From contig NZ_CVUA01000001.1 of assembly GCF_001282785.1 (NCBI RefSeq), positions 496,001 through 560,000 of the forward strand: a stretch of 64,000 bases of DNA. The letters run 5' to 3'. The stretch comes from Halolamina sediminis (GTDB lineage Archaea > Halobacteriota > Halobacteria > Halobacteriales > Haloferacaceae). Both the position numbers and the translations under genes were made by a program. This document shows positions 1 to 64,000 of this stretch, in pieces (within the stretch, counting starts at the first letter, position 1; each line of letters begins with the position of its first letter). The notes beneath the pieces were generated by a model. The model worked only from the letters and a program-made list of their open reading frames with translations. It ran no database searches and was not told the DNA's origin.

Positions 1-460
1 ACACCAGCACGTCTTCGAGCTCCTCCTTCGGCAGGAGCTCGGCCATCGCCTTCGCGAGCATCGACTTCCCCGTCCCGGGGGAGCCGATCATCATCACGTG
101 GCGGCGCTGCTTTGCCGCCTTCATCACGACGTCCCGGGCGTGCTCCTGTCCGATCACCTGATCGACCAGCCGATCCGGCACTTCGATCTCGCTGGTCGAA
201 TCGATGCGGAGCCCGCCGAGCAGGTCGTCCTTCCCGATCTCCTCGTCGTCGGCGATCTCGGCGTCGAACTCGACCTCACTCCCGAGGTCGTCGATCTCGG
301 GAGGCTCGTCCTCGTCCTCCCCGCGGCGCTGCTGCTCCGCAGGGGGGTCGGGCTGTTCGTCGGGGTCGCCCTCGCGGGCGCCCGACCCGTTGAGCGGGAA
401 GGGATCGTCACCCTGCTCCCCCTCGTCGGGCACGTCGGTATCGTCCGTTTCGTTGCTCAT
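1..460 (-). CDS. lonB: ATP-dependent protease LonB, N-terminal part (runs off the window)
   Basis: Only the first ~153 residues are present; the gene continues beyond base 1. They comprise an acidic leader, a segment typical of archaeal LonB ([18 protein letters not shown]) and a Walker A motif (GSPGTGKS) that opens the AAA+ ATPase domain. Archaeal LonB is a membrane-anchored AAA+ serine protease that degrades regulatory and damaged proteins; its membrane segments and protease domain would lie outside the window. The ATG is the complement of 458-460. A TATA-like AAAGTATATC (complement of about 499-508) lies ~40 nt upstream, implying a short leader. The family call is firm; anchor and protease domain cannot be checked here. 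Confidence 0.9.
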
Positions 461-630
461 AGAACGCTGTCGCTACTTCGAGAGTGGCTCGTGAGCTTGA
501 TATACTTTCCCCCATCAGCGGAATTCGCTCCTCCGTCGTAATCCGGCGTTATACTGGCGTTAGGCGCCGTTTCTCTGAACGGCTGCCGGCTCGATAGCTT
601 ATAAATGAACCCCCGGTCGCGACTCGCCGT

Positions 631-637
631 TTTTATA
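631..637 (+). promoter_or_regulatory. TATA-like box of the NMN adenylyltransferase gene
   Basis: TTTTATA lies 26-32 nt before the ATG at 663, the spacing expected for an archaeal TATA box and a nearly leaderless transcript. A second A/T-rich run (TTATAAA, about 599-605) lies further upstream and could be an alternative box. Confidence 0.5.
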
Positions 638-662
638 CCCCCCGAGAGCGAACGCCGTGAGC

Positions 663-1178
663 ATGCGGGGGTTCTACATCGGACGGTTTCAGCCGTACCA
701 CGACGGCCACCACCGAATGGTGGGGGAGATCGCCGAGGAGGTCGACGAGCTCGTGGTCGGGATCGGCTCCGCCGGCGACTCCCACACCACGCGGAACCCC
801 TTCACCGCCGGCGAGCGCGTGATGATGGTGACGAAGGCGCTGGAGTCGCTCGACATCCCCACCTACGTCGTCCCGATCGAGGACCTCGACCGCAACGCGG
901 TCTGGGTCGGCCACGTTCAGTCGATGACGCCGAAGTTCGACGTGGCGTACTCGAACAACCCCCTCGTCGTCCGGCTGTTCAAGGAGTCCGGCGTCGAGGT
1001 GCGCCAGTCGCCGATGTTCCAGCGCGACGTACTCGAAGGGACGGAGATCCGCGAGCGACTGGTCACCGGCGGGGACTGGGAGTCGCTCGTCCCCGAGGCG
1101 GTCGCCACGACGATCCACGAGATCGACGGCGTCGACCGCATCCGCCACATCTCCGAGACCGACACCAACGGGGACTGA
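663..1178 (+). CDS. nadM: Nicotinamide-nucleotide adenylyltransferase (archaeal NadM type)
   Basis: The enzyme joins NMN and ATP to give NAD+, a cytosolic step of NAD synthesis and salvage. The N-terminus GFYIGRFQPYHDGHH carries the nucleotidyltransferase HxGH-type motif (here HDGH), and a second nucleotide-binding region follows near the C-terminus (GTEIRERLV). The 171-residue length fits the archaeal family. ATG 663 is chosen because the protein then begins MRGFYIGRFQP, as is usual; an in-frame GTG at 657 would add two residues. The stop codon overlaps the start of the next gene (TGATG), so the two are probably cotranscribed. Confidence 0.92.
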   Translation: MRGFYIGRFQPYHDGHHRMVGEIAEEVDELVVGIGSAGDSHTTRNPFTAGERVMMVTKALESLDIPTYVVPIEDLDRNAVWVGHVQSMTPKFDVAYSNNPLVVRLFKESGVEVRQSPMFQRDVLEGTEIRERLVTGGDWESLVPEAVATTIHEIDGVDRIRHISETDTNGD

Positions 1179-1795
1179 TGGTCGACGCAGGCCCCGCGTT
1201 CGAGGCGATGAACGCGATCGGGCTCGTGGCGTTCGCCGTCGTCGGCGCGCTGAAGGGTAGCGACGCCGACCTCGACCTGTTCGGCGTGGCGGTGCTCGGC
1301 TTCCTCACCGCGCTCGGCGGCGGGACGATCCGGGACTTGCTCGTCGGCCGCATCCCCACGTCGCTGCAGTCGAACACGGAGGTGCTGTTCGCCGCCAGTG
1401 GGATCGCCCTCGCCGTCGTGCTCGCGATGCGGGTCCGCGGCGACCTGATGGCGAGCCCCGCCGTCCTCCTCCCGGACGCGCTCGGGCTCGCGGCGTTTTC
1501 GGCCACCGGTGCCGCCGTGGGGATCGAGGCCGGCCTCTCTCCCTTCGGCGTCGTCGTCACCGCGACGCTGACTGGCGTCGGTGGCGGGAGCCTCTCGGAC
1601 CTGCTGCTTGCCCGCGTGCCGGCGGTGCTCCGCGAGGACTTCTACGCGACGCCCGCGGTCGTCGGCGGCGCCGTCGCCCCGCCGGCGGTCGCGCTCGGGA
1701 TCGGGCTCGGCACGACGACGCTGCTCGCCGCGGGCGTCGTGCTCGCGCTCCGCCTCGGCGCGTTGCGGTACGGCTGGCGGCTACCGACGGTGTGA
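1178..1795 (+). CDS. TRIC-type (UPF0126/YadS-like) membrane channel protein
   Basis: About 205 residues with six to seven hydrophobic helices. The two glycine-rich repeats GGGTIRDLLVGR (about residues 47-58) and GGGSLSDLLLARVP (about 133-146) are the internal duplication typical of the UPF0126/TRIC family, prokaryotic relatives of trimeric intracellular cation channels. It would act in the cytoplasmic membrane as a cation-permeable channel; the physiological ion is not determinable. The start overlaps the nadM stop by one base, indicating translational coupling. That pairing does not itself explain the function. Confidence 0.85.
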   Translation: MVDAGPAFEAMNAIGLVAFAVVGALKGSDADLDLFGVAVLGFLTALGGGTIRDLLVGRIPTSLQSNTEVLFAASGIALAVVLAMRVRGDLMASPAVLLPDALGLAAFSATGAAVGIEAGLSPFGVVVTATLTGVGGGSLSDLLLARVPAVLREDFYATPAVVGGAVAPPAVALGIGLGTTTLLAAGVVLALRLGALRYGWRLPTV

Positions 1796-1839
1796 GCCCG
1801 CCCGCATCCACTTTAGGCTCCGGCGCCGTCAGTCCCGGT

Positions 1840-2295
1840 ATGGATCTCGAGAAGTTCGACCACGAGTCCCACATGGCCGAAGCGATCGACTGCGCCCGCG
1901 AGGCCGCCGCCCGCGGCGACGAGCCGTACGGCTCGGTGCTCGTGAAGGACGACGAGGTGGTGATGCGGGCCGGCAACCGCGTCGTCACCGAGAACGATCT
2001 GCGAGCCCACCCGGAGCTCACGCTCGCGAAACGCGCCGCTTCGGAGCGAGACGACGCGGGAGAGCTGATGATGTACACCTCGACGGAACCCTGCCCGATG
2101 TGTGCCGGCGGGATCGACATCGCGGGGCTCCGTGCGGTCGTCTACAGCGTCTCGGGCGAGCGTGCCGCCGCGATCCGCGGGACGGATTCGCTCCTCTCCT
2201 CGACGGCGGTGTTCGCCGCGGGCGGCGGCGACGTCCGGGTAATCACGGATGTGCTCCGGCCGGAGGGTGAGAAACTCCACGAAGCCCACTGGTAA
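1840..2295 (+). CDS. Cytidine/deoxycytidylate deaminase-fold nucleoside deaminase
   Basis: A 151-residue protein of the zinc-dependent CDA superfamily (COG0590-like, the group of TadA and guanine deaminases). The PCPMCAG motif near residue 89 supplies two zinc-binding cysteines. The first zinc motif reads HPE (AHPELTLAKRA) where most relatives have HAE, so histidine and catalytic glutamate are kept. The substrate (free base, nucleoside or tRNA adenosine) cannot be decided. ATG 1840 is chosen because an ACTTTAGG box lies ~27 nt upstream; a longer in-frame reading from GTG 1792 adds non-conserved residues. Confidence 0.82.
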   Translation: MDLEKFDHESHMAEAIDCAREAAARGDEPYGSVLVKDDEVVMRAGNRVVTENDLRAHPELTLAKRAASERDDAGELMMYTSTEPCPMCAGGIDIAGLRAVVYSVSGERAAAIRGTDSLLSSTAVFAAGGGDVRVITDVLRPEGEKLHEAHW

Positions 2296-2299
2296 CGGG

Positions 2300-3034
2300 C
2301 TACGCGCGGTGTTTCGCCCGCTCGACGACTGCCTGCGCGAGCGCCTCGAAATCCGCCTCATCGGGCACCACGTCGACCGCGATCCCCGCGTCCCGTGCGC
2401 TCTCCGCGGGGCTCTCGGCGATGGCGCCGACGACCGCGTCTTCGAGGCCCGCGACAGCTTCCTCACGGACCCCCCGCTCCTCGGCGGCCACGAGGAACCC
2501 CTCGACGGTCGAGGAGGAGGTGAACGCGGCACCGTCGAGTTCGCCGCGGCCAGCCAGCGCCGCGGACTCACCGGCGTCCGCGGGCCGTTCGAGCCGGTAC
2601 AGCGTCGTCTCGGTCACGTCGGCGCCCGCGTCGCGCAGCCCCTCGGGCATCGTCGCGCTCGCCCGGTCCGAGCGTCCGAGGGCGACGGTCTTCCCCGCAA
2701 CGTCGCCTTCGAGCTCGGCGACCATCCCTTCGGAGTCGTACTGTTCGGGGACGCGGTCGACAGTCCAGCCCTTCGCTTCGGCGGCCTCGGCGGTCGAGGA
2801 GCCGATACAGCAGAGCACAGCGTTGCCCGGATCCCAGCCCGCAGCGGCGAGCACGTCCACGCCCGTCGCCGAGGTGAGGACGACAAACTCGGCGTCCGGC
2901 GGTGTCTCCCCGGTCGGTTCGATCGTCAGCATCGGATCCGGCACCGGCTCGGCGCCGAGGGCGTCGAGGAAGTCGGCGGCGTCGTCGATGCGGCCGTCGT
3001 CCGGGCGGAAGACGGCGACGCGGGGGCGGGGCAT
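2300..3034 (-). CDS. hemD: Uroporphyrinogen-III synthase
   Basis: The enzyme cyclises hydroxymethylbilane with inversion of ring D to give uroporphyrinogen III, the branch point to haem, sirohaem and cobalamin. The 244-residue sequence shows the two-lobed HemD pattern: N-terminal VAVFRP, central VLTSATGVDVLAAAG, then IGSSTAEAAEAKGW and the second-lobe DGAAFTSSSTVEGFL. HemD is weakly conserved in general, so the position directly after hemC matters: the hemC stop and hemD ATG are contiguous with no spacer. The hemC-hemD pair is almost certainly one transcript. Confidence 0.9.
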   Translation of the reverse strand: MPRPRVAVFRPDDGRIDDAADFLDALGAEPVPDPMLTIEPTGETPPDAEFVVLTSATGVDVLAAAGWDPGNAVLCCIGSSTAEAAEAKGWTVDRVPEQYDSEGMVAELEGDVAGKTVALGRSDRASATMPEGLRDAGADVTETTLYRLERPADAGESAALAGRGELDGAAFTSSSTVEGFLVAAEERGVREEAVAGLEDAVVGAIAESPAESARDAGIAVDVVPDEADFEALAQAVVERAKHRA

Positions 3035-4183
3035 CTACTCCTCGGCGGCGGCCGCGATCAGGTCGTCGGCGCCGCGGTCGGCGAGGTCGGCCGCGAACTC
3101 GACGGCCGCGTCGACGTGGCTGTCGATGGGCAGGTCGCGGGTCTCCTCGACGACCTCGGTGCCGTCGGTCGAGAGCACCTGCGCGCGGACGGAGACGCTG
3201 TCGCCCTGCACGGTCGCGTGGACGCCCAGCGGGGCGACACAGCCCCCGCCCAGCTCCGCAAGCACGGTGCGCTCGACGGTGACGGCGACGCGGGTCGGCG
3301 CGTGGTCGAGCTTCTTCCGGAGCCGGGAGATCACGTCCTCGTCCCGGGCGGTGACGGCGATGACCCCCTGTGCGGGCGCCGGCACGAACTCCTCGGTCGG
3401 GAGGGGGCTGGTGCCGATCCTGTGGCGCAGGCCGCTGCGTTCGAGGCCGGCCTCGGCGAGCACGATCGCGTCGTACTCGTGGTCGTACTCCTGGCCCAGC
3501 GCGCCGCGTTCCAGTTCGGAGAGGCCGTCGAACCACTCCTCGACGGACTGGTCGAACTCGTCGGTCTCCTCCTCGATCGCGTTCAGCCCCTCGTTCTCGT
3601 CGTCGAGGACGCCCTCGGGATCGATGTTGTACTCTCGCATCTCCTTGCTCGCCTCCTCCTCGTCCGTCCCGAGCCGGCGCTCGTGTTCGCGCTGGAGTTC
3701 GGGCGCGAGCAGCTTCTCGATCCGGCTGTCGACGTTCCCCCGGAGCGGCCGCACGTCGAGGTCGGGGCGGGCGTGCAGCAGTTGGGCGGTCCGGCGGACC
3801 GACGAGGTGCCGACGACGGCGCCCTCGTGGAGTTCGTCGAACTCTTTCCCCTCCTTCGTGACCAGCAAGTCGCCGGCGGGCGCTCGCTCGGGCACGGCGG
3901 CGACGACGATCCCGTCCGCGAACTCCGTGGGCATGTCCTTCATCGAGTGGACCGCGGCGTCGCAGTCGCCGTCGACGACCTCCTGATCCAACGCGTGGAC
4001 GAACGCGCCGATGCGGCCGAGGTCGGCGATGAGTTCGTCCCGGATCCGGTCGCCCTCGGTCTGGACTTCGACCAGCTCCACCGGGCGCCGGCGGGTGCCC
4101 ACCCGTTCCTGCACGAACGCGGCCTGTCGCATGGCGAGGTCGGACCCGCGCGTGGCGAGGCGGAGGGTCCTGTCGGTGCTCAT
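3035..4183 (-). CDS. hemC: Hydroxymethylbilane synthase (porphobilinogen deaminase)
   Basis: The enzyme condenses four porphobilinogen units into hydroxymethylbilane. Recognisable are the N-terminal LRLATRGSDLAMRQA, the HSMKDMPTE block, and the C-terminal ELGGGCVAPLGVH, whose cysteine binds the dipyrromethane cofactor. At 382 residues it is ~70 longer than the bacterial enzyme, mostly through an acidic insert (about residues 170-235: REHERRLGTDEEEAS ... FDGLSELERGAL), presumably a halophilic adaptation. ATG 4183 is used because the protein then starts MSTDRTLRLATRGS; an upstream in-frame ATG (4252) would add non-conserved residues. Confidence 0.95.
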   Translation of the reverse strand: MSTDRTLRLATRGSDLAMRQAAFVQERVGTRRRPVELVEVQTEGDRIRDELIADLGRIGAFVHALDQEVVDGDCDAAVHSMKDMPTEFADGIVVAAVPERAPAGDLLVTKEGKEFDELHEGAVVGTSSVRRTAQLLHARPDLDVRPLRGNVDSRIEKLLAPELQREHERRLGTDEEEASKEMREYNIDPEGVLDDENEGLNAIEEETDEFDQSVEEWFDGLSELERGALGQEYDHEYDAIVLAEAGLERSGLRHRIGTSPLPTEEFVPAPAQGVIAVTARDEDVISRLRKKLDHAPTRVAVTVERTVLAELGGGCVAPLGVHATVQGDSVSVRAQVLSTDGTEVVEETRDLPIDSHVDAAVEFAADLADRGADDLIAAAAEE

Positions 4184-4262
4184 GGGCGGGAGTGGGCGAC
4201 GGGTGGGGAAAAGGGGTACGTTCGCCGTCGAACGTCGATTCCGGCGAAACACTGATACCGGT

Positions 4263-4280
4263 CGTATACGAACGTATACG
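4263..4280. promoter_or_regulatory. Tandem palindromic operator before vapBC
   Basis: The 8-bp perfect palindrome CGTATACG occurs twice, at 4263-4270 and 4273-4280, with centres 10 bp apart (one helical turn), ending one base before the antitoxin ATG. VapB-type antitoxins commonly autorepress through palindromes over the promoter/start, so this is a good candidate operator. It also raises local A/T content and may overlap the transcription start. Confidence 0.6.
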
Positions 4281-4281
4281 C

Positions 4282-4521
4282 ATGCCGACCAAGAGCGTTC
4301 GGCTCGATGTCGACCTCTACGAGCGAGTGATGGCCCGCAAGCGCGAGGATGAAACCGTCTCGGAGACTGTCGATCGGCTTATCGACGACGTGTCGCTACT
4401 CGATCTCGCTGACGACGGGGAGTACGACGAGGAACGCGCTGACGAGCGAAAAGCTGCCCTCGAACGTACTGCCGATGCCGACGAAGTCTCGCTGACCGAT
4501 CTCACGGAGCGGGAGACGTGA
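4282..4521 (+). CDS. vapB: VapB-type antitoxin
   Basis: A 79-residue acidic protein. Residues 1-35 (PTKSVRLDVDLYERVMARK, then ETVSETVDRLIDD) look like a ribbon-helix-helix/AbrB-class DNA-binding segment of the archaeal antitoxin_VapB group; the charged C-terminal half would wrap and inhibit the toxin. The next gene is a PIN-domain toxin overlapping by 4 nt (GTGA), the usual arrangement. Expression is probably autoregulated through the twin CGTATACG palindromes just upstream. The pair lies between hemC and hemL and is oriented against both, which suggests insertion between haem genes. Confidence 0.8.
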   Translation: MPTKSVRLDVDLYERVMARKREDETVSETVDRLIDDVSLLDLADDGEYDEERADERKAALERTADADEVSLTDLTERET

Positions 4522-4940
4522 TCCTCGACACGAACTTCCTTATCGACATCGACGCCAACCGGCCCGAAGCAATCGAGAAAGCTCGGGAGATCGAGGACGC
4601 GGGGGTTCCCCGCCGAGTCCCACACGTCGTCGTCTTCGAGTTGTGGACTGCTGTCGGAAAGGGGAATGAAACGGAGGCCAATCGACGGAAGTTCGAACGT
4701 GTACTTGACGGACTCCCGCGGGCGGAGACCACGGACTCGATCGTGAAACGCGCAGGCGAGATCGAAGGCCGAGTGCAGGCAGCCGACCCGAACGATAGCG
4801 GTGTCGGCGTCGCCGACGCAGTGATCGCCGCGACAGCAGTACACCTCGGGGAACCGGTCGTCACCGACGATGGTGATTTTCGTCGTAGGATCAAGGAACA
4901 GGCGAACGTCGATACGTTAGAGATCGAGGAGTACGCTTAG
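4518..4940 (+). CDS. vapC: VapC-type PIN-domain toxin ribonuclease
   Basis: A 140-residue PIN-domain protein starting at GTG inside the vapB stop. The acidic metal-binding residues are all present: D4 (ILDTNFLID), the glutamate in VVFELW, the aspartate in GVADAVIAA and the C-terminal TDDGDFRR. VapC toxins are Mg2+-dependent RNases that usually cut tRNA or rRNA when released from VapB. The 3' end overlaps the convergent hemL stop by 4 nt, so the module sits tightly between housekeeping genes. Target RNA unknown. Confidence 0.85.
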
Positions 4941-6277
4941 AGCGCCTCCCGATACGCTTCGAGCGTCTTCTCCACGTCCGCCTCGGTGTGGCCGTAGGAG
5001 ACGAACTGGGACTCGAACTGGTTCTGGGAGAGGAACACGCCCTGTTCCTTCATCGCCGGCCAGAAGCGCCGCCGCCAGCGGTCGGTCTCGGCGGCGGCCA
5101 CGTCGGCGCCGGTCTTCGGGCAGTCGTCGTAACGCGGGCAGCTCTCGGTCTGCTTGCAGCCGCCCGCGCAGGTGTCGTCGACGTTCTCCGGGCCGTCACG
5201 GGTGAAGAGCAGCTTGAACATCGAGTCCGTCCCGGCGACGGTGTACGAGGGCGCCTGCTCCCGGACGATCTCGGTGAGCCCCTCGCGGAGCTGCTCGCCC
5301 AAACTGTCGACGTGCTCGTACACGTCGTTCTCGGCGGCGAAGCGCAGCGTTTCGAGTCCGGCGGCCATCGTCACAGGGTGGCCCGAGAACGTCCCGGCCT
5401 GGAACACGTCGCCGGCGGGGGTGAACTGGCTGATGATCTCGCTTTTGCCGCCGATGGCGCCGACGGGGAAGCCGCCGCCGATGATCTTCCCGAACGTCGT
5501 CACGTCGGGCTCGATGCCGAACTTCGACTGAGCACAGCCCAGCCCGCCGACGCGGAACCCCGTGATCACCTCGTCCCAGATGAGGAGGGAGCCGTAGTCG
5601 TCACAGAGATCGCGCAGCGTCTCGTGGTAGCCGTCGACGGGGTGGACGATCCCCTTGTTCGCGAGGATCGGCTCGACGAGCACGGCGGCGATGTCGTCGC
5701 CGTGCTTCTCGAACGCCTCGGTCGCGGCCTCGTGGTCGTTGAACGGCACCGGGATGGTGTGCTCGGCGAACTCGGTGGGGATTCCCTGCGTCGAGGGGCC
5801 GCGCTCGTCGATGTCGCCCTCCACGAGCGTGGAGTCGTTGGCGCCGTGGTAGGAGCCCTGCATCACGACGATCTTGTTCCGGCCCGTGTAGCCGCGGGCG
5901 AGCCGCGTCGCCGACACGGTGGCCTCGGTGCCGGAGTTGACGAAGCGGAGCATCTCCACGCTCGGGACGTGTCGCGCGACGAACTCGGCGTGCTCGACTT
6001 CGATCTCTGTCGGCATCCCGTACATCGGTCCCGCGCTCGCGTGGCGCTGGATCTCCGACTGGACCTGTTCGGGCAGGTCGTGGCCCAGCAGGAGCGGACC
6101 GAGCCCCATCACCCAGTCGACGTAGCGGTTGCCGTCGGCGTCGATCAGGTGGCCGCCCTCCCCGTGGTCGGCAAAGGGGGGATACGGCTCGATCGCTGCC
6201 CGGACCGAGGAGTTCACGCCGCCGGGCATGACCGACAGCGCGCGGTCGTAGAGCTCGCCTGAGCGCTCGTGGTTCAT
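4937..6277 (-). CDS. hemL: Glutamate-1-semialdehyde 2,1-aminomutase
   Basis: This PLP enzyme converts glutamate-1-semialdehyde to 5-aminolevulinate, the C5 entry to tetrapyrroles. Typical blocks are [40 protein letters not shown] and [15 protein letters not shown], whose lysine binds PLP. At 446 residues it is slightly long: a cysteine-rich insert near residues 369-387 places C370, C374, C380 and C386 (CX3CX5CX5C), absent from bacterial HemL as I know it and suggestive of a metal site. The hemC, hemD and hemL cluster covers early haem synthesis, interrupted by vapBC. Confidence 0.95.
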
Positions 6278-6345
6278 ACGTCGGGGCTCGGGCCGGACGG
6301 CGAAAGAAGCTAACGGGTTCGGCAGAGGGGGCCGCGTCCCCCGGC

Positions 6346-7494
6346 TCAGGCCGCCGGGAGCCGGAGCGTGACGACCGTGCCGCCCTCGGTGGACGAGCCG
6401 AACTCCAGCCGCCCGTCGGCGGCATCGACGACCGCCTGCGCGACCCAGAGCCCCAGCCCGGAGCCGTGGGTGAGCTGGGTGATCTCGGTGTCGCCGGTGA
6501 CGACCTGGTACTCCTCCTCGGGGATGCCCGGACCGTTGTCCCGGATCTCGATCGCGACGCGGCCGTCCTCGCGGGCTGCGGTGACGGTGACCTCGGGCTC
6601 CTCGGCGCCGTGGACGACGCCGTTCTCGACGAGCTCCGCCAGCGCGTCCGTAAGCGCGGGGTCCGAACGGACCGTCACCCCCTCCAACACGTCGACCGTG
6701 AGGTCGGCGTCGGGATGGGCGTCGGCCACCGCGGCCACTGCCTCCTTCGCGTCGGCCCGGATCGACCGTTCCTCGAGCCCGCTCCCGCGGCGATCGTAGA
6801 TGCTCATCACGGTGTCGGCCTCCTCGGCGAGCTCGCCGACGGTCTCGACGTGCCGCTTGAGCGTCTCCGCGGAGTCGACGACCCCCTGATCCTCGGCGAC
6901 TGCAGCGATCTGGTCGGCGTGACCGAGCATCACCGTCGCCTCGTTCCGTAGGTTGTGCCGGAGCACGCGGTTCAGCACCGCCAGCTTCCGGCGCTCGGCG
7001 GCCAGTTCCTCCGCCCGGACACGCCGAGCGTCGTAGACGCCGATGATGACGTGGGCCGCCGCGCCGATCGCGAGCAGGTTCGCGATCGTGAACGCCCGGT
7101 CGACCGGGGCGGCGCCGGCGTTGCGCTGGTAGGCGAACAGGCCGAGCATCACCGCTCCCAGCACGACGATCCCGAGCACGTTCCAGATCGCGATCCGGAT
7201 CGCGTTGCGGTTGCTGAAGTTGCTGTGGTAGAGGCTGTACCCCGCAGCGACCAGCCCGGTCGAGACCACCGTGCCGAGCAGCGAGAGCGCGAGCCCGACC
7301 GGCCCGAGCCCCGGCGTCAGCAGGACGGTGATGTTCGGGATCAGCAGGACGACCCCCGTCAGGACGACGATAGCGCTCGCGACCAGCCGGACGGGCCCAC
7401 GGTCGGGCTCGCGGTCGCTCTCCACGTCGGGGTTGAAGCCGATCTCTCGCAGGAGCACGGCGACGATACCCCCGCTCCCTCCTGATTCCACCAT
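6346..7494 (-). CDS. Membrane sensor histidine kinase
   Basis: A 382-residue kinase. Residues ~35-165 form four to five membrane helices; a short linker ([14 protein letters not shown]) leads to the phosphoacceptor H-box [16 protein letters not shown]. The ATPase domain has the N-box ([12 protein letters not shown]), G1 box (DNGPGIP) and G2 box (HGSGLGLW). HNLRN is typical of haloarchaeal kinases. No PAS or GAF domain is visible, so the signal may be sensed by the membrane domain. No response regulator lies nearby, making it an orphan kinase of unknown input. Confidence 0.88.
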
Positions 7495-7579
7495 AGATCC
7501 GTCTGTCCCACCGGCCGCATCAAGCTGTCGGCGGTGTCACAACGAACCCGATAAGGCCCTCCCCGCGCCAGTTCCGGCC

Positions 7580-9337
7580 ATGACCGAGTACTTCGAGGTG
7601 CACGGGCGCGACGGCGCCGCCCGCCTCGGCGAACTTCGCCTCGCCGACCCCGTCACGACGCCGGCCACGGTCGACGAGGTGACCGAAGACGCCGGCTCCC
7701 TCTGGGCCGAGGACCGCGAGCTCCCCGACGGCGCCGACGACCGCCTCACGATCCTCCCCCACCGCGCGTTCCCGCCGGGCACCCGCGAGCCCGTCCGGGA
7801 GTCGTTCCGCGTCGACCACCCCGAGATCGACGCCCCCAGCGCCGCCGTCGTCTCCAGCGAGGAGGCCCGGGACGTGGGTGCCGACGCCTACCTGCTCTCG
7901 GACGCCAACGGCTTCGTCGGCCACGCCGCGGCGTTCAAAGACGCGATCGTCCGCACCCGCGAGGCGATCCCCGCCGACACCGCGCTCTACCTCTCCGGCG
8001 TCGCGACGCCGCGCAACGTCGCGACGCTCGTCTACGCCGGCGTGGATCTCGTCGACGCGAAGAAAGCGAAGGTCCGCGGCGCGGAGGGGTTCTACCTCAC
8101 CAGCGAGGGCGAGCGGTTCCTCGAAGACCTCCGAGAGCTTCCCTGCTCGTGTTCGGCCTGCCAGCAGCCGATCGAGGAGTTCGACCGCCGGGACTGCGCG
8201 GAGCACAACGTCAACGCACTGCGCACCGAACTCCGGGTCGTCCGCGAGCGCATCCGCGAGGGGCGCCTCCGGGACTACGTCGAGGGGCAGGCCCGCCACG
8301 ACCAGTGGCTCACTGCGGCGTTCCGGGAGTTCGATCAGCAGTACGAGTACGTCGAGGAGCGCGCCCCCGTGGTCCGGGACAGCGAACTCGCGGCCGCAAG
8401 CGGCGACAGCATCCGCCGGCCCGAGATCCAGCGCTTCGCCGAGCGCGTGACCGAACGTTATCGGGCCGAGTTCGACGGGCCGCTCGTGCTGGTGCCTTGC
8501 TCGGCGACGAAGCCGTACAGCGAGTCCCAGAGCCACCGACAGTTCCACGACGCGATCCAGTGGCGCGGCCACCTCGCGTCGATGACCTCGCCCATCGGCG
8601 TCGTCCCGCAGGAGCTGGAGCTCACCTACCCGGCCCAGCAGTACGACACCGTCGTCACCGGCCGCTGGAGCGCCGACGAGAAGGAGTTCGTCTCGGCGGT
8701 GCTGCGGCGCTACCTCGAACGGAACGACTACGATCGCGTGATCGCCCACGTCCCGCCGGGCGGCTACACCGACATCTGCGAGACGGTCGAGCCCGCCGTC
8801 GACGCCGAGTTCGAGTACACTGTCGGCGACCACCCCACGACCGACGAGTCGCTCGACGCGCTCTCGGCGGCGCTGGAGGGGGAAGAAGCGTACCAGAAGC
8901 GCACTCGCGAACACCGGATCGTCCGCGCGATGGCCGACTACCAGCTCGGCGAGGGCGCGGGCGAGGCGCTGTTCCCGAGCGACGAGATTCAGACCACCAG
9001 TCGCTACCCTAAGCTGCAGGTCCGCGACAGCGAGGGCGAGCAGTTGGCGACGATGGTGCCCAACTACGGCGTGCTCTCCTTTACCACCGCGGGCGCCCGG
9101 AAGTGGGCCGAGAGCGACGCGCCGAGCAAGACCGTCGAGATCGACGAGTTCGTCCCCCACGGCAGCGTGCTCGCGCCGGGCGTCGTCGACGCCGACGAGG
9201 AGATCCGCACGGGCGACGAAGTGATCGTCGACGGCCCGAAGGCGTTCGGCGTCGGCCGGGCGTCGATGTTCGGCGAGGAGATGCTCGAGTCGAGTCGCGG
9301 GATCGCGGTCGAGACGCGGCACGTCGACGAGATTTGA
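7580..9337 (+). CDS. arcS: Archaeosine synthase (ArcS, TGT paralogue)
   Basis: A 585-residue protein related to tRNA-guanine transglycosylase but of the ArcS type, which helps convert preQ0 at position 15 of archaeal tRNA to archaeosine. Features are a TGT-like barrel (ALYLSGVATPRNVATLVYAGVDLVDAKKAK), a cysteine cluster (PCSCSACQ, then RRDC), the ArcS signature LVPCSATKPYSES near residue 307, and a C-terminal PUA domain (FVPHGSVLAPGVVDADEEIRTGDEVIV). ATG 7580 follows an A/T box (CGATAAGG) ~26 nt upstream. Archaeosine stabilises the tRNA elbow; several other tRNA-modifying genes lie in the window. Confidence 0.9.
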   Translation: MTEYFEVHGRDGAARLGELRLADPVTTPATVDEVTEDAGSLWAEDRELPDGADDRLTILPHRAFPPGTREPVRESFRVDHPEIDAPSAAVVSSEEARDVGADAYLLSDANGFVGHAAAFKDAIVRTREAIPADTALYLSGVATPRNVATLVYAGVDLVDAKKAKVRGAEGFYLTSEGERFLEDLRELPCSCSACQQPIEEFDRRDCAEHNVNALRTELRVVRERIREGRLRDYVEGQARHDQWLTAAFREFDQQYEYVEERAPVVRDSELAAASGDSIRRPEIQRFAERVTERYRAEFDGPLVLVPCSATKPYSESQSHRQFHDAIQWRGHLASMTSPIGVVPQELELTYPAQQYDTVVTGRWSADEKEFVSAVLRRYLERNDYDRVIAHVPPGGYTDICETVEPAVDAEFEYTVGDHPTTDESLDALSAALEGEEAYQKRTREHRIVRAMADYQLGEGAGEALFPSDEIQTTSRYPKLQVRDSEGEQLATMVPNYGVLSFTTAGARKWAESDAPSKTVEIDEFVPHGSVLAPGVVDADEEIRTGDEVIVDGPKAFGVGRASMFGEEMLESSRGIAVETRHVDEI

Positions 9338-9430
9338 ACGCTTCGTCTGCCTCCGAGCGCGTCGCACTCGTGACCGTCGACGCCACCTGACCACGGTAGA
9401 TTTTTCAGGATTCCTGACGCGTCTCCGGAC

Positions 9431-9778
9431 ATGGTCCCGCTCAAGTCCTGGCCGGGCATCGCGCTCGTCCTCGTAGTCTCGCTCGGACTCGCCGCCCTCA
9501 CCGCAGTGCTCTCGCTGGGCGCCCTCCCCGCGGTCGTCCTCATCCTCGGCTGGTTCATCGTCGCGCCGGCGCTGGCGATCCTCACGTACTACGAGGACGA
9601 TGCCGACGGCGATCCTGAAGCGGCCGACGACCCCGTAGCGACGCTGCGGGAGCGCTACGCCCGCGGCGAGCTCACCGAGGCGGAGTTCGAACGGCAACTG
9701 GACACGCTGCTGGAGACCGAAGGCACCGAACAGCCCTCGAACCGGGATCGGGAGCGGACCGTGGTCGAGGAGCGGTAA
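9431..9778 (+). CDS. Small SHOCT-domain membrane protein
   Basis: 115 residues: two hydrophobic helices (about 8-30 and 34-54), a short acidic linker and a C-terminal SHOCT motif (DPVATLRERYARGELTEAEFERQLDTLL spans residues ~67-94). SHOCT is a short oligomerisation module often attached to membrane proteins. Haloarchaea carry many such proteins; function is unknown. A GATTTTTCA box ~26 nt before ATG 9431 suggests its own leaderless promoter. Confidence 0.8.
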   Translation: MVPLKSWPGIALVLVVSLGLAALTAVLSLGALPAVVLILGWFIVAPALAILTYYEDDADGDPEAADDPVATLRERYARGELTEAEFERQLDTLLETEGTEQPSNRDRERTVVEER

Positions 9779-9833
9779 CGACGTCACGGGAGCCGCCGAA
9801 ACGGCGAAGGGCCCGGAGCGAGAGAGACGGACG

Positions 9834-10796
9834 ATGGCACGCGTCGAGACAGCTGCGCGACTCCACTTCGGCTTCGGCAACCTCGCGCTGGCACACGACC
9901 GGCTCTACGGCGCGCTGGGCGTCGCGCTCGATCGCCCGACGCTCGCCGTCGAGGCGACGACCGCCGAGGCGGTGGTCTGCGACGACGAGGTGGCCGCTGA
10001 GTACGCCGAGCGCGTCTGCGAGCTGCTCGATCTACCCGGTGCAGCGGTGTCTGTCGAGAGCGACCTCCCCCGCCACGCCGGGCTCGGCAGCGGCACGCAG
10101 ACCGCGCTGGCCGTGCTCGCGGCGATCGCCCGGGCGTACGGCCGCGCGCCAGCAGCCCGTGAGCGCGCGCCCGATCTCGGCCGCGGGGGCCGCTCGGGCG
10201 TCGGCGTCGCGACGTTCGAACAGGGCGGGTTCGTGCTCGACGCCGGCCACCCCGCGGCGCTGTTCACGGCCGACGCGCCCGAGGTGGGGGCGTGGGAGGT
10301 ACCGGCGGTGTCCGCGCGCCACCCCGTCCCCGGCGACTGGCGGTTCCTCGTCGTCGTCCCCGACGCTTCGGCGGGACGAAGCGGCGACGACGAGGACGCC
10401 TCGATGCGCCGGACGGTCGCCGACGCCGAGTCCGAACTCGCCGACCGGATCGCGGGCGTCGTGGTCCGCGGGGTGCTACCCGCGGTCGCGGCCGGCGACG
10501 CCGCCCGTTTCGGCGACGCCGTGAGCGAGGTCGGTCGGCTCAACGGCGCGTGGTACGCCGACGAGCAGGGCGGCACCTACCGACCCCCGGTGGGGAGCGT
10601 CGTCGACGCGCTCTCCTCGTCGGCCGCGGTGTACGGCGCCGGCCAGTCGTCGTGGGGGCCGGCGGTGTACGGCGTCACCGACGCCGCACACGCCGACGCT
10701 GCCCGCGAGGCCGGAGCGGACGCGCTCGAGGCGACGGGCGTCGGGGGGGAGGTACTCGTCGCTGCGGGGCGTAACCGCGGGGCGTCGATCGACTAA
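9834..10796 (+). CDS. Beta-ribofuranosylaminobenzene 5'-phosphate synthase family (GHMP fold)
   Basis: A 320-residue GHMP-superfamily protein. It opens with the RFAP-synthase-like ARVETAARLHFGF and has the GHMP glycine-rich loop LPRHAGLGSGTQTALA near residue 75, then RSGVGVATFEQGGFVLD and a C-terminal GAGQSSWGPAVYGV. RFAP synthase joins PRPP and 4-hydroxy- or 4-aminobenzoate in the pathway to methanopterin-type cofactors. Haloarchaea are usually regarded as folate users, so the gene may serve a modified pterin/folate route. A second pterin gene, mptD, lies at 43.2 kb. Family firm; substrate in this organism inferred. Confidence 0.85.
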   Translation: MARVETAARLHFGFGNLALAHDRLYGALGVALDRPTLAVEATTAEAVVCDDEVAAEYAERVCELLDLPGAAVSVESDLPRHAGLGSGTQTALAVLAAIARAYGRAPAARERAPDLGRGGRSGVGVATFEQGGFVLDAGHPAALFTADAPEVGAWEVPAVSARHPVPGDWRFLVVVPDASAGRSGDDEDASMRRTVADAESELADRIAGVVVRGVLPAVAAGDAARFGDAVSEVGRLNGAWYADEQGGTYRPPVGSVVDALSSSAAVYGAGQSSWGPAVYGVTDAAHADAAREAGADALEATGVGGEVLVAAGRNRGASID

Positions 10797-10827
10797 CGGC
10801 TCCGGACCGCGGCCGACACGGGAACCC

Positions 10828-10833
10828 TTTATA
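10828..10833 (+). promoter_or_regulatory. TATA box of the RecA-like gene
   Basis: TTTATA lies 25-30 nt before ATG 10858, with ACCC just upstream. The spacing predicts a leaderless transcript. Confidence 0.55.
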
Positions 10834-10857
10834 CGGCCGGCGTGCCCTCGAAGAGCT

Positions 10858-11694
10858 ATGGAGCGGCTACCGCTGGGCGTCGCGCGCATCGACAGCATCC
10901 TCCGCGGCGGGGCGCCGCCGGGGAGCACCCTGCTCGCGGCCGGGGAGTCCGGGGCGGGCGCCCGCGAGTTCGCCCACACCGCGGCGGCGATGAACGCGCT
11001 GTACGACGCCGACCCGGAGCTGTTCGACCTCTACTACGGCGATCTGCCCGATCGGTCGGTCGTCCCGCCGGAGGTCCACTACGTCTCCTTCACCGCCGAC
11101 GCCGACGAGATCGCCCGCGAGATGCAGCACTCGATGGACGACGACATCGTCGAGGCGGCGACCGAACACATGCAGTTCCGCGACCTCTCCCCGGAGTACT
11201 TCCAGCTTTCGCCGATTCCGCGGGAGTGGTACATGGGCGAGGCCCAGACGATCGAGGACCTCGGGAAATCCGAGGGGACCGAGGACGTGCTCGGCGCGCT
11301 CGGGGACTACCTCAACGAGAACGCCACGGGCAACCTCGTCGTGCTCGACTCGATCTCCGACCTCGTCGGCGCGATGGGCGAGGACGTGGAGTGGAACGAC
11401 ATCACGACGCTGCTCCGCGGGCTCACCAAGGCCTCCCACACCTGGGACGGCCTGATCATCATGATCGTCAACCGCGACGCGATCACCCGCACGGAGTTCG
11501 GGCAGTTGATGGACGCCTCCGAGGGGACGTTCGAGTTCTCGTGGGAGTCCGGCGGCTCCCAGCGCGCCCGGACGATGGTCGTCCGGCAGTTCCGGGGGGT
11601 GCTCTCCCAACTGGAGGCCGAGAACATCGTCCGCTTCGAGACCGAGATCCACGAGGGCGGCTTCGACGTGAGCGACGTGCGGAAGATCCGCTAG
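10858..11694 (+). CDS. RecA/KaiC-superfamily ATPase homologue with degenerate Walker A
   Basis: 278 residues with the core of a RadA/KaiC-like ATPase: N-terminal GVARIDSILRGGAPPGSTLLAAG, a P-loop position reading GESGAGAREF, a Walker B strand NLVVLDSISDLVG and C-terminal strands. The P-loop lysine and serine/threonine (GK[ST]) are replaced by arginine and glutamate, so ATP hydrolysis is probably lost or unusual. Haloarchaea have similar proteins often labelled HTR-like, thought to relate to signalling; the role is unknown. The 3' end overlaps the convergent trmY stop by 4 nt. It has its own TATA box. Confidence 0.75.
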   Translation: MERLPLGVARIDSILRGGAPPGSTLLAAGESGAGAREFAHTAAAMNALYDADPELFDLYYGDLPDRSVVPPEVHYVSFTADADEIAREMQHSMDDDIVEAATEHMQFRDLSPEYFQLSPIPREWYMGEAQTIEDLGKSEGTEDVLGALGDYLNENATGNLVVLDSISDLVGAMGEDVEWNDITTLLRGLTKASHTWDGLIIMIVNRDAITRTEFGQLMDASEGTFEFSWESGGSQRARTMVVRQFRGVLSQLEAENIVRFETEIHEGGFDVSDVRKIR

Positions 11695-12287
11695 TACCGC
11701 TCGTACCCCGCGGTGTCGAGGTAGTTGTGCGCGACCGTGATCGTGTGGTCGGCGTGGAGCAGCTCCGGGCCCACCCGGACTCGCTGGTCCGCGTTCTCCG
11801 CTAGCAGCTCCGCCTCCGACTCGGCGAAGTCGTGGTGATCGGAGAGCACGAACAGCGGGTCCGCCGGCGGTTCGACTTCCGGGAGCGGCTCGCCGTCCTC
11901 GTGGAGTTGGACGACCGTCGCGTCCCGAGCGACGCGCTCGAACGTCGCCTCGACGCCCATCCGGTAGAGCGAGACGCCCGGACTCGTCTCGACCGGCTGG
12001 TGGCCGATCGCCTCCCGCTTCTCCTCCAGTGCGCCGCGGATCAACGCCGCCGTCGAGCGCTCGTCGGGGTTGAGCCGGCGGAGGTCGGCGCCGTCGAAGG
12101 TGACGGTGTACTCGTCGGCGAGCACGAGGTGGACCTGTACGTCCTCTCGGAGGTCGTGTGAGAGGAAGAACGCGGCGTTGACACAGCGACACAGCACGTC
12201 CAGCCGGCCGGCGCCGCCGGCGATGTCGTCGAGCGAGAACGACGGCTCGGTCGGGGCGTCGTGCCCGACGACGAGGAACTGGCGCAT
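11691..12287 (-). CDS. trmY: tRNA (pseudouridine-54-N1)-methyltransferase
   Basis: A 198-residue SPOUT-class methyltransferase that makes N1-methylpseudouridine at position 54 in the T-loop of archaeal tRNA, replacing ribothymidine. The start MRQFLVVGHDAPTEPSFSLDD is diagnostic of TrmY; the C-terminal half carries the knot region with FVLSDHHDF and HTITVAHNYLD. It acts after pseudouridylation of U54. TruD and KEOPS Pcc1 are encoded elsewhere in the window. The ATG at 12287 is unambiguous. Confidence 0.93.
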   Translation of the reverse strand: MRQFLVVGHDAPTEPSFSLDDIAGGAGRLDVLCRCVNAAFFLSHDLREDVQVHLVLADEYTVTFDGADLRRLNPDERSTAALIRGALEEKREAIGHQPVETSPGVSLYRMGVEATFERVARDATVVQLHEDGEPLPEVEPPADPLFVLSDHHDFAESEAELLAENADQRVRVGPELLHADHTITVAHNYLDTAGYERY

Positions 12288-12328
12288 GGTCTGAGACCCG
12301 CGCCCCGAGCGGGAAGCAGTTACGTTCT

Positions 12329-13978
12329 TCAGTACCCCTGTGCGTTCCCGTCCTTCCGGGGCTCGGTCGCGCCCGACAGCGTGCCGTCCTCGTTCCGGAC
12401 GATCTGGGCGCCGCCGAACAGGCCGGGGTAGAGCACCCGCACGTCGTGGCCTTTCCGGGTGAGCTTCGTCAGCAGCTCGTTGCCGTCGCCCAGTCGCTCC
12501 TCAACGGCCAGCGTGCCGTCCTCCCGGTAGCGCCAGCGCGGCAGGTCCAGTGCGGCCTGCAGCGGCAGGTCGTAGTCGACGATGTTCGAGATCACCTGCA
12601 GGTGGCCCTGTGGCTGCATGAACCCGCCCATCACGCCGAAGGCGGCCCAGTCCTCCGTCTCGTCGTCATCGGCCGCGAAGTCCGCGATCGCGGGGACCAG
12701 CGTGTGGAACGGGCGCTTCCCGGGCTCGATGTGGTTGGGGTGGTCCTCGTCGAGCGAGAACGACGCGCCGCGGTTCTGGAGCGCGATCCCCGTGTCGCCC
12801 GCGACCAGTCCGGAGCCGAAGCCGGCGAAGCGGGAGTTGATGAAGGAGACGACGTTCCCCTCCCCGTCTGCAACACAGAGGAGGACGGTGTCGGCGTCCT
12901 CGGCGTTGCTCCCCTCGACGCCGAAGCTCACGTCGTGGTTGGCGGTCTCGCCGATGAGGTCGGCGCGCTCTTTCGCCCAGTCTTCCGAACCCAGCGGCGG
13001 GTGGTCCTCGTACTCGGGATCGGTGATGTAGTGGTGGCCGTCCGCGAACGCGACCTTCATCGCCTCCGCGAAGTAGTGGACGCGCTCGGGGCTGTCGAGG
13101 TCGTGCTCGCCGGCGCCGATCTCCTCGGCGACGTTGAGTGCCTCCAGCGCGATCAGTCCCTGGTTGTTCGGCGGGAGCTCGTACACCTCGGCGCCGTTGT
13201 ACGTCGTCGACACCGGGTCGAGGAGCTCGGGCTCGAAGTCGGCGAGGTCCTCGGTCGTCATGAACCCGCCCTTCGACTGCACCTCCTCGGCGATCTTCTC
13301 GGCGATCTCGCCCTCGTAGAACGCGTCGGCGCCCTCCTCGGCGATGGTCTGGAGGGACTCACCGAGTCGGGGGAGCGTGACCTCCTGCCCCGTGCTCGGC
13401 GCCTCGCCATCGAACAGGTACGCCTCGCGGGCGTGCTCGTCGGTGAACAGCTCCTCGCCGTGCTGCCACTGGGACGCGATGACCTCGGAGACGGGGTACC
13501 CCTCGGTCGCGTAGCGGATCGCCGGCTGGAGCAGTTCGGCCAGCCCCTTGTTGCCGAACTCCTCGGCGGTGAGCTCCCAGCCCCGCGCGGTACCCGGGAC
13601 GGTCACGGCCTGTGCGCCGGTCATCGGCATCTCGGCCTCCTCGGGCTCGATCTCCTCGTCGGACTCCGCGGCGACGGCCTCGCGGACGTTCTCGAGCGTC
13701 GCGTCGGCGGGCGCGCCACCACAGGAGCGCATCGCGCCCACGTCGCCGTCGGCGGTTTTGTACAGTGCGAACACGTCGCCGCCCAGCCCCGTAGAGGTGG
13801 GCTCGACGACGTTCAGCGCGGCCGCGGTCGCGACCGCGGCGTCGAACGCGTTGCCGCCGTCGCGCAGGACGGAGATCCCCGCCTGTGAGGCGAGGGGTTG
13901 GCTGGTCGCGACGACGCCCTCCGCGCCGTAGACGGTCGACCGGCGCGAAGTGAAGCGGTCTAAGTCCGGTTCAGACAT
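12329..13978 (-). CDS. ggt: Gamma-glutamyltransferase / Ntn-hydrolase family
   Basis: A 549-residue member of the family that cleaves itself into two subunits and transfers or hydrolyses gamma-glutamyl groups. The N-terminal part has GAEGVVATSQPLASQAG and GNAFDAAVATAAALNVVEP. The likely autoprocessing threonine lies in DADTVLLCVADGEGNVVS (positionally equivalent to T391 of the E. coli enzyme), followed by FGSG and later PGKRPFHTLVPAI. The next two residues are V-L rather than T-H, so it may be a GGT-like acylase. No signal peptide is visible, suggesting a cytosolic enzyme. ATG 13978 gives MSEPDLDRF; an ATG at 14005 would add nine residues. Confidence 0.85.
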   Translation of the reverse strand: MSEPDLDRFTSRRSTVYGAEGVVATSQPLASQAGISVLRDGGNAFDAAVATAAALNVVEPTSTGLGGDVFALYKTADGDVGAMRSCGGAPADATLENVREAVAAESDEEIEPEEAEMPMTGAQAVTVPGTARGWELTAEEFGNKGLAELLQPAIRYATEGYPVSEVIASQWQHGEELFTDEHAREAYLFDGEAPSTGQEVTLPRLGESLQTIAEEGADAFYEGEIAEKIAEEVQSKGGFMTTEDLADFEPELLDPVSTTYNGAEVYELPPNNQGLIALEALNVAEEIGAGEHDLDSPERVHYFAEAMKVAFADGHHYITDPEYEDHPPLGSEDWAKERADLIGETANHDVSFGVEGSNAEDADTVLLCVADGEGNVVSFINSRFAGFGSGLVAGDTGIALQNRGASFSLDEDHPNHIEPGKRPFHTLVPAIADFAADDDETEDWAAFGVMGGFMQPQGHLQVISNIVDYDLPLQAALDLPRWRYREDGTLAVEERLGDGNELLTKLTRKGHDVRVLYPGLFGGAQIVRNEDGTLSGATEPRKDGNAQGY

Positions 13979-14078
13979 GGCTGGCAGTTGGAGCAGCCGA
14001 CGCAAAAAGGGATAGGACCGGGCGGGCTCTGCCGGGGCCTGTCGGCTCTCGGTGCCGGAAACCGAGGTATCCGTTCAG

Positions 14079-14510
14079 CTACCGAACCACCGTCACCGGA
14101 CACGGGCTACGCCGGACGACGGTTTCGGCGACGCTGCCCAGCAGCACGCGCGTGACGCCCGTCCGGCCGTGGCTGCCGAGCACGATGTGGTCGACGTCCT
14201 CCTCGTCGGCGTAGTCGACGATCGCCCGGGCCGGCCGGTCGGTGACGCGGACGGTGTCGATTTCGTGGCCCTGCTCGGCGGCGTGTTCGACGGCGTCGTT
14301 GAGGATGTCGTCCGCACGCTCGTTCGCCTGTTCGATCCACTCACCGGGGTAGCCTCCTTCGGCCCCCGGCGCGGCGCTGTAGCCGGCCGCGATGGGGTCG
14401 ACCGCGGTCAGCGCGACGATCTCGTCGTCGGGGAACTGTTCGAGTGCGTGGTCGAGCGCGACCTCGGACTGTGGCGATCCGTCGACGGGGACGAGTACGG
14501 TCTTGGGCAC
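14079..14510 (-). CDS. UspA-type universal stress protein
   Basis: A 143-residue UspA fold. The N-terminus KTVLVPVDGSPQSEVAL contains the nucleotide-contact aspartate, and the C-terminal ATP-binding loop GSHGRTGVTRVLLGSVAETV matches the GX2GX9GS pattern. This implies an ATP-binding type UspA, usually linked to stress survival. Haloarchaea carry tens of paralogues, so a specific role cannot be assigned. A GTTTTTCG box lies ~30 nt upstream of the ATG on the minus strand. Confidence 0.9.
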   Translation of the reverse strand: MPKTVLVPVDGSPQSEVALDHALEQFPDDEIVALTAVDPIAAGYSAAPGAEGGYPGEWIEQANERADDILNDAVEHAAEQGHEIDTVRVTDRPARAIVDYADEEDVDHIVLGSHGRTGVTRVLLGSVAETVVRRSPCPVTVVR

Positions 14511-14643
14511 GAATACTTGGTCGGATTCGTGGAGCGAAAAACTACCGGCCAGTTCCCGATCGGCGGGACTGGATCGGCGCGTCTCGAACTCCCTGCGGCG
14601 TCGAGATCCCTGCTCGCGGTATAGCCCGAACGGTCACTCGCCG

Positions 14644-14855
14644 CAGTTCAGTACGACAGAGCCACGGCGTAGGCTCCGTGCTCGCGCGACGGAACGCGCG
14701 ACAGGTCGCGTGCCGTGGTTACAGTTCGACAGAGCCACGGGGTAGGCTCCGTGCTCGCGGCACAGAGGCCGCGAGCGGTCGCGTGCCGTGGTTTCAGTTC
14801 GACAGAGCCACGGCATGGGTTCCGTCGCTGCGACACGGGGTCTCTCGCCGTGGCT
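14644..14855. repeat. Three imperfect tandem repeats of 61-78 bp
   Basis: Units begin at 14644, 14722 and 14795. Each starts CAGTTC..GACAGAGCCACGG, continues with TAGGCTCCGTGCTCGC or a variant, and ends GCCGTGG. The first unit has a 5-base insertion after CAGTTC; the third is shortened and stops against the peptidase stop codon. CCACGG at the start and CCGTGG at the end of each unit are complementary, so each can fold into a hairpin. The array fills most of the 344-bp gap between the stress protein and the peptidase; the rest (14511-14643) holds the stress-gene promoter and nothing else I can recognise. Confidence 0.8.
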
Positions 14856-16216
14856 CAGTAGGGCCACCGCCCGCCCATCTTCAATTCCTGTACGTACCCC
14901 TCGTCGATCGCGTCGCGGGTCTCCTCGCGGCTGCGGGACTCGACCTCGAACTCCCCCTGTGCCGCGCGGTACACTGCCTCCGTCACCAGCGTCGCCACGT
15001 CGCGCAGATCCCGGGAGTCGAGCTTGTCCAGCGTGTCGGCGTGGGTGTGCCCCCAGCCGCGGCCGGACTGGTCGGAGCTGGTACCGGTCATCGTCGCTGG
15101 CACGCCCTCCTGGACGAACGCCCACTGGTCGCCGTGGGGAGAGATCGTCGACCCCGTCGAGATCGGCGCATCGAAGTCGGCGGCGACCGAGCGGAACAGC
15201 TCGCCGAGCTCGTCGAACCCGTTCGTGCCGACGCGGAGGGTCCGGGAGCTACAGGCGCCGTCGAGGTTGATCACGCACTTCACGTTCGAGAGGTCGGTCG
15301 TCTCCGCACAGTGGTACGCGCCGCGCAGGCCGATCTCCTCGGAGCCGAACGTAACCAGCCGGACGCGGCTGTCGAGGTCGTCGGCGACCTGCGAGAGCAG
15401 TCGGCCGACCTCGGCGACGAGCACCGAGCCGGCGCCGTTGTCGTTGGCGCCGTCGGCGATGTCGTGGGCGTCGACGTGGGCGGTCACGAGCACCTCGTCC
15501 GCATTGCCCCCCTCGTCGGGGCCCTCCGGGCCGACGAACGCCTCGACGTTCCGGGAGGTCGCGGGCTCGTTCCGGCAGTCCACGTCGACGGTCACCTCGC
15601 AGTCGCCGTCGGCGGCGTAGCGCGCCAGTCGCGCGCCGACCTCCTTCGAGACGCCGACGGCGGGGATCGGGCCGGGGCGGTTGTTGTAGCCGACCTCGCC
15701 CGTCGGCGGCAGTGCGCCCTCGATGTGGTTCCGGAACACGAACGCGACCGCGCCGTGATCTGCGGCGTTGACGTACTTCTCCATCCGGTGGAGCCAGCGG
15801 TCGGCCGACTCGGGGGTGTCGCTCGTGGCCATCGCGATCGCGCCATCGAGCTCGGCGCTCTTAGCCTCGAACTCCTCGTAGGTGCCGTCGCCGACGTCGA
15901 CGATCGGCGCCGTCGCCTCGCCCGCGGGCGTGCCCGGGAGCGCGACGACCTGGTGACTCCCCTCGTGGACGCGCTCGCTCGGCGACTCGACTGTCAGCGA
16001 CGACTCACCGCGCCACCAGCCGGGGATCTCGAACTCCTCGACGTGGGGGTTCTGGAGCCCGGCCGTCTCGAACGCCTCGCGGATGATCTCGGCGCCGGCT
16101 GCCTCGCCGGTCTGCCCGGCCATGCGGTTGCCCACGTCGACGAGCTCTTCGAGCCGGTTCCACGCGAACAGGCTCGTCTGTGCGTCGCCGACGACGGCGT
16201 CGGGTAGATGGACCAT
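14855..16216 (-). CDS. M28-family zinc aminopeptidase
   Basis: A 453-residue peptidase. Zinc ligands and catalytic residues of family M28 are visible: VTAHVDAHDIADGANDNGAG (first histidine, bridging aspartate), the SEEIG glutamates, INLDGA, and the last histidine in WGHTHADTLDKLD. A PA-like insertion occupies about residues 110-220. M28 enzymes remove N-terminal residues from peptides; many are secreted, but no signal peptide is visible here. ATG 16216 is preferred over the upstream 16297 because a TTTAT box lies 25-30 nt before it. Three tandem repeats abut its stop. Confidence 0.88.
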   Translation of the reverse strand: MVHLPDAVVGDAQTSLFAWNRLEELVDVGNRMAGQTGEAAGAEIIREAFETAGLQNPHVEEFEIPGWWRGESSLTVESPSERVHEGSHQVVALPGTPAGEATAPIVDVGDGTYEEFEAKSAELDGAIAMATSDTPESADRWLHRMEKYVNAADHGAVAFVFRNHIEGALPPTGEVGYNNRPGPIPAVGVSKEVGARLARYAADGDCEVTVDVDCRNEPATSRNVEAFVGPEGPDEGGNADEVLVTAHVDAHDIADGANDNGAGSVLVAEVGRLLSQVADDLDSRVRLVTFGSEEIGLRGAYHCAETTDLSNVKCVINLDGACSSRTLRVGTNGFDELGELFRSVAADFDAPISTGSTISPHGDQWAFVQEGVPATMTGTSSDQSGRGWGHTHADTLDKLDSRDLRDVATLVTEAVYRAAQGEFEVESRSREETRDAIDEGYVQELKMGGRWPY

Positions 16217-16240
16217 ATTCGACGCTGTTTCGGCCGTGGG

Positions 16241-16246
16241 ATAAAG
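16241..16246 (-). promoter_or_regulatory. TATA-like box of the M28 peptidase gene
   Basis: On the minus strand CCCTTTATCCC is centred ~28 nt before ATG 16216, supporting that start and a leaderless transcript. Confidence 0.5.
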
Positions 16247-16331
16247 GGGTGCGGGTCGCGGAAAGAGCGAGGGACCGGGAGCCCTTGACCGGGGCACTCG
16301 CTACTCCCTCTGTTCCGTTCTCACAATGGTC

Positions 16332-17438
16332 TCACGGATCCTCGAATGCGGTCAAATGGCCGGATCCGATATACATCGTCCCGTCGACGATCGCTGGACG
16401 TGCCTCCCCGCGGAACGACTTGTCGTTCCACAGCTCCTCCCCCGTTTCGGGGTCGAAAGCACGCAGGATGCCGGCGCCGATGTAGAGCGTCTCGTCCGCC
16501 ACGACCGGGCGAGCACCTTGGGAGGTCGGAACGTCGACCTTCCATCGAACCGAGCCGTCAATCGCGTCGACCGCGTAGATATTGTCTTCCCACGTCGAGA
16601 AGAAGAGGGTCCCGTCGTCCAGTGCTGGCGAGGAGTCGATACCGCCTTCGGCTTTGAAGTTCCATCGCTCGTCGCCTGACTCCGCATCGAGCGCGTACAG
16701 TCGCTCGTCGTGAGCGCCGGCGTACACCACGCCGTCGCTCACCGCGATCGCGTTGAACACGCCGCCCTCGTCCATGGAGTTGAAGTCGTCGTACTCCCCG
16801 GTTTTGAACCGCCACTGTTCGCGACCGGTTTCGGCGTCGACGGCGTAAACGTGGCCGTCCTTTCGCCCGCTTCCGATGAAGACCGTCCCTTGGGAGACGG
16901 CGGGTGTCGTGGCGACGTCGGAGTTCGTTCGAAAACGCCACGTTTCCTCCCCCGTCTCACAGTCGATCGCGTAGAGGTTGTTGTCGTGGCTCCCAACGAA
17001 AACGGTTCCGTCGACGACGGTAGGAGCGGCGTAGACGACGTCATCCACCTCGAACTGCCAATGGATTGCTCCCGTTGAGCGGTCCAATGCGGTGATACAG
17101 CCGGAATCGTCGTTGTCGTACGATTCTCGGCTCTCTGCGACGATGGTGTACTCGTCGGTGACCGCCAGTGACGGAGCGCCGTTCTCCGCCGATTCGTACC
17201 GCCACTTCTCGCTTCCGTCCGTCGCGTCGACTGCGTACACGTGGCTCTGATCGTCACGAAACTCGCCGACTTCGCCGACGTACACGGTTTCGTCTTTCAG
17301 CGTCGGAGACGTCGCGATGACCTCCTCCCCGGAAAACTGCCACGTTTCCTCGATTCCTCGTTTCGGACCAGCACTCTCGACGGACCCAGTGTTGGCCGGG
17401 TCCGGGCCGTACATCGGCCACGAATCTTGATCACTCAT
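16332..17438 (-). CDS. PQQ-type beta-propeller repeat protein
   Basis: 368 residues made of about seven propeller repeats, each with a core like VYAVDAETGREQWRF, LYALDAESGDERWNF or IYAVDAIDGSVRWKV. This is the PQQ_2/BamB-like WD-type propeller. The start (MSDQDSWPMYGPDPANTG) shows no signal peptide or lipobox, so unlike many relatives it may be cytosolic. Base composition is visibly less GC-rich than its neighbours, and the upstream 157 bp (17439-17595) are A/T-rich, hinting at acquisition. No quinoprotein dehydrogenase residues are evident; function unknown, probably a scaffold. Confidence 0.82.
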   Translation of the reverse strand: MSDQDSWPMYGPDPANTGSVESAGPKRGIEETWQFSGEEVIATSPTLKDETVYVGEVGEFRDDQSHVYAVDATDGSEKWRYESAENGAPSLAVTDEYTIVAESRESYDNDDSGCITALDRSTGAIHWQFEVDDVVYAAPTVVDGTVFVGSHDNNLYAIDCETGEETWRFRTNSDVATTPAVSQGTVFIGSGRKDGHVYAVDAETGREQWRFKTGEYDDFNSMDEGGVFNAIAVSDGVVYAGAHDERLYALDAESGDERWNFKAEGGIDSSPALDDGTLFFSTWEDNIYAVDAIDGSVRWKVDVPTSQGARPVVADETLYIGAGILRAFDPETGEELWNDKSFRGEARPAIVDGTMYIGSGHLTAFEDP

Positions 17439-17595
17439 TGTAGGGGGTGATGTCGTCTTAACGACAGCTCTCTACGGGAAACAGTGACAGATGTGTAAAA
17501 ATGTACCGAAGAAACGCTGACATGTCTGGCAATTCGTCGAAAATGTGTCGCTGACTGTCGCAACCACGTGTCTCGCTCCACCGGGACCGCCCGCC

Positions 17596-18189
17596 TCAGT
17601 CGTCGGCGGCCACGGGCTCGGCGTGGTCGATCTCCGTGCCGAGCACGTCGAGGAACTCGGCCAGCCACTCGGGGTGGTCGGGCCACGCCTGTCCGGTGAC
17701 GAGGTTGCCGTCGCGGACGGTCCCGTCGACCCACGCGCAGCCGGCGCCCTCGACCTCGGCGCGGACCGCGGGGTAGGACGTTGCCTCCCGGCCCTCCAGC
17801 ACGCCCGCGGCGGCGAGGATCTGCGGGCCGTGACACAGCGCCGCGACGGGCTTGTCCTCCGCGAAGAAGTGCTGCACCGTCTCGATCACGGAGTCGTACG
17901 TGCGCAGGTACTCGGGGGCGCGCCCGCCCGGGACCACCAGCGCGTCGTAGTCTGCGGGGTCGATCTCTTCGAGCGTCACGTCGACGCCGAAGTCGTGGCC
18001 GCGCGTCTCCAGATACGTCTGGTCGCCGCGGAAGTCGTGGATGGCGGTCTTGACCACGTCGCCCTCGTCCTTCTCGGGGCAGGCAGCGTGGACCTCGTGG
18101 CCCACCATCTCGAGCGCCTGATACGGCACCATCACTTCGTAGTCCTCGACGAAGTCGCCGACGATCTCCAAAATCATCTTGTTTGACAT
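17596..18189 (-). CDS. DJ-1/PfpI family protein
   Basis: 197 residues of the class I glutamine-amidotransferase-like fold. The nucleophilic cysteine sits in VAALCHGPQILAAAG and the partner glutamate near the N-terminus (GDFVEDYEVMVPYQAL). Members include intracellular peptidases, deglycases and chaperones; the exact activity cannot be read. The ATG at 18189 gives MSNKMILEIVGDF; longer reading from upstream codons is not conserved. The next gene upstream (aldolase) is divergent with a 244-bp gap containing no other feature I can recognise. Confidence 0.88.
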   Translation of the reverse strand: MSNKMILEIVGDFVEDYEVMVPYQALEMVGHEVHAACPEKDEGDVVKTAIHDFRGDQTYLETRGHDFGVDVTLEEIDPADYDALVVPGGRAPEYLRTYDSVIETVQHFFAEDKPVAALCHGPQILAAAGVLEGREATSYPAVRAEVEGAGCAWVDGTVRDGNLVTGQAWPDHPEWLAEFLDVLGTEIDHAEPVAADD

Positions 18190-18433
18190 TTTCCCGCGTA
18201 TCAGTACGGGCGGCGAGCTATTAGGTATTTTGTCGGTTCTCCGGAGTCGTGGCGTCGTAAACCGCGTGTTCCGATCGACGGTCCAACGACGCCACCGGCG
18301 GGCTAGGTGTCCGCCTGTGGTCGCCGAATCCGGCAGCTGCCGGCCGAGTATCGACCCCGACGGAAGGGTGTGTGGGCCGGTCGCGAGGCGGCGCTTGGAT
18401 AGCTTTTTGTGTCGACTCGCCCGAACGCAGAAC

Positions 18434-19258
18434 ATGATCCCCGGCGCAACTGACCCCATCTCGCGCGACGGCAAACTGCTGATTCTGGCGTACGACCACG
18501 GCCTCGAACACGGCCCCGTAGACTTCGAGGCGGTGCCGGAGTCGATGCACCCCGAGCACGTCTTCGACGTGGCGACCCACGACGCCGTCACCGCGCTCGC
18601 GGTCGGCAAGGGTGTCGCCGAGGCCCACTACCCCGACTACGAGGACGAGGTCAACCTGCTCGCGAAGCTCAACGGCACCTCGAACCTCTGGATGGGCGAG
18701 CACGACTCCGCGGTGAACTGGAGCGTCGATTACGCCGACGAGCTCGGCGCCGACGCCATCGGCTTCACCCTCTACGGCGGCTCGAACCACGAGGTCGAGA
18801 TGGCCGAGGAGTTCGCCGAGGCACAGGAGGAAGCCCGCGACCGCGACATGGGTGTCGTGATGTGGTCCTACCCGCGCGGGCAGGGCGTCAAGAACGACAC
18901 CAAGCCGGGCACGATCTCCTACGCCGCCCGACTCGGCCTCGAACTCGGCGCCGACGTGGCGAAGATCAAGTACCCCGGCGACCCCGAGGCGATGGCCCAC
19001 GCCTGCGACGCCGCGGCGTCGACGGACGTGGTGATGTCCGGCGGCTCGAAAGCCTCCGACGAGGCGTTCCTCTCGACGGTGAAGGAGGCGATGGACGCCG
19101 GCGCGAAGGGGCTCGCGGTCGGCCGGAACGTGTTCCAGCGGGAGAACCCCGAGGCGCTGCTCGACGGGCTGGAGAAGATCATCTTCCAGGAGACGTCCGT
19201 CGAGGAGGGGCTGGCCGCCGTCGAGAGCCACGGCGCGCAGGCGACGCTGGACGGATGA
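18434..19258 (+). CDS. fba: Fructose-bisphosphate aldolase, archaeal class I (DhnA type)
   Basis: A 274-residue aldolase of the archaeal class I type, forming a Schiff base with lysine. Key motifs are [13 protein letters not shown] near residue 16, [11 protein letters not shown] and the Schiff-base strand [13 protein letters not shown], then SGGSKASDE and [10 protein letters not shown]. The fold is shared with 2-amino-3,7-dideoxyheptulosonate synthase (aromatic pathway), but the 4-nt overlap with fructose-1,6-bisphosphatase strongly favours a gluconeogenic aldolase. ATG 18434 lies ~27 nt after a CTTTTTGT box. Confidence 0.88.
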
Positions 19259-20118
19259 GCACCGTCGACGACGTACTGGAGACGGTCGCGGCGGTCGCCC
19301 CGGACGTCCGCGGCGGGCTCCCGGGCCGCCGACTCACGGAGGCGGGCGTCGAGAACCCCTCCGGCGAGAGCGTCACGGCTGCGGACGTCCACGCCGACGA
19401 GCTGTTCTTCGAGGCGCTGGGAGCGATCGACGGCGTCGTCGAGTTCGCCAGCGAGGAGCGGGAGGCGGTCGTCGACACTGGCGACGGTGAGCCCGGCGAG
19501 GGCGACGTGGCGGTCGCGATCGACCCGCTCGACGGCTCCTCGAACCTCGCTTCCAACAACGCGATGGGGACGATCGTCGGGATCGCCGACGACTCCCTCC
19601 CCGCCGCGGGGGAAGAGCTCGTCGCCGCGGCGTACGTGCTCTACGGCCCGATCACGACGATGACCGTCGCTCGCGAGGGGACGGTGACGACCTCCGTAAT
19701 CGACGGCGGGGAGGCCCGTGCCGTCGAGGAGGACGTGACGCTGCCCGACGATCCCGTCGTCTACGGCTTCGGCGGCCGCGTGCCGGACTGGCCCGACGCA
19801 TTCCGCGAGTTCGCCCGCGAGGTCGAGACCGAGCTCAAGCTCCGCTACGGCGGCGCGATGGTCGCCGACGTGAATCAGGTGCTGAGCTACGGGGGTATCT
19901 TCGCCTACCCTGCGTTGGAGTCCGCGCCGAACGGGAAGCTCCGCCTCCAGTTCGAGGGTGCGCCGATCGCGAAGATCATCGAGGCGGCCGGCGGCGCCTC
20001 CTCGGACGGCGAGCAGTCGCTGCTGTCGGTCGAACCGACGGAGCTCCACCAGCGCGTGCCCGTTCACGTCGGGAACGAGGCGTACGTCGACCGGCTGGAA
20101 GCGGCGCTTTCGGACTGA
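19255..20118 (+). CDS. fbp: Fructose-1,6-bisphosphatase class I
   Basis: A 287-residue phosphatase dephosphorylating fructose-1,6-bisphosphate, the committed gluconeogenic step. Metal-binding residues lie in FASEEREAV and [22 protein letters not shown], the sugar phosphatase signature; [15 protein letters not shown] and the C-terminal KIIEAAGG complete the pattern. ATG overlaps the aldolase stop (ATGA), so aldolase and phosphatase are made from one message: a two-gene gluconeogenesis operon. Halobacteria use this route when growing on amino acids. Confidence 0.93.
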
Positions 20119-20209
20119 GGCGGGGCGCCTCGACGCCGGTCCCATCGCCGCCGACGATGGAAGCACGAACGACAGTTTCTTACAGCGATTGGGTCGTACG
20201 TGGAGGTGC

Positions 20210-20294
20210 GCGCGGGTTGCCGAGCCAGGCCAAAGGCGTAGCGCTTAGGACGCTATCCCGTAGGGGTCCGCCGGTTCGAATCCGGTCCCGCGCA
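20210..20294 (+). tRNA. tRNA-Leu (anticodon UAG)
   Basis: An 85-nt type II tRNA. The acceptor stem GCGCGGG (20210-20216) pairs with CCCGCGC (20287-20293), discriminator A at 20294. The anticodon stem TAGCG/CGCTA encloses CTTAGGA, giving anticodon TAG (reads CUA). A long variable arm follows and the T-arm is CCGG-TTCGAAT-CCGG. No CCA is encoded and there is no intron. A 23-nt exact copy of its 3' end occurs ~92 bp downstream. Confidence 0.95.
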
Positions 20295-20409
20295 TACTGC
20301 CTCGAACGAACGTGAGAGGCATGTCTGCGCGTCGGAGGATTCGAAGCAGGGAGGTCGCGCGCAGCGAAGCGAGCACGTCCGACCGTGGTTCGAATCCGGT
20401 CCCGCGCAT
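20295..20409 (+). repeat. tRNA-Leu 3' echo unit
   Basis: The 115 bp after tRNA-Leu end in an exact 23-nt copy (20387-20409) of the tRNA 3' end (T-loop and acceptor strand plus one base, original 20273-20295). The spacer contains CGAACGAACGTGAG, GATTCGAAGCAGGGAG (about 20338-20353), GCGAAGCGAGC and CGACCGTGGTTC. The same series of blocks follows tRNA-His. No D-arm or anticodon arm is present, so it cannot be a tRNA. Confidence 0.8.
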
Positions 20410-20478
20410 TTTCCGACTCGACCGTAGGGAGAGTCGTGAAAATCGCTAAGAGGATCCCGAACCCTGCGAGGAACGGCG

Positions 20479-21648
20479 TCACTGCCGATCGTTCCCGGTC
20501 ACCCCGTCACGAACTCGCTCCCGGACGCTCTCCCGGAAGCTCCGCTGCTCGGTGAAGTCACGCAGCCGCATCTGGTCCGAGGAGATCCCGTCGTCCTCGT
20601 CGGCGCCGAGCAGCCGCGGCAGCGCGGTCTGGGCGAACGTTAGGGCGACCACCAGCACGATCGGCGCGAAGAACAGTCCGTAGAACCCCAGCACTACGGG
20701 GCCGAGCGTGTACGCGAGCATCAGGAGGCCGACGTGGGTGTTCTCGCCGCTCAGGATCGGCCGCAGCAGGATGTCCGGGATCGTGTCGACGACGACGACC
20801 GCGACGGCGAGGAAGCCGACGATGTAGACGAGCAGCGACTGGTCGCCGCCGAGCACGATCGGGAGCGCGGCGATAACCGTTAGCGGGAGGTAGACGATCT
20901 TCATCCCCACTACCGGGATCAGGCTCGCGATCCCGGTCAGCGTGCCCGCCAGCGCGGGGTAGGGGACCTCCGCCGGGGCGGGGGCGACTGCGTTGTAGGC
21001 GGTGAACGCCGCGATCGCGATCAGCGAGATGGCGATCACGTTCAGGAGGTTGCCGAACAGCACCGACTCCAGCTCCGCGTCGGCCGCCTCCAGATACTCC
21101 CGGATGATGGCGTCGTCGTCGAACCGGAGCAGCCAGTCGCGGATGCGTCGCCCGTCGATCAGCAGGTAGTAGGTAACGATCACGACGACGAAGAGGTTGA
21201 GGAAAAAGCCCGAGACCAGCGAGGTCAAAAGCTCCGCGTGGTCGCTCGCGAACTGGATGAACGGCGAGAGGTCGCCCGACTGGTACGCCTCGTACAAGCC
21301 CTGTACGGTGAACTCGGGGATGCGGTCGATCCCGCCGAGCCACTCGACTTCCGTCGCCGCCACTTCGAGCAGCGAGTACTGCTCGACGAACGACCGCGCT
21401 TCGATCACCAGCAGCACCGTCGCGTAGCTCACGAGCAGCAACAGCGGCACCGCGAGCGAGGCGAGAACCGTCACCGCACGCACTCGCGCGGGGAGTCGGA
21501 GCCGCCGGAGGAACTTGAAGTACCGACGCGTCGAGTAGTAGAGGAACACTGACACCGTCAGCGGGGCGATGAACTGGTACCCGAGGAAGCCGACCATGAC
21601 CGCGACGACCACGCCGAACAGGGCGATAATCAGCCGTCTCTCGTCCAT
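20479..21648 (-). CDS. AI-2E family (PerM-like) permease
   Basis: 389 residues with about eight membrane helices and the layout of the AI-2E/PerM family: two N-terminal helix pairs, a ~60-residue extracellular stretch (about 90-150), the FLNLFVVVIVTYYLL helix, and the C-terminal pore-like ASLIPVVGMKIVYLPLTV and DTIPDILLRPILSG. Members move autoinducer-2, indole or Na+/H+ depending on species; the substrate cannot be inferred. The polar C-terminal tail (about 40 residues) is cytosolic. The gene is convergent with the tRNA-Leu echo unit and divergent from dacZ. Confidence 0.85.
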   Translation of the reverse strand: MDERRLIIALFGVVVAVMVGFLGYQFIAPLTVSVFLYYSTRRYFKFLRRLRLPARVRAVTVLASLAVPLLLLVSYATVLLVIEARSFVEQYSLLEVAATEVEWLGGIDRIPEFTVQGLYEAYQSGDLSPFIQFASDHAELLTSLVSGFFLNLFVVVIVTYYLLIDGRRIRDWLLRFDDDAIIREYLEAADAELESVLFGNLLNVIAISLIAIAAFTAYNAVAPAPAEVPYPALAGTLTGIASLIPVVGMKIVYLPLTVIAALPIVLGGDQSLLVYIVGFLAVAVVVVDTIPDILLRPILSGENTHVGLLMLAYTLGPVVLGFYGLFFAPIVLVVALTFAQTALPRLLGADEDDGISSDQMRLRDFTEQRSFRESVRERVRDGVTGNDRQ

Positions 21649-21766
21649 ACGCGACCCATCAGCGCGTTCGGTCTAAAGCTTGCTGGAGGCTTTCGGACCG
21701 CCGCGTCTGACGGCCGTCTGACGGACCCACAAACCCTTTCATCCACGGGCGGGATTATTCTTGATA

Positions 21767-22573
21767 ATGCCGACCCCTGCCGATCTCCTCGACGACCTGA
21801 CGGCGGATCTGGACGCCCTGTTCGTGTTTTCACCCAGTAGTGGGTTCTACGAACGGTTCGAGGATCTCGACGGGGAGGTGGTGGTGATCGCGCCGGAGAA
21901 CGTCGTCGACGCCGAGACGTTCGTCGAGCTCCCGCTGGAGTTCGAGAACGTCCGCGACCGGATCAAGTTCGGCGTCGAGGGCGCGATGGACCGCGGTGTC
22001 GTCGACGACGGCGACGAGGTGGCGTGTGTGGTCAGCGTGTTCGACGAGCACGACTCCGTCGTGCGCGTCCGCGCCGACGAGTCGATGCACTCCGGCGTGT
22101 ACGACCTGTTCGCGAACTCGCGTGCGGATCCGGGGGTCATCCGCGACGTGTTCGAAGTCGTGATCGAACTGGGGAAGAAAGGGCAGAAAGGCAAGCCCGT
22201 CGGCGCGCTGTTCGTGATCGGTGACGCCGGGAAGGTGATGAACAAGTCCCGGCCGCTGAGCTACAACCCCTTCGAGAAGTCCCACGTCCACGTCGGCGAC
22301 CCGATCGTGAACGTGATGCTCAAGGAGTTCTCGCGGCTCGACGGCGCGTTCGTGATCAGCGACTCCGGGAAGATCGTCTCCGCGTACCGCTACCTCGAAC
22401 CGGGGGCGGAGGGCGTCGACATCCCGAAGGGGCTGGGCACTCGCCACATGGCCGGCGCGGCGGTCACCCGGGCGACCAACGCGACCGCGATCGTGCTCTC
22501 CGAATCCGACGGGATGGTGCGGGCGTTCAAGGGCGGCGAGCTGATCCTCGAGATCGACCCGGAGGACTACTGA
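21767..22573 (+). CDS. dacZ: Diadenylate cyclase DacZ (c-di-AMP synthase)
   Basis: A 268-residue protein whose C-terminal half is the DisA_N/DAC domain, which makes cyclic di-AMP from two ATP. Catalytic motifs are SRLDGAFVISDSGKIV (DGA) and GLGTRHMAGAAVTRAT (RHR-like). The N-terminal ~120 residues form the domain specific to archaeal DacZ. c-di-AMP is essential in Haloferax and linked to osmotic balance. ATG 21767 (MPTPADLL) is preferred to an in-frame TTG at 21761. The stop overlaps the mechanosensitive channel start (TGATG). Confidence 0.93.
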   Translation: MPTPADLLDDLTADLDALFVFSPSSGFYERFEDLDGEVVVIAPENVVDAETFVELPLEFENVRDRIKFGVEGAMDRGVVDDGDEVACVVSVFDEHDSVVRVRADESMHSGVYDLFANSRADPGVIRDVFEVVIELGKKGQKGKPVGALFVIGDAGKVMNKSRPLSYNPFEKSHVHVGDPIVNVMLKEFSRLDGAFVISDSGKIVSAYRYLEPGAEGVDIPKGLGTRHMAGAAVTRATNATAIVLSESDGMVRAFKGGELILEIDPEDY

Positions 22574-23376
22574 TGCCGCTGGTGGCCCTCCAGCCCGGGT
22601 TCGAGATCGGCGGCCCGTTGGGTGCAGTCCCCAAACGGGTCTGGCTCGCACTGGCGGTGTTCGTCCTCGCAGTGGTCCTCGCGTGGCTGGTCGTCAAAGT
22701 CAACGCGGGGCTGCTCCGACGGGCCGGCCTGCCGGAGACGATCGAGGGGACGGCGTTCGAGCGCACCGTTCGCGGGATCGGCACCTCGACCGTCGCGATC
22801 CTCTCACAGCTCTCGGGGTGGTTCATCGTCATCCTCGGCGCCATCGTCGCGATCTCCATCGCCGAGCGGAGTTACGCCGAGCAGTTCTGGTCCCAGGCGA
22901 CCGGATTCTTCCCCAGCTTCTTCGTTGCCGTCTTGATTCTGATCGTCGGCGTCATCGTCGGCGACAAGGTCGGGCTCGTGCTCTCCGAGCGGCTGCGGAG
23001 CGTCAAACTTCCCCAGATCGGGATCGTCCCGACCACTGCGAAGTACAGCGTCTTCTACGTCGCGTTCGTGCTCGCGCTGGACCAGATCGGCATCGCGACG
23101 TTCGCGCTGGTTGTGCTGTTGGCGCTGTACGCGCTCGCACTGGTGGTGTTCACCGTCGTCGCGGGCAAGCAGATGCTCACCTCCGCGGCCGCGGGGCTGT
23201 ACCTGTTCCTGAACGAGCCCTACGGAATCGGCGACACAGTGAAGATCGGCGACGAGCGCGGCGTCGTCCAGGAGATCGACGTGTTCGTCACCCACATCGA
23301 GTCAGACGGCGAGGAGTACATCGTCCCGAACGACCGCGTGTTCGAGGGCGGGATCGTGATCGTCCACGACGAGTAG
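22573..23376 (+). CDS. MscS-family mechanosensitive ion channel
   Basis: 267 residues: four to five membrane helices in residues 20-195, then the MscS beta-domain (AAAGLYLFLNEPYGIGDTVKIGDERGVVQEID, residues ~205-238) with the typical IVPNDRVFEGG. It would open under membrane tension to release solutes on hypo-osmotic shock. It starts at the last base of the dacZ stop, so synthesis of c-di-AMP and the channel is translationally coupled. A large cytosolic cage is missing (the protein ends just after the beta-domain), making it a short MscS. Whether c-di-AMP binds it is unknown. Confidence 0.85.
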   Translation: MPLVALQPGFEIGGPLGAVPKRVWLALAVFVLAVVLAWLVVKVNAGLLRRAGLPETIEGTAFERTVRGIGTSTVAILSQLSGWFIVILGAIVAISIAERSYAEQFWSQATGFFPSFFVAVLILIVGVIVGDKVGLVLSERLRSVKLPQIGIVPTTAKYSVFYVAFVLALDQIGIATFALVVLLALYALALVVFTVVAGKQMLTSAAAGLYLFLNEPYGIGDTVKIGDERGVVQEIDVFVTHIESDGEEYIVPNDRVFEGGIVIVHDE

Positions 23377-23396
23377 CCTACTCCGGCTCCAGTAGC

Positions 23397-23897
23397 CTAC
23401 TCCCGGTCGAGTGGCTCAGCGGGCACGCCCGCGACGGTCTCCCCCGCCGGCACGTCCTCGGTCACCAGCGAATTCGCCGCGACCTGTGCATCGTCGCCGA
23501 TCTCGACGCCCGGAAGCACGACCGCGCCCGCGCCGATCATCGCTCGGTCGCCGATTTCCACGTCACCCAGCCGGTACTCCTCTTGGAGAAACTCGTGACA
23601 GAGCAGCGTCGCGTCGTAGCCGACGATCGCGTCCTCGCCCAGCGTGATTCGCTCGGGCCAGAACACGTCCGGCGTGGCTTCCAGCCCCCACGAGACGCCC
23701 GCACCCACGTCGGCGCCGAGCCGCCGGAGCAGCCAGTTCTTGAGCCGGAGGCTGGGCGAGATCCGGATCAGCCAGACGGCGACGTAGTTCAGCGCCACCC
23801 GCAGCGGGGACTTGGCGTCGGGCCAGTGCCGGAGGGAGTTCCGCGGGCCGGGGGTGGCGTGGCGGTCCAGTCGATCGAACCGCGTGTCGTTGCTCAT
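23397..23897 (-). CDS. Hexapeptide-repeat acyltransferase (CAT/LpxA-like)
   Basis: 166 residues. After a basic N-terminal segment, the C-terminal half shows left-handed beta-helix hexapeptides (GADVGAGVSWG, ITLGEDAIVGYDATLL, VEIGDRAMIGAGAVVLPGVEIGDDAQVAANSLVTEDVP) ending AGVPAEPL, typical of O-acetyltransferases. A histidine in LLCHEF may be catalytic. It would transfer an acetyl or other acyl group to a sugar or lipid; the substrate is unknown. It is convergent with mscS, with only a 20-bp gap. Confidence 0.82.
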   Translation of the reverse strand: MSNDTRFDRLDRHATPGPRNSLRHWPDAKSPLRVALNYVAVWLIRISPSLRLKNWLLRRLGADVGAGVSWGLEATPDVFWPERITLGEDAIVGYDATLLCHEFLQEEYRLGDVEIGDRAMIGAGAVVLPGVEIGDDAQVAANSLVTEDVPAGETVAGVPAEPLDRE

Positions 23898-24022
23898 GGG
23901 CGGGGTTGGTCGGGGGGAGACAAAACGGCAGGGGACGCCCTACTGGAGGTGTCGATCGTCGATCCGGTAGCGCCGCCGCTACTCGGTGTGATAAACGCAG
24001 AAGTCCGCAGCGAAGAACCGAC

Positions 24023-24217
24023 TTACAGACGGGTCAGGTTCGTCGCGCGGGGGCCCTTGTCGGCCTGTTCGATGTCAAACTCAACTTCCTGGCCTTCCTC
24101 GAGGTCCGGGCCGCCCACGTCTTCCATGTGGAAGAAGACGTCCTCGTCTGCGTCCTCAGTCTCGATGAAACCGTAACCGCCCGTGTCGTTGAAGAAATCA
24201 ACCGTTCCAGTCGCCAT
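24023..24217 (-). CDS. cspA: Cold-shock domain protein (copy 1)
   Basis: A 64-residue single cold-shock domain with RNP1 (GGYGFI) and RNP2 (DVFFHM), acidic throughout. CspA-type proteins bind single-stranded RNA/DNA and melt structure. It is about 85% identical by eye to the second copy at 32491-32685. Both share a promoter block, so this looks like a duplicated gene kept under one type of control. ATG 24217 gives MATGTVDFFNDTGGYGF, as in the family. Confidence 0.95.
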   Translation of the reverse strand: MATGTVDFFNDTGGYGFIETEDADEDVFFHMEDVGGPDLEEGQEVEFDIEQADKGPRATNLTRL

Positions 24218-24240
24218 TGCAACCGAAGCAACGCGCCGCG

Positions 24241-24257
24241 CCCGGATAACCCTTTCG
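24241..24257 (-). promoter_or_regulatory. cspA copy 1 promoter block
   Basis: On the minus strand CGAAAGGGTTATCCGGG is centred ~30 nt before the cspA ATG. The second cspA gene has CGGAAGGGTTATCCCGG at the same distance. TTATCC is a TATA-like box and AAGGG a likely BRE. Confidence 0.55.
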
Positions 24258-24333
24258 AGAGCGCGACCCGCACGATCGTCGGCTCGAACGCCCACAAACG
24301 CTTAAGTTCGGCCGCTCACAACCGCCGGGCGAG

Positions 24334-24720
24334 ATGGGGACCAAGAGCAAGACGATCTCCTTCCGCGTCGACGAGGACGCGTTCGAGACGCTGCGGGAGA
24401 TCGCAGAAGAGCGGGAACTCTCGCTGTCGGCGGTGTTCCGGGACTACGTCGACACGCTCGTCGCCCACGACGGGCAGGTGGATCTCGTCCCCGCCGACCG
24501 GGAGGCCGAGGACGACGAGAGCTTCCCGCCGACAGTGGAGGTGCCCAAGAGCTTCATCCGCGAGCACGAGCGGCTCGAGTTGGAGGCCGACCACCTGCGC
24601 GAGCAGCTGGAGGAGCACAAGCGCTACATCGACTACCTGCGCGAGCAGGCCGACGAGGCCGAAGACGTCGTCAAGCTGGAGGAGCTCGACCGCGACGAGA
24701 ACACGTACCAGATCGGGTAG
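24334..24720 (+). CDS. Ribbon-helix-helix / coiled-coil regulator-like protein
   Basis: 128 residues. Residues 3-45 (SKTISFRVDEDAFETLREIAEE, then LSLSAVFRDYVD) fit a CopG/Arc ribbon-helix-helix DNA-binding motif. A proline-containing linker precedes a heptad-rich coiled coil (HERLELEADHLREQLEEHK, on to about residue 115). The design suggests a dimeric DNA-binding protein with an extended dimerisation arm. A GCTTAAG box ~28 nt upstream suggests a leaderless transcript. Target genes unknown. It ends one base before the convergent next gene. Confidence 0.72.
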   Translation: MGTKSKTISFRVDEDAFETLREIAEERELSLSAVFRDYVDTLVAHDGQVDLVPADREAEDDESFPPTVEVPKSFIREHERLELEADHLREQLEEHKRYIDYLREQADEAEDVVKLEELDRDENTYQIG

Positions 24721-25176
24721 TCAGCCCGAGAGCTCCTGTTTGGCTTCGCGGGCGCGGCGCGCCGCTTCTCGGTCCCCTTCGACTTCTGCCAGTGACTCGA
24801 CGGCCTCCAGCCGCCGGATCGAGCTGTCGAGGAAGGAGAGCACGTCGCCGGAGTAGGCGTACAGCATGTACTCCGCGGACATCGTGTCGACGATGGCGTC
24901 GGGGCCGAGCCCCTGCGCGCGGAGTTCGAGCAGGTACTGGATGAACTTCTCCTCGGGGTGGCCGCAGTAGGGGTTGTTGTCGCAGTCGCAGTCGAGGAAG
25001 TCCTCCGCGAAGTCGAGCACCTTCTCGCGGGTGGCTTCGTCGAGTTTCTCGATGCCGTCACCGGTAAAGAGAAGGTCCAGCGTCGCCCCCTTGAACGCGC
25101 CCTTGGGGATCGAGCGCTCGAGTTGGGAGGCGATCTGCCGGTGGTTCTTCACGTAGATCTTGTCGGTGATCGCCAC
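24721..25176 (-). CDS. Stand-alone cysteine-motif archaeal protein (helicase-associated domain family?)
   Basis: 151 residues, no enzyme motif. A cysteine/histidine cluster DCDCDNNPYCGHPEEKF (residues ~61-77) could bind zinc, followed by IQYLLELRAQGLGPDAIVDTM and a helical block AEYMLYAYSGDVLSFLDS. I recall a similar cysteine block at the C-terminus of some euryarchaeal SF2 helicases (possibly DUF5814). The helicase at 27.96 kb in this window ends without such a block, so this could be its separately encoded partner. That link is inference. Confidence 0.6.
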   Translation of the reverse strand: MAITDKIYVKNHRQIASQLERSIPKGAFKGATLDLLFTGDGIEKLDEATREKVLDFAEDFLDCDCDNNPYCGHPEEKFIQYLLELRAQGLGPDAIVDTMSAEYMLYAYSGDVLSFLDSSIRRLEAVESLAEVEGDREAARRAREAKQELSG

Positions 25177-25289
25177 TACCGGCGGCTACGCGAGTCGGCG
25201 GCAAAAGCCTCTCGCTCCCCTGCGGCGGCGTGTCACGGGGCCGGGAATGTCGTAACGTATTTCCCTGAAACCGTGGTAGGAATCGGTGT

Positions 25290-25361
25290 GTCCGGGCTGG
25301 GGTAGTGGTATCCTTCAGCCTTGTGGGGGCTGAGACGCGGGTTCAATTCCCGCGCCCGGAC
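25290..25361 (+). tRNA. tRNA-His (anticodon GUG)
   Basis: A 72-nt tRNA with encoded G-1 (25290) opposite C73 (25361), the tRNA-His hallmark. The acceptor strand TCCGGGC pairs with GCCCGGA; the anticodon stem CAGCC/GGCTG holds loop TTGTGGG, giving anticodon GTG. The T-arm is GCGGG-TTCAATT-CCCGC. No CCA is encoded and no intron is present. A partial copy of its 3' end follows at 25451-25468. Confidence 0.94.
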
Positions 25362-25468
25362 CTTTTCCTGCGAACGAAGTGAGCAGTGAAAAGTCTGCCA
25401 ACGGGGATTGAAGCAGGGAGTGGAGCGAACGGAGTGAGCGGAACGACCGTGGTTCAATTCCCGCGCCC
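25362..25468 (+). repeat. tRNA-His 3' echo unit
   Basis: The 107 bp after tRNA-His end in an exact 18-nt copy (25451-25468) of the T-loop and start of the acceptor strand of that tRNA; the remaining acceptor bases differ. The spacer repeats the same blocks as after tRNA-Leu in the same order: CTGCGAACGAAGTGAG, GTCTGCC, GATTGAAGCAGGGAG, GCGAACGGAGTGAGC and CGACCGTGGTTC. Confidence 0.75.
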
Positions 25469-25575
25469 CCGCCCGTTGGCTCCTATCAAGTGGATAGTGA
25501 CGACCTTTCGCGACAGCAACAGCATCTCGATGCTTGAACACTTGTGACCGCAGTGTGCCGAGCACGAGGCCCATC

Positions 25576-25684
25576 ATCAGAAATCTTCGATTTCTGATTG
25601 GCAGACGAGAATCGGAGATTCTCGTCAACGGCACAGCGCCGAGTCCCCACCCCTCCCCCCGCCGGCGCCGAGATTGGCGCCGGC
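25576..25684. repeat. Cluster of three perfect hairpins
   Basis: Three perfect inverted repeats stand in a row: 25576-25598 (10-bp stem, loop TTC), 25604-25626 (10-bp stem GACGAGAATC, loop GGA) and 25661-25684 (9-bp stem GCCGGCGCC, loop GAGATT). They lie in the 544-bp gap 25362-25905 between tRNA-His and the site-2 protease gene, which otherwise holds the echo unit and a copy of a dispersed repeat. No ORF in the gap looks real. Confidence 0.75.
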
Positions 25685-25701
25685 GAGGCGTCCACCGCCA
25701 C

Positions 25702-25788
25702 CGCACCGCTGTGGTGGTCGGCGCGAAGCGTTCGCGCCTCCGTGCGCGAACCGAGCGCGAGTCGGCTGGGGAGGATCGAGGGCTGTGC
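25702..25788 (+). repeat. Dispersed hairpin-rich repeat, copy A (short form)
   Basis: Block 1 (25702-25760) contains GGCGCGAA-GCG-TTCGCGCC (perfect 8-bp stem, 25720-25738) then CTCCGTGCGCGA.CCGAGCGCGAG. Block 2 (25761-25788) reads GTCGGCTGGGGAGG followed by GGGCTGTGC. Both recur at 58171-58335, where 81 nt of extra hairpins separate them. No coding sequence lies inside. Confidence 0.72.
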
Positions 25789-25905
25789 GGGGCGGTCGCA
25801 AGTGGCCAACGATCGAGCTGCCGTTGCTGTTCCAGCAGTTGACTCCGAAACCAGGATCACGACCGACAGAACCGACAACCACGAAAACCGCCGAAAAAAC
25901 CCCGA

Positions 25906-27090
25906 CTACCGCCCGAACGGGGAGAGGTTCGGCCCCATCGACCCGTCCGGGCTGGCGCCGCTCTGCTGGATGATGTCGAACGCGGTCATCAGGTCCGTCC
26001 GGGAGATGATCCCGCAGAGCTTGCCGTCGGCGTCGACGACGGGCAGGCGCCCGACGCCGTGCTCCTGCATCGTCTGGAACGCCTCCATCGCGTCGGTCCC
26101 GGGCGTCGCGGTGTACACGTCCGTCGACATCACGTCGTCGACGCGCATCGCATCACGTTCGACCTCGTCGACCGACTGGGCGTCCGAGAGCGTCACCATC
26201 CCGACGAGCTCGCCGTTCTCGACCACCGGATAGCCGGTGTGGCGCTCGCGGAACATTCGCCCCATGAGGTCGGCGACGCTGTCGGCCGGCGACACCGTCC
26301 GGAGGTCCGCTCCACCGGTCATCACGTCGCCCACGCTGACGCCCTGGAACGCCGCCTTGAGGACGGTCTGCTGGGCCTCGCCCGCCGCGCCGATGTAGAT
26401 GAAGAAGGCGAGCGCGACCAGCAGCAGGTTCGGGCCGCTGAACAGCCCGACCAGCCCCAGTAGCAGCGCGAACCCCTTCCCGACCTCCGCGGCGATCTGG
26501 GTCGCGCGGGCGTGGGATCGTGTCCGGGCGAGCAGCGCACGCAGCACGCGCCCGCCGTCCATCGGGAACCCCGGCAGCATGTTGAACGCCGCGAGCATGA
26601 CGTTCGCGAGCATCAGGTAGCCCAGCAGGAACGTCGCGATCGGCTGCCCGCCGCCGGCGACGAGCGAGAAGCCGGCGTACCCCACCACGCCGAGGGCGAC
26701 GCTCACGATCGGTCCCGCGACGGCGACCTGCAGTTCGATCTTCCAGTCCTCGGGCATCTCGGCGAACTGGGCGACGCCGCCCAGCAGCCAGAGCGTGATC
26801 GAGTCGATCTCGTAGCCGTAGTACATCGCGACCGCCGAGTGGCCCAGCTCGTGGAGCAGCACGCACGTGAACAGGCCGATCGCCGCCGCGGCGCCGAGCA
26901 CGAAGGGCGTGTACCCCTGCGTCAACACGCCGGCTTGGATTCCGGCGCCGAACGTGGGGTTGAACACCTCCTCGGCCAGCGTCGTCACGTCGCTCCCGAT
27001 CAGGTAGGCGAACACCGGCAGTATCAGCAGGAACGTCGCGTCCAGCTTGATCGGGATACCGAAGATGCTCCCGAGACGGATTCCTCGCAT
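25906..27090 (-). CDS. Site-2-protease-like M50 metalloprotease with two CBS domains
   Basis: 394 residues. The N-terminal ~240 hold about six membrane helices with the intramembrane metalloprotease motifs HELGH and NMLPGFPMDGGRVL. The C-terminal ~140 contain two CBS repeats (VGDVMTGGADLRTVSPADSV, then VDDVMSTDVYTATPGTDAME), which usually sense adenine nucleotides. Such enzymes cut membrane-bound regulators within the bilayer; the CBS pair may couple this to energy status. ATG 27090 gives MRGIRLGSIFGIPIKLD, the family norm; the upstream ATG 27147 is less likely. Confidence 0.92.
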   Translation of the reverse strand: MRGIRLGSIFGIPIKLDATFLLILPVFAYLIGSDVTTLAEEVFNPTFGAGIQAGVLTQGYTPFVLGAAAAIGLFTCVLLHELGHSAVAMYYGYEIDSITLWLLGGVAQFAEMPEDWKIELQVAVAGPIVSVALGVVGYAGFSLVAGGGQPIATFLLGYLMLANVMLAAFNMLPGFPMDGGRVLRALLARTRSHARATQIAAEVGKGFALLLGLVGLFSGPNLLLVALAFFIYIGAAGEAQQTVLKAAFQGVSVGDVMTGGADLRTVSPADSVADLMGRMFRERHTGYPVVENGELVGMVTLSDAQSVDEVERDAMRVDDVMSTDVYTATPGTDAMEAFQTMQEHGVGRLPVVDADGKLCGIISRTDLMTAFDIIQQSGASPDGSMGPNLSPFGR

Positions 27091-27177
27091 ACGGATCGGT
27101 TTGGCCGACGGAGTGAAAAAGGCGGTCGCCGCGGCCCGTGCCGTCACGGTTTAGCGCCCAGACGCCGAACGGCCGGT

Positions 27178-27549
27178 ATGGTCGATCACGTCGTGAAACG
27201 CAGCGAGGAGATCGAGTACGAACCAGTCGATGCCGCCGAGGGACTGCAGAAAGGGGTCCTGCTCGACGAGAGCGACGGCGCGCCGAACTTCGCGGTCCGG
27301 CGGTTCGAACTCGACGTCGGCGCCGAGGTGCCCGAGCACACGAACGCGGTCGAACACGAGCAGTACGTGCTTGCGGGCGAGTACGTGGTTGGCATAGGCG
27401 ACGAGGAGTACACGGTCTCCGCCGGCGACTCGCTGCTCATTCCCGCCGGCGCGGTCCACTGGTACCGGAACGACAGCGACCGCCCCGGCGCGTTCCTCTG
27501 TGCGGTGCCGAACGGCGACGACACGATCGAACTGGTCGAAGAAGAATAG
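27178..27549 (+). CDS. Cupin-domain protein
   Basis: 123 residues forming a single cupin barrel: VPEHTNAVEHEQYVLAGEYVVGIG carries the first metal motif (two histidines, one glutamate) and AGDSLLIPAGAVHWYRN the second with its histidine. It should bind a divalent metal. Substrate and role unknown; small haloarchaeal cupins of this type are often called general stress or sugar-binding proteins. A TTTAGC box lies ~27 nt upstream. Confidence 0.83.
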   Translation: MVDHVVKRSEEIEYEPVDAAEGLQKGVLLDESDGAPNFAVRRFELDVGAEVPEHTNAVEHEQYVLAGEYVVGIGDEEYTVSAGDSLLIPAGAVHWYRNDSDRPGAFLCAVPNGDDTIELVEEE

Positions 27550-27623
27550 TCGGTTCTCAGCGACCTTACCCGGCCGACAGTCGCCGATTAGTCGCTCGAC
27601 CTGCCCGGCTGACAGCGTGCCGG

Positions 27624-27827
27624 TCAGTCGCTCGCCACCACGGCGTCGACGCTCCGCTTGCTGACGGGCCGGCGCGTGATCGTCGTCGCGCAGTCCGGAC
27701 AGGAGAGCGCGATCCGCTCGCCGAGCTCGGTTGTCGTCGCCGATTCGTCCCAATCGCCGTCCGGCGGGCTCTCGTGCCCGCAGACGGAGCAGAACAGCGT
27801 CGCCTTCGTGCGTGCGGAGGGGGTCAT
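27624..27827 (-). CDS. Small zinc-ribbon protein
   Basis: 67 residues with two CxxC pairs, CSVCG (about 13-17) and CPDC (about 43-46), the spacing of a zinc ribbon, and a C-terminal basic stretch (TRRPVSKRSVD). Haloarchaea encode many such small zinc-finger proteins; roles are mostly unknown, with links to regulation and biofilm in a few. The gene is antisense-oriented to its neighbours, with its own start at 27827. Confidence 0.75.
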   Translation of the reverse strand: MTPSARTKATLFCSVCGHESPPDGDWDESATTTELGERIALSCPDCATTITRRPVSKRSVDAVVASD

Positions 27828-27958
27828 TACCGAACCTTAGCCGTTCTGGGGTGGTAAACCCTCCGTGAGGCTGTGTTGCACCCGCATGCGCCGGATTCCC
27901 GCGGCACGGCTTCCCGCCGACCGCATGGCTGAAGTACCCGTTTCGCGTACCCCCACTC

Positions 27959-30013
27959 GTGTCTCAGCAGGTCGCCCGCGTCGACACCCTGTTCCTCCAC
28001 GAGTCCGGCGACGACTACCGCGTCGTCGTCCTCCGTGACAGCTCACGGGTGTTCCGCGGCACGCTCGAACTCAAGGAGACCGACGCCGGCCCCCGCCCCC
28101 GTCGGTTCCTGCAGTCCGATGACGACGGCGGCGAGCCGATGCGCCCCGAGGAGTTCGTCGAACTCGCCCGCCGCGCCGAGCGCATCCGCATCTCCGAGCA
28201 GACCTCCCCCGAGGGCCGCGAACGCTTGCAGGCGATGCTCGACGGCTACCAGCAGGAGGCGTTGGTCGTACGCACCTGTCGGTACTGCGCCAACGCCGGC
28301 CGCTACTCGCCGATCACCGAGGAGACCGCGATCTCGGCGGACCGGGACTACATCTGTCAGGACTGCGCCGTCGAGGAGCTCGAACGCGAACTCGCCTACA
28401 AGGGGCAGTTCACCGGCGCCGCACAGGAGCGCCTGGAGGAGCTTCTGCTGGAGGTCGGCGACCTCGACCGCATCACCGACCTCCTGCAGGGAAATCTCGA
28501 CCCCGACCTCACGAAGTTCGACACGATCTCCGCGACCACCGACGAGGTCGATCCGTTCCCGACCAGCGATCTCGACCTCCACCCGAAACTGCAGTCGATG
28601 ATCGAGGGGCGGTTCGACAGCCTCCTCCCGGTTCAGAGCCTCGCCGTCGAGAACGGGCTGTTCGAGGGCCGGGACCAGCTCGTCGTCTCCGCGACGGCAA
28701 CGGGAAAGACCCTCGTCGGCGAGCTCGCGGGCGTCGACCGCGCACTGAAAGGCGACGGGAAGCTGCTCTTTCTCGTCCCGCTGGTCGCGCTCGCGAACCA
28801 GAAACACGAGGACTTCGAGGAGCGCTACGGCGACATCCTCGACGTGACACTCCGTGTCGGCGGCTCACGCGTGACCGACTCCGGCGCGCAGTTCGACCCC
28901 AACGCCGACGTGATCGTCGGTACCTACGAGGGGATCGACCACGGCCTCCGGACCGGCAAGGAGATGGGCGACATCGGCACCGTCGTCATCGACGAGGTCC
29001 ACAGCCTGAAGGAGGGCGAGCGGGGCCACCGCCTCGACGGGATGATCTCCCGGCTCAAGCACTACTGCGAGCAGCGTGCGAAGGACCGCTCGGGCTACGA
29101 CGGCGCGCAGTACGTCTACCTCTCCGCGACCGTCGGCAACCCCGAGTGGCTGGCCGAGCAACTGCGTGCGACGCTGATCGAGTTCGAGGAGCGTCCTGTC
29201 CCAATCGAGCGCCACGTCACGTTCGCCGACGGCCGGGAGAAACTGCGGATCGAAGACCGTCTCGTCAGGCGGGAGTTCGACAGCAAGTCCTCCAAAGGGT
29301 ACCGCGGGCAGACGATCATCTTCACCAACTCCCGGCGGCGCTGTCACGAGATCTCCCGGAAGTTGGAGTACGACTCCGCGCCGTACCACGCCGGCCTTGA
29401 CTACGGCCGGCGCAAGCAGGTCGAGCGCCAGTTCGGCGATCAGGACCTCGCGGCGGTCGTCACCACCGCGGCGCTCGCGGCGGGCGTCGACTTCCCCGCC
29501 TCGCAGGTGGTGTTCGACTCGCTCGCGATGGGGATCGAGTGGCTCTCCGTCCAGGAGTTCTCCCAGATGCTCGGCCGTGCTGGCCGCCCGGACTACCACG
29601 ATCAGGGGACGGTGTACCTGCTCGTGGAGCCCGACTGCTCCTACCACGCCTCGATGGAGGCCACCGAGGACGAGATCGCGTTCAAGCTCCTCAAAGGCGA
29701 GATGGAAGACGTCTCGACGATGTACGACGAGACTGCTGCCGCCGAGGAGACGCTGGCGAACATTGCCGTCGCCGGTAAGCTCGCGAAGCGACTCAACGAC
29801 CGCATGATCGGCGACGTGCCCACCAAACACGCGGTCGGGAAGCTGCTCGAGTGGGAGTTCATCGACGGCTTCGAAGCCACGCCGCTGGGTCGGGCGGTCA
29901 CGAGTCACTTCCTCTCGCCGGACGACGCGTTCCTGATCCTCGAAGGGATCCGCGAGGGGAAGAGCGCCTACGAGCAGGTGGCGACCCTCGAACTCGCCGA
30001 GCAGGAGCTGTAG
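27959..30013 (+). CDS. SF2 DEAD/DEAH-box helicase (archaeal, zinc-finger containing)
   Basis: 684 residues starting at GTG. An N-terminal ~200-residue domain includes a four-cysteine module (CRYCANAGR ... CQDCAVEE, residues ~102-140). The helicase core follows: Q-like PVQSLAVENGLF, Walker A SATATGKT, DEVHSL (motif II), LSATVGNP (motif III), IIFTNSRRRCHE (IV), TTAALAAGVDFP (V) and QMLGRAGRPDYHDQG (VI). It resembles Ski2/Hel308-type helicases. Some euryarchaeal relatives have an extra C-terminal cysteine domain; here a similar domain may be the separate gene at 24721-25176. Confidence 0.88.
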   Translation: MSQQVARVDTLFLHESGDDYRVVVLRDSSRVFRGTLELKETDAGPRPRRFLQSDDDGGEPMRPEEFVELARRAERIRISEQTSPEGRERLQAMLDGYQQEALVVRTCRYCANAGRYSPITEETAISADRDYICQDCAVEELERELAYKGQFTGAAQERLEELLLEVGDLDRITDLLQGNLDPDLTKFDTISATTDEVDPFPTSDLDLHPKLQSMIEGRFDSLLPVQSLAVENGLFEGRDQLVVSATATGKTLVGELAGVDRALKGDGKLLFLVPLVALANQKHEDFEERYGDILDVTLRVGGSRVTDSGAQFDPNADVIVGTYEGIDHGLRTGKEMGDIGTVVIDEVHSLKEGERGHRLDGMISRLKHYCEQRAKDRSGYDGAQYVYLSATVGNPEWLAEQLRATLIEFEERPVPIERHVTFADGREKLRIEDRLVRREFDSKSSKGYRGQTIIFTNSRRRCHEISRKLEYDSAPYHAGLDYGRRKQVERQFGDQDLAAVVTTAALAAGVDFPASQVVFDSLAMGIEWLSVQEFSQMLGRAGRPDYHDQGTVYLLVEPDCSYHASMEATEDEIAFKLLKGEMEDVSTMYDETAAAEETLANIAVAGKLAKRLNDRMIGDVPTKHAVGKLLEWEFIDGFEATPLGRAVTSHFLSPDDAFLILEGIREGKSAYEQVATLELAEQEL

Positions 30014-30050
30014 CGAAACCGAGTTCTCCCCGCGCGTCGCGCGCTCCCGC

Positions 30051-30257
30051 ATGACGAGTGACGACCCGGCCGACGAGCCGGCACCCGAGGAGCCGGATGC
30101 GGACGAGATGGACGACGAAGCGATGGCGCTGGGGATCGGCGTCGGGGTGGCGCTCGGCTCGGCGATCGGCTTGTCGCTGGACAACCTTGCGATCGGGATG
30201 GGAGTCGGCCCCGCGTTGGGTGCCACCCTCGGCGCCGCGTTCGCCGAGCGGGAGTGA
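30051..30257 (+). CDS. Small acidic glycine-zipper membrane protein
   Basis: 68 residues: an acidic N-terminus (residues 1-25) and a glycine-rich hydrophobic hairpin (LGIGVGVALGSAIGLSLDN and MGVGPALGATLGAAF). It may insert in the membrane or self-associate through GxxxG contacts. It starts 37 nt after the helicase stop and may be cotranscribed. Function unknown. Confidence 0.65.
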   Translation: MTSDDPADEPAPEEPDADEMDDEAMALGIGVGVALGSAIGLSLDNLAIGMGVGPALGATLGAAFAERE

Positions 30258-30305
30258 CTGCCGGGAACCCGCACCCTTTTGCCGGCCGGTGGTAACCACA
30301 TCCCC

Positions 30306-32189
30306 GTGGCAGCGATCACGCCCGGAGTCGTCGTCGTCACCCTGATCGTGCTGGCGGCGCTGGTGCTGTTCGCGACGGAGCCGGTCCCCGTCGACATCAC
30401 CGCGCTGGGGATCATGGTGACGCTGATGCTCGTCGAGCCCGTCAGCGGGGTACTCGCCGATGCCGGCGTCCTCGCGGGGCAGGTGACGATGATCACGCCC
30501 GAGCAGGGGCTCTCCGGCTTCGCCAGCCCCGCGACGATCACCGTGCTCGCGATGTTCATCCTCAGCGAGGGCGTCCGCCGGACCGGGATCGTCCAGACGC
30601 TCGGCGAGTACATCGGCCGGATTACCGGCGACAGCGAGACGAAACAGCTCGGCGCGATCGTCGGCATCGTCTCACCGGTCTCGGGGTTCATCAACAACAC
30701 CGCCGCGGTCGCGATCCTGCTCCCAATGGTGACCGACGTGGCCAACCGCGGCAACACCTCCCCCTCGAAGCTCCTGCTCCCGCTGTCGTACGCCTCGATG
30801 TTCGGCGGGACGCTCACGCTGATCGGCACCTCGACCAACGTGCTCGCGAGCGACGTGGCCGCGCGGCTGGCCGCGGCGCCGGAGTACGCCAACACCGACC
30901 TCCACGAACTCGGGATGTTCGAGTTCACGGGGCTGGGGGTCGTGGTGATGCTGGTCGGGATCGCCTACCTGCTGACCGTCGGCCGCTGGCTCACGCCCGC
31001 CCGGATCGAGCCCACCGACGACCTGACCGAGGAGTTCGGCGTCGGCGACTACCTCACGGAGGTGACCGTCCGGGAGGACTCGCCGCTCGTCGGCCGGAAA
31101 GTCCGGAACGCGCTGGCGGAGGGCGATCTCGATGTGGACCTGCTCCAGCTCATCCGCGGCGAGGAGGTGTTCCTCGAACCACTCGGCCCCAAACAGATCC
31201 GGGCCGGCGACACGTTCACGCTCCGGACCGACCGCGACACGCTGCTCTCCCTGCTCGATCTCGAGGGGCTGGATCTCGTGGACGTGCCCGTCGACGAGGC
31301 CGAACTCGAACAGGCCGAGGCGGGCCAGAACCTCGTCGAGGTCGTCGTCGCCCCGGGCTCGCCGCTGGTGGGCGAGTCGCTGACCTCGATCGGGTTCCGG
31401 CAGCGCTACAACGCGACCGTGCTCGCGCTCCGGCGGGGGCGCGAGGTCGTTCGCCGACGGATGGACGAGGTGCCGCTGAAGGTCGGGGACACGCTGCTGG
31501 TGCAGGCGCCGACGGAGACGATCGAACGGATTGACGGCGGCCGGGAGTTCATCCTGATCGGCGAGGTCGAACAGCACGACTATCGCCAGGAGAAGACCGG
31601 GCTCGCGATCGGCATCGTCGCCGGCGTCGTCGCGCTCGCGGGGCTGGGGGTCCTCCCGATCGTCGTCGCGGCGCTGGCGGGCTCGCTCGCGATGGTCGTC
31701 ACGCGCTGTCTCGACCCCGGGGAGATCTACGAGGCGGTGCAGTGGGACGTGATCCTCCTGCTCGCCGGCGTGATCCCGCTGGGGATCGCGCTCGAACGCA
31801 CCGGCGCTGCCTCGCTGCTCGCGGAAGGGGTCGTCGCTTCCTCGGCCATGCTCCCCGTGATCGGCGTGCTCGCGGTGTTCTATCTGCTCACCGCGCTGCT
31901 GACCAACGTGATCAGCAACAACGCTAGCGTCGTGCTGATGATCCCGGTCGCTGTCGAGACCGCACAGGCCGTCGACGCCAGCGCGACTGCGTTCCTGTTC
32001 GCGGTGATGTTCGCGGCGAGTACGGCGTTCATGACGCCGGTGGGCTACCAGACGAACCTGTTCGTCTACGGCCCCGGCGGCTACCGCTTCACGGACTACG
32101 TCCGGGTCGGTGGGCCGCTCCAACTGCTGCTGATGGGCGTGACGACGCTCGGGATCGCGACGATGTTCGGTATCCCGATCGCGGTCTGA
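30306..32189 (+). CDS. SLC13/ArsB-superfamily transporter with two TrkA-C domains
   Basis: 627 residues. About eleven membrane helices fall in two halves separated by two RCK_C (TrkA-C) domains at about 245-325 (VTVREDSPLVGRKVRNAL) and 340-415 (VVAPGSPLVGESLTSIGF). Transport signatures include the re-entrant SGFINNTAAVAILLPM and, in the second half, TNVISNNASVVLMIPVAVE. Such proteins carry dicarboxylates, sulfate or other anions with Na+; the RCK_C modules may bind a ligand, possibly c-di-AMP, which is known for some RCK_C domains. Start GTG 30306 gives MAAITPGVVVV. Confidence 0.85.
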   Translation: MAAITPGVVVVTLIVLAALVLFATEPVPVDITALGIMVTLMLVEPVSGVLADAGVLAGQVTMITPEQGLSGFASPATITVLAMFILSEGVRRTGIVQTLGEYIGRITGDSETKQLGAIVGIVSPVSGFINNTAAVAILLPMVTDVANRGNTSPSKLLLPLSYASMFGGTLTLIGTSTNVLASDVAARLAAAPEYANTDLHELGMFEFTGLGVVVMLVGIAYLLTVGRWLTPARIEPTDDLTEEFGVGDYLTEVTVREDSPLVGRKVRNALAEGDLDVDLLQLIRGEEVFLEPLGPKQIRAGDTFTLRTDRDTLLSLLDLEGLDLVDVPVDEAELEQAEAGQNLVEVVVAPGSPLVGESLTSIGFRQRYNATVLALRRGREVVRRRMDEVPLKVGDTLLVQAPTETIERIDGGREFILIGEVEQHDYRQEKTGLAIGIVAGVVALAGLGVLPIVVAALAGSLAMVVTRCLDPGEIYEAVQWDVILLLAGVIPLGIALERTGAASLLAEGVVASSAMLPVIGVLAVFYLLTALLTNVISNNASVVLMIPVAVETAQAVDASATAFLFAVMFAASTAFMTPVGYQTNLFVYGPGGYRFTDYVRVGGPLQLLLMGVTTLGIATMFGIPIAV

Positions 32190-32231
32190 CCCCGAAACGC
32201 TTTACCGCGAGAGTCGTCGATGTAGGGGTAC

Positions 32232-32304
32232 GGGACCGTGGGTTAGCCTGGTATACTTCGGGCCTTGGGTGCCCGTGACCCCGGTTCGAATCCGGGCGGT
32301 CCCA
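32232..32304 (+). tRNA. tRNA-Pro (anticodon UGG)
   Basis: A 73-nt tRNA. Acceptor GGGACCG (32232-32238) pairs with CGGTCCC (32297-32303), discriminator A at 32304. The anticodon stem CGGGC/GCCCG encloses CTTGGGT, giving anticodon TGG. The T-arm is CCCGG-TTCGAAT-CCGGG. No CCA encoded, no intron. A shortened copy of its 3' end lies in a hairpin at 32326-32358. Confidence 0.95.
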
Positions 32305-32325
32305 TCATCTTCGATGTGAGAGCAC

Positions 32326-32358
32326 GAGAACCGGGAGGGCCGGTTCTCGGCGGTCCCA
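32326..32358 (+). repeat. Partial tRNA-Pro 3' copy inside a hairpin
   Basis: GAGAACCG (32326-32333) and CGGTTCTC (32341-32348) form a perfect 8-bp stem with a 7-nt loop. The right arm and following bases, CCGGTTC then TCGGCGGTCCCA (to 32358), match the tRNA-Pro T-arm and acceptor strand with about five bases deleted. It resembles the echo units after tRNA-Leu and tRNA-His but is shorter, with a different spacer. Confidence 0.55.
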
Positions 32359-32490
32359 CTTCTGCCGACGCAACGACGAGCGTTAGCGACGAGTCCGCGT
32401 TCCTGCGTCGACGCCACGGCGTCGCTCGTCGATAGTCGATCACACGTCAAAAGCGCTGTACCCAGTCGCGGTTACGCGACCGAAGACAGA

Positions 32491-32685
32491 TTAGTTGCGG
32501 ACGAGGTTCGTCGCGCGCGGGCCCTTGTCGGCCTGCTCGATGTCGAACTCCACGTCCTGCCCTTCTTCGAGGTCGGCGCCGCCGATGTCTTCCATGTGGA
32601 AGAAAACGTCGTCGTCCGCGTCCTCAGTGGAAATGAAACCGTAGCCGCCCGTGTCGTTGAAGAAATCAACTGAACCGTTTGCCAT
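32491..32685 (-). CDS. cspA: Cold-shock domain protein (copy 2)
   Basis: A 64-residue cold-shock protein with GGYGFI and DVFFHM, differing from copy 1 at about nine positions, mostly conservative. It should bind single-stranded RNA/DNA. It lies downstream of tRNA-Pro, read toward it. The promoter block matches that of copy 1. A recent-looking paralogue kept near identical suggests dosage or differential conditions. Confidence 0.95.
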   Translation of the reverse strand: MANGSVDFFNDTGGYGFISTEDADDDVFFHMEDIGGADLEEGQDVEFDIEQADKGPRATNLVRN

Positions 32686-32708
32686 TACAAACAAATGTAC
32701 AGTCCGTT

Positions 32709-32725
32709 CCGGGATAACCCTTCCG
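32709..32725 (-). promoter_or_regulatory. cspA copy 2 promoter block
   Basis: Minus-strand CGGAAGGGTTATCCCGG sits ~29 nt before the ATG at 32685, matching the copy 1 block in sequence and spacing. Confidence 0.55.
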
Positions 32726-32744
32726 AGGGTCGTGGTACCACGAC

Positions 32745-33428
32745 CTACCGCTCGGCCAGCGACCGCACCACGAGCTGGAGCACGTGGACGAACACCCCGG
32801 CCACCGCGACGTACAGCCCCACGGACTGCATCGCCGGCCGCCCGCGGCTCTCCCGGACCTGCCACATCTCGTAGCCGAGCCGCAGCAGGAACCCCGCGAA
32901 GATCAGCGCGAATGCGGCGACGCCCACGGCCGGGACGAACGTCCCGAGCAGGATCGCCCCCAGCCCGGCGAGGAACGCGTACGTCGCCCAGCGGCCGTAG
33001 TGGTCGAACTGCGTGCCCGAGCGCAGGTAGACGTAGCTCCCGATCAGCGCCGTCATCGCGACGACGATGGCGCCGGTGATCGCCAGCGCGGTGATCCGGA
33101 CGCCCTCCGAGAGGAACGAGAGCACACCACCGCCGAACGCGCCGAACGCCAGTTCGAGCACGACCACGCCGGCCATCGCCAGCCCCATCGAGTCGTTCTC
33201 GAAGCCCCGCTCGGCGACCAGTTGCCCGCCCGTGATCAGCGCGCCGTAGATTAGCGCGCCGACGATCGGGACCGAGAACACGATCCGGTTCACCGCCGCG
33301 ATCGGCGTCGCCGCCGCGACGTACATCACCAGCACGTTGAGGAGCATCAGCCCCGTCGCGCCGCCGACGACGCCCCACTCGCGGGCCGACAGCAGGAACC
33401 CCCGCTCGGTCGTGGTCTCGTAGCTCAT
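32745..33428 (-). CDS. Bax inhibitor-1-like seven-helix membrane protein
   Basis: 227 residues, almost all in about seven hydrophobic helices; the layout (helix 1 VGGATGLMLLNVLVMY to a C-terminal VGLYVAVAGVFVHVLQLVV) fits the BI-1/YccA-like family of haloarchaea. Relatives form Ca2+-leak or protease-regulating membrane proteins; function here unknown. ATG 33428 gives MSYETTTERGF. An upstream in-frame start would add a proline/arginine-rich stretch with no hydrophobic character. Confidence 0.68.
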   Translation of the reverse strand: MSYETTTERGFLLSAREWGVVGGATGLMLLNVLVMYVAAATPIAAVNRIVFSVPIVGALIYGALITGGQLVAERGFENDSMGLAMAGVVVLELAFGAFGGGVLSFLSEGVRITALAITGAIVVAMTALIGSYVYLRSGTQFDHYGRWATYAFLAGLGAILLGTFVPAVGVAAFALIFAGFLLRLGYEMWQVRESRGRPAMQSVGLYVAVAGVFVHVLQLVVRSLAER

Positions 33429-33632
33429 GTCCTCGATAAGCGCCAGCGCACCGAAAAGCGTTGTCGCCGGCGGTTCGTCCCCCGGCCCGCGACGCTGCCC
33501 CGGCCCTCTTGTAGGAGGGCGCGCCACACCACGTATGGACGCCACGAACCGAACGACGAAACCGCACGCAAGCGCCGCGTTCCCACCCCAACGGCAACGC
33601 TTAACCGTCGGCTGTGCTACCCACCGCTACGA

Positions 33633-35054
33633 ATGAGTGCCATCGACGACGTCCACGAGGAACTCGACGCGGACGTCTCCGTCGAGGAGTTCGAGGAGAT
33701 GGTGGCGGAGAAAGTCGAGGAGATGGGTGGCCTCGCGGACGACGAGACGGCGGCGATGCTGGTCGCCCACGAACTCGAGGACGAGGGCGGCGAGGTCGAG
33801 AGCGTCGCGGACATCGAACCCGGCATGGACGACGTGAAGTTCGTCGCCAAGCTGGTCTCGATCGGCGAAAAGCGGACGTTCGAGCGCGACGGCGACCAGC
33901 CCGACGGGCAGGTCGTCAACACCGAGGTCGCCGACGAGTCCGGCCGGATCCGGCTCTCGCTGTGGGACGAGATGGCCGAGTCCGCGCTCGAGGAGTTGGA
34001 GGAGGGCGACGTGCTCCGGATCGCTGGCCGCCCCAAGGAGGGGTACAACGGCGTCGAAGTCTCGGCGGACAAAGCCGAGATCGACCCCGACGTGGAGATC
34101 GACGTGTCGCTGACCGACAGCTACACCGTCGAGGAGCTCTCGATGGGGCTCTCGGACGTGACCCTCGTCGGGAAACTGCTCGACGTGGACGACCAGTACC
34201 GGACGTTCGACCGCGACGACGGCACCGAGGGCCGGGTCGGAAACGTCGCGATCGGCGACGAGACGGGCCGTATCCGGGTGACACTCTGGGACGAGGCCAC
34301 CGACCTCCTCGAGGAACTCGACGCCGACGAGGTCGTCGAGGTCGTCGACGGCTACGTCCGCGAGCGCGACGGCGACCTCGAACTGCACGTCGGCTCGCGG
34401 GGCACCATCGAGGCGGTCGACGAGGACGTCGAGTACGTTCCCGAGACGACGGACATCGCCGACGTGGAGATGGACGACACCGTCGACATCGCGGGCGCGG
34501 TGATCGAGACCGACGACAAGCGCACGTTCGACCGCGACGACGGCTCCGAGGGGCAGGTCCGGAACGTCCGCGTCCGTGACGACAGCGGCGACATCCGGGT
34601 CGCGCTCTGGGGTGAGAAAGCGGATCGTGACATCACGCTCGCAGACCGGGTCGCGTTCACCGACGTGGAGATCCAAGACGGCTGGCAGGACGAACTCGAG
34701 GCCTCCGCCGGCTGGCAGTCCACCGTCTCGATCCTCGACGGCGAGGCCGACGTGGCGGGGGCCGACGCGGGTAGTGACGAGAAGACCCCGCCGTCGGCCG
34801 ATCAGGGTGGTCTCTCCGCGTTCGGCGAGGACGGCGACGGCGCCGACGGGCTCCGCGACGAGGAGAGCGGAAGCGGTGACGGCGAGGCGGTCGAGTTCAC
34901 CGGCACCGTCGTCCAGTCCGGTAGCCCAGTCGTCGTCGACAACGGCGAGGAGACACGCAGCGTCGAGACGAGCGAGAGCGTCCAACTCGGCGAGGAGGTC
35001 ACCGTTCGCGGGGTCGAGCAGGACGGCCGCATCGACGCCGACGAGTTGCTCTGA
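33633..35054 (+). CDS. RPA-like single-stranded DNA-binding protein with several OB folds
   Basis: 473 very acidic residues. Three successive OB-fold repeats share the pattern VKFVAKLVSIGEKRTFERDG / VTLVGKLLDVDDQYRTFDRD / VDIAGAVIETDDKRTFDRDD, each followed by GRIRLSLWDE-like strands. A low-complexity linker leads to a fourth, shorter OB-like segment (VEFTGTVVQSGSPVVVDNG). It should coat ssDNA in replication and repair, as the haloarchaeal RPA proteins do; it may correspond to Rpa2 of Haloferax. No zinc finger is seen. A GCTTAACC box ~28 nt upstream supports ATG 33633. Confidence 0.85.
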   Translation: MSAIDDVHEELDADVSVEEFEEMVAEKVEEMGGLADDETAAMLVAHELEDEGGEVESVADIEPGMDDVKFVAKLVSIGEKRTFERDGDQPDGQVVNTEVADESGRIRLSLWDEMAESALEELEEGDVLRIAGRPKEGYNGVEVSADKAEIDPDVEIDVSLTDSYTVEELSMGLSDVTLVGKLLDVDDQYRTFDRDDGTEGRVGNVAIGDETGRIRVTLWDEATDLLEELDADEVVEVVDGYVRERDGDLELHVGSRGTIEAVDEDVEYVPETTDIADVEMDDTVDIAGAVIETDDKRTFDRDDGSEGQVRNVRVRDDSGDIRVALWGEKADRDITLADRVAFTDVEIQDGWQDELEASAGWQSTVSILDGEADVAGADAGSDEKTPPSADQGGLSAFGEDGDGADGLRDEESGSGDGEAVEFTGTVVQSGSPVVVDNGEETRSVETSESVQLGEEVTVRGVEQDGRIDADELL

Positions 35055-35129
35055 GCCGCTCCGGGGCTGTACCGCACGCTCGGGCCTGGAAGGACACACT
35101 TAGGTTTCACCCGTTACACTCGCTGACCG

Positions 35130-37031
35130 ATGGATCGTTCCTCGCTCCCCGACGCCCTCCGCCGGACCGACGATACGGTCCGTGCCGTGCTCGTCGTGGT
35201 CGCCGCCGGGCTGGTCGCCCGTCTCCTCTTCCTCGGCCAGCGCGTCGCCCACTTCGACGAGGGACGCGTGGCGTACTGGGCCCTGCACTACCTCGAGACG
35301 GGCGAGATCAGCTACCGGTACATCGTCCACGGCCCGCTCGCACAGTATGCCGACGCGCGGGTGTTCGCCGTCCTCGGTCCCACCGACTTCTCGATGCGGC
35401 TGTTCGTCGCCGTCGTCGGTGCGCTGCTCCCGCTCTCTGCCCTGCTGTTCCGCCAGCGCCTGCGCGACACGGAGACGGTGATCGTCGCCGTCCTGCTCGC
35501 GTTCAACCCGATCGTGCTCTACTACTCACGGTTCTACCGCAGTTCGCTGCTGGTCGCGGCGTTCATGTTCGTCGCGTTCGGCTTCGGCCTCCGCGCGGTG
35601 GACGACGCCCGGCCGCGGCTGCTCTACCCCGCCTTCGCGTTCGGCGCGCTCGGCTTCGCGGCCAAGGAGAACGCGCTGGTGTACCTGATGTGCTGGGTCG
35701 GCGCGGGCGCGCTCCTGCTCGACTTCTCGCTGATGCACCCCCGGCACTACGACTCGGGGATCGAGGCCGTCGCTGCCCGGGTGGCGCCCTACGCCGACGC
35801 GCTGCGTGACCCGGAGCGCTCGACCGATGCCGCCGTCTGGACGGTCCTCACGGCGCTCACGCTGCTCGTGATGGGCTACGCCGCGCTGTCGGGCTGGCCC
35901 GCGACCGCCGTCGTGGCGGCGCTGGTGCTGCTGGTCTCGCTGACGATGCTCGTCGACGTCGTCCGTCCGGACGGGCACGCCATCCGGTGGGGCGGCGCGC
36001 TGTTGGGGAGTCTCGGGCTGTTCTTCCTCGTCTCGCTGTTCTTCTACGCCCCACGAACCGTCGGCTCGGGCGTCGGCCTCTGGGACGCCGTGTTCAACCC
36101 CCTCCGCTTCCCCGCACTCCTCGACGCGACGTGGGGCGATATCCGCCCCGGACTGGAGTACTGGTTCGGCGGGAGCGTCGAACCGAAATGCGGCGAGGAG
36201 ACGATCATCGGCGGCTACGTCTGCTTCCTCGAACACACGGCCTCGGTGCTCGCGAACTACGCGCTAGTCGTCGTGCCGTTCGCGGCGCTGGGGTTCGTCG
36301 TCGCGCGCTACGCCGGCGACCGCCCGCGCTCGCTGGTGATGTTCGCGGGCTACTGGGGGTTCGTCAGCATCCTCGGCTACCCGCTGGCGACGGACATCCG
36401 CGCCGGCTGGATCATGGTGAACGCGATCGTCCCGCTGGTGATCCCGGCCGCCGTCGCGCTGGGGCTGGTGGTCCGCTGGGGCTGGCAGTCACTCGCCGCG
36501 GAGGACCGCGTCGGCACCGTGCTGACCGTGGCGCTGCTGCTGCTCGTCACCGGGGCGATGCTCGTCCCGGCCGCCTCGGCGTCGTACGTCAACCCCACCG
36601 CCGACGACAACGAGCTCGTCCAGTACGCCCAGCCCCAACAGGAGTTCCGAGAGACGTTCGACGACATCGGCGCGATCGCGCCTACACACGATGGGACCGA
36701 CCTCCTGGTCTACGGCGAGGAGCTGGTCGTCGAACCCGGCACTGGCGGCGGGATGGCCCCGGAGTGTCTCAACCTCGGGCACGCACTCCCGCTCCACTGG
36801 TACATCGCCGCCGACGACGTGACCCAGCAGTGTGCGTACAACGAGACCGAACTCGAGTCACAGATCGAGGCGAGCCAGCCCGCGGTCGTGATCGCCCACG
36901 TCGACCACGACGACACGGTCGACGCCGCGCTCGGCGACGGGTACGAGCGCCGTCAGCACCACCTCCGGACGATGGGCCGTGAGGTCGTCGTGTACATCGA
37001 CGACGAGGCGCTGGCGGAGGCAGAACAGTGA
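35130..37031 (+). CDS. Agl23-like (TIGR03663) PMT-superfamily membrane protein
   Basis: 633 residues with about twelve membrane helices. The first loop has HFDEGRVAYWALHYLETG, the acidic motif of GT39/PMT-type glycosyltransferases, and YYSRFYRSSLLVAAFMF follows. The C-terminal ~130 residues form a soluble extracellular domain (LLVYGEELVVEPGTGGG ...). The group is annotated as flippase activity-associated protein Agl23 and linked to N-glycan transfer across the membrane; biochemical proof is limited. The stop overlaps the next gene by 4 nt. Confidence 0.8.
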   Translation: MDRSSLPDALRRTDDTVRAVLVVVAAGLVARLLFLGQRVAHFDEGRVAYWALHYLETGEISYRYIVHGPLAQYADARVFAVLGPTDFSMRLFVAVVGALLPLSALLFRQRLRDTETVIVAVLLAFNPIVLYYSRFYRSSLLVAAFMFVAFGFGLRAVDDARPRLLYPAFAFGALGFAAKENALVYLMCWVGAGALLLDFSLMHPRHYDSGIEAVAARVAPYADALRDPERSTDAAVWTVLTALTLLVMGYAALSGWPATAVVAALVLLVSLTMLVDVVRPDGHAIRWGGALLGSLGLFFLVSLFFYAPRTVGSGVGLWDAVFNPLRFPALLDATWGDIRPGLEYWFGGSVEPKCGEETIIGGYVCFLEHTASVLANYALVVVPFAALGFVVARYAGDRPRSLVMFAGYWGFVSILGYPLATDIRAGWIMVNAIVPLVIPAAVALGLVVRWGWQSLAAEDRVGTVLTVALLLLVTGAMLVPAASASYVNPTADDNELVQYAQPQQEFRETFDDIGAIAPTHDGTDLLVYGEELVVEPGTGGGMAPECLNLGHALPLHWYIAADDVTQQCAYNETELESQIEASQPAVVIAHVDHDDTVDAALGDGYERRQHHLRTMGREVVVYIDDEALAEAEQ

Positions 37032-37669
37032 CTGACGAGACGCCGGCGACGGCGGCCGACGCGCTGCGTGCCGGCGTCGCCGCCCACAACGTCGGCGAGT
37101 ACGACATCGCCCGGGCCATCTGGGCGGGCGAGACCCCGATGGCTCCCGAGACCGGCCCCGACGATTCGCTCCGGACGGGGCTCGCGGCGTTCGCGACGGC
37201 CGTCCTCGACGCGCGCCGCGGGGGGTGGACCGTCGCCCTCGCTGCGGCCGAAGAGGCCGACTCAGAACTCGCCGCCGCCGACCCACGCGACGACCCCACT
37301 GGCGTCGATCTCACGCCGGTCGAGCGCTGGCTGGCAGCGTTCCGCGCCGATCCAGCGCTCGCCGAGCGGTCGCCGCCGCCGCTTCTCTCTATCGGCGGGG
37401 AGCAGCCCACGCCCGGGGAGCTACCCCTCTCGGCGGCCGCGCTGGTCGCCGTCGCCGTCGCGACCGGTATCGGCGACGATCCCGAGGTCGTGGTCGACGC
37501 CGTCCGGTACGCCCGCGAGAGCGATCAGCCGGAGAGCACGCGCTACGCGACGTTCGTTCGGGACTACGCGGACGCCGACGCGAGTCAGCGATCCATCGTC
37601 TTCGAACGGCTCTCGTCGATGGTCCAGCGAGAGCGCCGGAAGGAGGACGACGTCTCGGGGCTGTTCTAG
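37028..37669 (+). CDS. Helical protein coupled to the Agl23-like gene
   Basis: 213 residues starting at GTG within the previous stop (GTGA), so translationally coupled. The N-terminal half resembles a DUF309/TPR-like helical repeat (LRAGVAAHNVGEYDIARAIW) and the C-terminal half is helical (VVVDAVRYARESD, FVRDYADADASQRS). No catalytic motif is seen. It may be a cytosolic partner of the membrane protein; otherwise unknown. It ends 4 nt into the convergent MOSC gene. Confidence 0.68.
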   Translation: MTDETPATAADALRAGVAAHNVGEYDIARAIWAGETPMAPETGPDDSLRTGLAAFATAVLDARRGGWTVALAAAEEADSELAAADPRDDPTGVDLTPVERWLAAFRADPALAERSPPPLLSIGGEQPTPGELPLSAAALVAVAVATGIGDDPEVVVDAVRYARESDQPESTRYATFVRDYADADASQRSIVFERLSSMVQRERRKEDDVSGLF

Positions 37670-38478
37670 TCGACGACTTCCACGGCGTCGCCGACGCGGA
37701 GCGTCGCTCCGCGATCTCTTTCGGGCACTTGCCCGATCAGCATCAGCGTGTAGAAGTGGTCGAACGCCGCCTCGTCGGCCCACTCCGGGAACGTCTTCTC
37801 GCGCTTCTCGAGGAACCGCTGCCGGAACGCCGGCGTCGGCTCGCCCGTCTCGGGGTCGCGTTCGGGCACGACACAGCGGGCACAGGGGGTCACCCCCTCG
37901 ATCCGGACGCCGCCGACCTCGAACGCCGGGGCGTCGTCGCCGACGAAGCGGTCCTCCCAGAACGCCGGCACGCCGGAGACTTCGAGGTTCGCACGCAGGC
38001 GCCGGCGCGCGCCCTCGACGCGCAGGTCGTCGAACCACGAGGCGACGGCCGAAAGCGTCGCGGTGCTGATCACCGACGGCCCCATCTCCCGACGGTCGAC
38101 GAACCCCCGCGACGCGTCGCGCCGGAGGGTGAGATCGGCGTCGAAGAACTCGGAGAACCACGCCCCGGCCGCCGCGCGCTCGTCGTCGAGGTCGAACTCG
38201 CGACGCTCGCCGTCGGCGGTCTCGACGGTCAGCGTCGTCGTTCTGGGGTCGTACGCGGTGTCGAGCTCGTGGAACCGGTCGCTGTGCTTGGCGTTGAACA
38301 CGCCGTTGTCGTGGGGGTTGCCGTCGACGTCGTCGCTCTCGGATGCGACAGCAGCGTCGAACAGCGCGAACTCCCGGTCGCCCGCGAGCGTGCCACCGTC
38401 GAGAACCTCGCAGGATTCGAGTTCCGTGGCGTCGAGCCCCTTCACGGGGTAGATCCGGACGCGTTCGAGTCTGGACAC
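37666..38478 (-). CDS. MOSC-domain sulfur-carrier protein (MOSC_N + MOSC)
   Basis: 270 residues: an N-terminal beta-barrel (RVRIYPVKGLDATELESCEV) and a MOSC domain. The conserved cysteine expected to carry sulfur or bind molybdenum cofactor is in EGVTPCARCVVPERDPETGE. The layout matches YcbX/mARC-type proteins, which reduce N-hydroxylated compounds or move sulfur. An electron partner is not encoded nearby. Confidence 0.88.
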   Translation of the reverse strand: MSRLERVRIYPVKGLDATELESCEVLDGGTLAGDREFALFDAAVASESDDVDGNPHDNGVFNAKHSDRFHELDTAYDPRTTTLTVETADGERREFDLDDERAAAGAWFSEFFDADLTLRRDASRGFVDRREMGPSVISTATLSAVASWFDDLRVEGARRRLRANLEVSGVPAFWEDRFVGDDAPAFEVGGVRIEGVTPCARCVVPERDPETGEPTPAFRQRFLEKREKTFPEWADEAAFDHFYTLMLIGQVPERDRGATLRVGDAVEVVD

Positions 38479-38567
38479 GGCTGGGAGTAGCCCCCCGCGG
38501 ACATAGATGTTCGTTCCCGCTCATGTTCGTGCCCGCGTTTAACTGCCGGCGGGCCGTACTGTTCGGT

Positions 38568-39041
38568 ATGGTTTCTCCCGGCGACTCCGCACCAGTGTTC
38601 TCAGCGACGAACGGCACGAGCGACCACGAGGATTTCGACCTCGACGACCACCTCGGCGACGGGCCGGTCGTGCTCGCCTTTTTCCCCGGCGCGTTCACGC
38701 CGCCCTGCACCAACGAGATGGTCGCGCTGCAGGAACGCCTCGGCGAGTTCGAGGCCGCCGGGGCGACGGTGTTCGGGGTTAGCGCCGACTCGCCGTTCTC
38801 TCAGGGGGCGTTCCGGGAGGAGCACGGCATCGAGTTCGACCTCGTGAGCGACATGGCCGGCGAGGCGATCCGGGCGTACGGGCTGGAGATGGACATCCCC
38901 GATCTCGGCCTGTTCGACATCGCGAACCGCGCGGTGTTCGTGCTCGACGACGGGGGGACGGTGACGTACTCCTGGGTCGCCGACGATCCGACGAACGAAC
39001 CCGACTACGAGGCCGTGATCGCGGCCGTCGAGGACGCGTAG
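38568..39041 (+). CDS. Peroxiredoxin (AhpC/Bcp-like, 1-Cys)
   Basis: 157 residues of thioredoxin fold. The peroxidatic cysteine is C47 in FPGAFTPPCTNEM; no other cysteine exists, so it is a 1-Cys peroxiredoxin needing an external reductant. It reduces hydrogen and organic peroxides. ATG 38568 gives MVSPGDSAPVF, the normal start. Immediately downstream, on the opposite strand, lies the remnant of an azf-like gene. Confidence 0.9.
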   Translation: MVSPGDSAPVFSATNGTSDHEDFDLDDHLGDGPVVLAFFPGAFTPPCTNEMVALQERLGEFEAAGATVFGVSADSPFSQGAFREEHGIEFDLVSDMAGEAIRAYGLEMDIPDLGLFDIANRAVFVLDDGGTVTYSWVADDPTNEPDYEAVIAAVEDA

Positions 39042-39165
39042 CTACTCGGTGTCGTCCTTCGGCTCCCTTTCGAACGTGAACTCCGCGGAGTTGTCCACGG
39101 GCTCGTAGCCGAGCACCTCTTTGGTGCGCTTAAGCCAGTAGTACTTTCGCGTGAAGTCATACACA
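39042..39165 (-). pseudogene. 3' remnant of an azf-like epimerase/dehydrogenase gene
   Basis: Read on the minus strand this encodes a C-terminus (RKYYWLKRTKEVLGYEPVD, then NSAEFTFEREPKDDTE and stop) matching the last ~37 residues of the intact protein at 42282-43079 (RKYYSLERAKAVLGYEPVD, NSAAYTFDGEP...). Similarity stops at about 39165, where the sequence turns A/T-rich. DNA similarity is high but not exact (roughly three quarters by eye), so it is not a fresh duplication. It directly abuts the peroxiredoxin stop, as an intact convergent gene would. Confidence 0.85.
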
Positions 39166-39328
39166 GTGAAATATCGGTGTGCTAGTACTACTGAATCAGT
39201 ATGGTTAAAAAAACTGTGTCGAATCAGCCGGTAAGTGGGATTGCGAATCTATCGACAATCTATCTTCGCGAACAAGGATGGCTCCCATCGATTAATGGAC
39301 TAGTACTGGGAACAAGGAAGCGGATAGA
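39166..39328. other. A/T-rich left edge of the island, no gene
   Basis: Composition drops sharply from neighbouring DNA. The short plus-strand ORF beginning near 39201 runs antisense into the glycosyltransferase gene and shows no recognisable motif. No inverted repeat or tRNA is visible at the edge. Confidence 0.6.
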
Positions 39329-40825
39329 TCAATCGTCGAACCCTTTACGGGTCATCTCTCCCCACTCAGTGTTACCGCGGATGAACTTCGGAATTCCTGT
39401 GAACTTTATCAAGGTGCGTATTTGTCGATAACCAATATTCTCGAGAACGCCAAGAGCCATCAGCTGAGCTATTTGGGTGACTTTTCGATATCTTCGGAAC
39501 GTCCACACTTCTGCGTAGGTCGCGTACCAAGACAGGAATATCCCGAACCCGCTGGTAACCAAAAAGAATAGGACGAACGGGGCAGGTTTGAACAAGCCAA
39601 GAACGACAGCAATTGGTAACACGAGATAGCCTACCGACTCTACCAGTGGGCCGATGACTTCCGCGATAAGGAAATACGGGAGTGCGAACATCCCGATTCG
39701 ACCGTATCGTGGATTGAATAACATCTGGCGGTGAGTAATCAAGTTCTCGATTAGCCCGTTGTACCAGCGACGTCGCTGAGCCATAAGCACCGACCACCGT
39801 TCTGGAACCTCTGTCCAAGCAACTGGAGCAGGAACGAAAGAAATTGTGTACTCTTCACCTGCATCAATCATATGTTTATGCAAACGGATAACTAAATCTA
39901 GGTCCTCTGTAAGTGTGTCCGTTCGATACCCACCTATATCTTGAACTATATCGGTCCGAAAAACTCCAAATGCACCGGAGAGAATAATCAACAATCCTAG
40001 CGAATCGAGGCCCGCTCGACCCGAGTAAAAGGCCCGGAGATACTCAAGTACTTGAATTCCTGGTAGATATTTATTGGGAAATTCTGGGGTAGATATGTCG
40101 CCATCTTCAACTCGATTACCATTCGCCACACGAACCGTTCCGCCGGCTGCGATAACCGATTTCTTCTCACGAATAAAGGGCTTGACTACCTCATTGAGTC
40201 CGGAACGGTCAAGAATTGTATCTGCGTCGATAGTACAGAAGAGTTCCTGCTCAGTAAACCAAACTCCGGCGTTGACTGCATCACTACGACCACCATTTTC
40301 TTTGTCGATAACGTAGAGACTTGGATGCGCTGACGATCGGTACACCTGTTTCACTGGTTCAGTAGGGAAGTCGATTGGACACGGAGCAGCGACAGATCGT
40401 AAATCAAAGGTTTCAATCAATACATCAAGCGTGGCATCGTCGGACCCATCGTTAATTACGATCGTCTCATTGTCTTGGTACTCAAGGTTGATCGACGATC
40501 GAACGGAGTCAACGATGACTTGCTCTTCATTATATGCGGGAATAATAACTGCAACTCCCGGCAAAAATGGAGAATTCAACGTCTCGTACGGTGGATCCCA
40601 TTCAGCAAGACGGAACTCCGTCTGTAATTTTGGGAGTGCGACCGTATGAATGGTGAGGTACAGCACATTGATTAATATATAAAGTAAGATCGCAAACCAG
40701 CCGAACATCTGAATCATCCCAGCAAGTGCTTCCTCGAAAAAAAGTTGTACGAGGGGCACAAAATCAACGGAGGAACTCGTAATCAAGATAATAGGGTTGC
40801 TTTCCATCATTATCTGTATTATCAT
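39329..40825 (-). CDS. Membrane processive glycosyltransferase, family 2 (polysaccharide-synthase-like)
   Basis: 498 residues. One or two N-terminal helices, then a cytosolic GT2 domain with PGVAVIIPAYNEEQVIVDSV, TIVINDGSDDAT, TIDADTILDRSGL (DxD), TLTEDLDLVIRLHKH (ED base) and QRRRWYNG (the QxxRW acceptor motif), then four C-terminal helices. This is the architecture of PgaC, hyaluronan and cellulose-type synthases, so it likely makes and exports a surface polysaccharide. The preferred ATG (40825) shares one base with the upstream stop (TGATG). Codon use is markedly less GC-rich than the chromosome. Confidence 0.88.
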   Translation of the reverse strand: MIIQIMMESNPIILITSSSVDFVPLVQLFFEEALAGMIQMFGWFAILLYILINVLYLTIHTVALPKLQTEFRLAEWDPPYETLNSPFLPGVAVIIPAYNEEQVIVDSVRSSINLEYQDNETIVINDGSDDATLDVLIETFDLRSVAAPCPIDFPTEPVKQVYRSSAHPSLYVIDKENGGRSDAVNAGVWFTEQELFCTIDADTILDRSGLNEVVKPFIREKKSVIAAGGTVRVANGNRVEDGDISTPEFPNKYLPGIQVLEYLRAFYSGRAGLDSLGLLIILSGAFGVFRTDIVQDIGGYRTDTLTEDLDLVIRLHKHMIDAGEEYTISFVPAPVAWTEVPERWSVLMAQRRRWYNGLIENLITHRQMLFNPRYGRIGMFALPYFLIAEVIGPLVESVGYLVLPIAVVLGLFKPAPFVLFFLVTSGFGIFLSWYATYAEVWTFRRYRKVTQIAQLMALGVLENIGYRQIRTLIKFTGIPKFIRGNTEWGEMTRKGFDD

Positions 40826-41991
40826 CAATCTGTCTCTGTCGTGCTCAATTCATTGCTCGCAGGAATTCGATTTAGTTCTTTTTTCCAAACCCAGGATCTC
40901 TTGGCCTCTACTGAGAGGGACCTTTGAGGTCGGTGGTTGTGATAAAGCAAAGTATCAATGATTGCTTGCCGAACGCGTTCACTTGGTTCATTATTGAGCC
41001 GAACTTCAAGACGTGTAAGCTCAAATTCACCCCCCCAGTCGCAAATCGTTCTTGCTGCAGCTAGTCGAACACGCTTATTTTCATCTTCTACTGCCATCAA
41101 AAGACTATCTAAGACCTGATTAGAGGTTTCAGGTTCGAAACTCCGGAGTGCCATCACAGCAGCCTCACGAACTTGCGCGTTCTTCTCCTCTATCGCCATT
41201 TCCAACCACGGAGGCGGTGCGCCAATAACAACCCCCAATTCGTCAAGTTCGCTGATTACATATAGGATTTGAACAAGTTCCGTTTGACTTAGGCGGTCAG
41301 TCATCTTTGCAATTTCTGCAACGAGGAGGTTTGGTGCTCGCTGCCCAACTTCGTAAATCACCCCCATTCCTATCACCGCAAGTTCCTCCCCAGATTCATC
41401 GAATAAAAACCCGAGAGCATCGCGATAAGCGGTTTCAGTATGTACACTCATCAAAGCTTGCGCGGCTGCTCCTCGAAGAAGAGAATCTTCTTGGCATTGG
41501 GGGCAGAGCATATCGACCGATGGCGGAGAGCGAAGTAGGGTTAGGGATGTCAACCCATTGAGTCGGCTGATACGGTCACCCTCTTCAATTTGGTTCGCCG
41601 CTGTTTCCTCCAACCCAAGGTCAATGGCAAGTCGCCGTAGATGTACGGCATCACAGTCCGTTGCCTCATACAGTAGGCTACGAACGATCCTACGTGCAGA
41701 AGCTTGTTCGCGTGGGGAAAGTTTATTTATAAAAGATTCCCAGTCTCCTGGTTCCTCTCTTAATCGGTCTTGGATTAGTTCTTCTACGCGAGAGTCAACA
41801 CTATTTCTTCGTATATCTTTCAACCTTTTAATAAATGCATAGCCGAGAGTGAACACCTCTAGCAGAAGGAGGAAAAATGCTAGCCCGACAACGACCAGCA
41901 TAATCTCTATCATCGAAAAAGAAGGAATCATCTGAAAGGGAAAAAGAATCGTTTCGGGTAATAAGCTGACTCTGTCAGAAGAATGTATCAT
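40825..41991 (-). CDS. Membrane-anchored HEAT-repeat protein, partner of the glycosyltransferase
   Basis: 388 residues. One N-terminal membrane helix (MLVVVGLAFFLLLLEVFTLGY, about 31-51) is followed by a mostly helical cytosolic part with HEAT-type repeats, e.g. DSLLRGAAAQALMSVHTE, NAQVREAAVMALRSFEPE, NKRVRLAAARTICDWGGE and SERVRQAIIDTLLYHNH. A CPQC pair lies near residue 166. HEAT repeats bind other proteins; coupling to the GT2 gene suggests it regulates or scaffolds the synthase. Same low-GC composition. Start 41991 uncertain: M21 or M27 would also keep the helix. Confidence 0.8.
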   Translation of the reverse strand: MIHSSDRVSLLPETILFPFQMIPSFSMIEIMLVVVGLAFFLLLLEVFTLGYAFIKRLKDIRRNSVDSRVEELIQDRLREEPGDWESFINKLSPREQASARRIVRSLLYEATDCDAVHLRRLAIDLGLEETAANQIEEGDRISRLNGLTSLTLLRSPPSVDMLCPQCQEDSLLRGAAAQALMSVHTETAYRDALGFLFDESGEELAVIGMGVIYEVGQRAPNLLVAEIAKMTDRLSQTELVQILYVISELDELGVVIGAPPPWLEMAIEEKNAQVREAAVMALRSFEPETSNQVLDSLLMAVEDENKRVRLAAARTICDWGGEFELTRLEVRLNNEPSERVRQAIIDTLLYHNHRPQRSLSVEAKRSWVWKKELNRIPASNELSTTETD

Positions 41992-42281
41992 ATGTATACC
42001 ACTAATGAACGAGTCTGTGTATGACGCACTAACTTATGAGTATTGGGGGAGAATTTGTATGTTATAGTGTTCGTCTGTACTTATCGATTCAACGAGTGAG
42101 GTGCAGATCTATGACACTCTTTCTATCATTTAATCCCAAAGAATAGGGATCTCCGAGATCAAGCAACAGGAGAACCGACAGATGGCGACGACCCACCAAC
42201 ACTGTGTGTATGACTACGCAGAGCGGGATACAGATAGCTCCCGCTCAGAGGCATACGTCTCGAAGCTTGTTGGTGGGAAAT
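41992..42281. other. A/T-rich right edge of the island, no convincing gene
   Basis: 290 bp between the HEAT gene start and the azf-like stop. It holds the presumed island promoter (minus-strand CTCATAAGTT about 42031-42040). An ORF from ATG 42182 reads into the azf gene antisense and looks spurious. GC rises abruptly near 42280. Confidence 0.5.
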
Positions 42282-43079
42282 CTACTCCTCTGACCCTTCG
42301 TCTTCCCGGGGTTCGCCGTCGAACGTGTACGCCGCGGAGTTGTCCACGGGCTCGTAGCCGAGCACCGCCTTCGCGCGTTCGAGGGAGTAGTACTTGCGAT
42401 CGTTATCCGAGATGCCGTAGACGATCTCGTAGCCGTAGTCGGCCTCCAGACAGCGCCGGAACAGGCGGGCGCAGTCGCGGTGGGAGAGCCACATCGCCTG
42501 CCCGCGCTCGTACTCCCGCGGGGGGTGACCCTCGGTGAGGTTGCCGATCCGGACACAGACCACGTCCAGATCGGCGTGGTCGTGGTAGTAGCGCCCGAGC
42601 GTCTCGCCGCTGGCTTTCGAGACGCCGTAGAGGTTCGACGGCCGCGGGAGCTCCGTCCCGTCGAGTCGGTACTCGTCGTCGCGGCGGTACATCTCAGGCG
42701 TGCGCTCGTCGGTCTCGTAGGCGCCGACGGCGTGGTTGGAGGAGGCGAAGGCGAGCTTCTCGACGCCGGCGTCGACGGCCGCCGAGAACACGGTCTGGGC
42801 GCCGTCGATGTTGTTCGCGAGCACCGAGTCCCACGGCGCGTCCGGCCGGGGGTCGCCCGCGAGGTGGATCACCGCGCCACAGCCCGCGACGGCGTCGGCG
42901 ACGGCGTGCTCGTCGGTCACGTCCGCAACGATCGACGCCGACTCGGGGACGCCGTGGCGCCGGTCCTCGGGGACCGGTTCTCGATCGAGTAGCCGCCAGT
43001 CGTACTCGTCGGCGAGCCGCGAGAGGATCGCCTGTCCCACGCGGCCGCCGGCACCCGTCAGCAGCACCGGGTCGTCCAT
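42282..43079 (-). CDS. azf: NAD-dependent epimerase/dehydratase family, probably Azf glucose-6-phosphate dehydrogenase
   Basis: 265 residues, Rossmann-fold extended SDR. Motifs: VLLTGAGGRVGQAIL (NAD site), VIHLAGDPRP, YGVSKASGETLGRYY (catalytic YxxxK) and the late block VYGISDNDRKYYSLERAKAV. The sequence fits my memory of haloarchaeal Azf, an NAD+-dependent glucose-6-phosphate dehydrogenase opening the oxidative pentose phosphate pathway. A sugar epimerase is the alternative. Its last ~37 codons are duplicated at 39042-39165 across the AT-rich island. ATG 43079 gives MDDPVLLTGAGG. Confidence 0.78.
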   Translation of the reverse strand: MDDPVLLTGAGGRVGQAILSRLADEYDWRLLDREPVPEDRRHGVPESASIVADVTDEHAVADAVAGCGAVIHLAGDPRPDAPWDSVLANNIDGAQTVFSAAVDAGVEKLAFASSNHAVGAYETDERTPEMYRRDDEYRLDGTELPRPSNLYGVSKASGETLGRYYHDHADLDVVCVRIGNLTEGHPPREYERGQAMWLSHRDCARLFRRCLEADYGYEIVYGISDNDRKYYSLERAKAVLGYEPVDNSAAYTFDGEPREDEGSEE

Positions 43080-43172
43080 TCGGGTGGATATGTGGATAGC
43101 GGGGGTAAATACGGAACGGTTCGGCGGGTCGGCTCCGGTACCGCTTTGCCGGGCCGCCGCCCAGCCTCGAGC

Positions 43173-43523
43173 ATGACCGACACACCCACCGACGCCCAGC
43201 AGGCCTGCTTCGAGGCCGGCATCAAGTTCGGCTCGCTCTACCACCAGTTCGCTGGCACCCCCGTCTCGCCGGACAGCAGCCACAGCCTCGAAACCGCCAT
43301 CGAGGAAGCGATCGAGAACCAGCCCCACTGCAACTCCGTCGTCGTCGAGATCCTCGACGACCGCGTCGCCGACGCGATCGACCACGACGAGGGGTACGCC
43401 GAGCTCACGGGCAGCCTGATGGAAGTCGAGATGCGGATCAACTACGAGGGAACGGCGGTCCGCACGCGGATGGCGATGGAAGACGGCTACCCACGGATGA
43501 AACTGGTCGCGGTCGAGGACTGA
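43173..43523 (+). CDS. mptD: Archaeal dihydroneopterin aldolase (MptD family)
   Basis: 116 residues of the archaeal MptD/DUF381 family, which converts 7,8-dihydroneopterin to 6-hydroxymethyl-dihydropterin for folate or methanopterin synthesis. Typical segments are FEAGIKFGSLYHQFAGTPVS, PHCNSVVVEI and the C-terminal MAMEDGYPRMKLV. It is unrelated in sequence to bacterial FolB. ATG 43173 is the conserved start. The window also encodes a beta-RFAP synthase-like protein. Confidence 0.9.
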   Translation: MTDTPTDAQQACFEAGIKFGSLYHQFAGTPVSPDSSHSLETAIEEAIENQPHCNSVVVEILDDRVADAIDHDEGYAELTGSLMEVEMRINYEGTAVRTRMAMEDGYPRMKLVAVED

Positions 43524-43668
43524 GACGGCTGTCGCGATCGACGGCCGGGCGGCGCGGTGAAACTGGTCGTCCGGACCCGGCTGAACCGCGTTCTGACCCG
43601 ATATCTCCCGCTGTTTCAGTTCCACTCCGTGGCGACCTTTTTACCAGCCCGGTGTGCAAACTACCCGC

Positions 43669-44079
43669 ATGAGTCAGACCACGTTCGACGAGGACGACCT
43701 GTTCGGCGAGGCGGCCGAGGAGATGCGCGGCGAGGTCGAGAGCCACCTCGTCGAGGCCCGCGAGTCGCTCCCTGCCGCCGACGCAGTCTGGGAGGTCGAC
43801 GCAGACAACGTGCTGGGCGTGCTCAACGGCCTCAAGTCCGCGCTGGACACCGCCGACGCCGCCGAGCACCTCCGGGCGGCGAAGAAGCAGTACGTGATGG
43901 GCGAGCGCGCCGACGCGTTCGAGGACGCCGACGATCTGGAGGCGGCGATCGACGACCTCGAGGCGCTGATCGAGGAGATCGAGGACGCCCACGAGGACGC
44001 CAGCGAGCTCGCGGGCGCGCTCCCGGAACTGCGTTCCGAACTCCAGGACGCTGCCGGGGACGAGGAAGACGACGAGTAG
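43669..44079 (+). CDS. DUF5790-like acidic helical protein
   Basis: 136 residues, ~35% acidic and strongly helical. The start MSQTTFDEDDLFGEAAEEMR and middle ADNVLGVLNGLKSALDTAD match a haloarchaeal family I recall as DUF5790, function unknown. A TTTTTAC box lies ~28 nt before ATG 43669. It ends one base before the convergent creatininase-family gene. Confidence 0.72.
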   Translation: MSQTTFDEDDLFGEAAEEMRGEVESHLVEARESLPAADAVWEVDADNVLGVLNGLKSALDTADAAEHLRAAKKQYVMGERADAFEDADDLEAAIDDLEALIEEIEDAHEDASELAGALPELRSELQDAAGDEEDDE

Positions 44080-44811
44080 CTACGCCCGCTCCCGAACCGC
44101 GTCGAGCAGGTCGACCAGCGCCGCCGCCGCCAGCTCTGCGAGCTCTGCCCCGCGTTCGGCGTCGCCCTCACCCGGATCGCCGACGACGCCGTTCTCGCTG
44201 AACTCGTCGCTGTCGACCGCGAGATTCACCCCCGACACCCAGTCGCCCCAGCGCTCGCTCCCGCCCTCGCGGGCCTCGTCGATACGGTCCTCGTGGACGA
44301 GTTCGGGACGGTCGTGTCGGAGGAACGCGGTCTCCAGCGGCCCGGCGTGGCCCATGTCGCTGCTGTGCTCGCCAACCGCCTCGAACCAGGTGAACGGGGC
44401 CACACGGGCCACCTCGTCCCGGGTGAGCCGCGCGGCGACCTCCCGCAGCGCGTCGACGTTCCCGCCGTGGCCGTTGACTAGCACGACCGCGTCCGGGCCG
44501 TCGCTGGCGGCGAGGCTCTCGACGATCTCGCGGACGTACGCGCGGAACGTGTCCGGCGACACCCAGAGCGTCCCGTCGAACGCGCGGTGCTCCTCGCTGA
44601 TCCCGACCGGCACCGTCGGCGCCACGAGCACGGTCTCGCCGGTTTCTGCCTCGTAGGCGTCGGCGCCGGCCTCGGCGACAGTTTCGGCGGTGAACGCGTC
44701 GGTGCCCAGCGGCGCGTGCGGGCCGTGGCCCTCGGTCGAGCCGACCGGGAGCACGGCGAGCTCGGCGTCGGCGTCGCGAACGTCGGTCCAGGTGGCGTCG
44801 GCGAGGCGCAT
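44080..44811 (-). CDS. Creatininase-family amidohydrolase (possibly ArfB-like)
   Basis: 243 residues. Metal ligands of the creatininase fold are visible: LPVGSTEGHGPHAPLGTDAF (glutamate, histidine, aspartate), NGHGGNVDALRE and MGHAGPLETA. The family includes creatininase, mycofactocin MftE and ArfB, the archaeal deformylase of riboflavin/F420 synthesis. A small archaeal member next to a pterin gene makes an ArfB-like role possible, but this is inference. ATG 44811 gives MRLADATWTDV; upstream starts are not conserved in character. Confidence 0.8.
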   Translation of the reverse strand: MRLADATWTDVRDADAELAVLPVGSTEGHGPHAPLGTDAFTAETVAEAGADAYEAETGETVLVAPTVPVGISEEHRAFDGTLWVSPDTFRAYVREIVESLAASDGPDAVVLVNGHGGNVDALREVAARLTRDEVARVAPFTWFEAVGEHSSDMGHAGPLETAFLRHDRPELVHEDRIDEAREGGSERWGDWVSGVNLAVDSDEFSENGVVGDPGEGDAERGAELAELAAAALVDLLDAVRERA

Positions 44812-44967
44812 ACGCGGTGCTCGGGCGGGCGTCGCTTGTAGGCTGTGGGTCGACGGTGCCGACTCGGCGCTTCCCCGGCTCCGTGGGCGACAGTCGTCGC
44901 GGCCGAGGAGTGAGAGCCTGTGACACGAGAAAGAAGATTCAAGAACGCGTACCGACAATCGAACTCT

Positions 44968-45669
44968 ATGAAATTCTTCTCGTCACGGGAAGCCCGTTGG
45001 CGAGTGGTCCTCGCGACCGTCCTCCTCGGGGCCGGGTTCGTCGCCCTCTACGTCGCGTTGCAGCGCTACGCACCGTTCGTCTTCGACACGGAGGCGCTGC
45101 GGATCTGGATCGACCAGTTCGGCGTGTTCGCCCCGCTCGTGTTCGTGCTCGTGCAGGCGACCCAGGTCGTCGTCGCCCCCATCCCCGGACAGATCGTGGC
45201 CCTCGTCGCCGGCTACCTCTTCGGCGCGGTCGCCGGGACCGTGTACAGCCTCGTCGGCGTACTGATCGGGAGCGCGATCGCGTTCAGCCTCGCAAAGCGG
45301 TACGGCCGCCCGTTCGTCGAGAGCGCGCTCCACGAGGACATCCTCACACGGTTCGACGGGTTCGTCGAGCGGGTCGGGATCCCGGGGCTCATCGTGTTCG
45401 TCCTCATCCCCGGTCTCCCCGACGACGCGATCTGCTTTCTGAGCGGGCTCACGACCTGGCGCCTCAGAACGTTCATGGCGGTCATCGCCGTCGGCCGCCT
45501 GCCAGCCTACGTCATCACGGTGTACGCCGGCGGCGAACTGGCGGACGGACAGTTCCTCTCGGGCGCGGTGCTGATCGGCGTGGTGATCTCGCTGTCGCTG
45601 CTCGGCTACTACAACCAAGACCGTATCCGGCGGTTCGTCGAACGGCTCGAACCACGCATCCCGTTCTGA
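44968..45669 (+). CDS. TVP38/TMEM64 (SNARE-associated/DedA-like) membrane protein
   Basis: 233 residues with about six hydrophobic segments and the VTT/DedA core: APIPGQIVALVAGYLFGAVAGTVY, ALAKRYGRP-like SLAKRYGRPF, and LIPGLPDDAICFLSGLTTWRL. The family moves lipids or acts as a scramblase/flippase-like protein in other domains; substrate here is unknown. ATG 44968 gives MKFFSSREARW. Confidence 0.87.
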   Translation: MKFFSSREARWRVVLATVLLGAGFVALYVALQRYAPFVFDTEALRIWIDQFGVFAPLVFVLVQATQVVVAPIPGQIVALVAGYLFGAVAGTVYSLVGVLIGSAIAFSLAKRYGRPFVESALHEDILTRFDGFVERVGIPGLIVFVLIPGLPDDAICFLSGLTTWRLRTFMAVIAVGRLPAYVITVYAGGELADGQFLSGAVLIGVVISLSLLGYYNQDRIRRFVERLEPRIPF

Positions 45670-45694
45670 GCCCCCCCGCGGTGCCGACACGCGG

Positions 45695-46357
45695 TCAGGG
45701 CCGGGATCGGTCGCCGTCCGCGTCCTCGGCGCCGATCTCGCCCAGCGCGGTCTCGGCCTCGCTCGACTCGCCGAACCCCGCAGAGAGCACGCGGGTCAGC
45801 GCCTCCTCGACGCTCTCGTCGGTCTCCTCGTAGTCGTCCGGCTCGACCTCGACGACGAACCCGGTGGTGATGTTCGGCGCCGTCGGGAGGAACAGCACGT
45901 CCCGGCCGTCGGCGGTCGTCTGCCCGGTTTTGAACGCGGTCATCCGCATTCCGTCCCAGGGCTCCAGTTTCACGGGCTGCTGGAGATCGCTCGCGCCCGA
46001 GACGGCGGTCTCGACCGCCAGCTTCGAGGCGTTGTACAGTACGCGAACCCCGGGGACGCGGTTCACCACGTCGTCGAACAGCCCCTCGGCGATTCGGCCC
46101 ATCTGGGTGCGCATCAGGTAGCCGGCCGCTAGCGTGACAGAGAGGAACAGCCCGAGGGTCAGCCCCAGTTCGAGCGCCATCGCCGCCGCCTCGACGCTGA
46201 TCGGCCGCGGCAGTAGCCCCACCGGGATGCGATCCGGGGGGACGTTCAGCGGCAGGCCGAGCAGGTGGCCGATCAGCCACCGGAGCACCAACAGCAGCAC
46301 CAGGACCGGGAGGACGACGATCAGGCCGCTGGCGAAGTCGCGCTTCCACCGGGTCAT
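45695..46357 (-). CDS. DUF502 membrane protein
   Basis: 220 residues: two membrane helices (SGLIVVLPVLVLLLVLRWLIG and LELGLTLGLFLSVTLAAGYLM) and a soluble domain with RVPGVRVLYNASKLAVETA and VLFLPTAPNITTGFVVEV, diagnostic of DUF502. An acidic tail follows. Function unknown. It is read toward the TVP38 gene, 25 bp away. Confidence 0.88.
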   Translation of the reverse strand: MTRWKRDFASGLIVVLPVLVLLLVLRWLIGHLLGLPLNVPPDRIPVGLLPRPISVEAAAMALELGLTLGLFLSVTLAAGYLMRTQMGRIAEGLFDDVVNRVPGVRVLYNASKLAVETAVSGASDLQQPVKLEPWDGMRMTAFKTGQTTADGRDVLFLPTAPNITTGFVVEVEPDDYEETDESVEEALTRVLSAGFGESSEAETALGEIGAEDADGDRSRP

Positions 46358-46395
46358 TCACTCGAACGTGTCGCCCCGAGAAGTAAATCGGTACC

Positions 46396-46442
46396 GCTAC
46401 CCGCTCACGATTGCGTCACGCGGCTATCCGCTCACGATTGCC
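46396..46442. repeat. 27-bp tandem duplication of the proline dehydrogenase 3' end
   Basis: GCTACCCGCTCACGATTGCG (46396-46415) and GCTATCCGCTCACGATTGCC (46423-46442) differ at two positions. The second encodes the end of the dehydrogenase (AIVSG and stop) read on the minus strand; the first lies just beyond the stop and would encode the same ending. Confidence 0.75.
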
Positions 46443-47263
46443 CGCAGCGCGAACAGCGCGTTCTCCTTGCGCTCGCGCAGCCGCCGGTAGAAGTACGAGA
46501 GCCACTTGTCGCCGTAGGGCGCGTACTGCCAGACCTCCTCGCCCTCGGCGGCGAGCTCGCGTTGGGCGTCGCCGCGGACCCCCATCAGCATCTGGACCTC
46601 GAACTCGCGGCCGTACTCCTCGCGGAGGTCGCGGGCGTAGTCGATCATCGCCGGGTCGTGACTCCCGACGGCGATATCGCCCTCGTACGCCGAGAACAGC
46701 GTCTCTAGGTCCTCGCGGTAGTGTTCGTTCACGTCGGACTTCTCGGTGTAGGCGATCGACCCGGGCTCGTCGTAGGCGCCCTTGACCAGTCGGATCTTCC
46801 CGGGGACGTCGGCCAGCCGTTCGAGGTCGTCGCTCGTCCGCCGGAGGTTCGACTGCACACACTGCCCGACGCCGCCGTCGAACTCCCGGGCGAGCTCCTC
46901 GAAGGCGTCGAGCGTCACGTCGGTCGTGTCGGCGTCCTCCATGTCACACCAGACGAACACGCCGGCGTCCTGTGCGGCCTCGACGATCGAGCGGAAGTTC
47001 GACGTGAACACGCCGTCGCTGATGTCGATGCCCAGCTGTGAGGGTTTCACCGAGATGCAGGCGTCGACGTCGCTGTCGGCGATGTCGCGCACCAGCGCCC
47101 GGTAGGCTTTCGTGTCCGCGGCGGCGTTTTCCGGCTCCGCGTAGTGTTCGCCGAGAAGGTTCAGGATAACGTTCACGCCGTCGTCGTTCGCCCGCGCGGT
47201 GTGGTCGAGTGCGGCCGCCGGGCTCTCACCCGCGACGAAGTTGCTGGCGATCGGGGGTATCAC
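46424..47263 (-). CDS. putA: Proline dehydrogenase
   Basis: 279 residues, a monofunctional PRODH. It oxidises proline to pyrroline-5-carboxylate with FAD. Signature parts: SNFVAGESPAAALDHTARAN, VSVKPS-like ISVKPSQLG, VWCDMEDAD, RLVKGAYDEP, GSHDPAMIDYA, EVQMLMGVRGD and WLSYFYRRLRERKEN (substrate-binding arginines). No aldehyde dehydrogenase gene is adjacent. Its extreme 3' end is duplicated downstream. ATG 47263 gives MIPPIASNFVAG. Confidence 0.92.
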   Translation of the reverse strand: MIPPIASNFVAGESPAAALDHTARANDDGVNVILNLLGEHYAEPENAAADTKAYRALVRDIADSDVDACISVKPSQLGIDISDGVFTSNFRSIVEAAQDAGVFVWCDMEDADTTDVTLDAFEELAREFDGGVGQCVQSNLRRTSDDLERLADVPGKIRLVKGAYDEPGSIAYTEKSDVNEHYREDLETLFSAYEGDIAVGSHDPAMIDYARDLREEYGREFEVQMLMGVRGDAQRELAAEGEEVWQYAPYGDKWLSYFYRRLRERKENALFALRAIVSG

Positions 47264-47287
47264 ACCCCTATAGTTGCTGTGCAGAGG

Positions 47288-47545
47288 CTAAAACCGTTGG
47301 GCTCCGGACTGGGTTACCCGCTCCGCGACCGTCAGTAGCCGACTCCAGCTCGTCGTGCCGGCCCGGAGCGCGGTCAGATCTGCCGCTTCGACGGTCACCT
47401 CGACGGTGTTCTCCTCCCGTGCCACGCGCGCGGTGGCGCGGTCGTCGTCGACGCCCCCGACCTCGGGGTCGAGACTGGCGGCGACGCGTCTGGCGCGGTC
47501 GGGAGAGCCGTAGGAGACGGAGAGCGTCGCCGTGTGTGCCGTCAC
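47288..47545 (-). CDS. pcc1: KEOPS complex subunit Pcc1
   Basis: 85 residues, the small dimerisation subunit of KEOPS, which makes t6A37 on ANN-decoding tRNAs. The pattern [40 protein letters not shown] fits Pcc1. It starts at GTG 47545 within the rpoP stop (GTGA), in the conserved archaeal order rpl37ae-rpoP-pcc1. Confidence 0.92.
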
Positions 47546-47676
47546 TTCACGTCGACTTCCTTCACGTCGCCGCCGCGCTCCTTCAGCAGGACGCGGTGAC
47601 CACAGTAGGGACAGCGCACGCCGCCGTACTCGTCGAGTTCGACGTCGCGCTTACAGCGGGAGCACTTGTAGCTCAT
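47542..47676 (-). CDS. rpoP: DNA-directed RNA polymerase subunit P (Rpc10-like)
   Basis: 44 residues, too short for many gene finders. A zinc ribbon ([10 protein letters not shown] ... [15 protein letters not shown]) matches RpoP/Rpb12. It is a structural zinc-binding subunit contacting the two large subunits. It starts one base before the rpl37ae stop and overlaps pcc1 by 4 nt. Confidence 0.95.
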
Positions 47677-47946
47677 CTATTCGCTCTCTTCGGAGAGTGC
47701 CGCGCGAATGGAGCGCTGGACCGAGCGACCGCCGGGCGTCTCCGGGCGGTAGGCGCCGCCGGTGAACGTCTCGCCCGTCTCCTCGTTCTTCCAGATGCCG
47801 GTGCCGATGCGTTTGACGGAGTCGCCGTCGACGGTGGCGTTCTCCATCGCGTCCTCGATCTCCGAGACGCGTCGCCGGGAGACCCGCCCGTAGCGCGCAC
47901 CGAAGCGACCGGCGCTGCCGGCGGACCGGGACTTGTTCTCAGCCAT
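47677..47946 (-). CDS. rpl37ae: Ribosomal protein L37Ae (eL43), cysteine-free form
   Basis: 89 residues of the large-subunit protein eL43. The start [20 protein letters not shown] and the end [21 protein letters not shown] are those of archaeal L37Ae. The middle normally holds a four-cysteine zinc ribbon; here it reads [22 protein letters not shown] with no cysteine in the whole protein. This is a C-minus form, a known type of change in some ribosomal proteins. It heads the rpl37ae-rpoP-pcc1 operon. ATG 47946. Confidence 0.92.
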
Positions 47947-48002
47947 AGTGCACGGGAGTAGCCGCAGTACGCACAAAAACCCTGCGAGTCGCGCCGCCCC
48001 CG

Positions 48003-48755
48003 TCAGTCGTCCTGATACCCCGCCTCGACCAGCGCCTCGTTGAGCGCCGCCCGGACGCGCTCGCCGGTCTCGCGGTCCATCGCTGTCGTCACGACGCGGT
48101 TCTCCTGCACGCTGGAGCCGTCCCGGATCAGCAGGCGGACGTTGCCGCTCTCGCCGGCGCGGGTCGCCTTCGCCCGGACGCCGCCGCGGCTGCCGCCACC
48201 GCCGGCCTCGATCGGCCCCGGGATGAGCTTCTTCACGTTCGGGTGGGCGGCGACGGTGTTCACCACGTCCCGGCCGTCCCGGCCGCCGATCAACGTCGAG
48301 TGCGAGCCGCCGAGCTTCTCGGTCGGCGGCGTGTCGACCACTTCGAGGCTCCGCTCGCCGCGCTGGCTCCGCACCCGCTCGACGGGGTCGTCGTCGGGCA
48401 CGCGGTAGAACCGGTGGTGGAGCTGGGCGCGACACTCCCGCAGCGGCTCGCGCGCGCCGGCGGCGTACACCTCCTCGGGGCGCTTGCGCCGGATCTCGTC
48501 GGCGACCTTCCCGGCGAAGTTCCGGAGTTCGACCACGCGCGCCTCGGGGTCCTCCTCGGGAACGGTCGTGATCGTCGTCTCGCCGACGATCTCGGGCTCC
48601 TCGTCGTCGGCGTGCTCGGGCGGGTCGCGGAGGAAGGTGAGCGTCGCGCGCTCGCGTTCGAACGCGACGACGACGGCGTCGCAGTTGGCGGTGTCGCAGG
48701 CCAGACAGTAGTCGCCCGGCCGATCGAGTTCGGTGCCACACCGCCGACAGTCCAT
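48003..48755 (-). CDS. DUF2103-type zinc-ribbon protein
   Basis: 250 residues. An N-terminal zinc ribbon ([21 protein letters not shown]) precedes a DUF2103-like domain with [19 protein letters not shown] and [17 protein letters not shown]. It probably binds metal and perhaps nucleic acid; function unknown. It lies 56 bp upstream of rpl37ae, same strand, and could share regulation with that operon. Confidence 0.8.
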
Positions 48756-48794
48756 GCTGGAACGTGACGGTTAGCCCGGAAAAGCGAAGCGTTT

Positions 48795-50270
48795 GTGCCC
48801 GGGGCAACGTTCAACAGCTCTCTCGCTGAACAACTCCCCGTGCCCCGACGTGCCCTCCACGCGCTCGTCCTGCTGCTCGCCGTCTCGGCGACGGTCACGC
48901 TCGCCGCGCCCGCGATCGCGGCGCCGCCGCCCGAACCGGTCTGTACGAACTGCGCGCCGGCGTACGAACGCGCCGCTGCCGACGCCGGCCTCGACGTGAC
49001 TGTCGCCCGGAGCGCGGCGGTCGTCACGCTCGCCGAGAGCGGGAACACGACGTGGCGTGTCGGGCTGGTCCTCGATGGCCCCGACGCCGCGGAACTGGCG
49101 GAGAACGACAGCCTGCATCGCCGGCTCGCGGCCGAAACAGCCGGTGAACAGCTCGTCGCGGCCACCCCCGGACCCGGATTCGACCGCACCAGCGGCGGGG
49201 GGCCGACGTTCCCGGACGCCGAGCACGTCCGGTACTACCGGTTCAGCGACCCCGAGTTCGCCCGCGACACCGTCGGCGGCGCCATGGTCGTCACGAAGTT
49301 CCGCGCCGACCTGCAGGGAGCGAACTACGACGGCCTCGGCGTCGACAGGCTGACGGTTCACTCGTTCCTCGACATCACGCACACGCTACCGGGCACCGAC
49401 ACCGTCGACGGGCTGGGCGGGAGTTCGTTCACGCTGGCCGAACGCCACACCGGGCTGGCGACGTTCGAACCACAGACCGGCATCGTCGGTCACGCGAGCT
49501 ACCTCCCGAGCTTCGTCGGTCTCGCTGCGGTGTTGCTCCCCGTCGTCGCCGCGAACGCCGCCATCGTCGTCCTCCCGGCACTGTTCGTTCACGCGCTCGT
49601 GACCGGGGGGCTGTTCGTGCTCCTCGCCGGGAGCTTCCCCGAGCCGGACGACCGCTGGCGGCGCGGGGTCGCTGGCCTCCTCGCCGCGACGGCAGCAGCT
49701 CTCACGCTCCAACCGCTGCTGGCTTCGGTGCTAGGCAGTCCGATCCTCGGCGGCGCCGAACCGCTGTTGTTCGGCCCCGCTGCCGCGTTCGCGGTCGTCG
49801 CCGTCGGGCTCGTACGGCCGTCGCTCGTCGGCGACGGCTCGCCGAAACGGCTCGCGATCCGCGCGCTGGGGGCCGGTGCCGCCGTCGGCGTCGTCGCCGG
49901 CACCGCCGCGCCGGGAACGACGGGCTGGACGTTCGCCGCGTGGGCGTTCGAGCCGACGCCGCCCGGCGCTACCGCGTGGGACGGGCTCGGGTTCGCGCTG
50001 ACGGTCGCCGGACCGACGCTTGCCCTGCTCCCTGCCGGCGCCAGCCTCGCTGCGGGGCAAACTCGCTCGGCGCTGACCGTCGCGCTCGCGGGCGCTGCGC
50101 TCGGCTGGGTCGCGTCGCCGGTGCTCTACTTCGCACAGGTCGGGCTACTCGTGCCCGGGATTCTGCTCGGCTTGCCGGCCGTCAGCGCCGCGTTGCTCCT
50201 CGGCGCGCCGCTGCTGCTCGCGGGGTGGCTGCTCGGCGAGGAACGGGGATCGACGCCGACCGACGCCTGA
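48795..50270 (+). CDS. Orphan membrane protein with secreted N-terminal domain
   Basis: About 491 residues. A hydrophobic signal-like segment ([19 protein letters not shown]) ending AIAAPPPEP is followed by a ~200-residue extracellular domain opening with CTNC, then seven or eight membrane helices. No enzyme motif is recognised. GTG 48795 lies ~25 nt after a GGTTAGCC box; GTG 48840 ([10 protein letters not shown]) would give a cleaner signal peptide and is the alternative start. Topology matches the orphan at 53937-55049. Confidence 0.65.
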
Positions 50271-50276
50271 TCGCGC

Positions 50277-51635
50277 CTACAGCTCCGTGGGATCGGTTTT
50301 CAGGTACTCCCGCAGCACCGCCGTCGCGTAGCTTCCGGAGGGGAGCGCGAACTCGAACGTCAGCGGGTCGCGCTCGACGGTCATCTCCGTGTCGACGAGG
50401 ATCGCCCGCCGCGTCCCTGTGGACTCGAAGTTCCCCGGGAGGTCGAACATCGACGGTGCCAGCCCGAGCTCGTCGAACACCTCGCGCTCGATCTCGCCGG
50501 GCTCGCCGTCGGCGAACTCGGTTTCGGTCCCGATCAGGGGCGCGGTCACGAACGCCCGCCCGCGCTCGCAGTGACGGGTGAGCACGTCGACGCGCTCGGC
50601 GGTCGCACGCTGGAGTCGATCGGGATCGGGCTTCCGGATCGCGTCGATCGCGTTGTCGGCGAAACAGCACACGTCGCCCTCGATGGGCGCATGGAACGCC
50701 AGCCCGCGATTGAGTCGTTCGCTCAGGATTCGGTTGAACGCGTACGACTGGGCGGCGTTGACGAACAGCCGCTGGAGGTTCGACGGGACGGCTTCGAGCG
50801 CGTGCCGCCAGTCGTCCGGCTCCCCGCCGTCGGCGCCACCGGCGTCCCGCTCCTGTAGCCGGTGGAGCATCGACCGCTCGTACCCCAGCTTCCGGGGCAT
50901 CCGGTCAAGGCAGGCGCCCCAGTCGGGGTCCTCGCTCGCGGCCTGCTCGTCGACGAACGCCCGGGCCGCCCGGGTGTCGCCGGGCTCGGTGTCGGAGGGG
51001 TTGCCCGCGTACGAAAGCACCGCGTCGCGCCACTCCCCGCGGACGATCGCGAGCCCGACTTCGTGGGTGACGGGACGGCGGCTGCCGAACCGCTGGTGCC
51101 CGAAGACGTTGGGAACGCCGATCCGATCGCCGTCCGAATCGCCCGCGAACGCCCGCAGCTGGTCGGTGATCGCCGCGGCGTTCTCGGGCTGGGTGGGCTC
51201 TCGGACCGTGATCTCGAAGGCGTTGCCCGCGAGGTCGCCGTAGGAGAGGTGTCGCCCGGCGCGGCCGACGACCTCGATCTCGGCGTCGCGGATCTCGGCC
51301 AGCGCCTCGGGCTCGGCGTCGTACACCGAGAACAGCTGGGTCGTGACGGCGTGTTTGTCCTTCGTGCCCGCCCAGTCGACGCGTTCGCGGGAGGCTTCCA
51401 TCGCGTCGGAGAGCCGCCCGGCGAAGTCGTTGGTGTCCCACCCGGACAGCGTCGCCCGGAGCACGAGGTAGGGGTAGTCGTCGGCGCCGCCGGCGACGGG
51501 CTCGGTGTCGAACGCCTCCAGCTCCCGGACCCGGAACTCCTCGGGGCGGTCCCGTAGGCGGCCGCCGACGCCGTCGGCGTCGCTGACGTACCAGTCGACG
51601 CCGACGGTCCGCTCGCGGGGGTGGGCTTCACGCAT
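50277..51635 (-). CDS. truD: tRNA pseudouridine(13) synthase TruD
   Basis: 452 residues. The TruD signature with catalytic aspartate is in [18 protein letters not shown], plus [13 protein letters not shown] and [21 protein letters not shown]. The C-terminal part contains the TruD insertion and the [15 protein letters not shown] tail. The enzyme makes pseudouridine at tRNA position 13; some archaeal members have wider specificity. It lies downstream of pth2 on the same strand (126-bp gap). Confidence 0.94.
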
Positions 51636-51761
51636 CGCCCGAGAGTACCCCGCCTCGGGGGTTAACGCTGTTCGTCCCGAGTTCGAAAACGCCGCCGACG
51701 AAACGGGGGATCCGAGGGCGGTCCGAGAACTGACGCCGGTTCGGGTGCTGTGACGGGACGA

Positions 51762-52100
51762 TCAGTAGAGCGAGAGATCGCCCGTCACGCGGTCGACCAC
51801 CTCGTCCTCCCCGGGGCCGATCGCGACCGTCGTCGCCGTACCGGGATCGAGCTGGGTGTGGCCGGCGTCCCGGACGACCGCGTTGGGGAGCCCCTCCCGC
51901 TCGGCGCGGTCGGCCAGCTCGAACAGCTGGTCCTCGCCGCTACCTTTCAGGACGACTTTCTTCTGGCCCTCGCCTTTCCACGCCGTCCGGGTGCGGCTGT
52001 CGGCGTCCTCGTACGCCGAGAGCGAGGCGTGTGCCACCTGTGCGGCCAGCTTGCCGGTCCCCATCCCGAGGTCGGTCCGCGCGACGATCGCCTGCTTCAT
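51762..52100 (-). CDS. pth2: Peptidyl-tRNA hydrolase, archaeal/eukaryotic type (Pth2)
   Basis: 112 residues. The enzyme releases peptides from prematurely dissociated peptidyl-tRNA. Motifs: [34 protein letters not shown] and [22 protein letters not shown], all diagnostic of Pth2. ATG 52100 is certain. It is probably cotranscribed with truD. Confidence 0.95.
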
Positions 52101-52172
52101 ACCCGACCCTCCCGCGGCGCGGGGGTAAGCGCTTCGGGAGTCCGGCGGCCTCGCCGCTGGCCGTCGCTATCT

Positions 52173-52200
52173 GCCACCACTCCAGCCCCACAGTGGTGGC
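52173..52200. repeat. Perfect 9-bp hairpin in the pth2-dcd gap
   Basis: GCCACCACT (52173-52181) pairs with AGTGGTGGC (52192-52200) around a 10-nt loop. It lies in the 285-bp gap between the divergent pth2 and dcd genes, which also holds the dcd promoter; no ORF there is convincing. Confidence 0.55.
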
Positions 52201-52354
52201 CGACCCTCCCGGGCCGACGCCACGGGATCGCGAACAGGCGGGCTCACGGCTCCCGAAGCGGTGCGCTGCGCTCCCCCTCGCCGCTCCGGGGTGGCTCTCA
52301 GACCATGGCGTGACTGGTCGCGCTCTCCCTTTTCAACTCTCGGCGGACCGGGGC

Positions 52355-52361
52355 GTTTAGG
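52355..52361 (+). promoter_or_regulatory. TATA-like box of dcd
   Basis: GTTTAGG lies 25-31 nt before ATG 52386, predicting a leaderless dcd transcript. Confidence 0.45.
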
Positions 52362-52385
52362 CCCCCGCGGCTCTCTCCCTCGGGT

Positions 52386-52976
52386 ATGATCCTCTCGGAC
52401 CGCGACATCCTGCGCCGGATGGAGGAGGGCGACCTCGTCGTCGACCCGGTCGACGATCTCGACACCCAACTGCAGCCGGCCAGCCTCGATCTCCGCCTCG
52501 GCGAGGAGTTCCTAGAGTTCCAGCGTACCAACATCTCCTGTATCCACCCCAACCGCGAGCAGGAGGTGGGCGACTACGTCCGGGAAACCACGGTTCCCGA
52601 GGGCGAGGAGTTCATCCTGCATCCGGGGGATTTCGTGCTCGGCACGACCAAGGAGCGCGTGGACATCCCCGACGACCTGATCGCCACCGTGCAGGGGCGC
52701 TCCTCGCTGGGCCGGCTCGCGGTCGTGATCCACGCGACAGCGGGGATCGTCGACCCGGGCTACCGTGGGCAGATCACGCTCGAACTCTCGAATCTCGGCA
52801 CCGCGCCGGTCGCGCTCTCGCCGGGGATGCGCGTCTCACAGCTCATCTTTACCGAACTCTCCTCGGCTGCGGACCGCCCGTACGGCGTCGAGCGCGACTC
52901 GAAGTACCAGGACCAGTCCGGCCCGCAGGCGTCCCGGATCGGCGTCGATCCGGAGTTCTCGGGTGAGGGTGAATGA
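52386..52976 (+). CDS. dcd: dCTP deaminase
   Basis: 196 residues. The enzyme deaminates dCTP to dUTP (some are bifunctional and go to dUMP). Motifs: [26 protein letters not shown] and [21 protein letters not shown] with the catalytic glutamate, and [16 protein letters not shown] at the C-terminus. Its stop overlaps the next gene (ATGA), so the pair is cotranscribed. Confidence 0.94.
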
Positions 52977-53884
52977 AGTTCGTCGAGGAGGTCGTCGTCG
53001 ACGCGTTCCTCCCCACCTTCCGGGCGATGCTGGCCGAGCGGCTCCGGGACCGCGGACTGACGCAGGCCGAGGTCGCAGACCTGTTGGGCGTGAGCCAGTC
53101 GGCGGTGTCGAAGTACGCCCACGGCGAGGTCGACGTCCACCCCGACGTCGAGGGTGACGAGCGAGTGCGCGCGCTCGCCAACCGCGTCGCGGAGGGGCTG
53201 GCCGACGGGACGCTCAGCCGCGTCGGCGCGCTGGTCGAGACCGAAGTGCTGATCCGGGAACTGGAAGACGGCGACCTGCTCGCGCGCCTCCACGAGGAGG
53301 CCGTCCCCGACCTCGCCGAGGCCGACGCGACGTTCGCGGTCCACGACGCCGACTCGGCGCTGCGGACGAGCGAGCAAGTCCTCGCCTCCGTCCGGCGCGG
53401 GCTCAGGGTGCTCACAAACGCCTCGGGCTTTGCGGGGCTGATCCCCAACGTCGGCGCGAACCTCGCCGAGAGCCTGCCCGACCCCACGGGAATCGAAGAT
53501 GTGGCCGCGGTGCCGGGCCGCGTCGTCGACGTGAAAGGCGCCGCGACGGTGCCGGGCGACCCGGAGTTCGGCGTCAGCGAGCACGTCGCCGGGGTGCTCC
53601 TTTCGGCCCGCGCCGGCGGCGCCGACGCCAACGCCGCGGTCAACGTCGCCTACGACGAGGAGATCCTCGCGGCGTTCACGGACGCGGGCTACCGGACCGT
53701 CGAGTTCGACCCCGGCGCGGGCGAGGACGCCGTGGAGGCGGCGATCGCGGCGGCCGACATCGACGCCGACGACCCGTTCGTGCTCTACCAGACCGGCGCT
53801 CACGGTGTGGAGGCGATCACCTACGTCCTCGGCCCGGACGCGCCGACGGTCGCGCGGGCGGTCGTCGGGACGCTGCTCCGGTAG
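52973..53884 (+). CDS. thiR: HTH-ThiN domain regulator (ThiR-like)
   Basis: 303 residues. An N-terminal helix-turn-helix ([27 protein letters not shown], residues ~27-53) is fused to a C-terminal ThiN domain (about 115-300; [17 protein letters not shown]... to [16 protein letters not shown]). ThiN alone makes thiamine phosphate in some archaea; fused to HTH it is the archaeal repressor ThiR, sensing thiamine phosphates. No thi genes are adjacent, so its targets would lie elsewhere. Coupled to dcd. Confidence 0.82.
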
Positions 53885-53936
53885 CCCGACGGCCGGCAAG
53901 GCGCCGTTTCGACACCTGCAACGCCCGTTTCGAGGA

Positions 53937-55049
53937 TCAGACGACGCCGAAGAGCGGTGCCGCCAGCCCGACGAGCCACGCACCGACGCCGACGGCGAGG
54001 ACGCGTCGGTCCTCGCGGGCGCCGCCGAACGCAACGACGGCGAGCGCGGTCGAGAGTGCGAGGCGGTGGCGAACGATCCGGCCCGGGATTGGCTCGACGC
54101 CGACGAGCGCGAGATCGAGCAGCGTCGCGAGCGCGAGCCCGGTGAACGCGAGCAGCGCGGCCCGGAGCGCCGGCCGCTCGTGGGAGAGAACGACGGTCGC
54201 GGCGGGCGTGCCGACGACGAGAACGGGGTAGCCGACCGCGACGTACAGCTTCGGGTTCACGCCGGGGGCGACCGCCTCGGCGGCCAGCCCCCACGCGCGG
54301 ACGCCGAGGACGACCCCGAGAAGCGCGACCGGGATCGCGAGCTCACGGCGTGAGAGTCTGCGGGTCGTCAGCGGCACCGCGGCGCCGAGCAGCGTCGCCG
54401 CCGTGAACTCGACGGCGAGCCACGAGCCGTCGCTGCCGCCGCCGGGCTGTCCGTGCGTTCGACGTTCGACGCCGTCGACGAACGGCTCGTCCGCGAGATC
54501 ACGCTCGACGAACGCCGCGCCCGGGGCGATACCGGTGACCGTGTGGCGCAGTCGGAACCAGTCCCAGTACTCCGTGTGGGCCTGCAGCGCGGTCCAGTTC
54601 CCCGACGCGCTGGGGTAGGCGCGAATGTGGGTTCGCTGGCCGAAGTACTCCCCGACCGCCAACTGGTAGGCGGGCGCGACCCACTCGCCGCTCTCCTCGC
54701 GGTCGGCGCCGACGTAGGAGTACCGAACCGAGCCGTGGGCGGGCCGCCACGGCGACACGTCGACGGTCGCGTTCCCGCCGACGGGCCCCCAGTCGGCGTC
54801 AGAGCGCCCGACGAACGCCCGGCGCACGCGGTTGGGCTCGCCGAGGACGACGACGTTGAGCGCGAGCGTCCGCCCGTCCGCCGACCGACTCCGGCTCGTG
54901 TACGGCCAGACGTAGCTCTCGCTCCCGTCGGGCGAGACCAACTGTTCCGACGGCGGGGGCTGCGCTGCCGTCGACGCTCCAGCCGCCGCGGTGGCGGCCA
55001 GTACGGCAGCGACGAGCAGGGTCGCCAGCAGGGCGCGGCGTGAACGCAC
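53937..55049 (-). CDS. Orphan membrane protein with secreted N-terminal domain
   Basis: 370 residues. GTG 55049 gives MRSRRALLATLLVAAVLAA, a clean signal peptide, and lies ~28 nt after a CAGTATTG box; TTG 55076 would add nine residues. After cleavage near TAAQPPP comes a ~190-residue extracellular domain (VWPYTSRSRS, HTEYWDWFRLRHTVTG) and then five to six C-terminal helices. No enzyme motif. Topology is that of the orphan at 48795-50270, but I cannot show homology by eye. Confidence 0.68.
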   Translation of the reverse strand: MRSRRALLATLLVAAVLAATAAAGASTAAQPPPSEQLVSPDGSESYVWPYTSRSRSADGRTLALNVVVLGEPNRVRRAFVGRSDADWGPVGGNATVDVSPWRPAHGSVRYSYVGADREESGEWVAPAYQLAVGEYFGQRTHIRAYPSASGNWTALQAHTEYWDWFRLRHTVTGIAPGAAFVERDLADEPFVDGVERRTHGQPGGGSDGSWLAVEFTAATLLGAAVPLTTRRLSRRELAIPVALLGVVLGVRAWGLAAEAVAPGVNPKLYVAVGYPVLVVGTPAATVVLSHERPALRAALLAFTGLALATLLDLALVGVEPIPGRIVRHRLALSTALAVVAFGGAREDRRVLAVGVGAWLVGLAAPLFGVV

Positions 55050-55074
55050 GACCCCGCGTTGCGTCGCCACCGAC

Positions 55075-55083
55075 AATACTGTT
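55075..55083 (-). promoter_or_regulatory. TATA-like box fixing the start of the 53937-55049 gene
   Basis: Minus-strand CAGTATTG is centred about 29 nt before GTG 55049, which in turn begins a perfect signal peptide. This argues for that start and a leaderless transcript. Confidence 0.45.
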
Positions 55084-55166
55084 GGCGTCGGGGGTGTGGG
55101 GCGGCCGTCGCCGGGGTGTCCGCCGGCGGCGCTCGGCTTATCCGGCTCCCTCCCCTCCGTTCGTCC

Positions 55167-56168
55167 ATGAACATGCTCGTCGACGGCGAGTGGCGGATCG
55201 ACGCCTACGAATCCACCAACGAGGAGGGGGAGTTCGACCGGAGCGAGAGCAGCTTCCGGAGCTGGCTCGACGGGGGCGTCGCCGCGGCTGGCGAGGCGCC
55301 GAACTCATCGGCGTTCGCGCCGGAGTCCGGCCGGTATCACCTCTACATCTGTCGAGCCTGCCCGTGGGCTCACCGCGCGGCGATGACCCGGCAGCTCCGG
55401 GGGCTGGAGGACGACATCTCCATCTCGCTGGTCCAGCCCGAGCGCTACGACGAGGGGTGGGAGTTCTCCGAGGAACACCCCGACCCCTTCCACGACTCCG
55501 AGTACCTCCGCGAGGTGTACACCGACGCCGACCCCGAGTACACGGGCCGGGTGACGGTGCCCGTGCTGTGGGACAAGCAGGAGGAGACCATCGTCAACAA
55601 CGAGTCGAGCGAGATCATGCGGATGCTCGACACCGCGTTCGACGGCAACGAGTTCTCGCTGTACCCCGAGGACCTGCGCGGCGAGATCGACGAGATCGTC
55701 GACGCGATCTACGAGCCGATCAACAACGGCGTCTACCGGGCCGGCTTCGCGGGGACGCAGGACGCCTACGAGGACGCGGTCGACGACCTGTTCGACGCGC
55801 TCGACCACTGGGAGGGCGTGCTCGCCGACCAGCGATACCTCGCCGGCGACGGCGAGCGCCTGACGCTCGCGGACGTGGCAATGTTCGCGACGCTGGTCCG
55901 GTTCGACCACGTCTACCACACCCACTTCAAGTGCAACCGCCGGGCGATCCACGAGTACCCGAACCTCTGGGGGTACACGAAGGATCTCTACCAGACCCCG
56001 GGAATCGAGGAGACAGTCAACATGGACCACATCACCCGGCACTACTACGTCAGCCACGGCGACCTCAACCCCACACGGATCGTCGCGGTCGGCCCGGATA
56101 TCGACTTTACCGAGCCCCACGGCCGCGACGAGCTCCCCGGCGGCCCGCCCGCGCCGCTGACCGAGTAG
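55167..56168 (+). CDS. Glutathionyl-hydroquinone reductase-like (Xi-class GST) protein
   Basis: 333 residues. The Xi-class active-site motif CPWAHRAAM (ICRACPWAHR, residues ~60-70) lies in a thioredoxin-like domain; VPVLWDKQEETIVNNESSEIMR and the C-terminal helical FKCNRRAIHEYPNLWGY match YqjG/ECM4. The family reduces glutathionyl-hydroquinones; haloarchaea use gamma-glutamylcysteine rather than glutathione, so the natural thiol is probably that (inference). A CTTATCC box ~27 nt upstream supports ATG 55167. Confidence 0.9.
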   Translation: MNMLVDGEWRIDAYESTNEEGEFDRSESSFRSWLDGGVAAAGEAPNSSAFAPESGRYHLYICRACPWAHRAAMTRQLRGLEDDISISLVQPERYDEGWEFSEEHPDPFHDSEYLREVYTDADPEYTGRVTVPVLWDKQEETIVNNESSEIMRMLDTAFDGNEFSLYPEDLRGEIDEIVDAIYEPINNGVYRAGFAGTQDAYEDAVDDLFDALDHWEGVLADQRYLAGDGERLTLADVAMFATLVRFDHVYHTHFKCNRRAIHEYPNLWGYTKDLYQTPGIEETVNMDHITRHYYVSHGDLNPTRIVAVGPDIDFTEPHGRDELPGGPPAPLTE

Positions 56169-56207
56169 ACCACCAGTTCCTTCTTCCGCCCGGGCGGAGC
56201 CGACCAC

Positions 56208-56954
56208 ATGGTCCTCGGACTCTCCGGCGCCGATCCGTTCGGTGCCGCGATGCTCCTCGCCGGCGCGGTCGTCCTCCTCGCGAGCGCACGGTACGTCTGG
56301 CGGGCGAGTGCGGTCGTTCGGGCGTCGACGGTCGACTCGCTCTCGGGCGTCGCTTCGGGCTCGCTCGTCCGCCTCTCGGGTACGGCCGAACCGGGCGATG
56401 ACGACACGCTGACCGCCCCCTTCTCCGGCAGCGAGTCGTTGGTGCTGCGTTACACCGTCGAGGAGCGCCGGCTCAGCCTGTTCCTGCTCCCGTGGTCCGT
56501 GACCATCCACGAGCGAGCCGGCTCGGTGCCGTTCCGCCTGCGAACCCCGGAGTCGGTCGTCGACGTGACCGAGCCCACGCGGACGGTCACGCTCCGAGAG
56601 AACTGCGTCGCGACCGTCGCCCCCGACGGGACGCCGCCCGAACGTATCGAACGCTTCCAGCGACGCACGGACGCGATCCCGTTGACGACGGTGTGGCACG
56701 CGCGGCCGTTCGGGGTCGGGCCGCTGCTGGAGGCGCTCTCGCTCGGCACGCGGCGGTACGTCGAGGCGCGCGCGGCGCCCGGCGAGGACGTGACTGTCGT
56801 CGGTCGTGTGACGGAGGCTGGCGGCGTCGACCCGTTGGTGGTTTCGGACCGCTCGCCGGCAGGCACGCTCCGCCGGATGGCGGGCACGTCGCTCGTCGGC
56901 CTCGCGATCGGCGCGTTCGTGGTCGCGCTCGCCCTCGTCCTGCTCGTGGCCTGA
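56208..56954 (+). CDS. GIDE/BAM-like membrane protein (paralogue 1)
   Basis: 248 residues: N-terminal helix (AAMLLAGAVVLLASARYVW), a soluble beta-rich domain with VRLSGTAEPGDDDTLTAPFSGSESLVLRYTVEE and DGTPPERIERF, and a C-terminal helix. The layout and the APFSG...VLRYTVEE and PPERI blocks are shared with the protein at 62056-62847. The fold resembles the GIDE/BAM intermembrane domain of eukaryotic MUL1, without the RING finger. Function unknown. Confidence 0.7.
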   Translation: MVLGLSGADPFGAAMLLAGAVVLLASARYVWRASAVVRASTVDSLSGVASGSLVRLSGTAEPGDDDTLTAPFSGSESLVLRYTVEERRLSLFLLPWSVTIHERAGSVPFRLRTPESVVDVTEPTRTVTLRENCVATVAPDGTPPERIERFQRRTDAIPLTTVWHARPFGVGPLLEALSLGTRRYVEARAAPGEDVTVVGRVTEAGGVDPLVVSDRSPAGTLRRMAGTSLVGLAIGAFVVALALVLLVA

Positions 56955-57000
56955 TCGCCGCGAGGGGAAGGACCTTGGGCTCGGCGCCCAACATCGGCGT

Positions 57001-58155
57001 ATGCCCACGCCCACGGAGCGCGTTCGTGCCTGCGAGCGCTCGAAGATCCGCGTGATGTTCGACCTCGCGGAGGCGGCCGACCGCGACCTCGTCCGCCTCG
57101 AAGTCGGCGAGCCGGACTTCGATACGCCCGAGCACATCGTCGACGCCGCCGCCGAGGCGGCCCGCGCCGGTGAGACGCACTACACCTCCAACGCCGGCCT
57201 GCCGGCGCTCCGAGAGGCCATCTCGGAGACGCTCGACCGGGAGTACGACGTGCGCTACGACCCCGAGCAGTTCGTCGTCACCAACGGCGGGATGGAGGCG
57301 CTCCACCTCGCGGTGCTGTCGGTGCTCGGCCCGGGCGAGGAGCTGTTGATCCCCTCGCCGTCGTGGCCGAACTACTGGACGCAGGCCCGACTCGCCGACG
57401 GCGTGCCGGTCGAGATCCCGATGCCCGAGGAGACGGGGTACGCCCTCGACGCCGAGCGCGTGATCGAGCAGATGGGCCCGGAGACGGGCGCCATCGTGCT
57501 CTGCTCGCCCGCCAACCCCACGGGACAGCTGTACGACCCAGACGAGATGCGTGCGGTCGTCGACGCCGCAGCCGAGCACGACGCCTACGTGATCGCCGAC
57601 GAGGTGTACCTCGGACTCACCTACGACCGCGATCCCGCCGGCCTCGCCGCGCTGACGGACCACCCGGAGCACGTGCTCACGGTCGGCTCCTGCTCGAAGA
57701 CGTACGCGATGACGGGCTGGCGGGTCGGCTGGCTCGGCGGGCCGCAGGACGTGATCGACGAGGTCAACAAGATCCACGAGAGCACGACCGCCTGCGCGGG
57801 CTCGGTCGCCCAGCACGCCGCCATCGCCGCGCTCACCGGGCCGCAGGAGCCCGTCGAAGCGATGTACGAGGCGTTCGCGGAACGCCGGGAGTACGTCGCC
57901 GACCGCATCGAGTCGATCGACGGCGTGTCGGCGCCGGCGCCCGACGGCGCGTTCTACGCGTTCCTCGACGTGGACCTGCCCGGGAGCAGCCTCGACATCG
58001 CCAAGCGGCTGCTCTGGGAGCAGGACGTGGTGCTCGCCCCCGGCGACGGGTTCGGCGAGGCCGGGGAGGGGAAGCTCCGGCTCTCCTTCGCGAACTCGAT
58101 GGAGCAGTTGGAGAAGGGACTGGACGGGATCGAGGCGGCGGTTCAGGGGAACTGA
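57001..58155 (+). CDS. PLP-dependent aminotransferase, class I/II
   Basis: 384 residues, fold type I. The PLP lysine is in TVGSCSKTYAMTGWRVGWL; other blocks are LEVGEPDFDTPEHIVDAA, YTSNAGLPALREAI, CSPANPTGQLYD and the C-terminal KLRLSFANS with the substrate carboxylate arginine. It resembles AspC/AspB-type aspartate or aromatic aminotransferases; specificity not determinable. ATG 57001 (MPTPTERVRACERSKIR). Confidence 0.9.
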   Translation: MPTPTERVRACERSKIRVMFDLAEAADRDLVRLEVGEPDFDTPEHIVDAAAEAARAGETHYTSNAGLPALREAISETLDREYDVRYDPEQFVVTNGGMEALHLAVLSVLGPGEELLIPSPSWPNYWTQARLADGVPVEIPMPEETGYALDAERVIEQMGPETGAIVLCSPANPTGQLYDPDEMRAVVDAAAEHDAYVIADEVYLGLTYDRDPAGLAALTDHPEHVLTVGSCSKTYAMTGWRVGWLGGPQDVIDEVNKIHESTTACAGSVAQHAAIAALTGPQEPVEAMYEAFAERREYVADRIESIDGVSAPAPDGAFYAFLDVDLPGSSLDIAKRLLWEQDVVLAPGDGFGEAGEGKLRLSFANSMEQLEKGLDGIEAAVQGN

Positions 58156-58170
58156 CCACTGCGGTACTGC

Positions 58171-58505
58171 GGTTGCTGTGCGGTGGCGCGAAGCGCTCGC
58201 GCCTCCGTGCGCGAGCCGAGCGCGAGGTCCTCGCGAGTGAACCGAGCGAGGGCACGAGAGAGCTTGCTCTCTCGGAGGACGAACGAGCGAACGGAGTGAG
58301 CGAGTGAGTCGGCTGGGGAGGTTCGTGGGCTGTGCTGGCGAGCGTCCCCGTGAGCGAAGCGAACGGGGGATCAGCGAGACGCGAAGCGTCTCGCAGAGGG
58401 ACTGAAAGGGGCTTCTCGCTCGGCGAGCGAGAAGACGCAAGCACCGCAGCGAAGCGAGGAGCGCAGCGAGTCGCAGCCGCCGAGCGGGCAGGGGCTTTCT
58501 AGGTG
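58171..58505 (+). repeat. Dispersed hairpin-rich repeat, copy B (long form)
   Basis: Blocks 1 (58171-58226) and 2 (58308-58335) match copy A at 25.7 kb. Between them is an 81-nt insert with nested stems: GTCCTC (58227-58232) with GAGGAC (58275-58280), enclosing CGAGAGAG-CTTG-CTCTCTCG (58255-58274). Downstream come CGAGACGC-GAA-GCGTCTCG (58375-58393), AGAGGGACTGAAAGGGGC, CTTCTCGCTC-GGC-GAGCGAGAAG (58412-58434) and a tail to GGGGCTTTCT. The rest of the 510-bp gap (58506-58665) holds no gene I can support. Confidence 0.75.
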
Positions 58506-58665
58506 TTGCTGATCAGAAAGCTGGCAGTCGGACGAAACCCTCGTACGAACTGTAACTTACCCCAATACCCACGCTCGCCGGTCACTCCGTTCCCGGCTCG
58601 CGTCTCGAGGTCGGTTTGCCTCCGTTCGCTCGCGAGGCTCGCTCACGGAGTTGCCCCGCCCTCGC

Positions 58666-59394
58666 TCACCGCATCAACTCGCCCCCATTAACGTGCAGCG
58701 TCTCCCCAGTCACGAACCCCGCATCACGCAGGTACGCACACCCATTCGCGATGTCCTCGACCTGCCCGATCCGCCCGACCGGGATCTCCGCGATCTCCTC
58801 CTCCATCTCCGCCTCCGTCCGATCACTGACCATGTCCGTCTCGATGTGACCCGGCGCGACCGCGTTCACCCGGATCTCCGGCGCGAAATCCCGCGCGTGG
58901 CTCTTCGTCAGTGAGAGGAGCGCGCCCTTCGAGGCGGCGTAGTGCACCTCGATCGGCGCGCCCGTGAACGCGAGGATCGAGGAGATGTTCACCACCGACG
59001 TGCCGTCTCCCGACTCCCGGAGGTACGGCAGCGCGGCCTTCGTGACGTTGAACGCGCTGTTGACGTTCACGTCCATCACGCGGTCGAAGTCGTCGGGAGA
59101 CAGCTCCTCGGTGAACACGTGCTGGTCGATCCCGGCGTTGTTGACCACGTGATCGACGCCGTCGAACGCCGCGGCGGCCTCTTCGACCAGTCGCTCCGCT
59201 TGCTCGGGGTCGGACACGTCCGCGCCGACGACGATCGCCTCCTGGCCCGCCGCCCGGACGCGCTCGGCGGTCTCCTCGGCCGCCTCCTCGCTTGTGTGGT
59301 AGTTCACCGCGATGTCGTAGCCGTCGGCGGCGTAGCGCTCGGCGACGCCGCGACCGATACCCCTCGACGAGCCGGTGACGATGGCTGCTGGCAC
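58666..59394 (-). CDS. Short-chain dehydrogenase/reductase (FabG-like)
   Basis: 242 residues, classical SDR: TGSSRGIGRG (NADP site), NNAGIDQ, serine in VNISSILA and catalytic YAASK. The end AYLRDAGFVTGETLHVNGG is typical of FabG-like 3-oxoacyl reductases. Start GTG 59394 (MPAAIVTGSSRG) is used; longer reading enters the divergent gene's promoter. Substrate unknown. Confidence 0.9.
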   Translation of the reverse strand: MPAAIVTGSSRGIGRGVAERYAADGYDIAVNYHTSEEAAEETAERVRAAGQEAIVVGADVSDPEQAERLVEEAAAAFDGVDHVVNNAGIDQHVFTEELSPDDFDRVMDVNVNSAFNVTKAALPYLRESGDGTSVVNISSILAFTGAPIEVHYAASKGALLSLTKSHARDFAPEIRVNAVAPGHIETDMVSDRTEAEMEEEIAEIPVGRIGQVEDIANGCAYLRDAGFVTGETLHVNGGELMR

Positions 59395-59462
59395 GTTCGC
59401 CCATCGTCGCTGCGGCACTTGGCTGTCGGGGTGGCGGCGACGCGAGCCGCCAACGTCCCACG

Positions 59463-60605
59463 ATGTCAGTCGCCACCCGCGATGCACTCTTGCCCATGGG
59501 AGTCCAACCCACGATTATGCGCGGCTCCAGCCGCCTGCGCCGCCTCGCCCCGCCGCCGCGAGCGGTGGACTGGGGAATCCTCGTCGCCGTCACGGGCGTC
59601 GTCGCGACGGGGCTGCTCGCGTGGACCGGCTGGCTCCCGCCGGCGCTTCTGGTCGACCTCCACGGGACCGTCGGCACCACGCTCGCCGGCCTGCTCGTCT
59701 TCAAGTTCGCCCGCGTCGCCCGGCGCGTGCTCGATCGCCGACGGTGGGACCGCGCGACGCCGATATCGATCCTGCTCGGCGTCGTCGCCGTCGCAGCGCT
59801 CGTCTCCGGCACCTTCTGGGGAGTTGGCGGAAACGTCACGATCGGCCCGTGGACCACGCTCAACGCCCACGTCGGACTGGGGCTGCTCGCGATCCCGATC
59901 CTGCTCGTCCACCTCCGCGCACGGCTGCGGCTCCCCGCCAGAACCGACGCCTCCCGGCGGAGTGCGCTCCGGATCGGCGGCCTGCTCGTCGCCGGCACGA
60001 TCGCGTGGCGCCTCAGCGAAGCCGTCACTGCCGTCAGGGGGGTGACGGTCCGTGAGACCGGCTCGAAACCCACCGGGGAGCTGTACGACACCGAGACCGA
60101 TGGCGGGTCGTTTCCCGTCACTTCGTGGGTCGCCGACGACCCCGACCCGATCGACCGCTCCGAGTGGACGCTCTCGATCGCGGGACTCGACGGCGACGGG
60201 ATCGAGATGGCGTACGACGACCTGCTCGCCACCGCCGGCGACGAGCAGCGGGCGACGCTCGACTGCACCAGCGGCTGGTACACGATCCAAGAGTGGCAGG
60301 GCGTCCGCGTCGGCGACCTGCTCGACGAGGCCGGCGTCGACGCCGGGAGTGAGGAAGCGCGTTGGGTTCGGTTCGTCAGCGTCACGGGCTACCGCTGGAG
60401 CCTCCCTGTCGCGGAGGCCCGGGAGGCGCTGCTCTCGACGGCGATCGACGGCTCCCGGCTCGCCCACGGTCACGGTGGGCCCGCGCGGCTGGTCGCGCCC
60501 GAACGCCGGGGGTTCCAGTGGGTGAAGTGGGTCGAGCGGGTCGAACTCCGCCGGGATCCAGACCCGGCGCAGTGGGCGGTGACGCTCGTCAGCGGCTTCG
60601 ACTGA
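59463..60605 (+). CDS. Membrane-bound molybdopterin oxidoreductase (sulfite oxidase-like)
   Basis: About 380 residues. Four N-terminal helices (residues ~35-165, cytochrome-b-like but with few histidines) are fused to a sulfite oxidase-type molybdopterin domain (about 205-375). The molybdenum-ligand cysteine is in ATLDCTSGWYTIQEWQGV, followed by GPARLVAPERRGFQWVKWV. It may be a YedY/MsrP-like reductase or a sulfite/other oxidase. ATG 59496 or 59517 are alternative starts. Divergent from the SDR gene (68 bp gap). Confidence 0.83.
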   Translation: MSVATRDALLPMGVQPTIMRGSSRLRRLAPPPRAVDWGILVAVTGVVATGLLAWTGWLPPALLVDLHGTVGTTLAGLLVFKFARVARRVLDRRRWDRATPISILLGVVAVAALVSGTFWGVGGNVTIGPWTTLNAHVGLGLLAIPILLVHLRARLRLPARTDASRRSALRIGGLLVAGTIAWRLSEAVTAVRGVTVRETGSKPTGELYDTETDGGSFPVTSWVADDPDPIDRSEWTLSIAGLDGDGIEMAYDDLLATAGDEQRATLDCTSGWYTIQEWQGVRVGDLLDEAGVDAGSEEARWVRFVSVTGYRWSLPVAEAREALLSTAIDGSRLAHGHGGPARLVAPERRGFQWVKWVERVELRRDPDPAQWAVTLVSGFD

Positions 60606-60646
60606 CCGCGGCGCGGCTTTTTGTCCGTTCGGTCCACCACCCGACT

Positions 60647-61141
60647 ATGGAGCGGATCGCAGTCGACGACGTCGACGGTCGGATCGGCCCCGCCGCGGTA
60701 GTGCGGGGGCTCACGGAACCGCTCGGGCTGACCGATCTCGCGATGAACTACTACGAGCTCGAGCCCGGCGACTCCTTCGCGTACGCCTACCACAACCACG
60801 AGATTCAGGAAGAGGTGTTCTACGTGATCGAGGGGACCGCGACGTTCGAAACCGAGTCCGGCGACGTGGCGGTGGGGCCGAACGAGGCGATCCGGTTCGA
60901 CCGCGAGGAGTTCCAGCGCGGCTGGAACCGCGGCGACGAGCGCGTCGTCGCGATCGCGCTGGGCGCGCCGCTTTCGTACGGCGAGTCGGTGACGCTGCGC
61001 GACTGCCCGGAGTGTGAGGCGAAGACCGACAACGATCTCGGCCGCGCGGACGGCGAGGACGCGATCGTCGCCCACTGTACGCAGTGTGAGACCGAAACCG
61101 GCCGCTGGTACCGCGGCTCGATGCCCGGCGAGGTGCCCTGA
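60647..61141 (+). CDS. Cupin fused to a C-terminal zinc ribbon
   Basis: 164 residues. Residues ~30-110 form a cupin barrel (YAYHNHEIQEEVFYVIEGTATFETESG, metal-binding histidines/glutamate). Residues ~123-155 hold CPECEAK and CTQCETE, a four-cysteine zinc ribbon. A GGCTTTTTG box ~28 nt upstream marks the promoter. The ribbon is unusual on a cupin and suggests protein or nucleic-acid contact; function unknown. Confidence 0.82.
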   Translation: MERIAVDDVDGRIGPAAVVRGLTEPLGLTDLAMNYYELEPGDSFAYAYHNHEIQEEVFYVIEGTATFETESGDVAVGPNEAIRFDREEFQRGWNRGDERVVAIALGAPLSYGESVTLRDCPECEAKTDNDLGRADGEDAIVAHCTQCETETGRWYRGSMPGEVP

Positions 61142-61417
61142 CTACGCCGACTCGTCGGCGTCGTTGTCGGTTCCCGTGGCGTCGTCCGCGGTTGCGGGCC
61201 CGCTCTCCCTCTCGCGGTCGCGCTCACGGTCGGCGAGGATCGCGAAGCCGGGGAGCCCGATGCCGAGCCCGAGGGCGAACGGCAGCCAGAACAGCGGCTC
61301 GCCGACGAACAGCAGCGCAAGCGAGAACACGAACGCGCCGATCACCGAGAACCCCGCCAGCCGGTCGAGCCGGTAGCTCCGCGCAGTGTCCTCCTCGGTG
61401 TCGGGGTGTTCGCTCAT
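61142..61417 (-). CDS. Small two-helix membrane protein
   Basis: 91 residues: a charged N-terminus (MSEHPDTEEDTARSYRL), two helices (GFSVIGAFVFSLALLFV, FWLPFALGLGIGLPGFAIL) and an acidic tail. No family recognised. It directly abuts the cupin-ribbon stop on the opposite strand. ATG 61417 is preferred to an upstream in-frame start. Confidence 0.68.
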   Translation of the reverse strand: MSEHPDTEEDTARSYRLDRLAGFSVIGAFVFSLALLFVGEPLFWLPFALGLGIGLPGFAILADRERDRERESGPATADDATGTDNDADESA

Positions 61418-61484
61418 GTCGCGACCGACGTGGCGCGCGCTCAAAGGGGCTGTGTTCCGGCGACGGAGCCGGCCTCTCCGCCTC

Positions 61485-61964
61485 TCACACTGAGAACTCG
61501 TACACGTCGTCGCCGACGTGGTGGAGCGATTCGATCACCTTCCCGCTCTCGCCGGCCATCTCCTCGCCGTCGACCAGCGCGCGGCCCACGGCCAGCGCCT
61601 TGCCGTGGCTCTCCTCGACGATCACCACGAGGTCGCCCTCCTCGATCGTTTCATCGGCCTCGGTGATCCCCGGGCGCATCACGTCGGCGCCGTTGCTCAC
61701 GAACGACACCGCGCCGGCGTCGACGGTGACGATCCCCTCCTCGGGCGGATGGGCGTTGGCGCCCCGGACGGAGAGGAACGGCTCGCCGTCGTAGTACAGC
61801 ACGTCCGGGTCGCCGTCGACCAGCACCACGTCGAACTCGGTGTCCTCCAGCTCCACCAGCTCGTAGGTGTCGGCGTCCAGTTCGACGCCCAGCCCCTCGC
61901 TGAGCGCGTCCTCGATCTCGGCCACGGCGTCGCTGCGCAGGTGGTGGCGGGAGCTGATCTCCAT
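61485..61964 (-). CDS. PUA-domain RNA-binding protein (MCT-1/Tma20-like)
   Basis: 159 residues. An N-terminal pre-PUA part (ISSRHHLRSDAVAEIEDAL) and a PUA domain (VTVDAGAVSFVSNGADVMRPGI, VVIVEESHGKALAVGRAL) match archaeal homologues of MCT-1/Tma20, which act in ribosome recycling or initiation in eukaryotes. The archaeal role is not established. ATG 61964. Confidence 0.85.
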   Translation of the reverse strand: MEISSRHHLRSDAVAEIEDALSEGLGVELDADTYELVELEDTEFDVVLVDGDPDVLYYDGEPFLSVRGANAHPPEEGIVTVDAGAVSFVSNGADVMRPGITEADETIEEGDLVVIVEESHGKALAVGRALVDGEEMAGESGKVIESLHHVGDDVYEFSV

Positions 61965-62055
61965 ACCCGCCTGTGGGCCGTCTCGGGGGATAAATCGCCC
62001 GCTCCGAGCCGCGCCGTCGAACCGCTTTTGCCGGCGGGCGCCGACCGCCGAGGGG

Positions 62056-62847
62056 ATGCCCCCGCTCTGGCCCGCCGTCTTCCTCCTCGCCGGCGCGATC
62101 GTCTGGCTGCTCGCCGCGCCCGCACCCCTGACCGGCCTCCGACTGCTCCGGACGCCCGAGTTCGCTGTCTCGGACCTGCTCGCCGACCGCCCCGACCGCG
62201 CCTGCTTCACCGGGACGGTCGTCGAGGCCGAGGACGGCGGGACCGTCGAGGCGCCGTTCTCCGGCCGGCGGGCGGTCGCGCTGGCGTACCAGGTGCTGGA
62301 GGAGGAGTCCTCCGGGCTCTGGTGGCTCGGCTTCCCGTTCGGCACCATGACCAGCTTCGAACCCATCGACGGCGGCGCCGTCGCGGAGCCGTTCCTGCTC
62401 GACGACGGCACCGGACAGGTCCGGGTCGACCCCGGCGGCGCGACGTTCCGTCTCGACCCGGACACGATGATCGGTGTGAAAGGCGGCGACACGCCGCCCG
62501 AGCGGATCCGGCGGTACATCGACAGCAACGACGACGTGAACGATGAGGACGTGAGCGTCAACCTCGGCATCGTCAACTGGGGCGTCGGAACCGATCGGCG
62601 CTACGTCGAACGCCGGGTCGAACCGGGCGACGAGGTGCTGGTCTGTGGCGGGGCCCGGGACGCCCGGGGAGCGATCGGCGCCGTCCCCGCGGTCATCGAC
62701 GGCGGCTCGCCGTTCCTGCTGGCTGACACCGACCGCCGCACGCTCGCCCGACGGCTCCTCGTCGGCAGCCCCGCCGCAGTACTGCTCTCGCTGGCGCTGA
62801 TCGCGGGTGGCGGGCTGGCGTACGCCGGCTTCTTGGGTCTGCTCTGA
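62056..62847 (+). CDS. GIDE/BAM-like membrane protein (paralogue 2)
   Basis: 263 residues with N- and C-terminal helices around a soluble domain. Shared with paralogue 1: a FTGTVVEAEDGGTVEAPFSGRRAVALAYQV block and the TPPERIRRYI block. A VLVCGGARDA segment near the C-terminus aligns with VVGRVTEA of paralogue 1. No RING finger. It lies 91 bp from the divergent PUA gene. Function unknown; possibly a membrane regulatory protein. Confidence 0.72.
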   Translation: MPPLWPAVFLLAGAIVWLLAAPAPLTGLRLLRTPEFAVSDLLADRPDRACFTGTVVEAEDGGTVEAPFSGRRAVALAYQVLEEESSGLWWLGFPFGTMTSFEPIDGGAVAEPFLLDDGTGQVRVDPGGATFRLDPDTMIGVKGGDTPPERIRRYIDSNDDVNDEDVSVNLGIVNWGVGTDRRYVERRVEPGDEVLVCGGARDARGAIGAVPAVIDGGSPFLLADTDRRTLARRLLVGSPAAVLLSLALIAGGGLAYAGFLGLL

Positions 62848-62914
62848 CCCGGTGCATCGCGGAACACGGCTCGCGCCCCGAAACGCCTACCTGCCGGCTC
62901 CGCCAACGGCACCC

Positions 62915-64000
62915 ATGAGCGAAACTGACGACGCCCAGGCCGCGGCCGGCACCGCCGAGGGACAGGGCCCCGTGCTGATCTCCGAGGCCCTCGACGAGGC
63001 GCTGGCCGAGAAGCGCGACGAGCTGTTCGAGGAGTTCGACCTCCGGGACGAGTTCCCGCCCGCGGTGATGCGCGAGGCCGAGCGCCGGATCGAGAACGTC
63101 GAACAGGAGATCCAGGACGAGCTCGACGACCGGGCGGACCTCCGCGATCTGACCGCCTGGACCACCGACCCCGCGGACGCACAGGACTTCGACGACGCCC
63201 TCTCCGTCGAGGAGCACGACGACGAGTACGTGCTGTACGTCCACATCGCGGACGTGAGTCACTACGTCCACCCGGACTCGCTGATGTGGGAGGAGGCCGT
63301 CGAGCGCTGTAACACTGTCTACCTGCCGGGGTACACCACCCACATGCTCCCGCCCGCGCTGGCGGAGACGGTCTGCTCGCTCGTCCCCGAGGAGGACCGA
63401 CTCGCCCACACCGTCGAGATGCATCTCGACAAGGAGGAGCTCTCCTTCGAGGAGATCGACATCTACAAGTCCGTCATCAACTCCGACGAGCGGCTCACCT
63501 ACACCCAGTGTGAGCACCGACTCGAGGACGAGGATGCGCCGCTGCACGACGAGAACCAGTTGGCGTTCGAGCTCGCCGACCGCATGCACGAACAGCGGAA
63601 GGCCGACGGCTCGCTCGTGTTGAACCCCCGCCGGGATCAGGCCCACACGATGATCGAGGAGTCGATGCTGAAAGCGAACAAGGCCGTCACGCACACGCTG
63701 ATGTGGGATCGCGGCGTCGAGGCGATGTATCGCGTCCACCCCCAGCCGACCCCGGACCAGTGGAACGAGGCGCTGAAGGAGATCCAGGAGCTCGACGGCG
63801 TCTCCATCCCCGGCGAGGCGTTCGGGGACGACCCGCGGAAGGCGGTCAACGCCGCGCTGGAGGAGTCCCCCGGCCGTTCGCTGGACAAGATCCAGCGCGC
63901 CGTGCTGAAGGTGATGCCCCGGGCGAAGTACATGAACGACCCCTTCGGCGGCCACCACGCGCTCAACTTCGACATCTACGGCCACTTCACTTCGCCCATC
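62915..64000 (+). CDS. rnr: RNase II/R-type exoribonuclease, 5' part (runs off the window)
   Basis: The first 362 residues only. The RNB catalytic domain opens with DLTAWTTDPADAQDFDDALSV (metal-binding aspartates), then HIADVSHYVHPDSLMWEEA, NTVYLPGYTTHMLPPALAE and SLVPEEDRLAHTVEM, as in RNase R/Rrp44. Little cold-shock domain precedes it, so it is a short archaeal RNB protein. It would degrade RNA 3' to 5', or act in rRNA maturation. The C-terminus lies outside the window. Confidence 0.9.
   Translation, partial: MSETDDAQAAAGTAEGQGPVLISEALDEALAEKRDELFEEFDLRDEFPPAVMREAERRIENVEQEIQDELDDRADLRDLTAWTTDPADAQDFDDALSVEEHDDEYVLYVHIADVSHYVHPDSLMWEEAVERCNTVYLPGYTTHMLPPALAETVCSLVPEEDRLAHTVEMHLDKEELSFEEIDIYKSVINSDERLTYTQCEHRLEDEDAPLHDENQLAFELADRMHEQRKADGSLVLNPRRDQAHTMIEESMLKANKAVTHTLMWDRGVEAMYRVHPQPTPDQWNEALKEIQELDGVSIPGEAFGDDPRKAVNAALEESPGRSLDKIQRAVLKVMPRAKYMNDPFGGHHALNFDIYGHFTSPI

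Follow-up and report, generated by a model that had tools for sequence, protein, structure and literature searches.

An AT-rich island of Halolamina sediminis as a very probable integrase-less member of a haloarchaeal integrative-element family attached at the azf 3′ end

SNJ2-type haloarchaeal integrases, those of SNJ2-like viruses, HHPV4, Halfgib1 and their relatives, combine a SAM-like domain with the domain PF00589 (PMC8371274), and the known members use the 3′ ends of tRNA genes (PMC8371274; PMC7911831). An attachment site within a coding gene is that of virus BJ1, which lies in the gene for HMG-CoA reductase (PMC8371274); the section of that paper on coding-gene sites makes no mention of azf, the gene for the NAD-dependent glucose-6-phosphate dehydrogenase. 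Among the ICE and IME of bacteria, the elements termed CIMEs (cis-mobilizable elements) keep both attL and attR and have no integration genes (PMC5704250).

Here we analysed a stretch of 64,000 nucleotides from Halolamina sediminis (the window), in which a small AT-rich island lies next to azf. We consider it very probable that this island is an integrated, integrase-less element belonging to a haloarchaeal family of integrative elements that attach at the azf 3′ end, because the azf repeat occurs at one recurrent site, the terminal sequence is shared and related elements carry recombinase genes. The recombinases of these relatives have the same domain make-up as the SNJ2-type integrases and are 39–45% identical, over about 95% of their length, to those enzymes and others from pleolipoviruses and related haloviruses; they differ in that the target is a protein-coding gene and not a tRNA. 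The azf elements share with BJ1 an att site inside a coding gene, although the gene is a different one. Like a CIME, the window island has both attL and attR while genes for integration and transfer are absent; unlike a CIME, it is archaeal, belongs to a set of elements with one or two cargo genes, and ends in a private motif that suggests a lineage rather than a one-off decay. Targeting of gene 3′ ends with restoration of the gene, and CIMEs themselves, are already known principles, and what appears to be new is azf as a site, the clade of recombinases found there and the integrase-less cassettes with their private end; a literature search, mostly of papers outside subscription, returned no report of azf as an integration site. 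Such a recurrent non-tRNA site in haloarchaea, identified together with a recombinase clade and terminal sequences, makes mobility directly testable, and it would explain one class of AT-rich islands, small and seemingly acquired without a mobile element.

The window comes from a single Halolamina contig of 2.84 Mb, and its azf is 90–93% identical to other Halolamina azf genes. An initial annotation had reported a sharp GC drop at about 39165–42280, the same azf 3′ end in the same orientation on both sides, degenerate on the left and intact on the right, and no integrase, transposase or tRNA edge. All of this holds: GC is 0.464 between 39165 and 42234 (46–47%) against 0.692 in the remainder of the window; the two azf ends, at 39051–39149 and 42300–42398, form an ungapped direct repeat of 99 nt with 80% identity and a spacing of 3249; and the island shows neither an integrase, an integrase relic, a transposase nor a tRNA edge, and gave no match in the Rfam search. 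The repeat is far above chance, as no direct-repeat pair in the 10 kb scanned is longer and other genomes have the same arrangement. Counted from one copy of AAGTACTAC to the other, the island measures 3,249 bp. These two 9-bp copies, located by a motif count in the window, lie on the minus strand at 39138–39146, a candidate region of strand exchange, and at 42387–42395, inside the intact azf; the sequence is also present in the other azf elements compared, in some with one mismatch. To the left stands a gene for an AhpC/TSA peroxiredoxin (prx; 38568–39041, plus strand; Pfam PF00578), and to the right the intact azf (42282–43079, minus strand), whose product scores 477.9 bits against the Azf equivalog NCBIfam NF041293, where the cut-off is 400. 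Two genes lie between them, both on the azf strand; one encodes a HEAT-repeat protein, the other a membrane glycosyltransferase of family GT2.

Alignment with island-free relatives, the check that the initial annotation had suggested, identifies the native end. In Halolamina rubra, H. pelagica and H. salifodinae (L002–L004) azf and prx converge with no island between them, and azf is joined directly to prx, its native left neighbour. The left azf copy in the window (39042–39149, minus strand), on the attR side of the element, comprises the last ~36 codons in azf orientation, reads RKYYWLKRTKEVLGYEPVDNSAEFTFEREPKDDTE followed by a stop in frame, and shows the same junction with prx (GAGTAGCTACGC...) as these three species. 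That junction shows the remnant to be the original azf end; the one presently on azf would have come with the island, in agreement with the earlier proposal that an incoming segment carried an azf 3′ end of its own and left the old one as a scar. The ~85-bp terminal sequence of the element described below is absent from five other Halolamina genomes. In the remnant, positions that hardly vary among haloarchaeal Azf proteins carry other residues, SIERAK has become WLKRTK, and its identity to relatives that are 0.94 identical to each other is 0.845; it has drifted, as expected of a released fragment, and because it is degraded the insertion appears not to be recent. Separate trees of the two ends had also been proposed; 84 nt are too few for this, and nearest-neighbour identity, used in their place, puts both ends nearest to Halolamina, the remnant being closest to H. 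rubra and H. pelagica (0.845 for both) and the intact end to H. pelagica (0.929). That the intact end is Halolamina-like, so that a foreign origin is not visible in it, counts against our reading.

A tyrosine recombinase gene (PF00589) adjoins the displaced azf end in six other genomes (G129, G140, G162, G298, G301 and G302). It is interrupted in G140, where the locus (L148:2973–5030) shows it split by an insert of about 1 kb that includes a transposase-like fragment. The five intact azf recombinases, all encoded beside an azf 3′ end, are at least 70% identical and form one clade (99/96), whose next relatives are about 55% identical. For the sister clade at this level of identity (L172–L174, from G323, G109 and G157), neither azf nor a tRNA was found within 1.5 kb, and ARAGORN predicted few tRNAs near its integrases. 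At a locus of Haloferacaceae archaeon XH8 (L023:8883–16777) the arm described below is followed by genes resembling those for a replication protein and a tail tape measure protein; this element is a probable provirus at azf, and its far end lies beyond the sequence read. We found neither the azf-clade recombinase nor the arm in free form among IMG/VR viral contigs, plasmids and phages, which counts against our reading. Plasmid matches to azf were at most 67% identical and lay in genes annotated as oxidoreductases, and we read them as paralogues.

The integrase-bearing and integrase-less elements have in common some 85 bp right after the azf stop, which we call the arm; in the window it occupies 42135–42218 on the minus strand. 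A profile built from eight other elements, with the window left out, gave one match in the window, at this position (E = 8.6e-14), and over all fetched loci it matched element-type loci only. When 292 genomes were searched with a model that includes the window and the other training sequences, the ten best matches all lay at azf; four of them (G175, G159, G024 and G121) are not part of the model. Below the top ten, the G267 match is at azf; those in G060 (E = 9.6e-6), G231 and G079 lie elsewhere, as does a further G129 match, and these weaker matches away from azf count against our reading. A reading of the arm as a conserved small open reading frame (MATTHRHAVYDYE...) was discarded, since G140 and G298 interrupt this frame with stops, and as a known RNA the arm had no match in Rfam. 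At the other end of the island, alignment of element ends identified the motif TGTATGACTTCACGCGA (39147–39163, minus strand), common to five integrase-less azf elements; in the form TGTATGACTTCACRCGA or a close variant it is found in the window, G372, G327 and G175, and partly in G259. A search of 391 haloarchaeal genomes for GACTTCACRCGA with at most one mismatch returned four matches, all at azf. Moreover, TGTATGACT occurs exactly twice in the 64-kb window, once at each island end and in inverted orientation, at 39155–39163 and at 42207–42215 (plus strand).

Both features by which we recognise a member of the azf-element family are thus present in the island, namely the azf repeat with an intact azf and a displaced end, and the terminal arm. 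An azf-clade recombinase, the feature of an autonomous member, is absent from the window element, and the island is a non-autonomous or decayed member. We propose that a circular element carrying an azf 3′ end would recombine site-specifically with the chromosomal azf, a tyrosine recombinase integrating it at about codons 214–226, around AAGTACTAC. The host 5′ part of azf would be joined to the 3′ end of the element, so that the gene stays whole, and the original 3′ end would be displaced to the far side, where it would decay. In other members the recombinase is encoded beside this displaced end. The window member has both ends and the HEAT/GT2 operon but no recombinase gene; the enzyme would have been supplied from elsewhere, or its own would have been lost. 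We infer the steps of integration, including the action of the recombinase, the exact crossover and mobility in trans, from the anatomy of the loci and the known chemistry of tyrosine recombinases. An azf 3′ end that is exchanged in this way should be left out of phylogenies.

Our reading takes two forms, which differ in where the recombinase would have come from. According to the first, to which we give very nearly an even chance, the island is one of a lineage of cassettes that carry cargo, are non-autonomous and would be moved in trans by the azf recombinases of other elements. The five elements with the private end motif measure 0.5–3.2 kb, come from different families, each carry different cargo and have no recombinase, and they share the arm with the integrase-bearing elements, none of which, out of six, has the motif (Fisher p = 0.002, relatedness uncorrected). 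This common private end suggests mobilisation in trans but does not prove it, and it slightly favours insertion in trans over loss of the element's own enzyme. Against this form stand the small number of cases, only five, and the fact that an azf-clade helper recombinase was not found in the genomes of those hosts; the genome of the window host has only distant members of the recombinase family (best E = 2.3e-88). The broader proposal that one- and two-gene cassettes without integrase cross haloarchaeal families by means of recombinases acting in trans on the azf 3′ end, each arrival rewriting the end of azf, a gene of central metabolism, is tentative, and we place it a little below an even chance. 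The second form, a decayed autonomous element whose own azf-type recombinase was later deleted, as in a strict bacterial CIME, is a serious possibility, somewhat less probable than the first. CIMEs are defined by such a loss (PMC5704250), N-terminal relics of the recombinase in G349 and G219 show that it occurs at azf, and the degraded remnant speaks for an insertion that is not recent. Against this form stand the end motif, shared by elements of different families and absent from the integrase-bearing ones, and the lack of any integrase relic in the window; the latter, like the lack of the integrase itself and of close relatives of the azf recombinases in the host genome, also counts against the family reading as a whole.

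How often the azf 3′ end is duplicated was assessed with a 39-aa probe from the Azf C-terminus, run against the 391 genomes and followed by re-inspection of those with extra matches. Of the 391, 22 genomes from many genera have an additional azf 3′ end, which lies on the strand of the first at a distance of roughly 200 bp up to 23 kb (in G302 the copies lie on different contigs). In every copy the duplicated part begins at residue 2–6 of the probe and residue 1 is crossed by none; aligned homology stops near GGCATCTCCGACAACGACCGCAAGTACTAC, and the short tandem forms run about 24 bp beyond. The breakpoints of all 22 genomes are confined to about a dozen codons with none farther upstream, in a test that is one-sided, as it excludes upstream breakpoints while shorter copies would escape the probe. 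Random or homology-driven crossovers are expected to scatter across the ~800 bp of azf, and this clustering contradicts the view that homologous recombination with an incoming azf 3′ end, by single crossover or gene replacement, produced the island with no site-specific recombinase. Haloarchaea recombine readily, the two azf ends are homologous and the island has no integrase, all of which would suit such an event; with the conserved terminal sequence and the integrase-bearing relatives at the same site also against it, we regard it as very unlikely. The initial annotation had favoured recombination at azf without a mobile element: that an azf 3′ end was brought in and the old one displaced stands, but the absence of a mobile element finds no support, as the insertion point, the flanking duplication and the terminal sequence are common to elements that encode integrases and to one provirus-like element. 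Least credible of all is that the azf 3′ end was duplicated locally in tandem and that unrelated DNA was inserted later between the copies, for although short tandem ends exist in the genera g26 and g39, with three copies in G064, it leaves the arm, the end motif and the recombinases beside the displaced end unexplained.

These short tandem ends of g26 and g39, which have no arm, count against our reading as well, and they may have a different history. At five loci (L162–L166; G064, G117, G097, G029 and G320) the tandem ends follow azf directly, some 210–225 bp apart, with a GC-rich palindrome (GCGAGCGAAGCGAGC...) within the repeat and with no arm, and the copies look far more alike within one genome than between genomes. 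Azf proteins of Halorubrum loci (for example L013 and L026) are extended at the C-terminus by a long tail that ends in PAEPNFP...DA or TPTDGA and that we did not see in the majority of other genera.

Finally, the cargo of the window island may make a surface polysaccharide, judging from its predicted products. The glycosyltransferase (39329–40828, minus strand; Pfam PF13641) has the motifs DADT, TED and QRRRW, which correspond to the DxD, TED and QxxRW typical of processive GT2 synthases such as PgaC/IcaA and cellulose synthase. It differs from PgaC/IcaA in having a HEAT-protein partner and in scoring 117.4 bits against that equivalog, below the cut-off of 422.3, a resemblance at the level of the GT2 superfamily only. 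Its operon partner (40825–41991, minus strand; Pfam PF13646) is a HEAT-repeat protein with an N-terminal hydrophobic segment. Relatives of the latter occur in 57 of the 391 genomes, and the GT2 gene adjoins the HEAT gene in all 29 loci read (L118–L146), with glycosyltransferase identities of 49–56% and DNA of 55–71% GC; the operon is conserved across haloarchaeal families.
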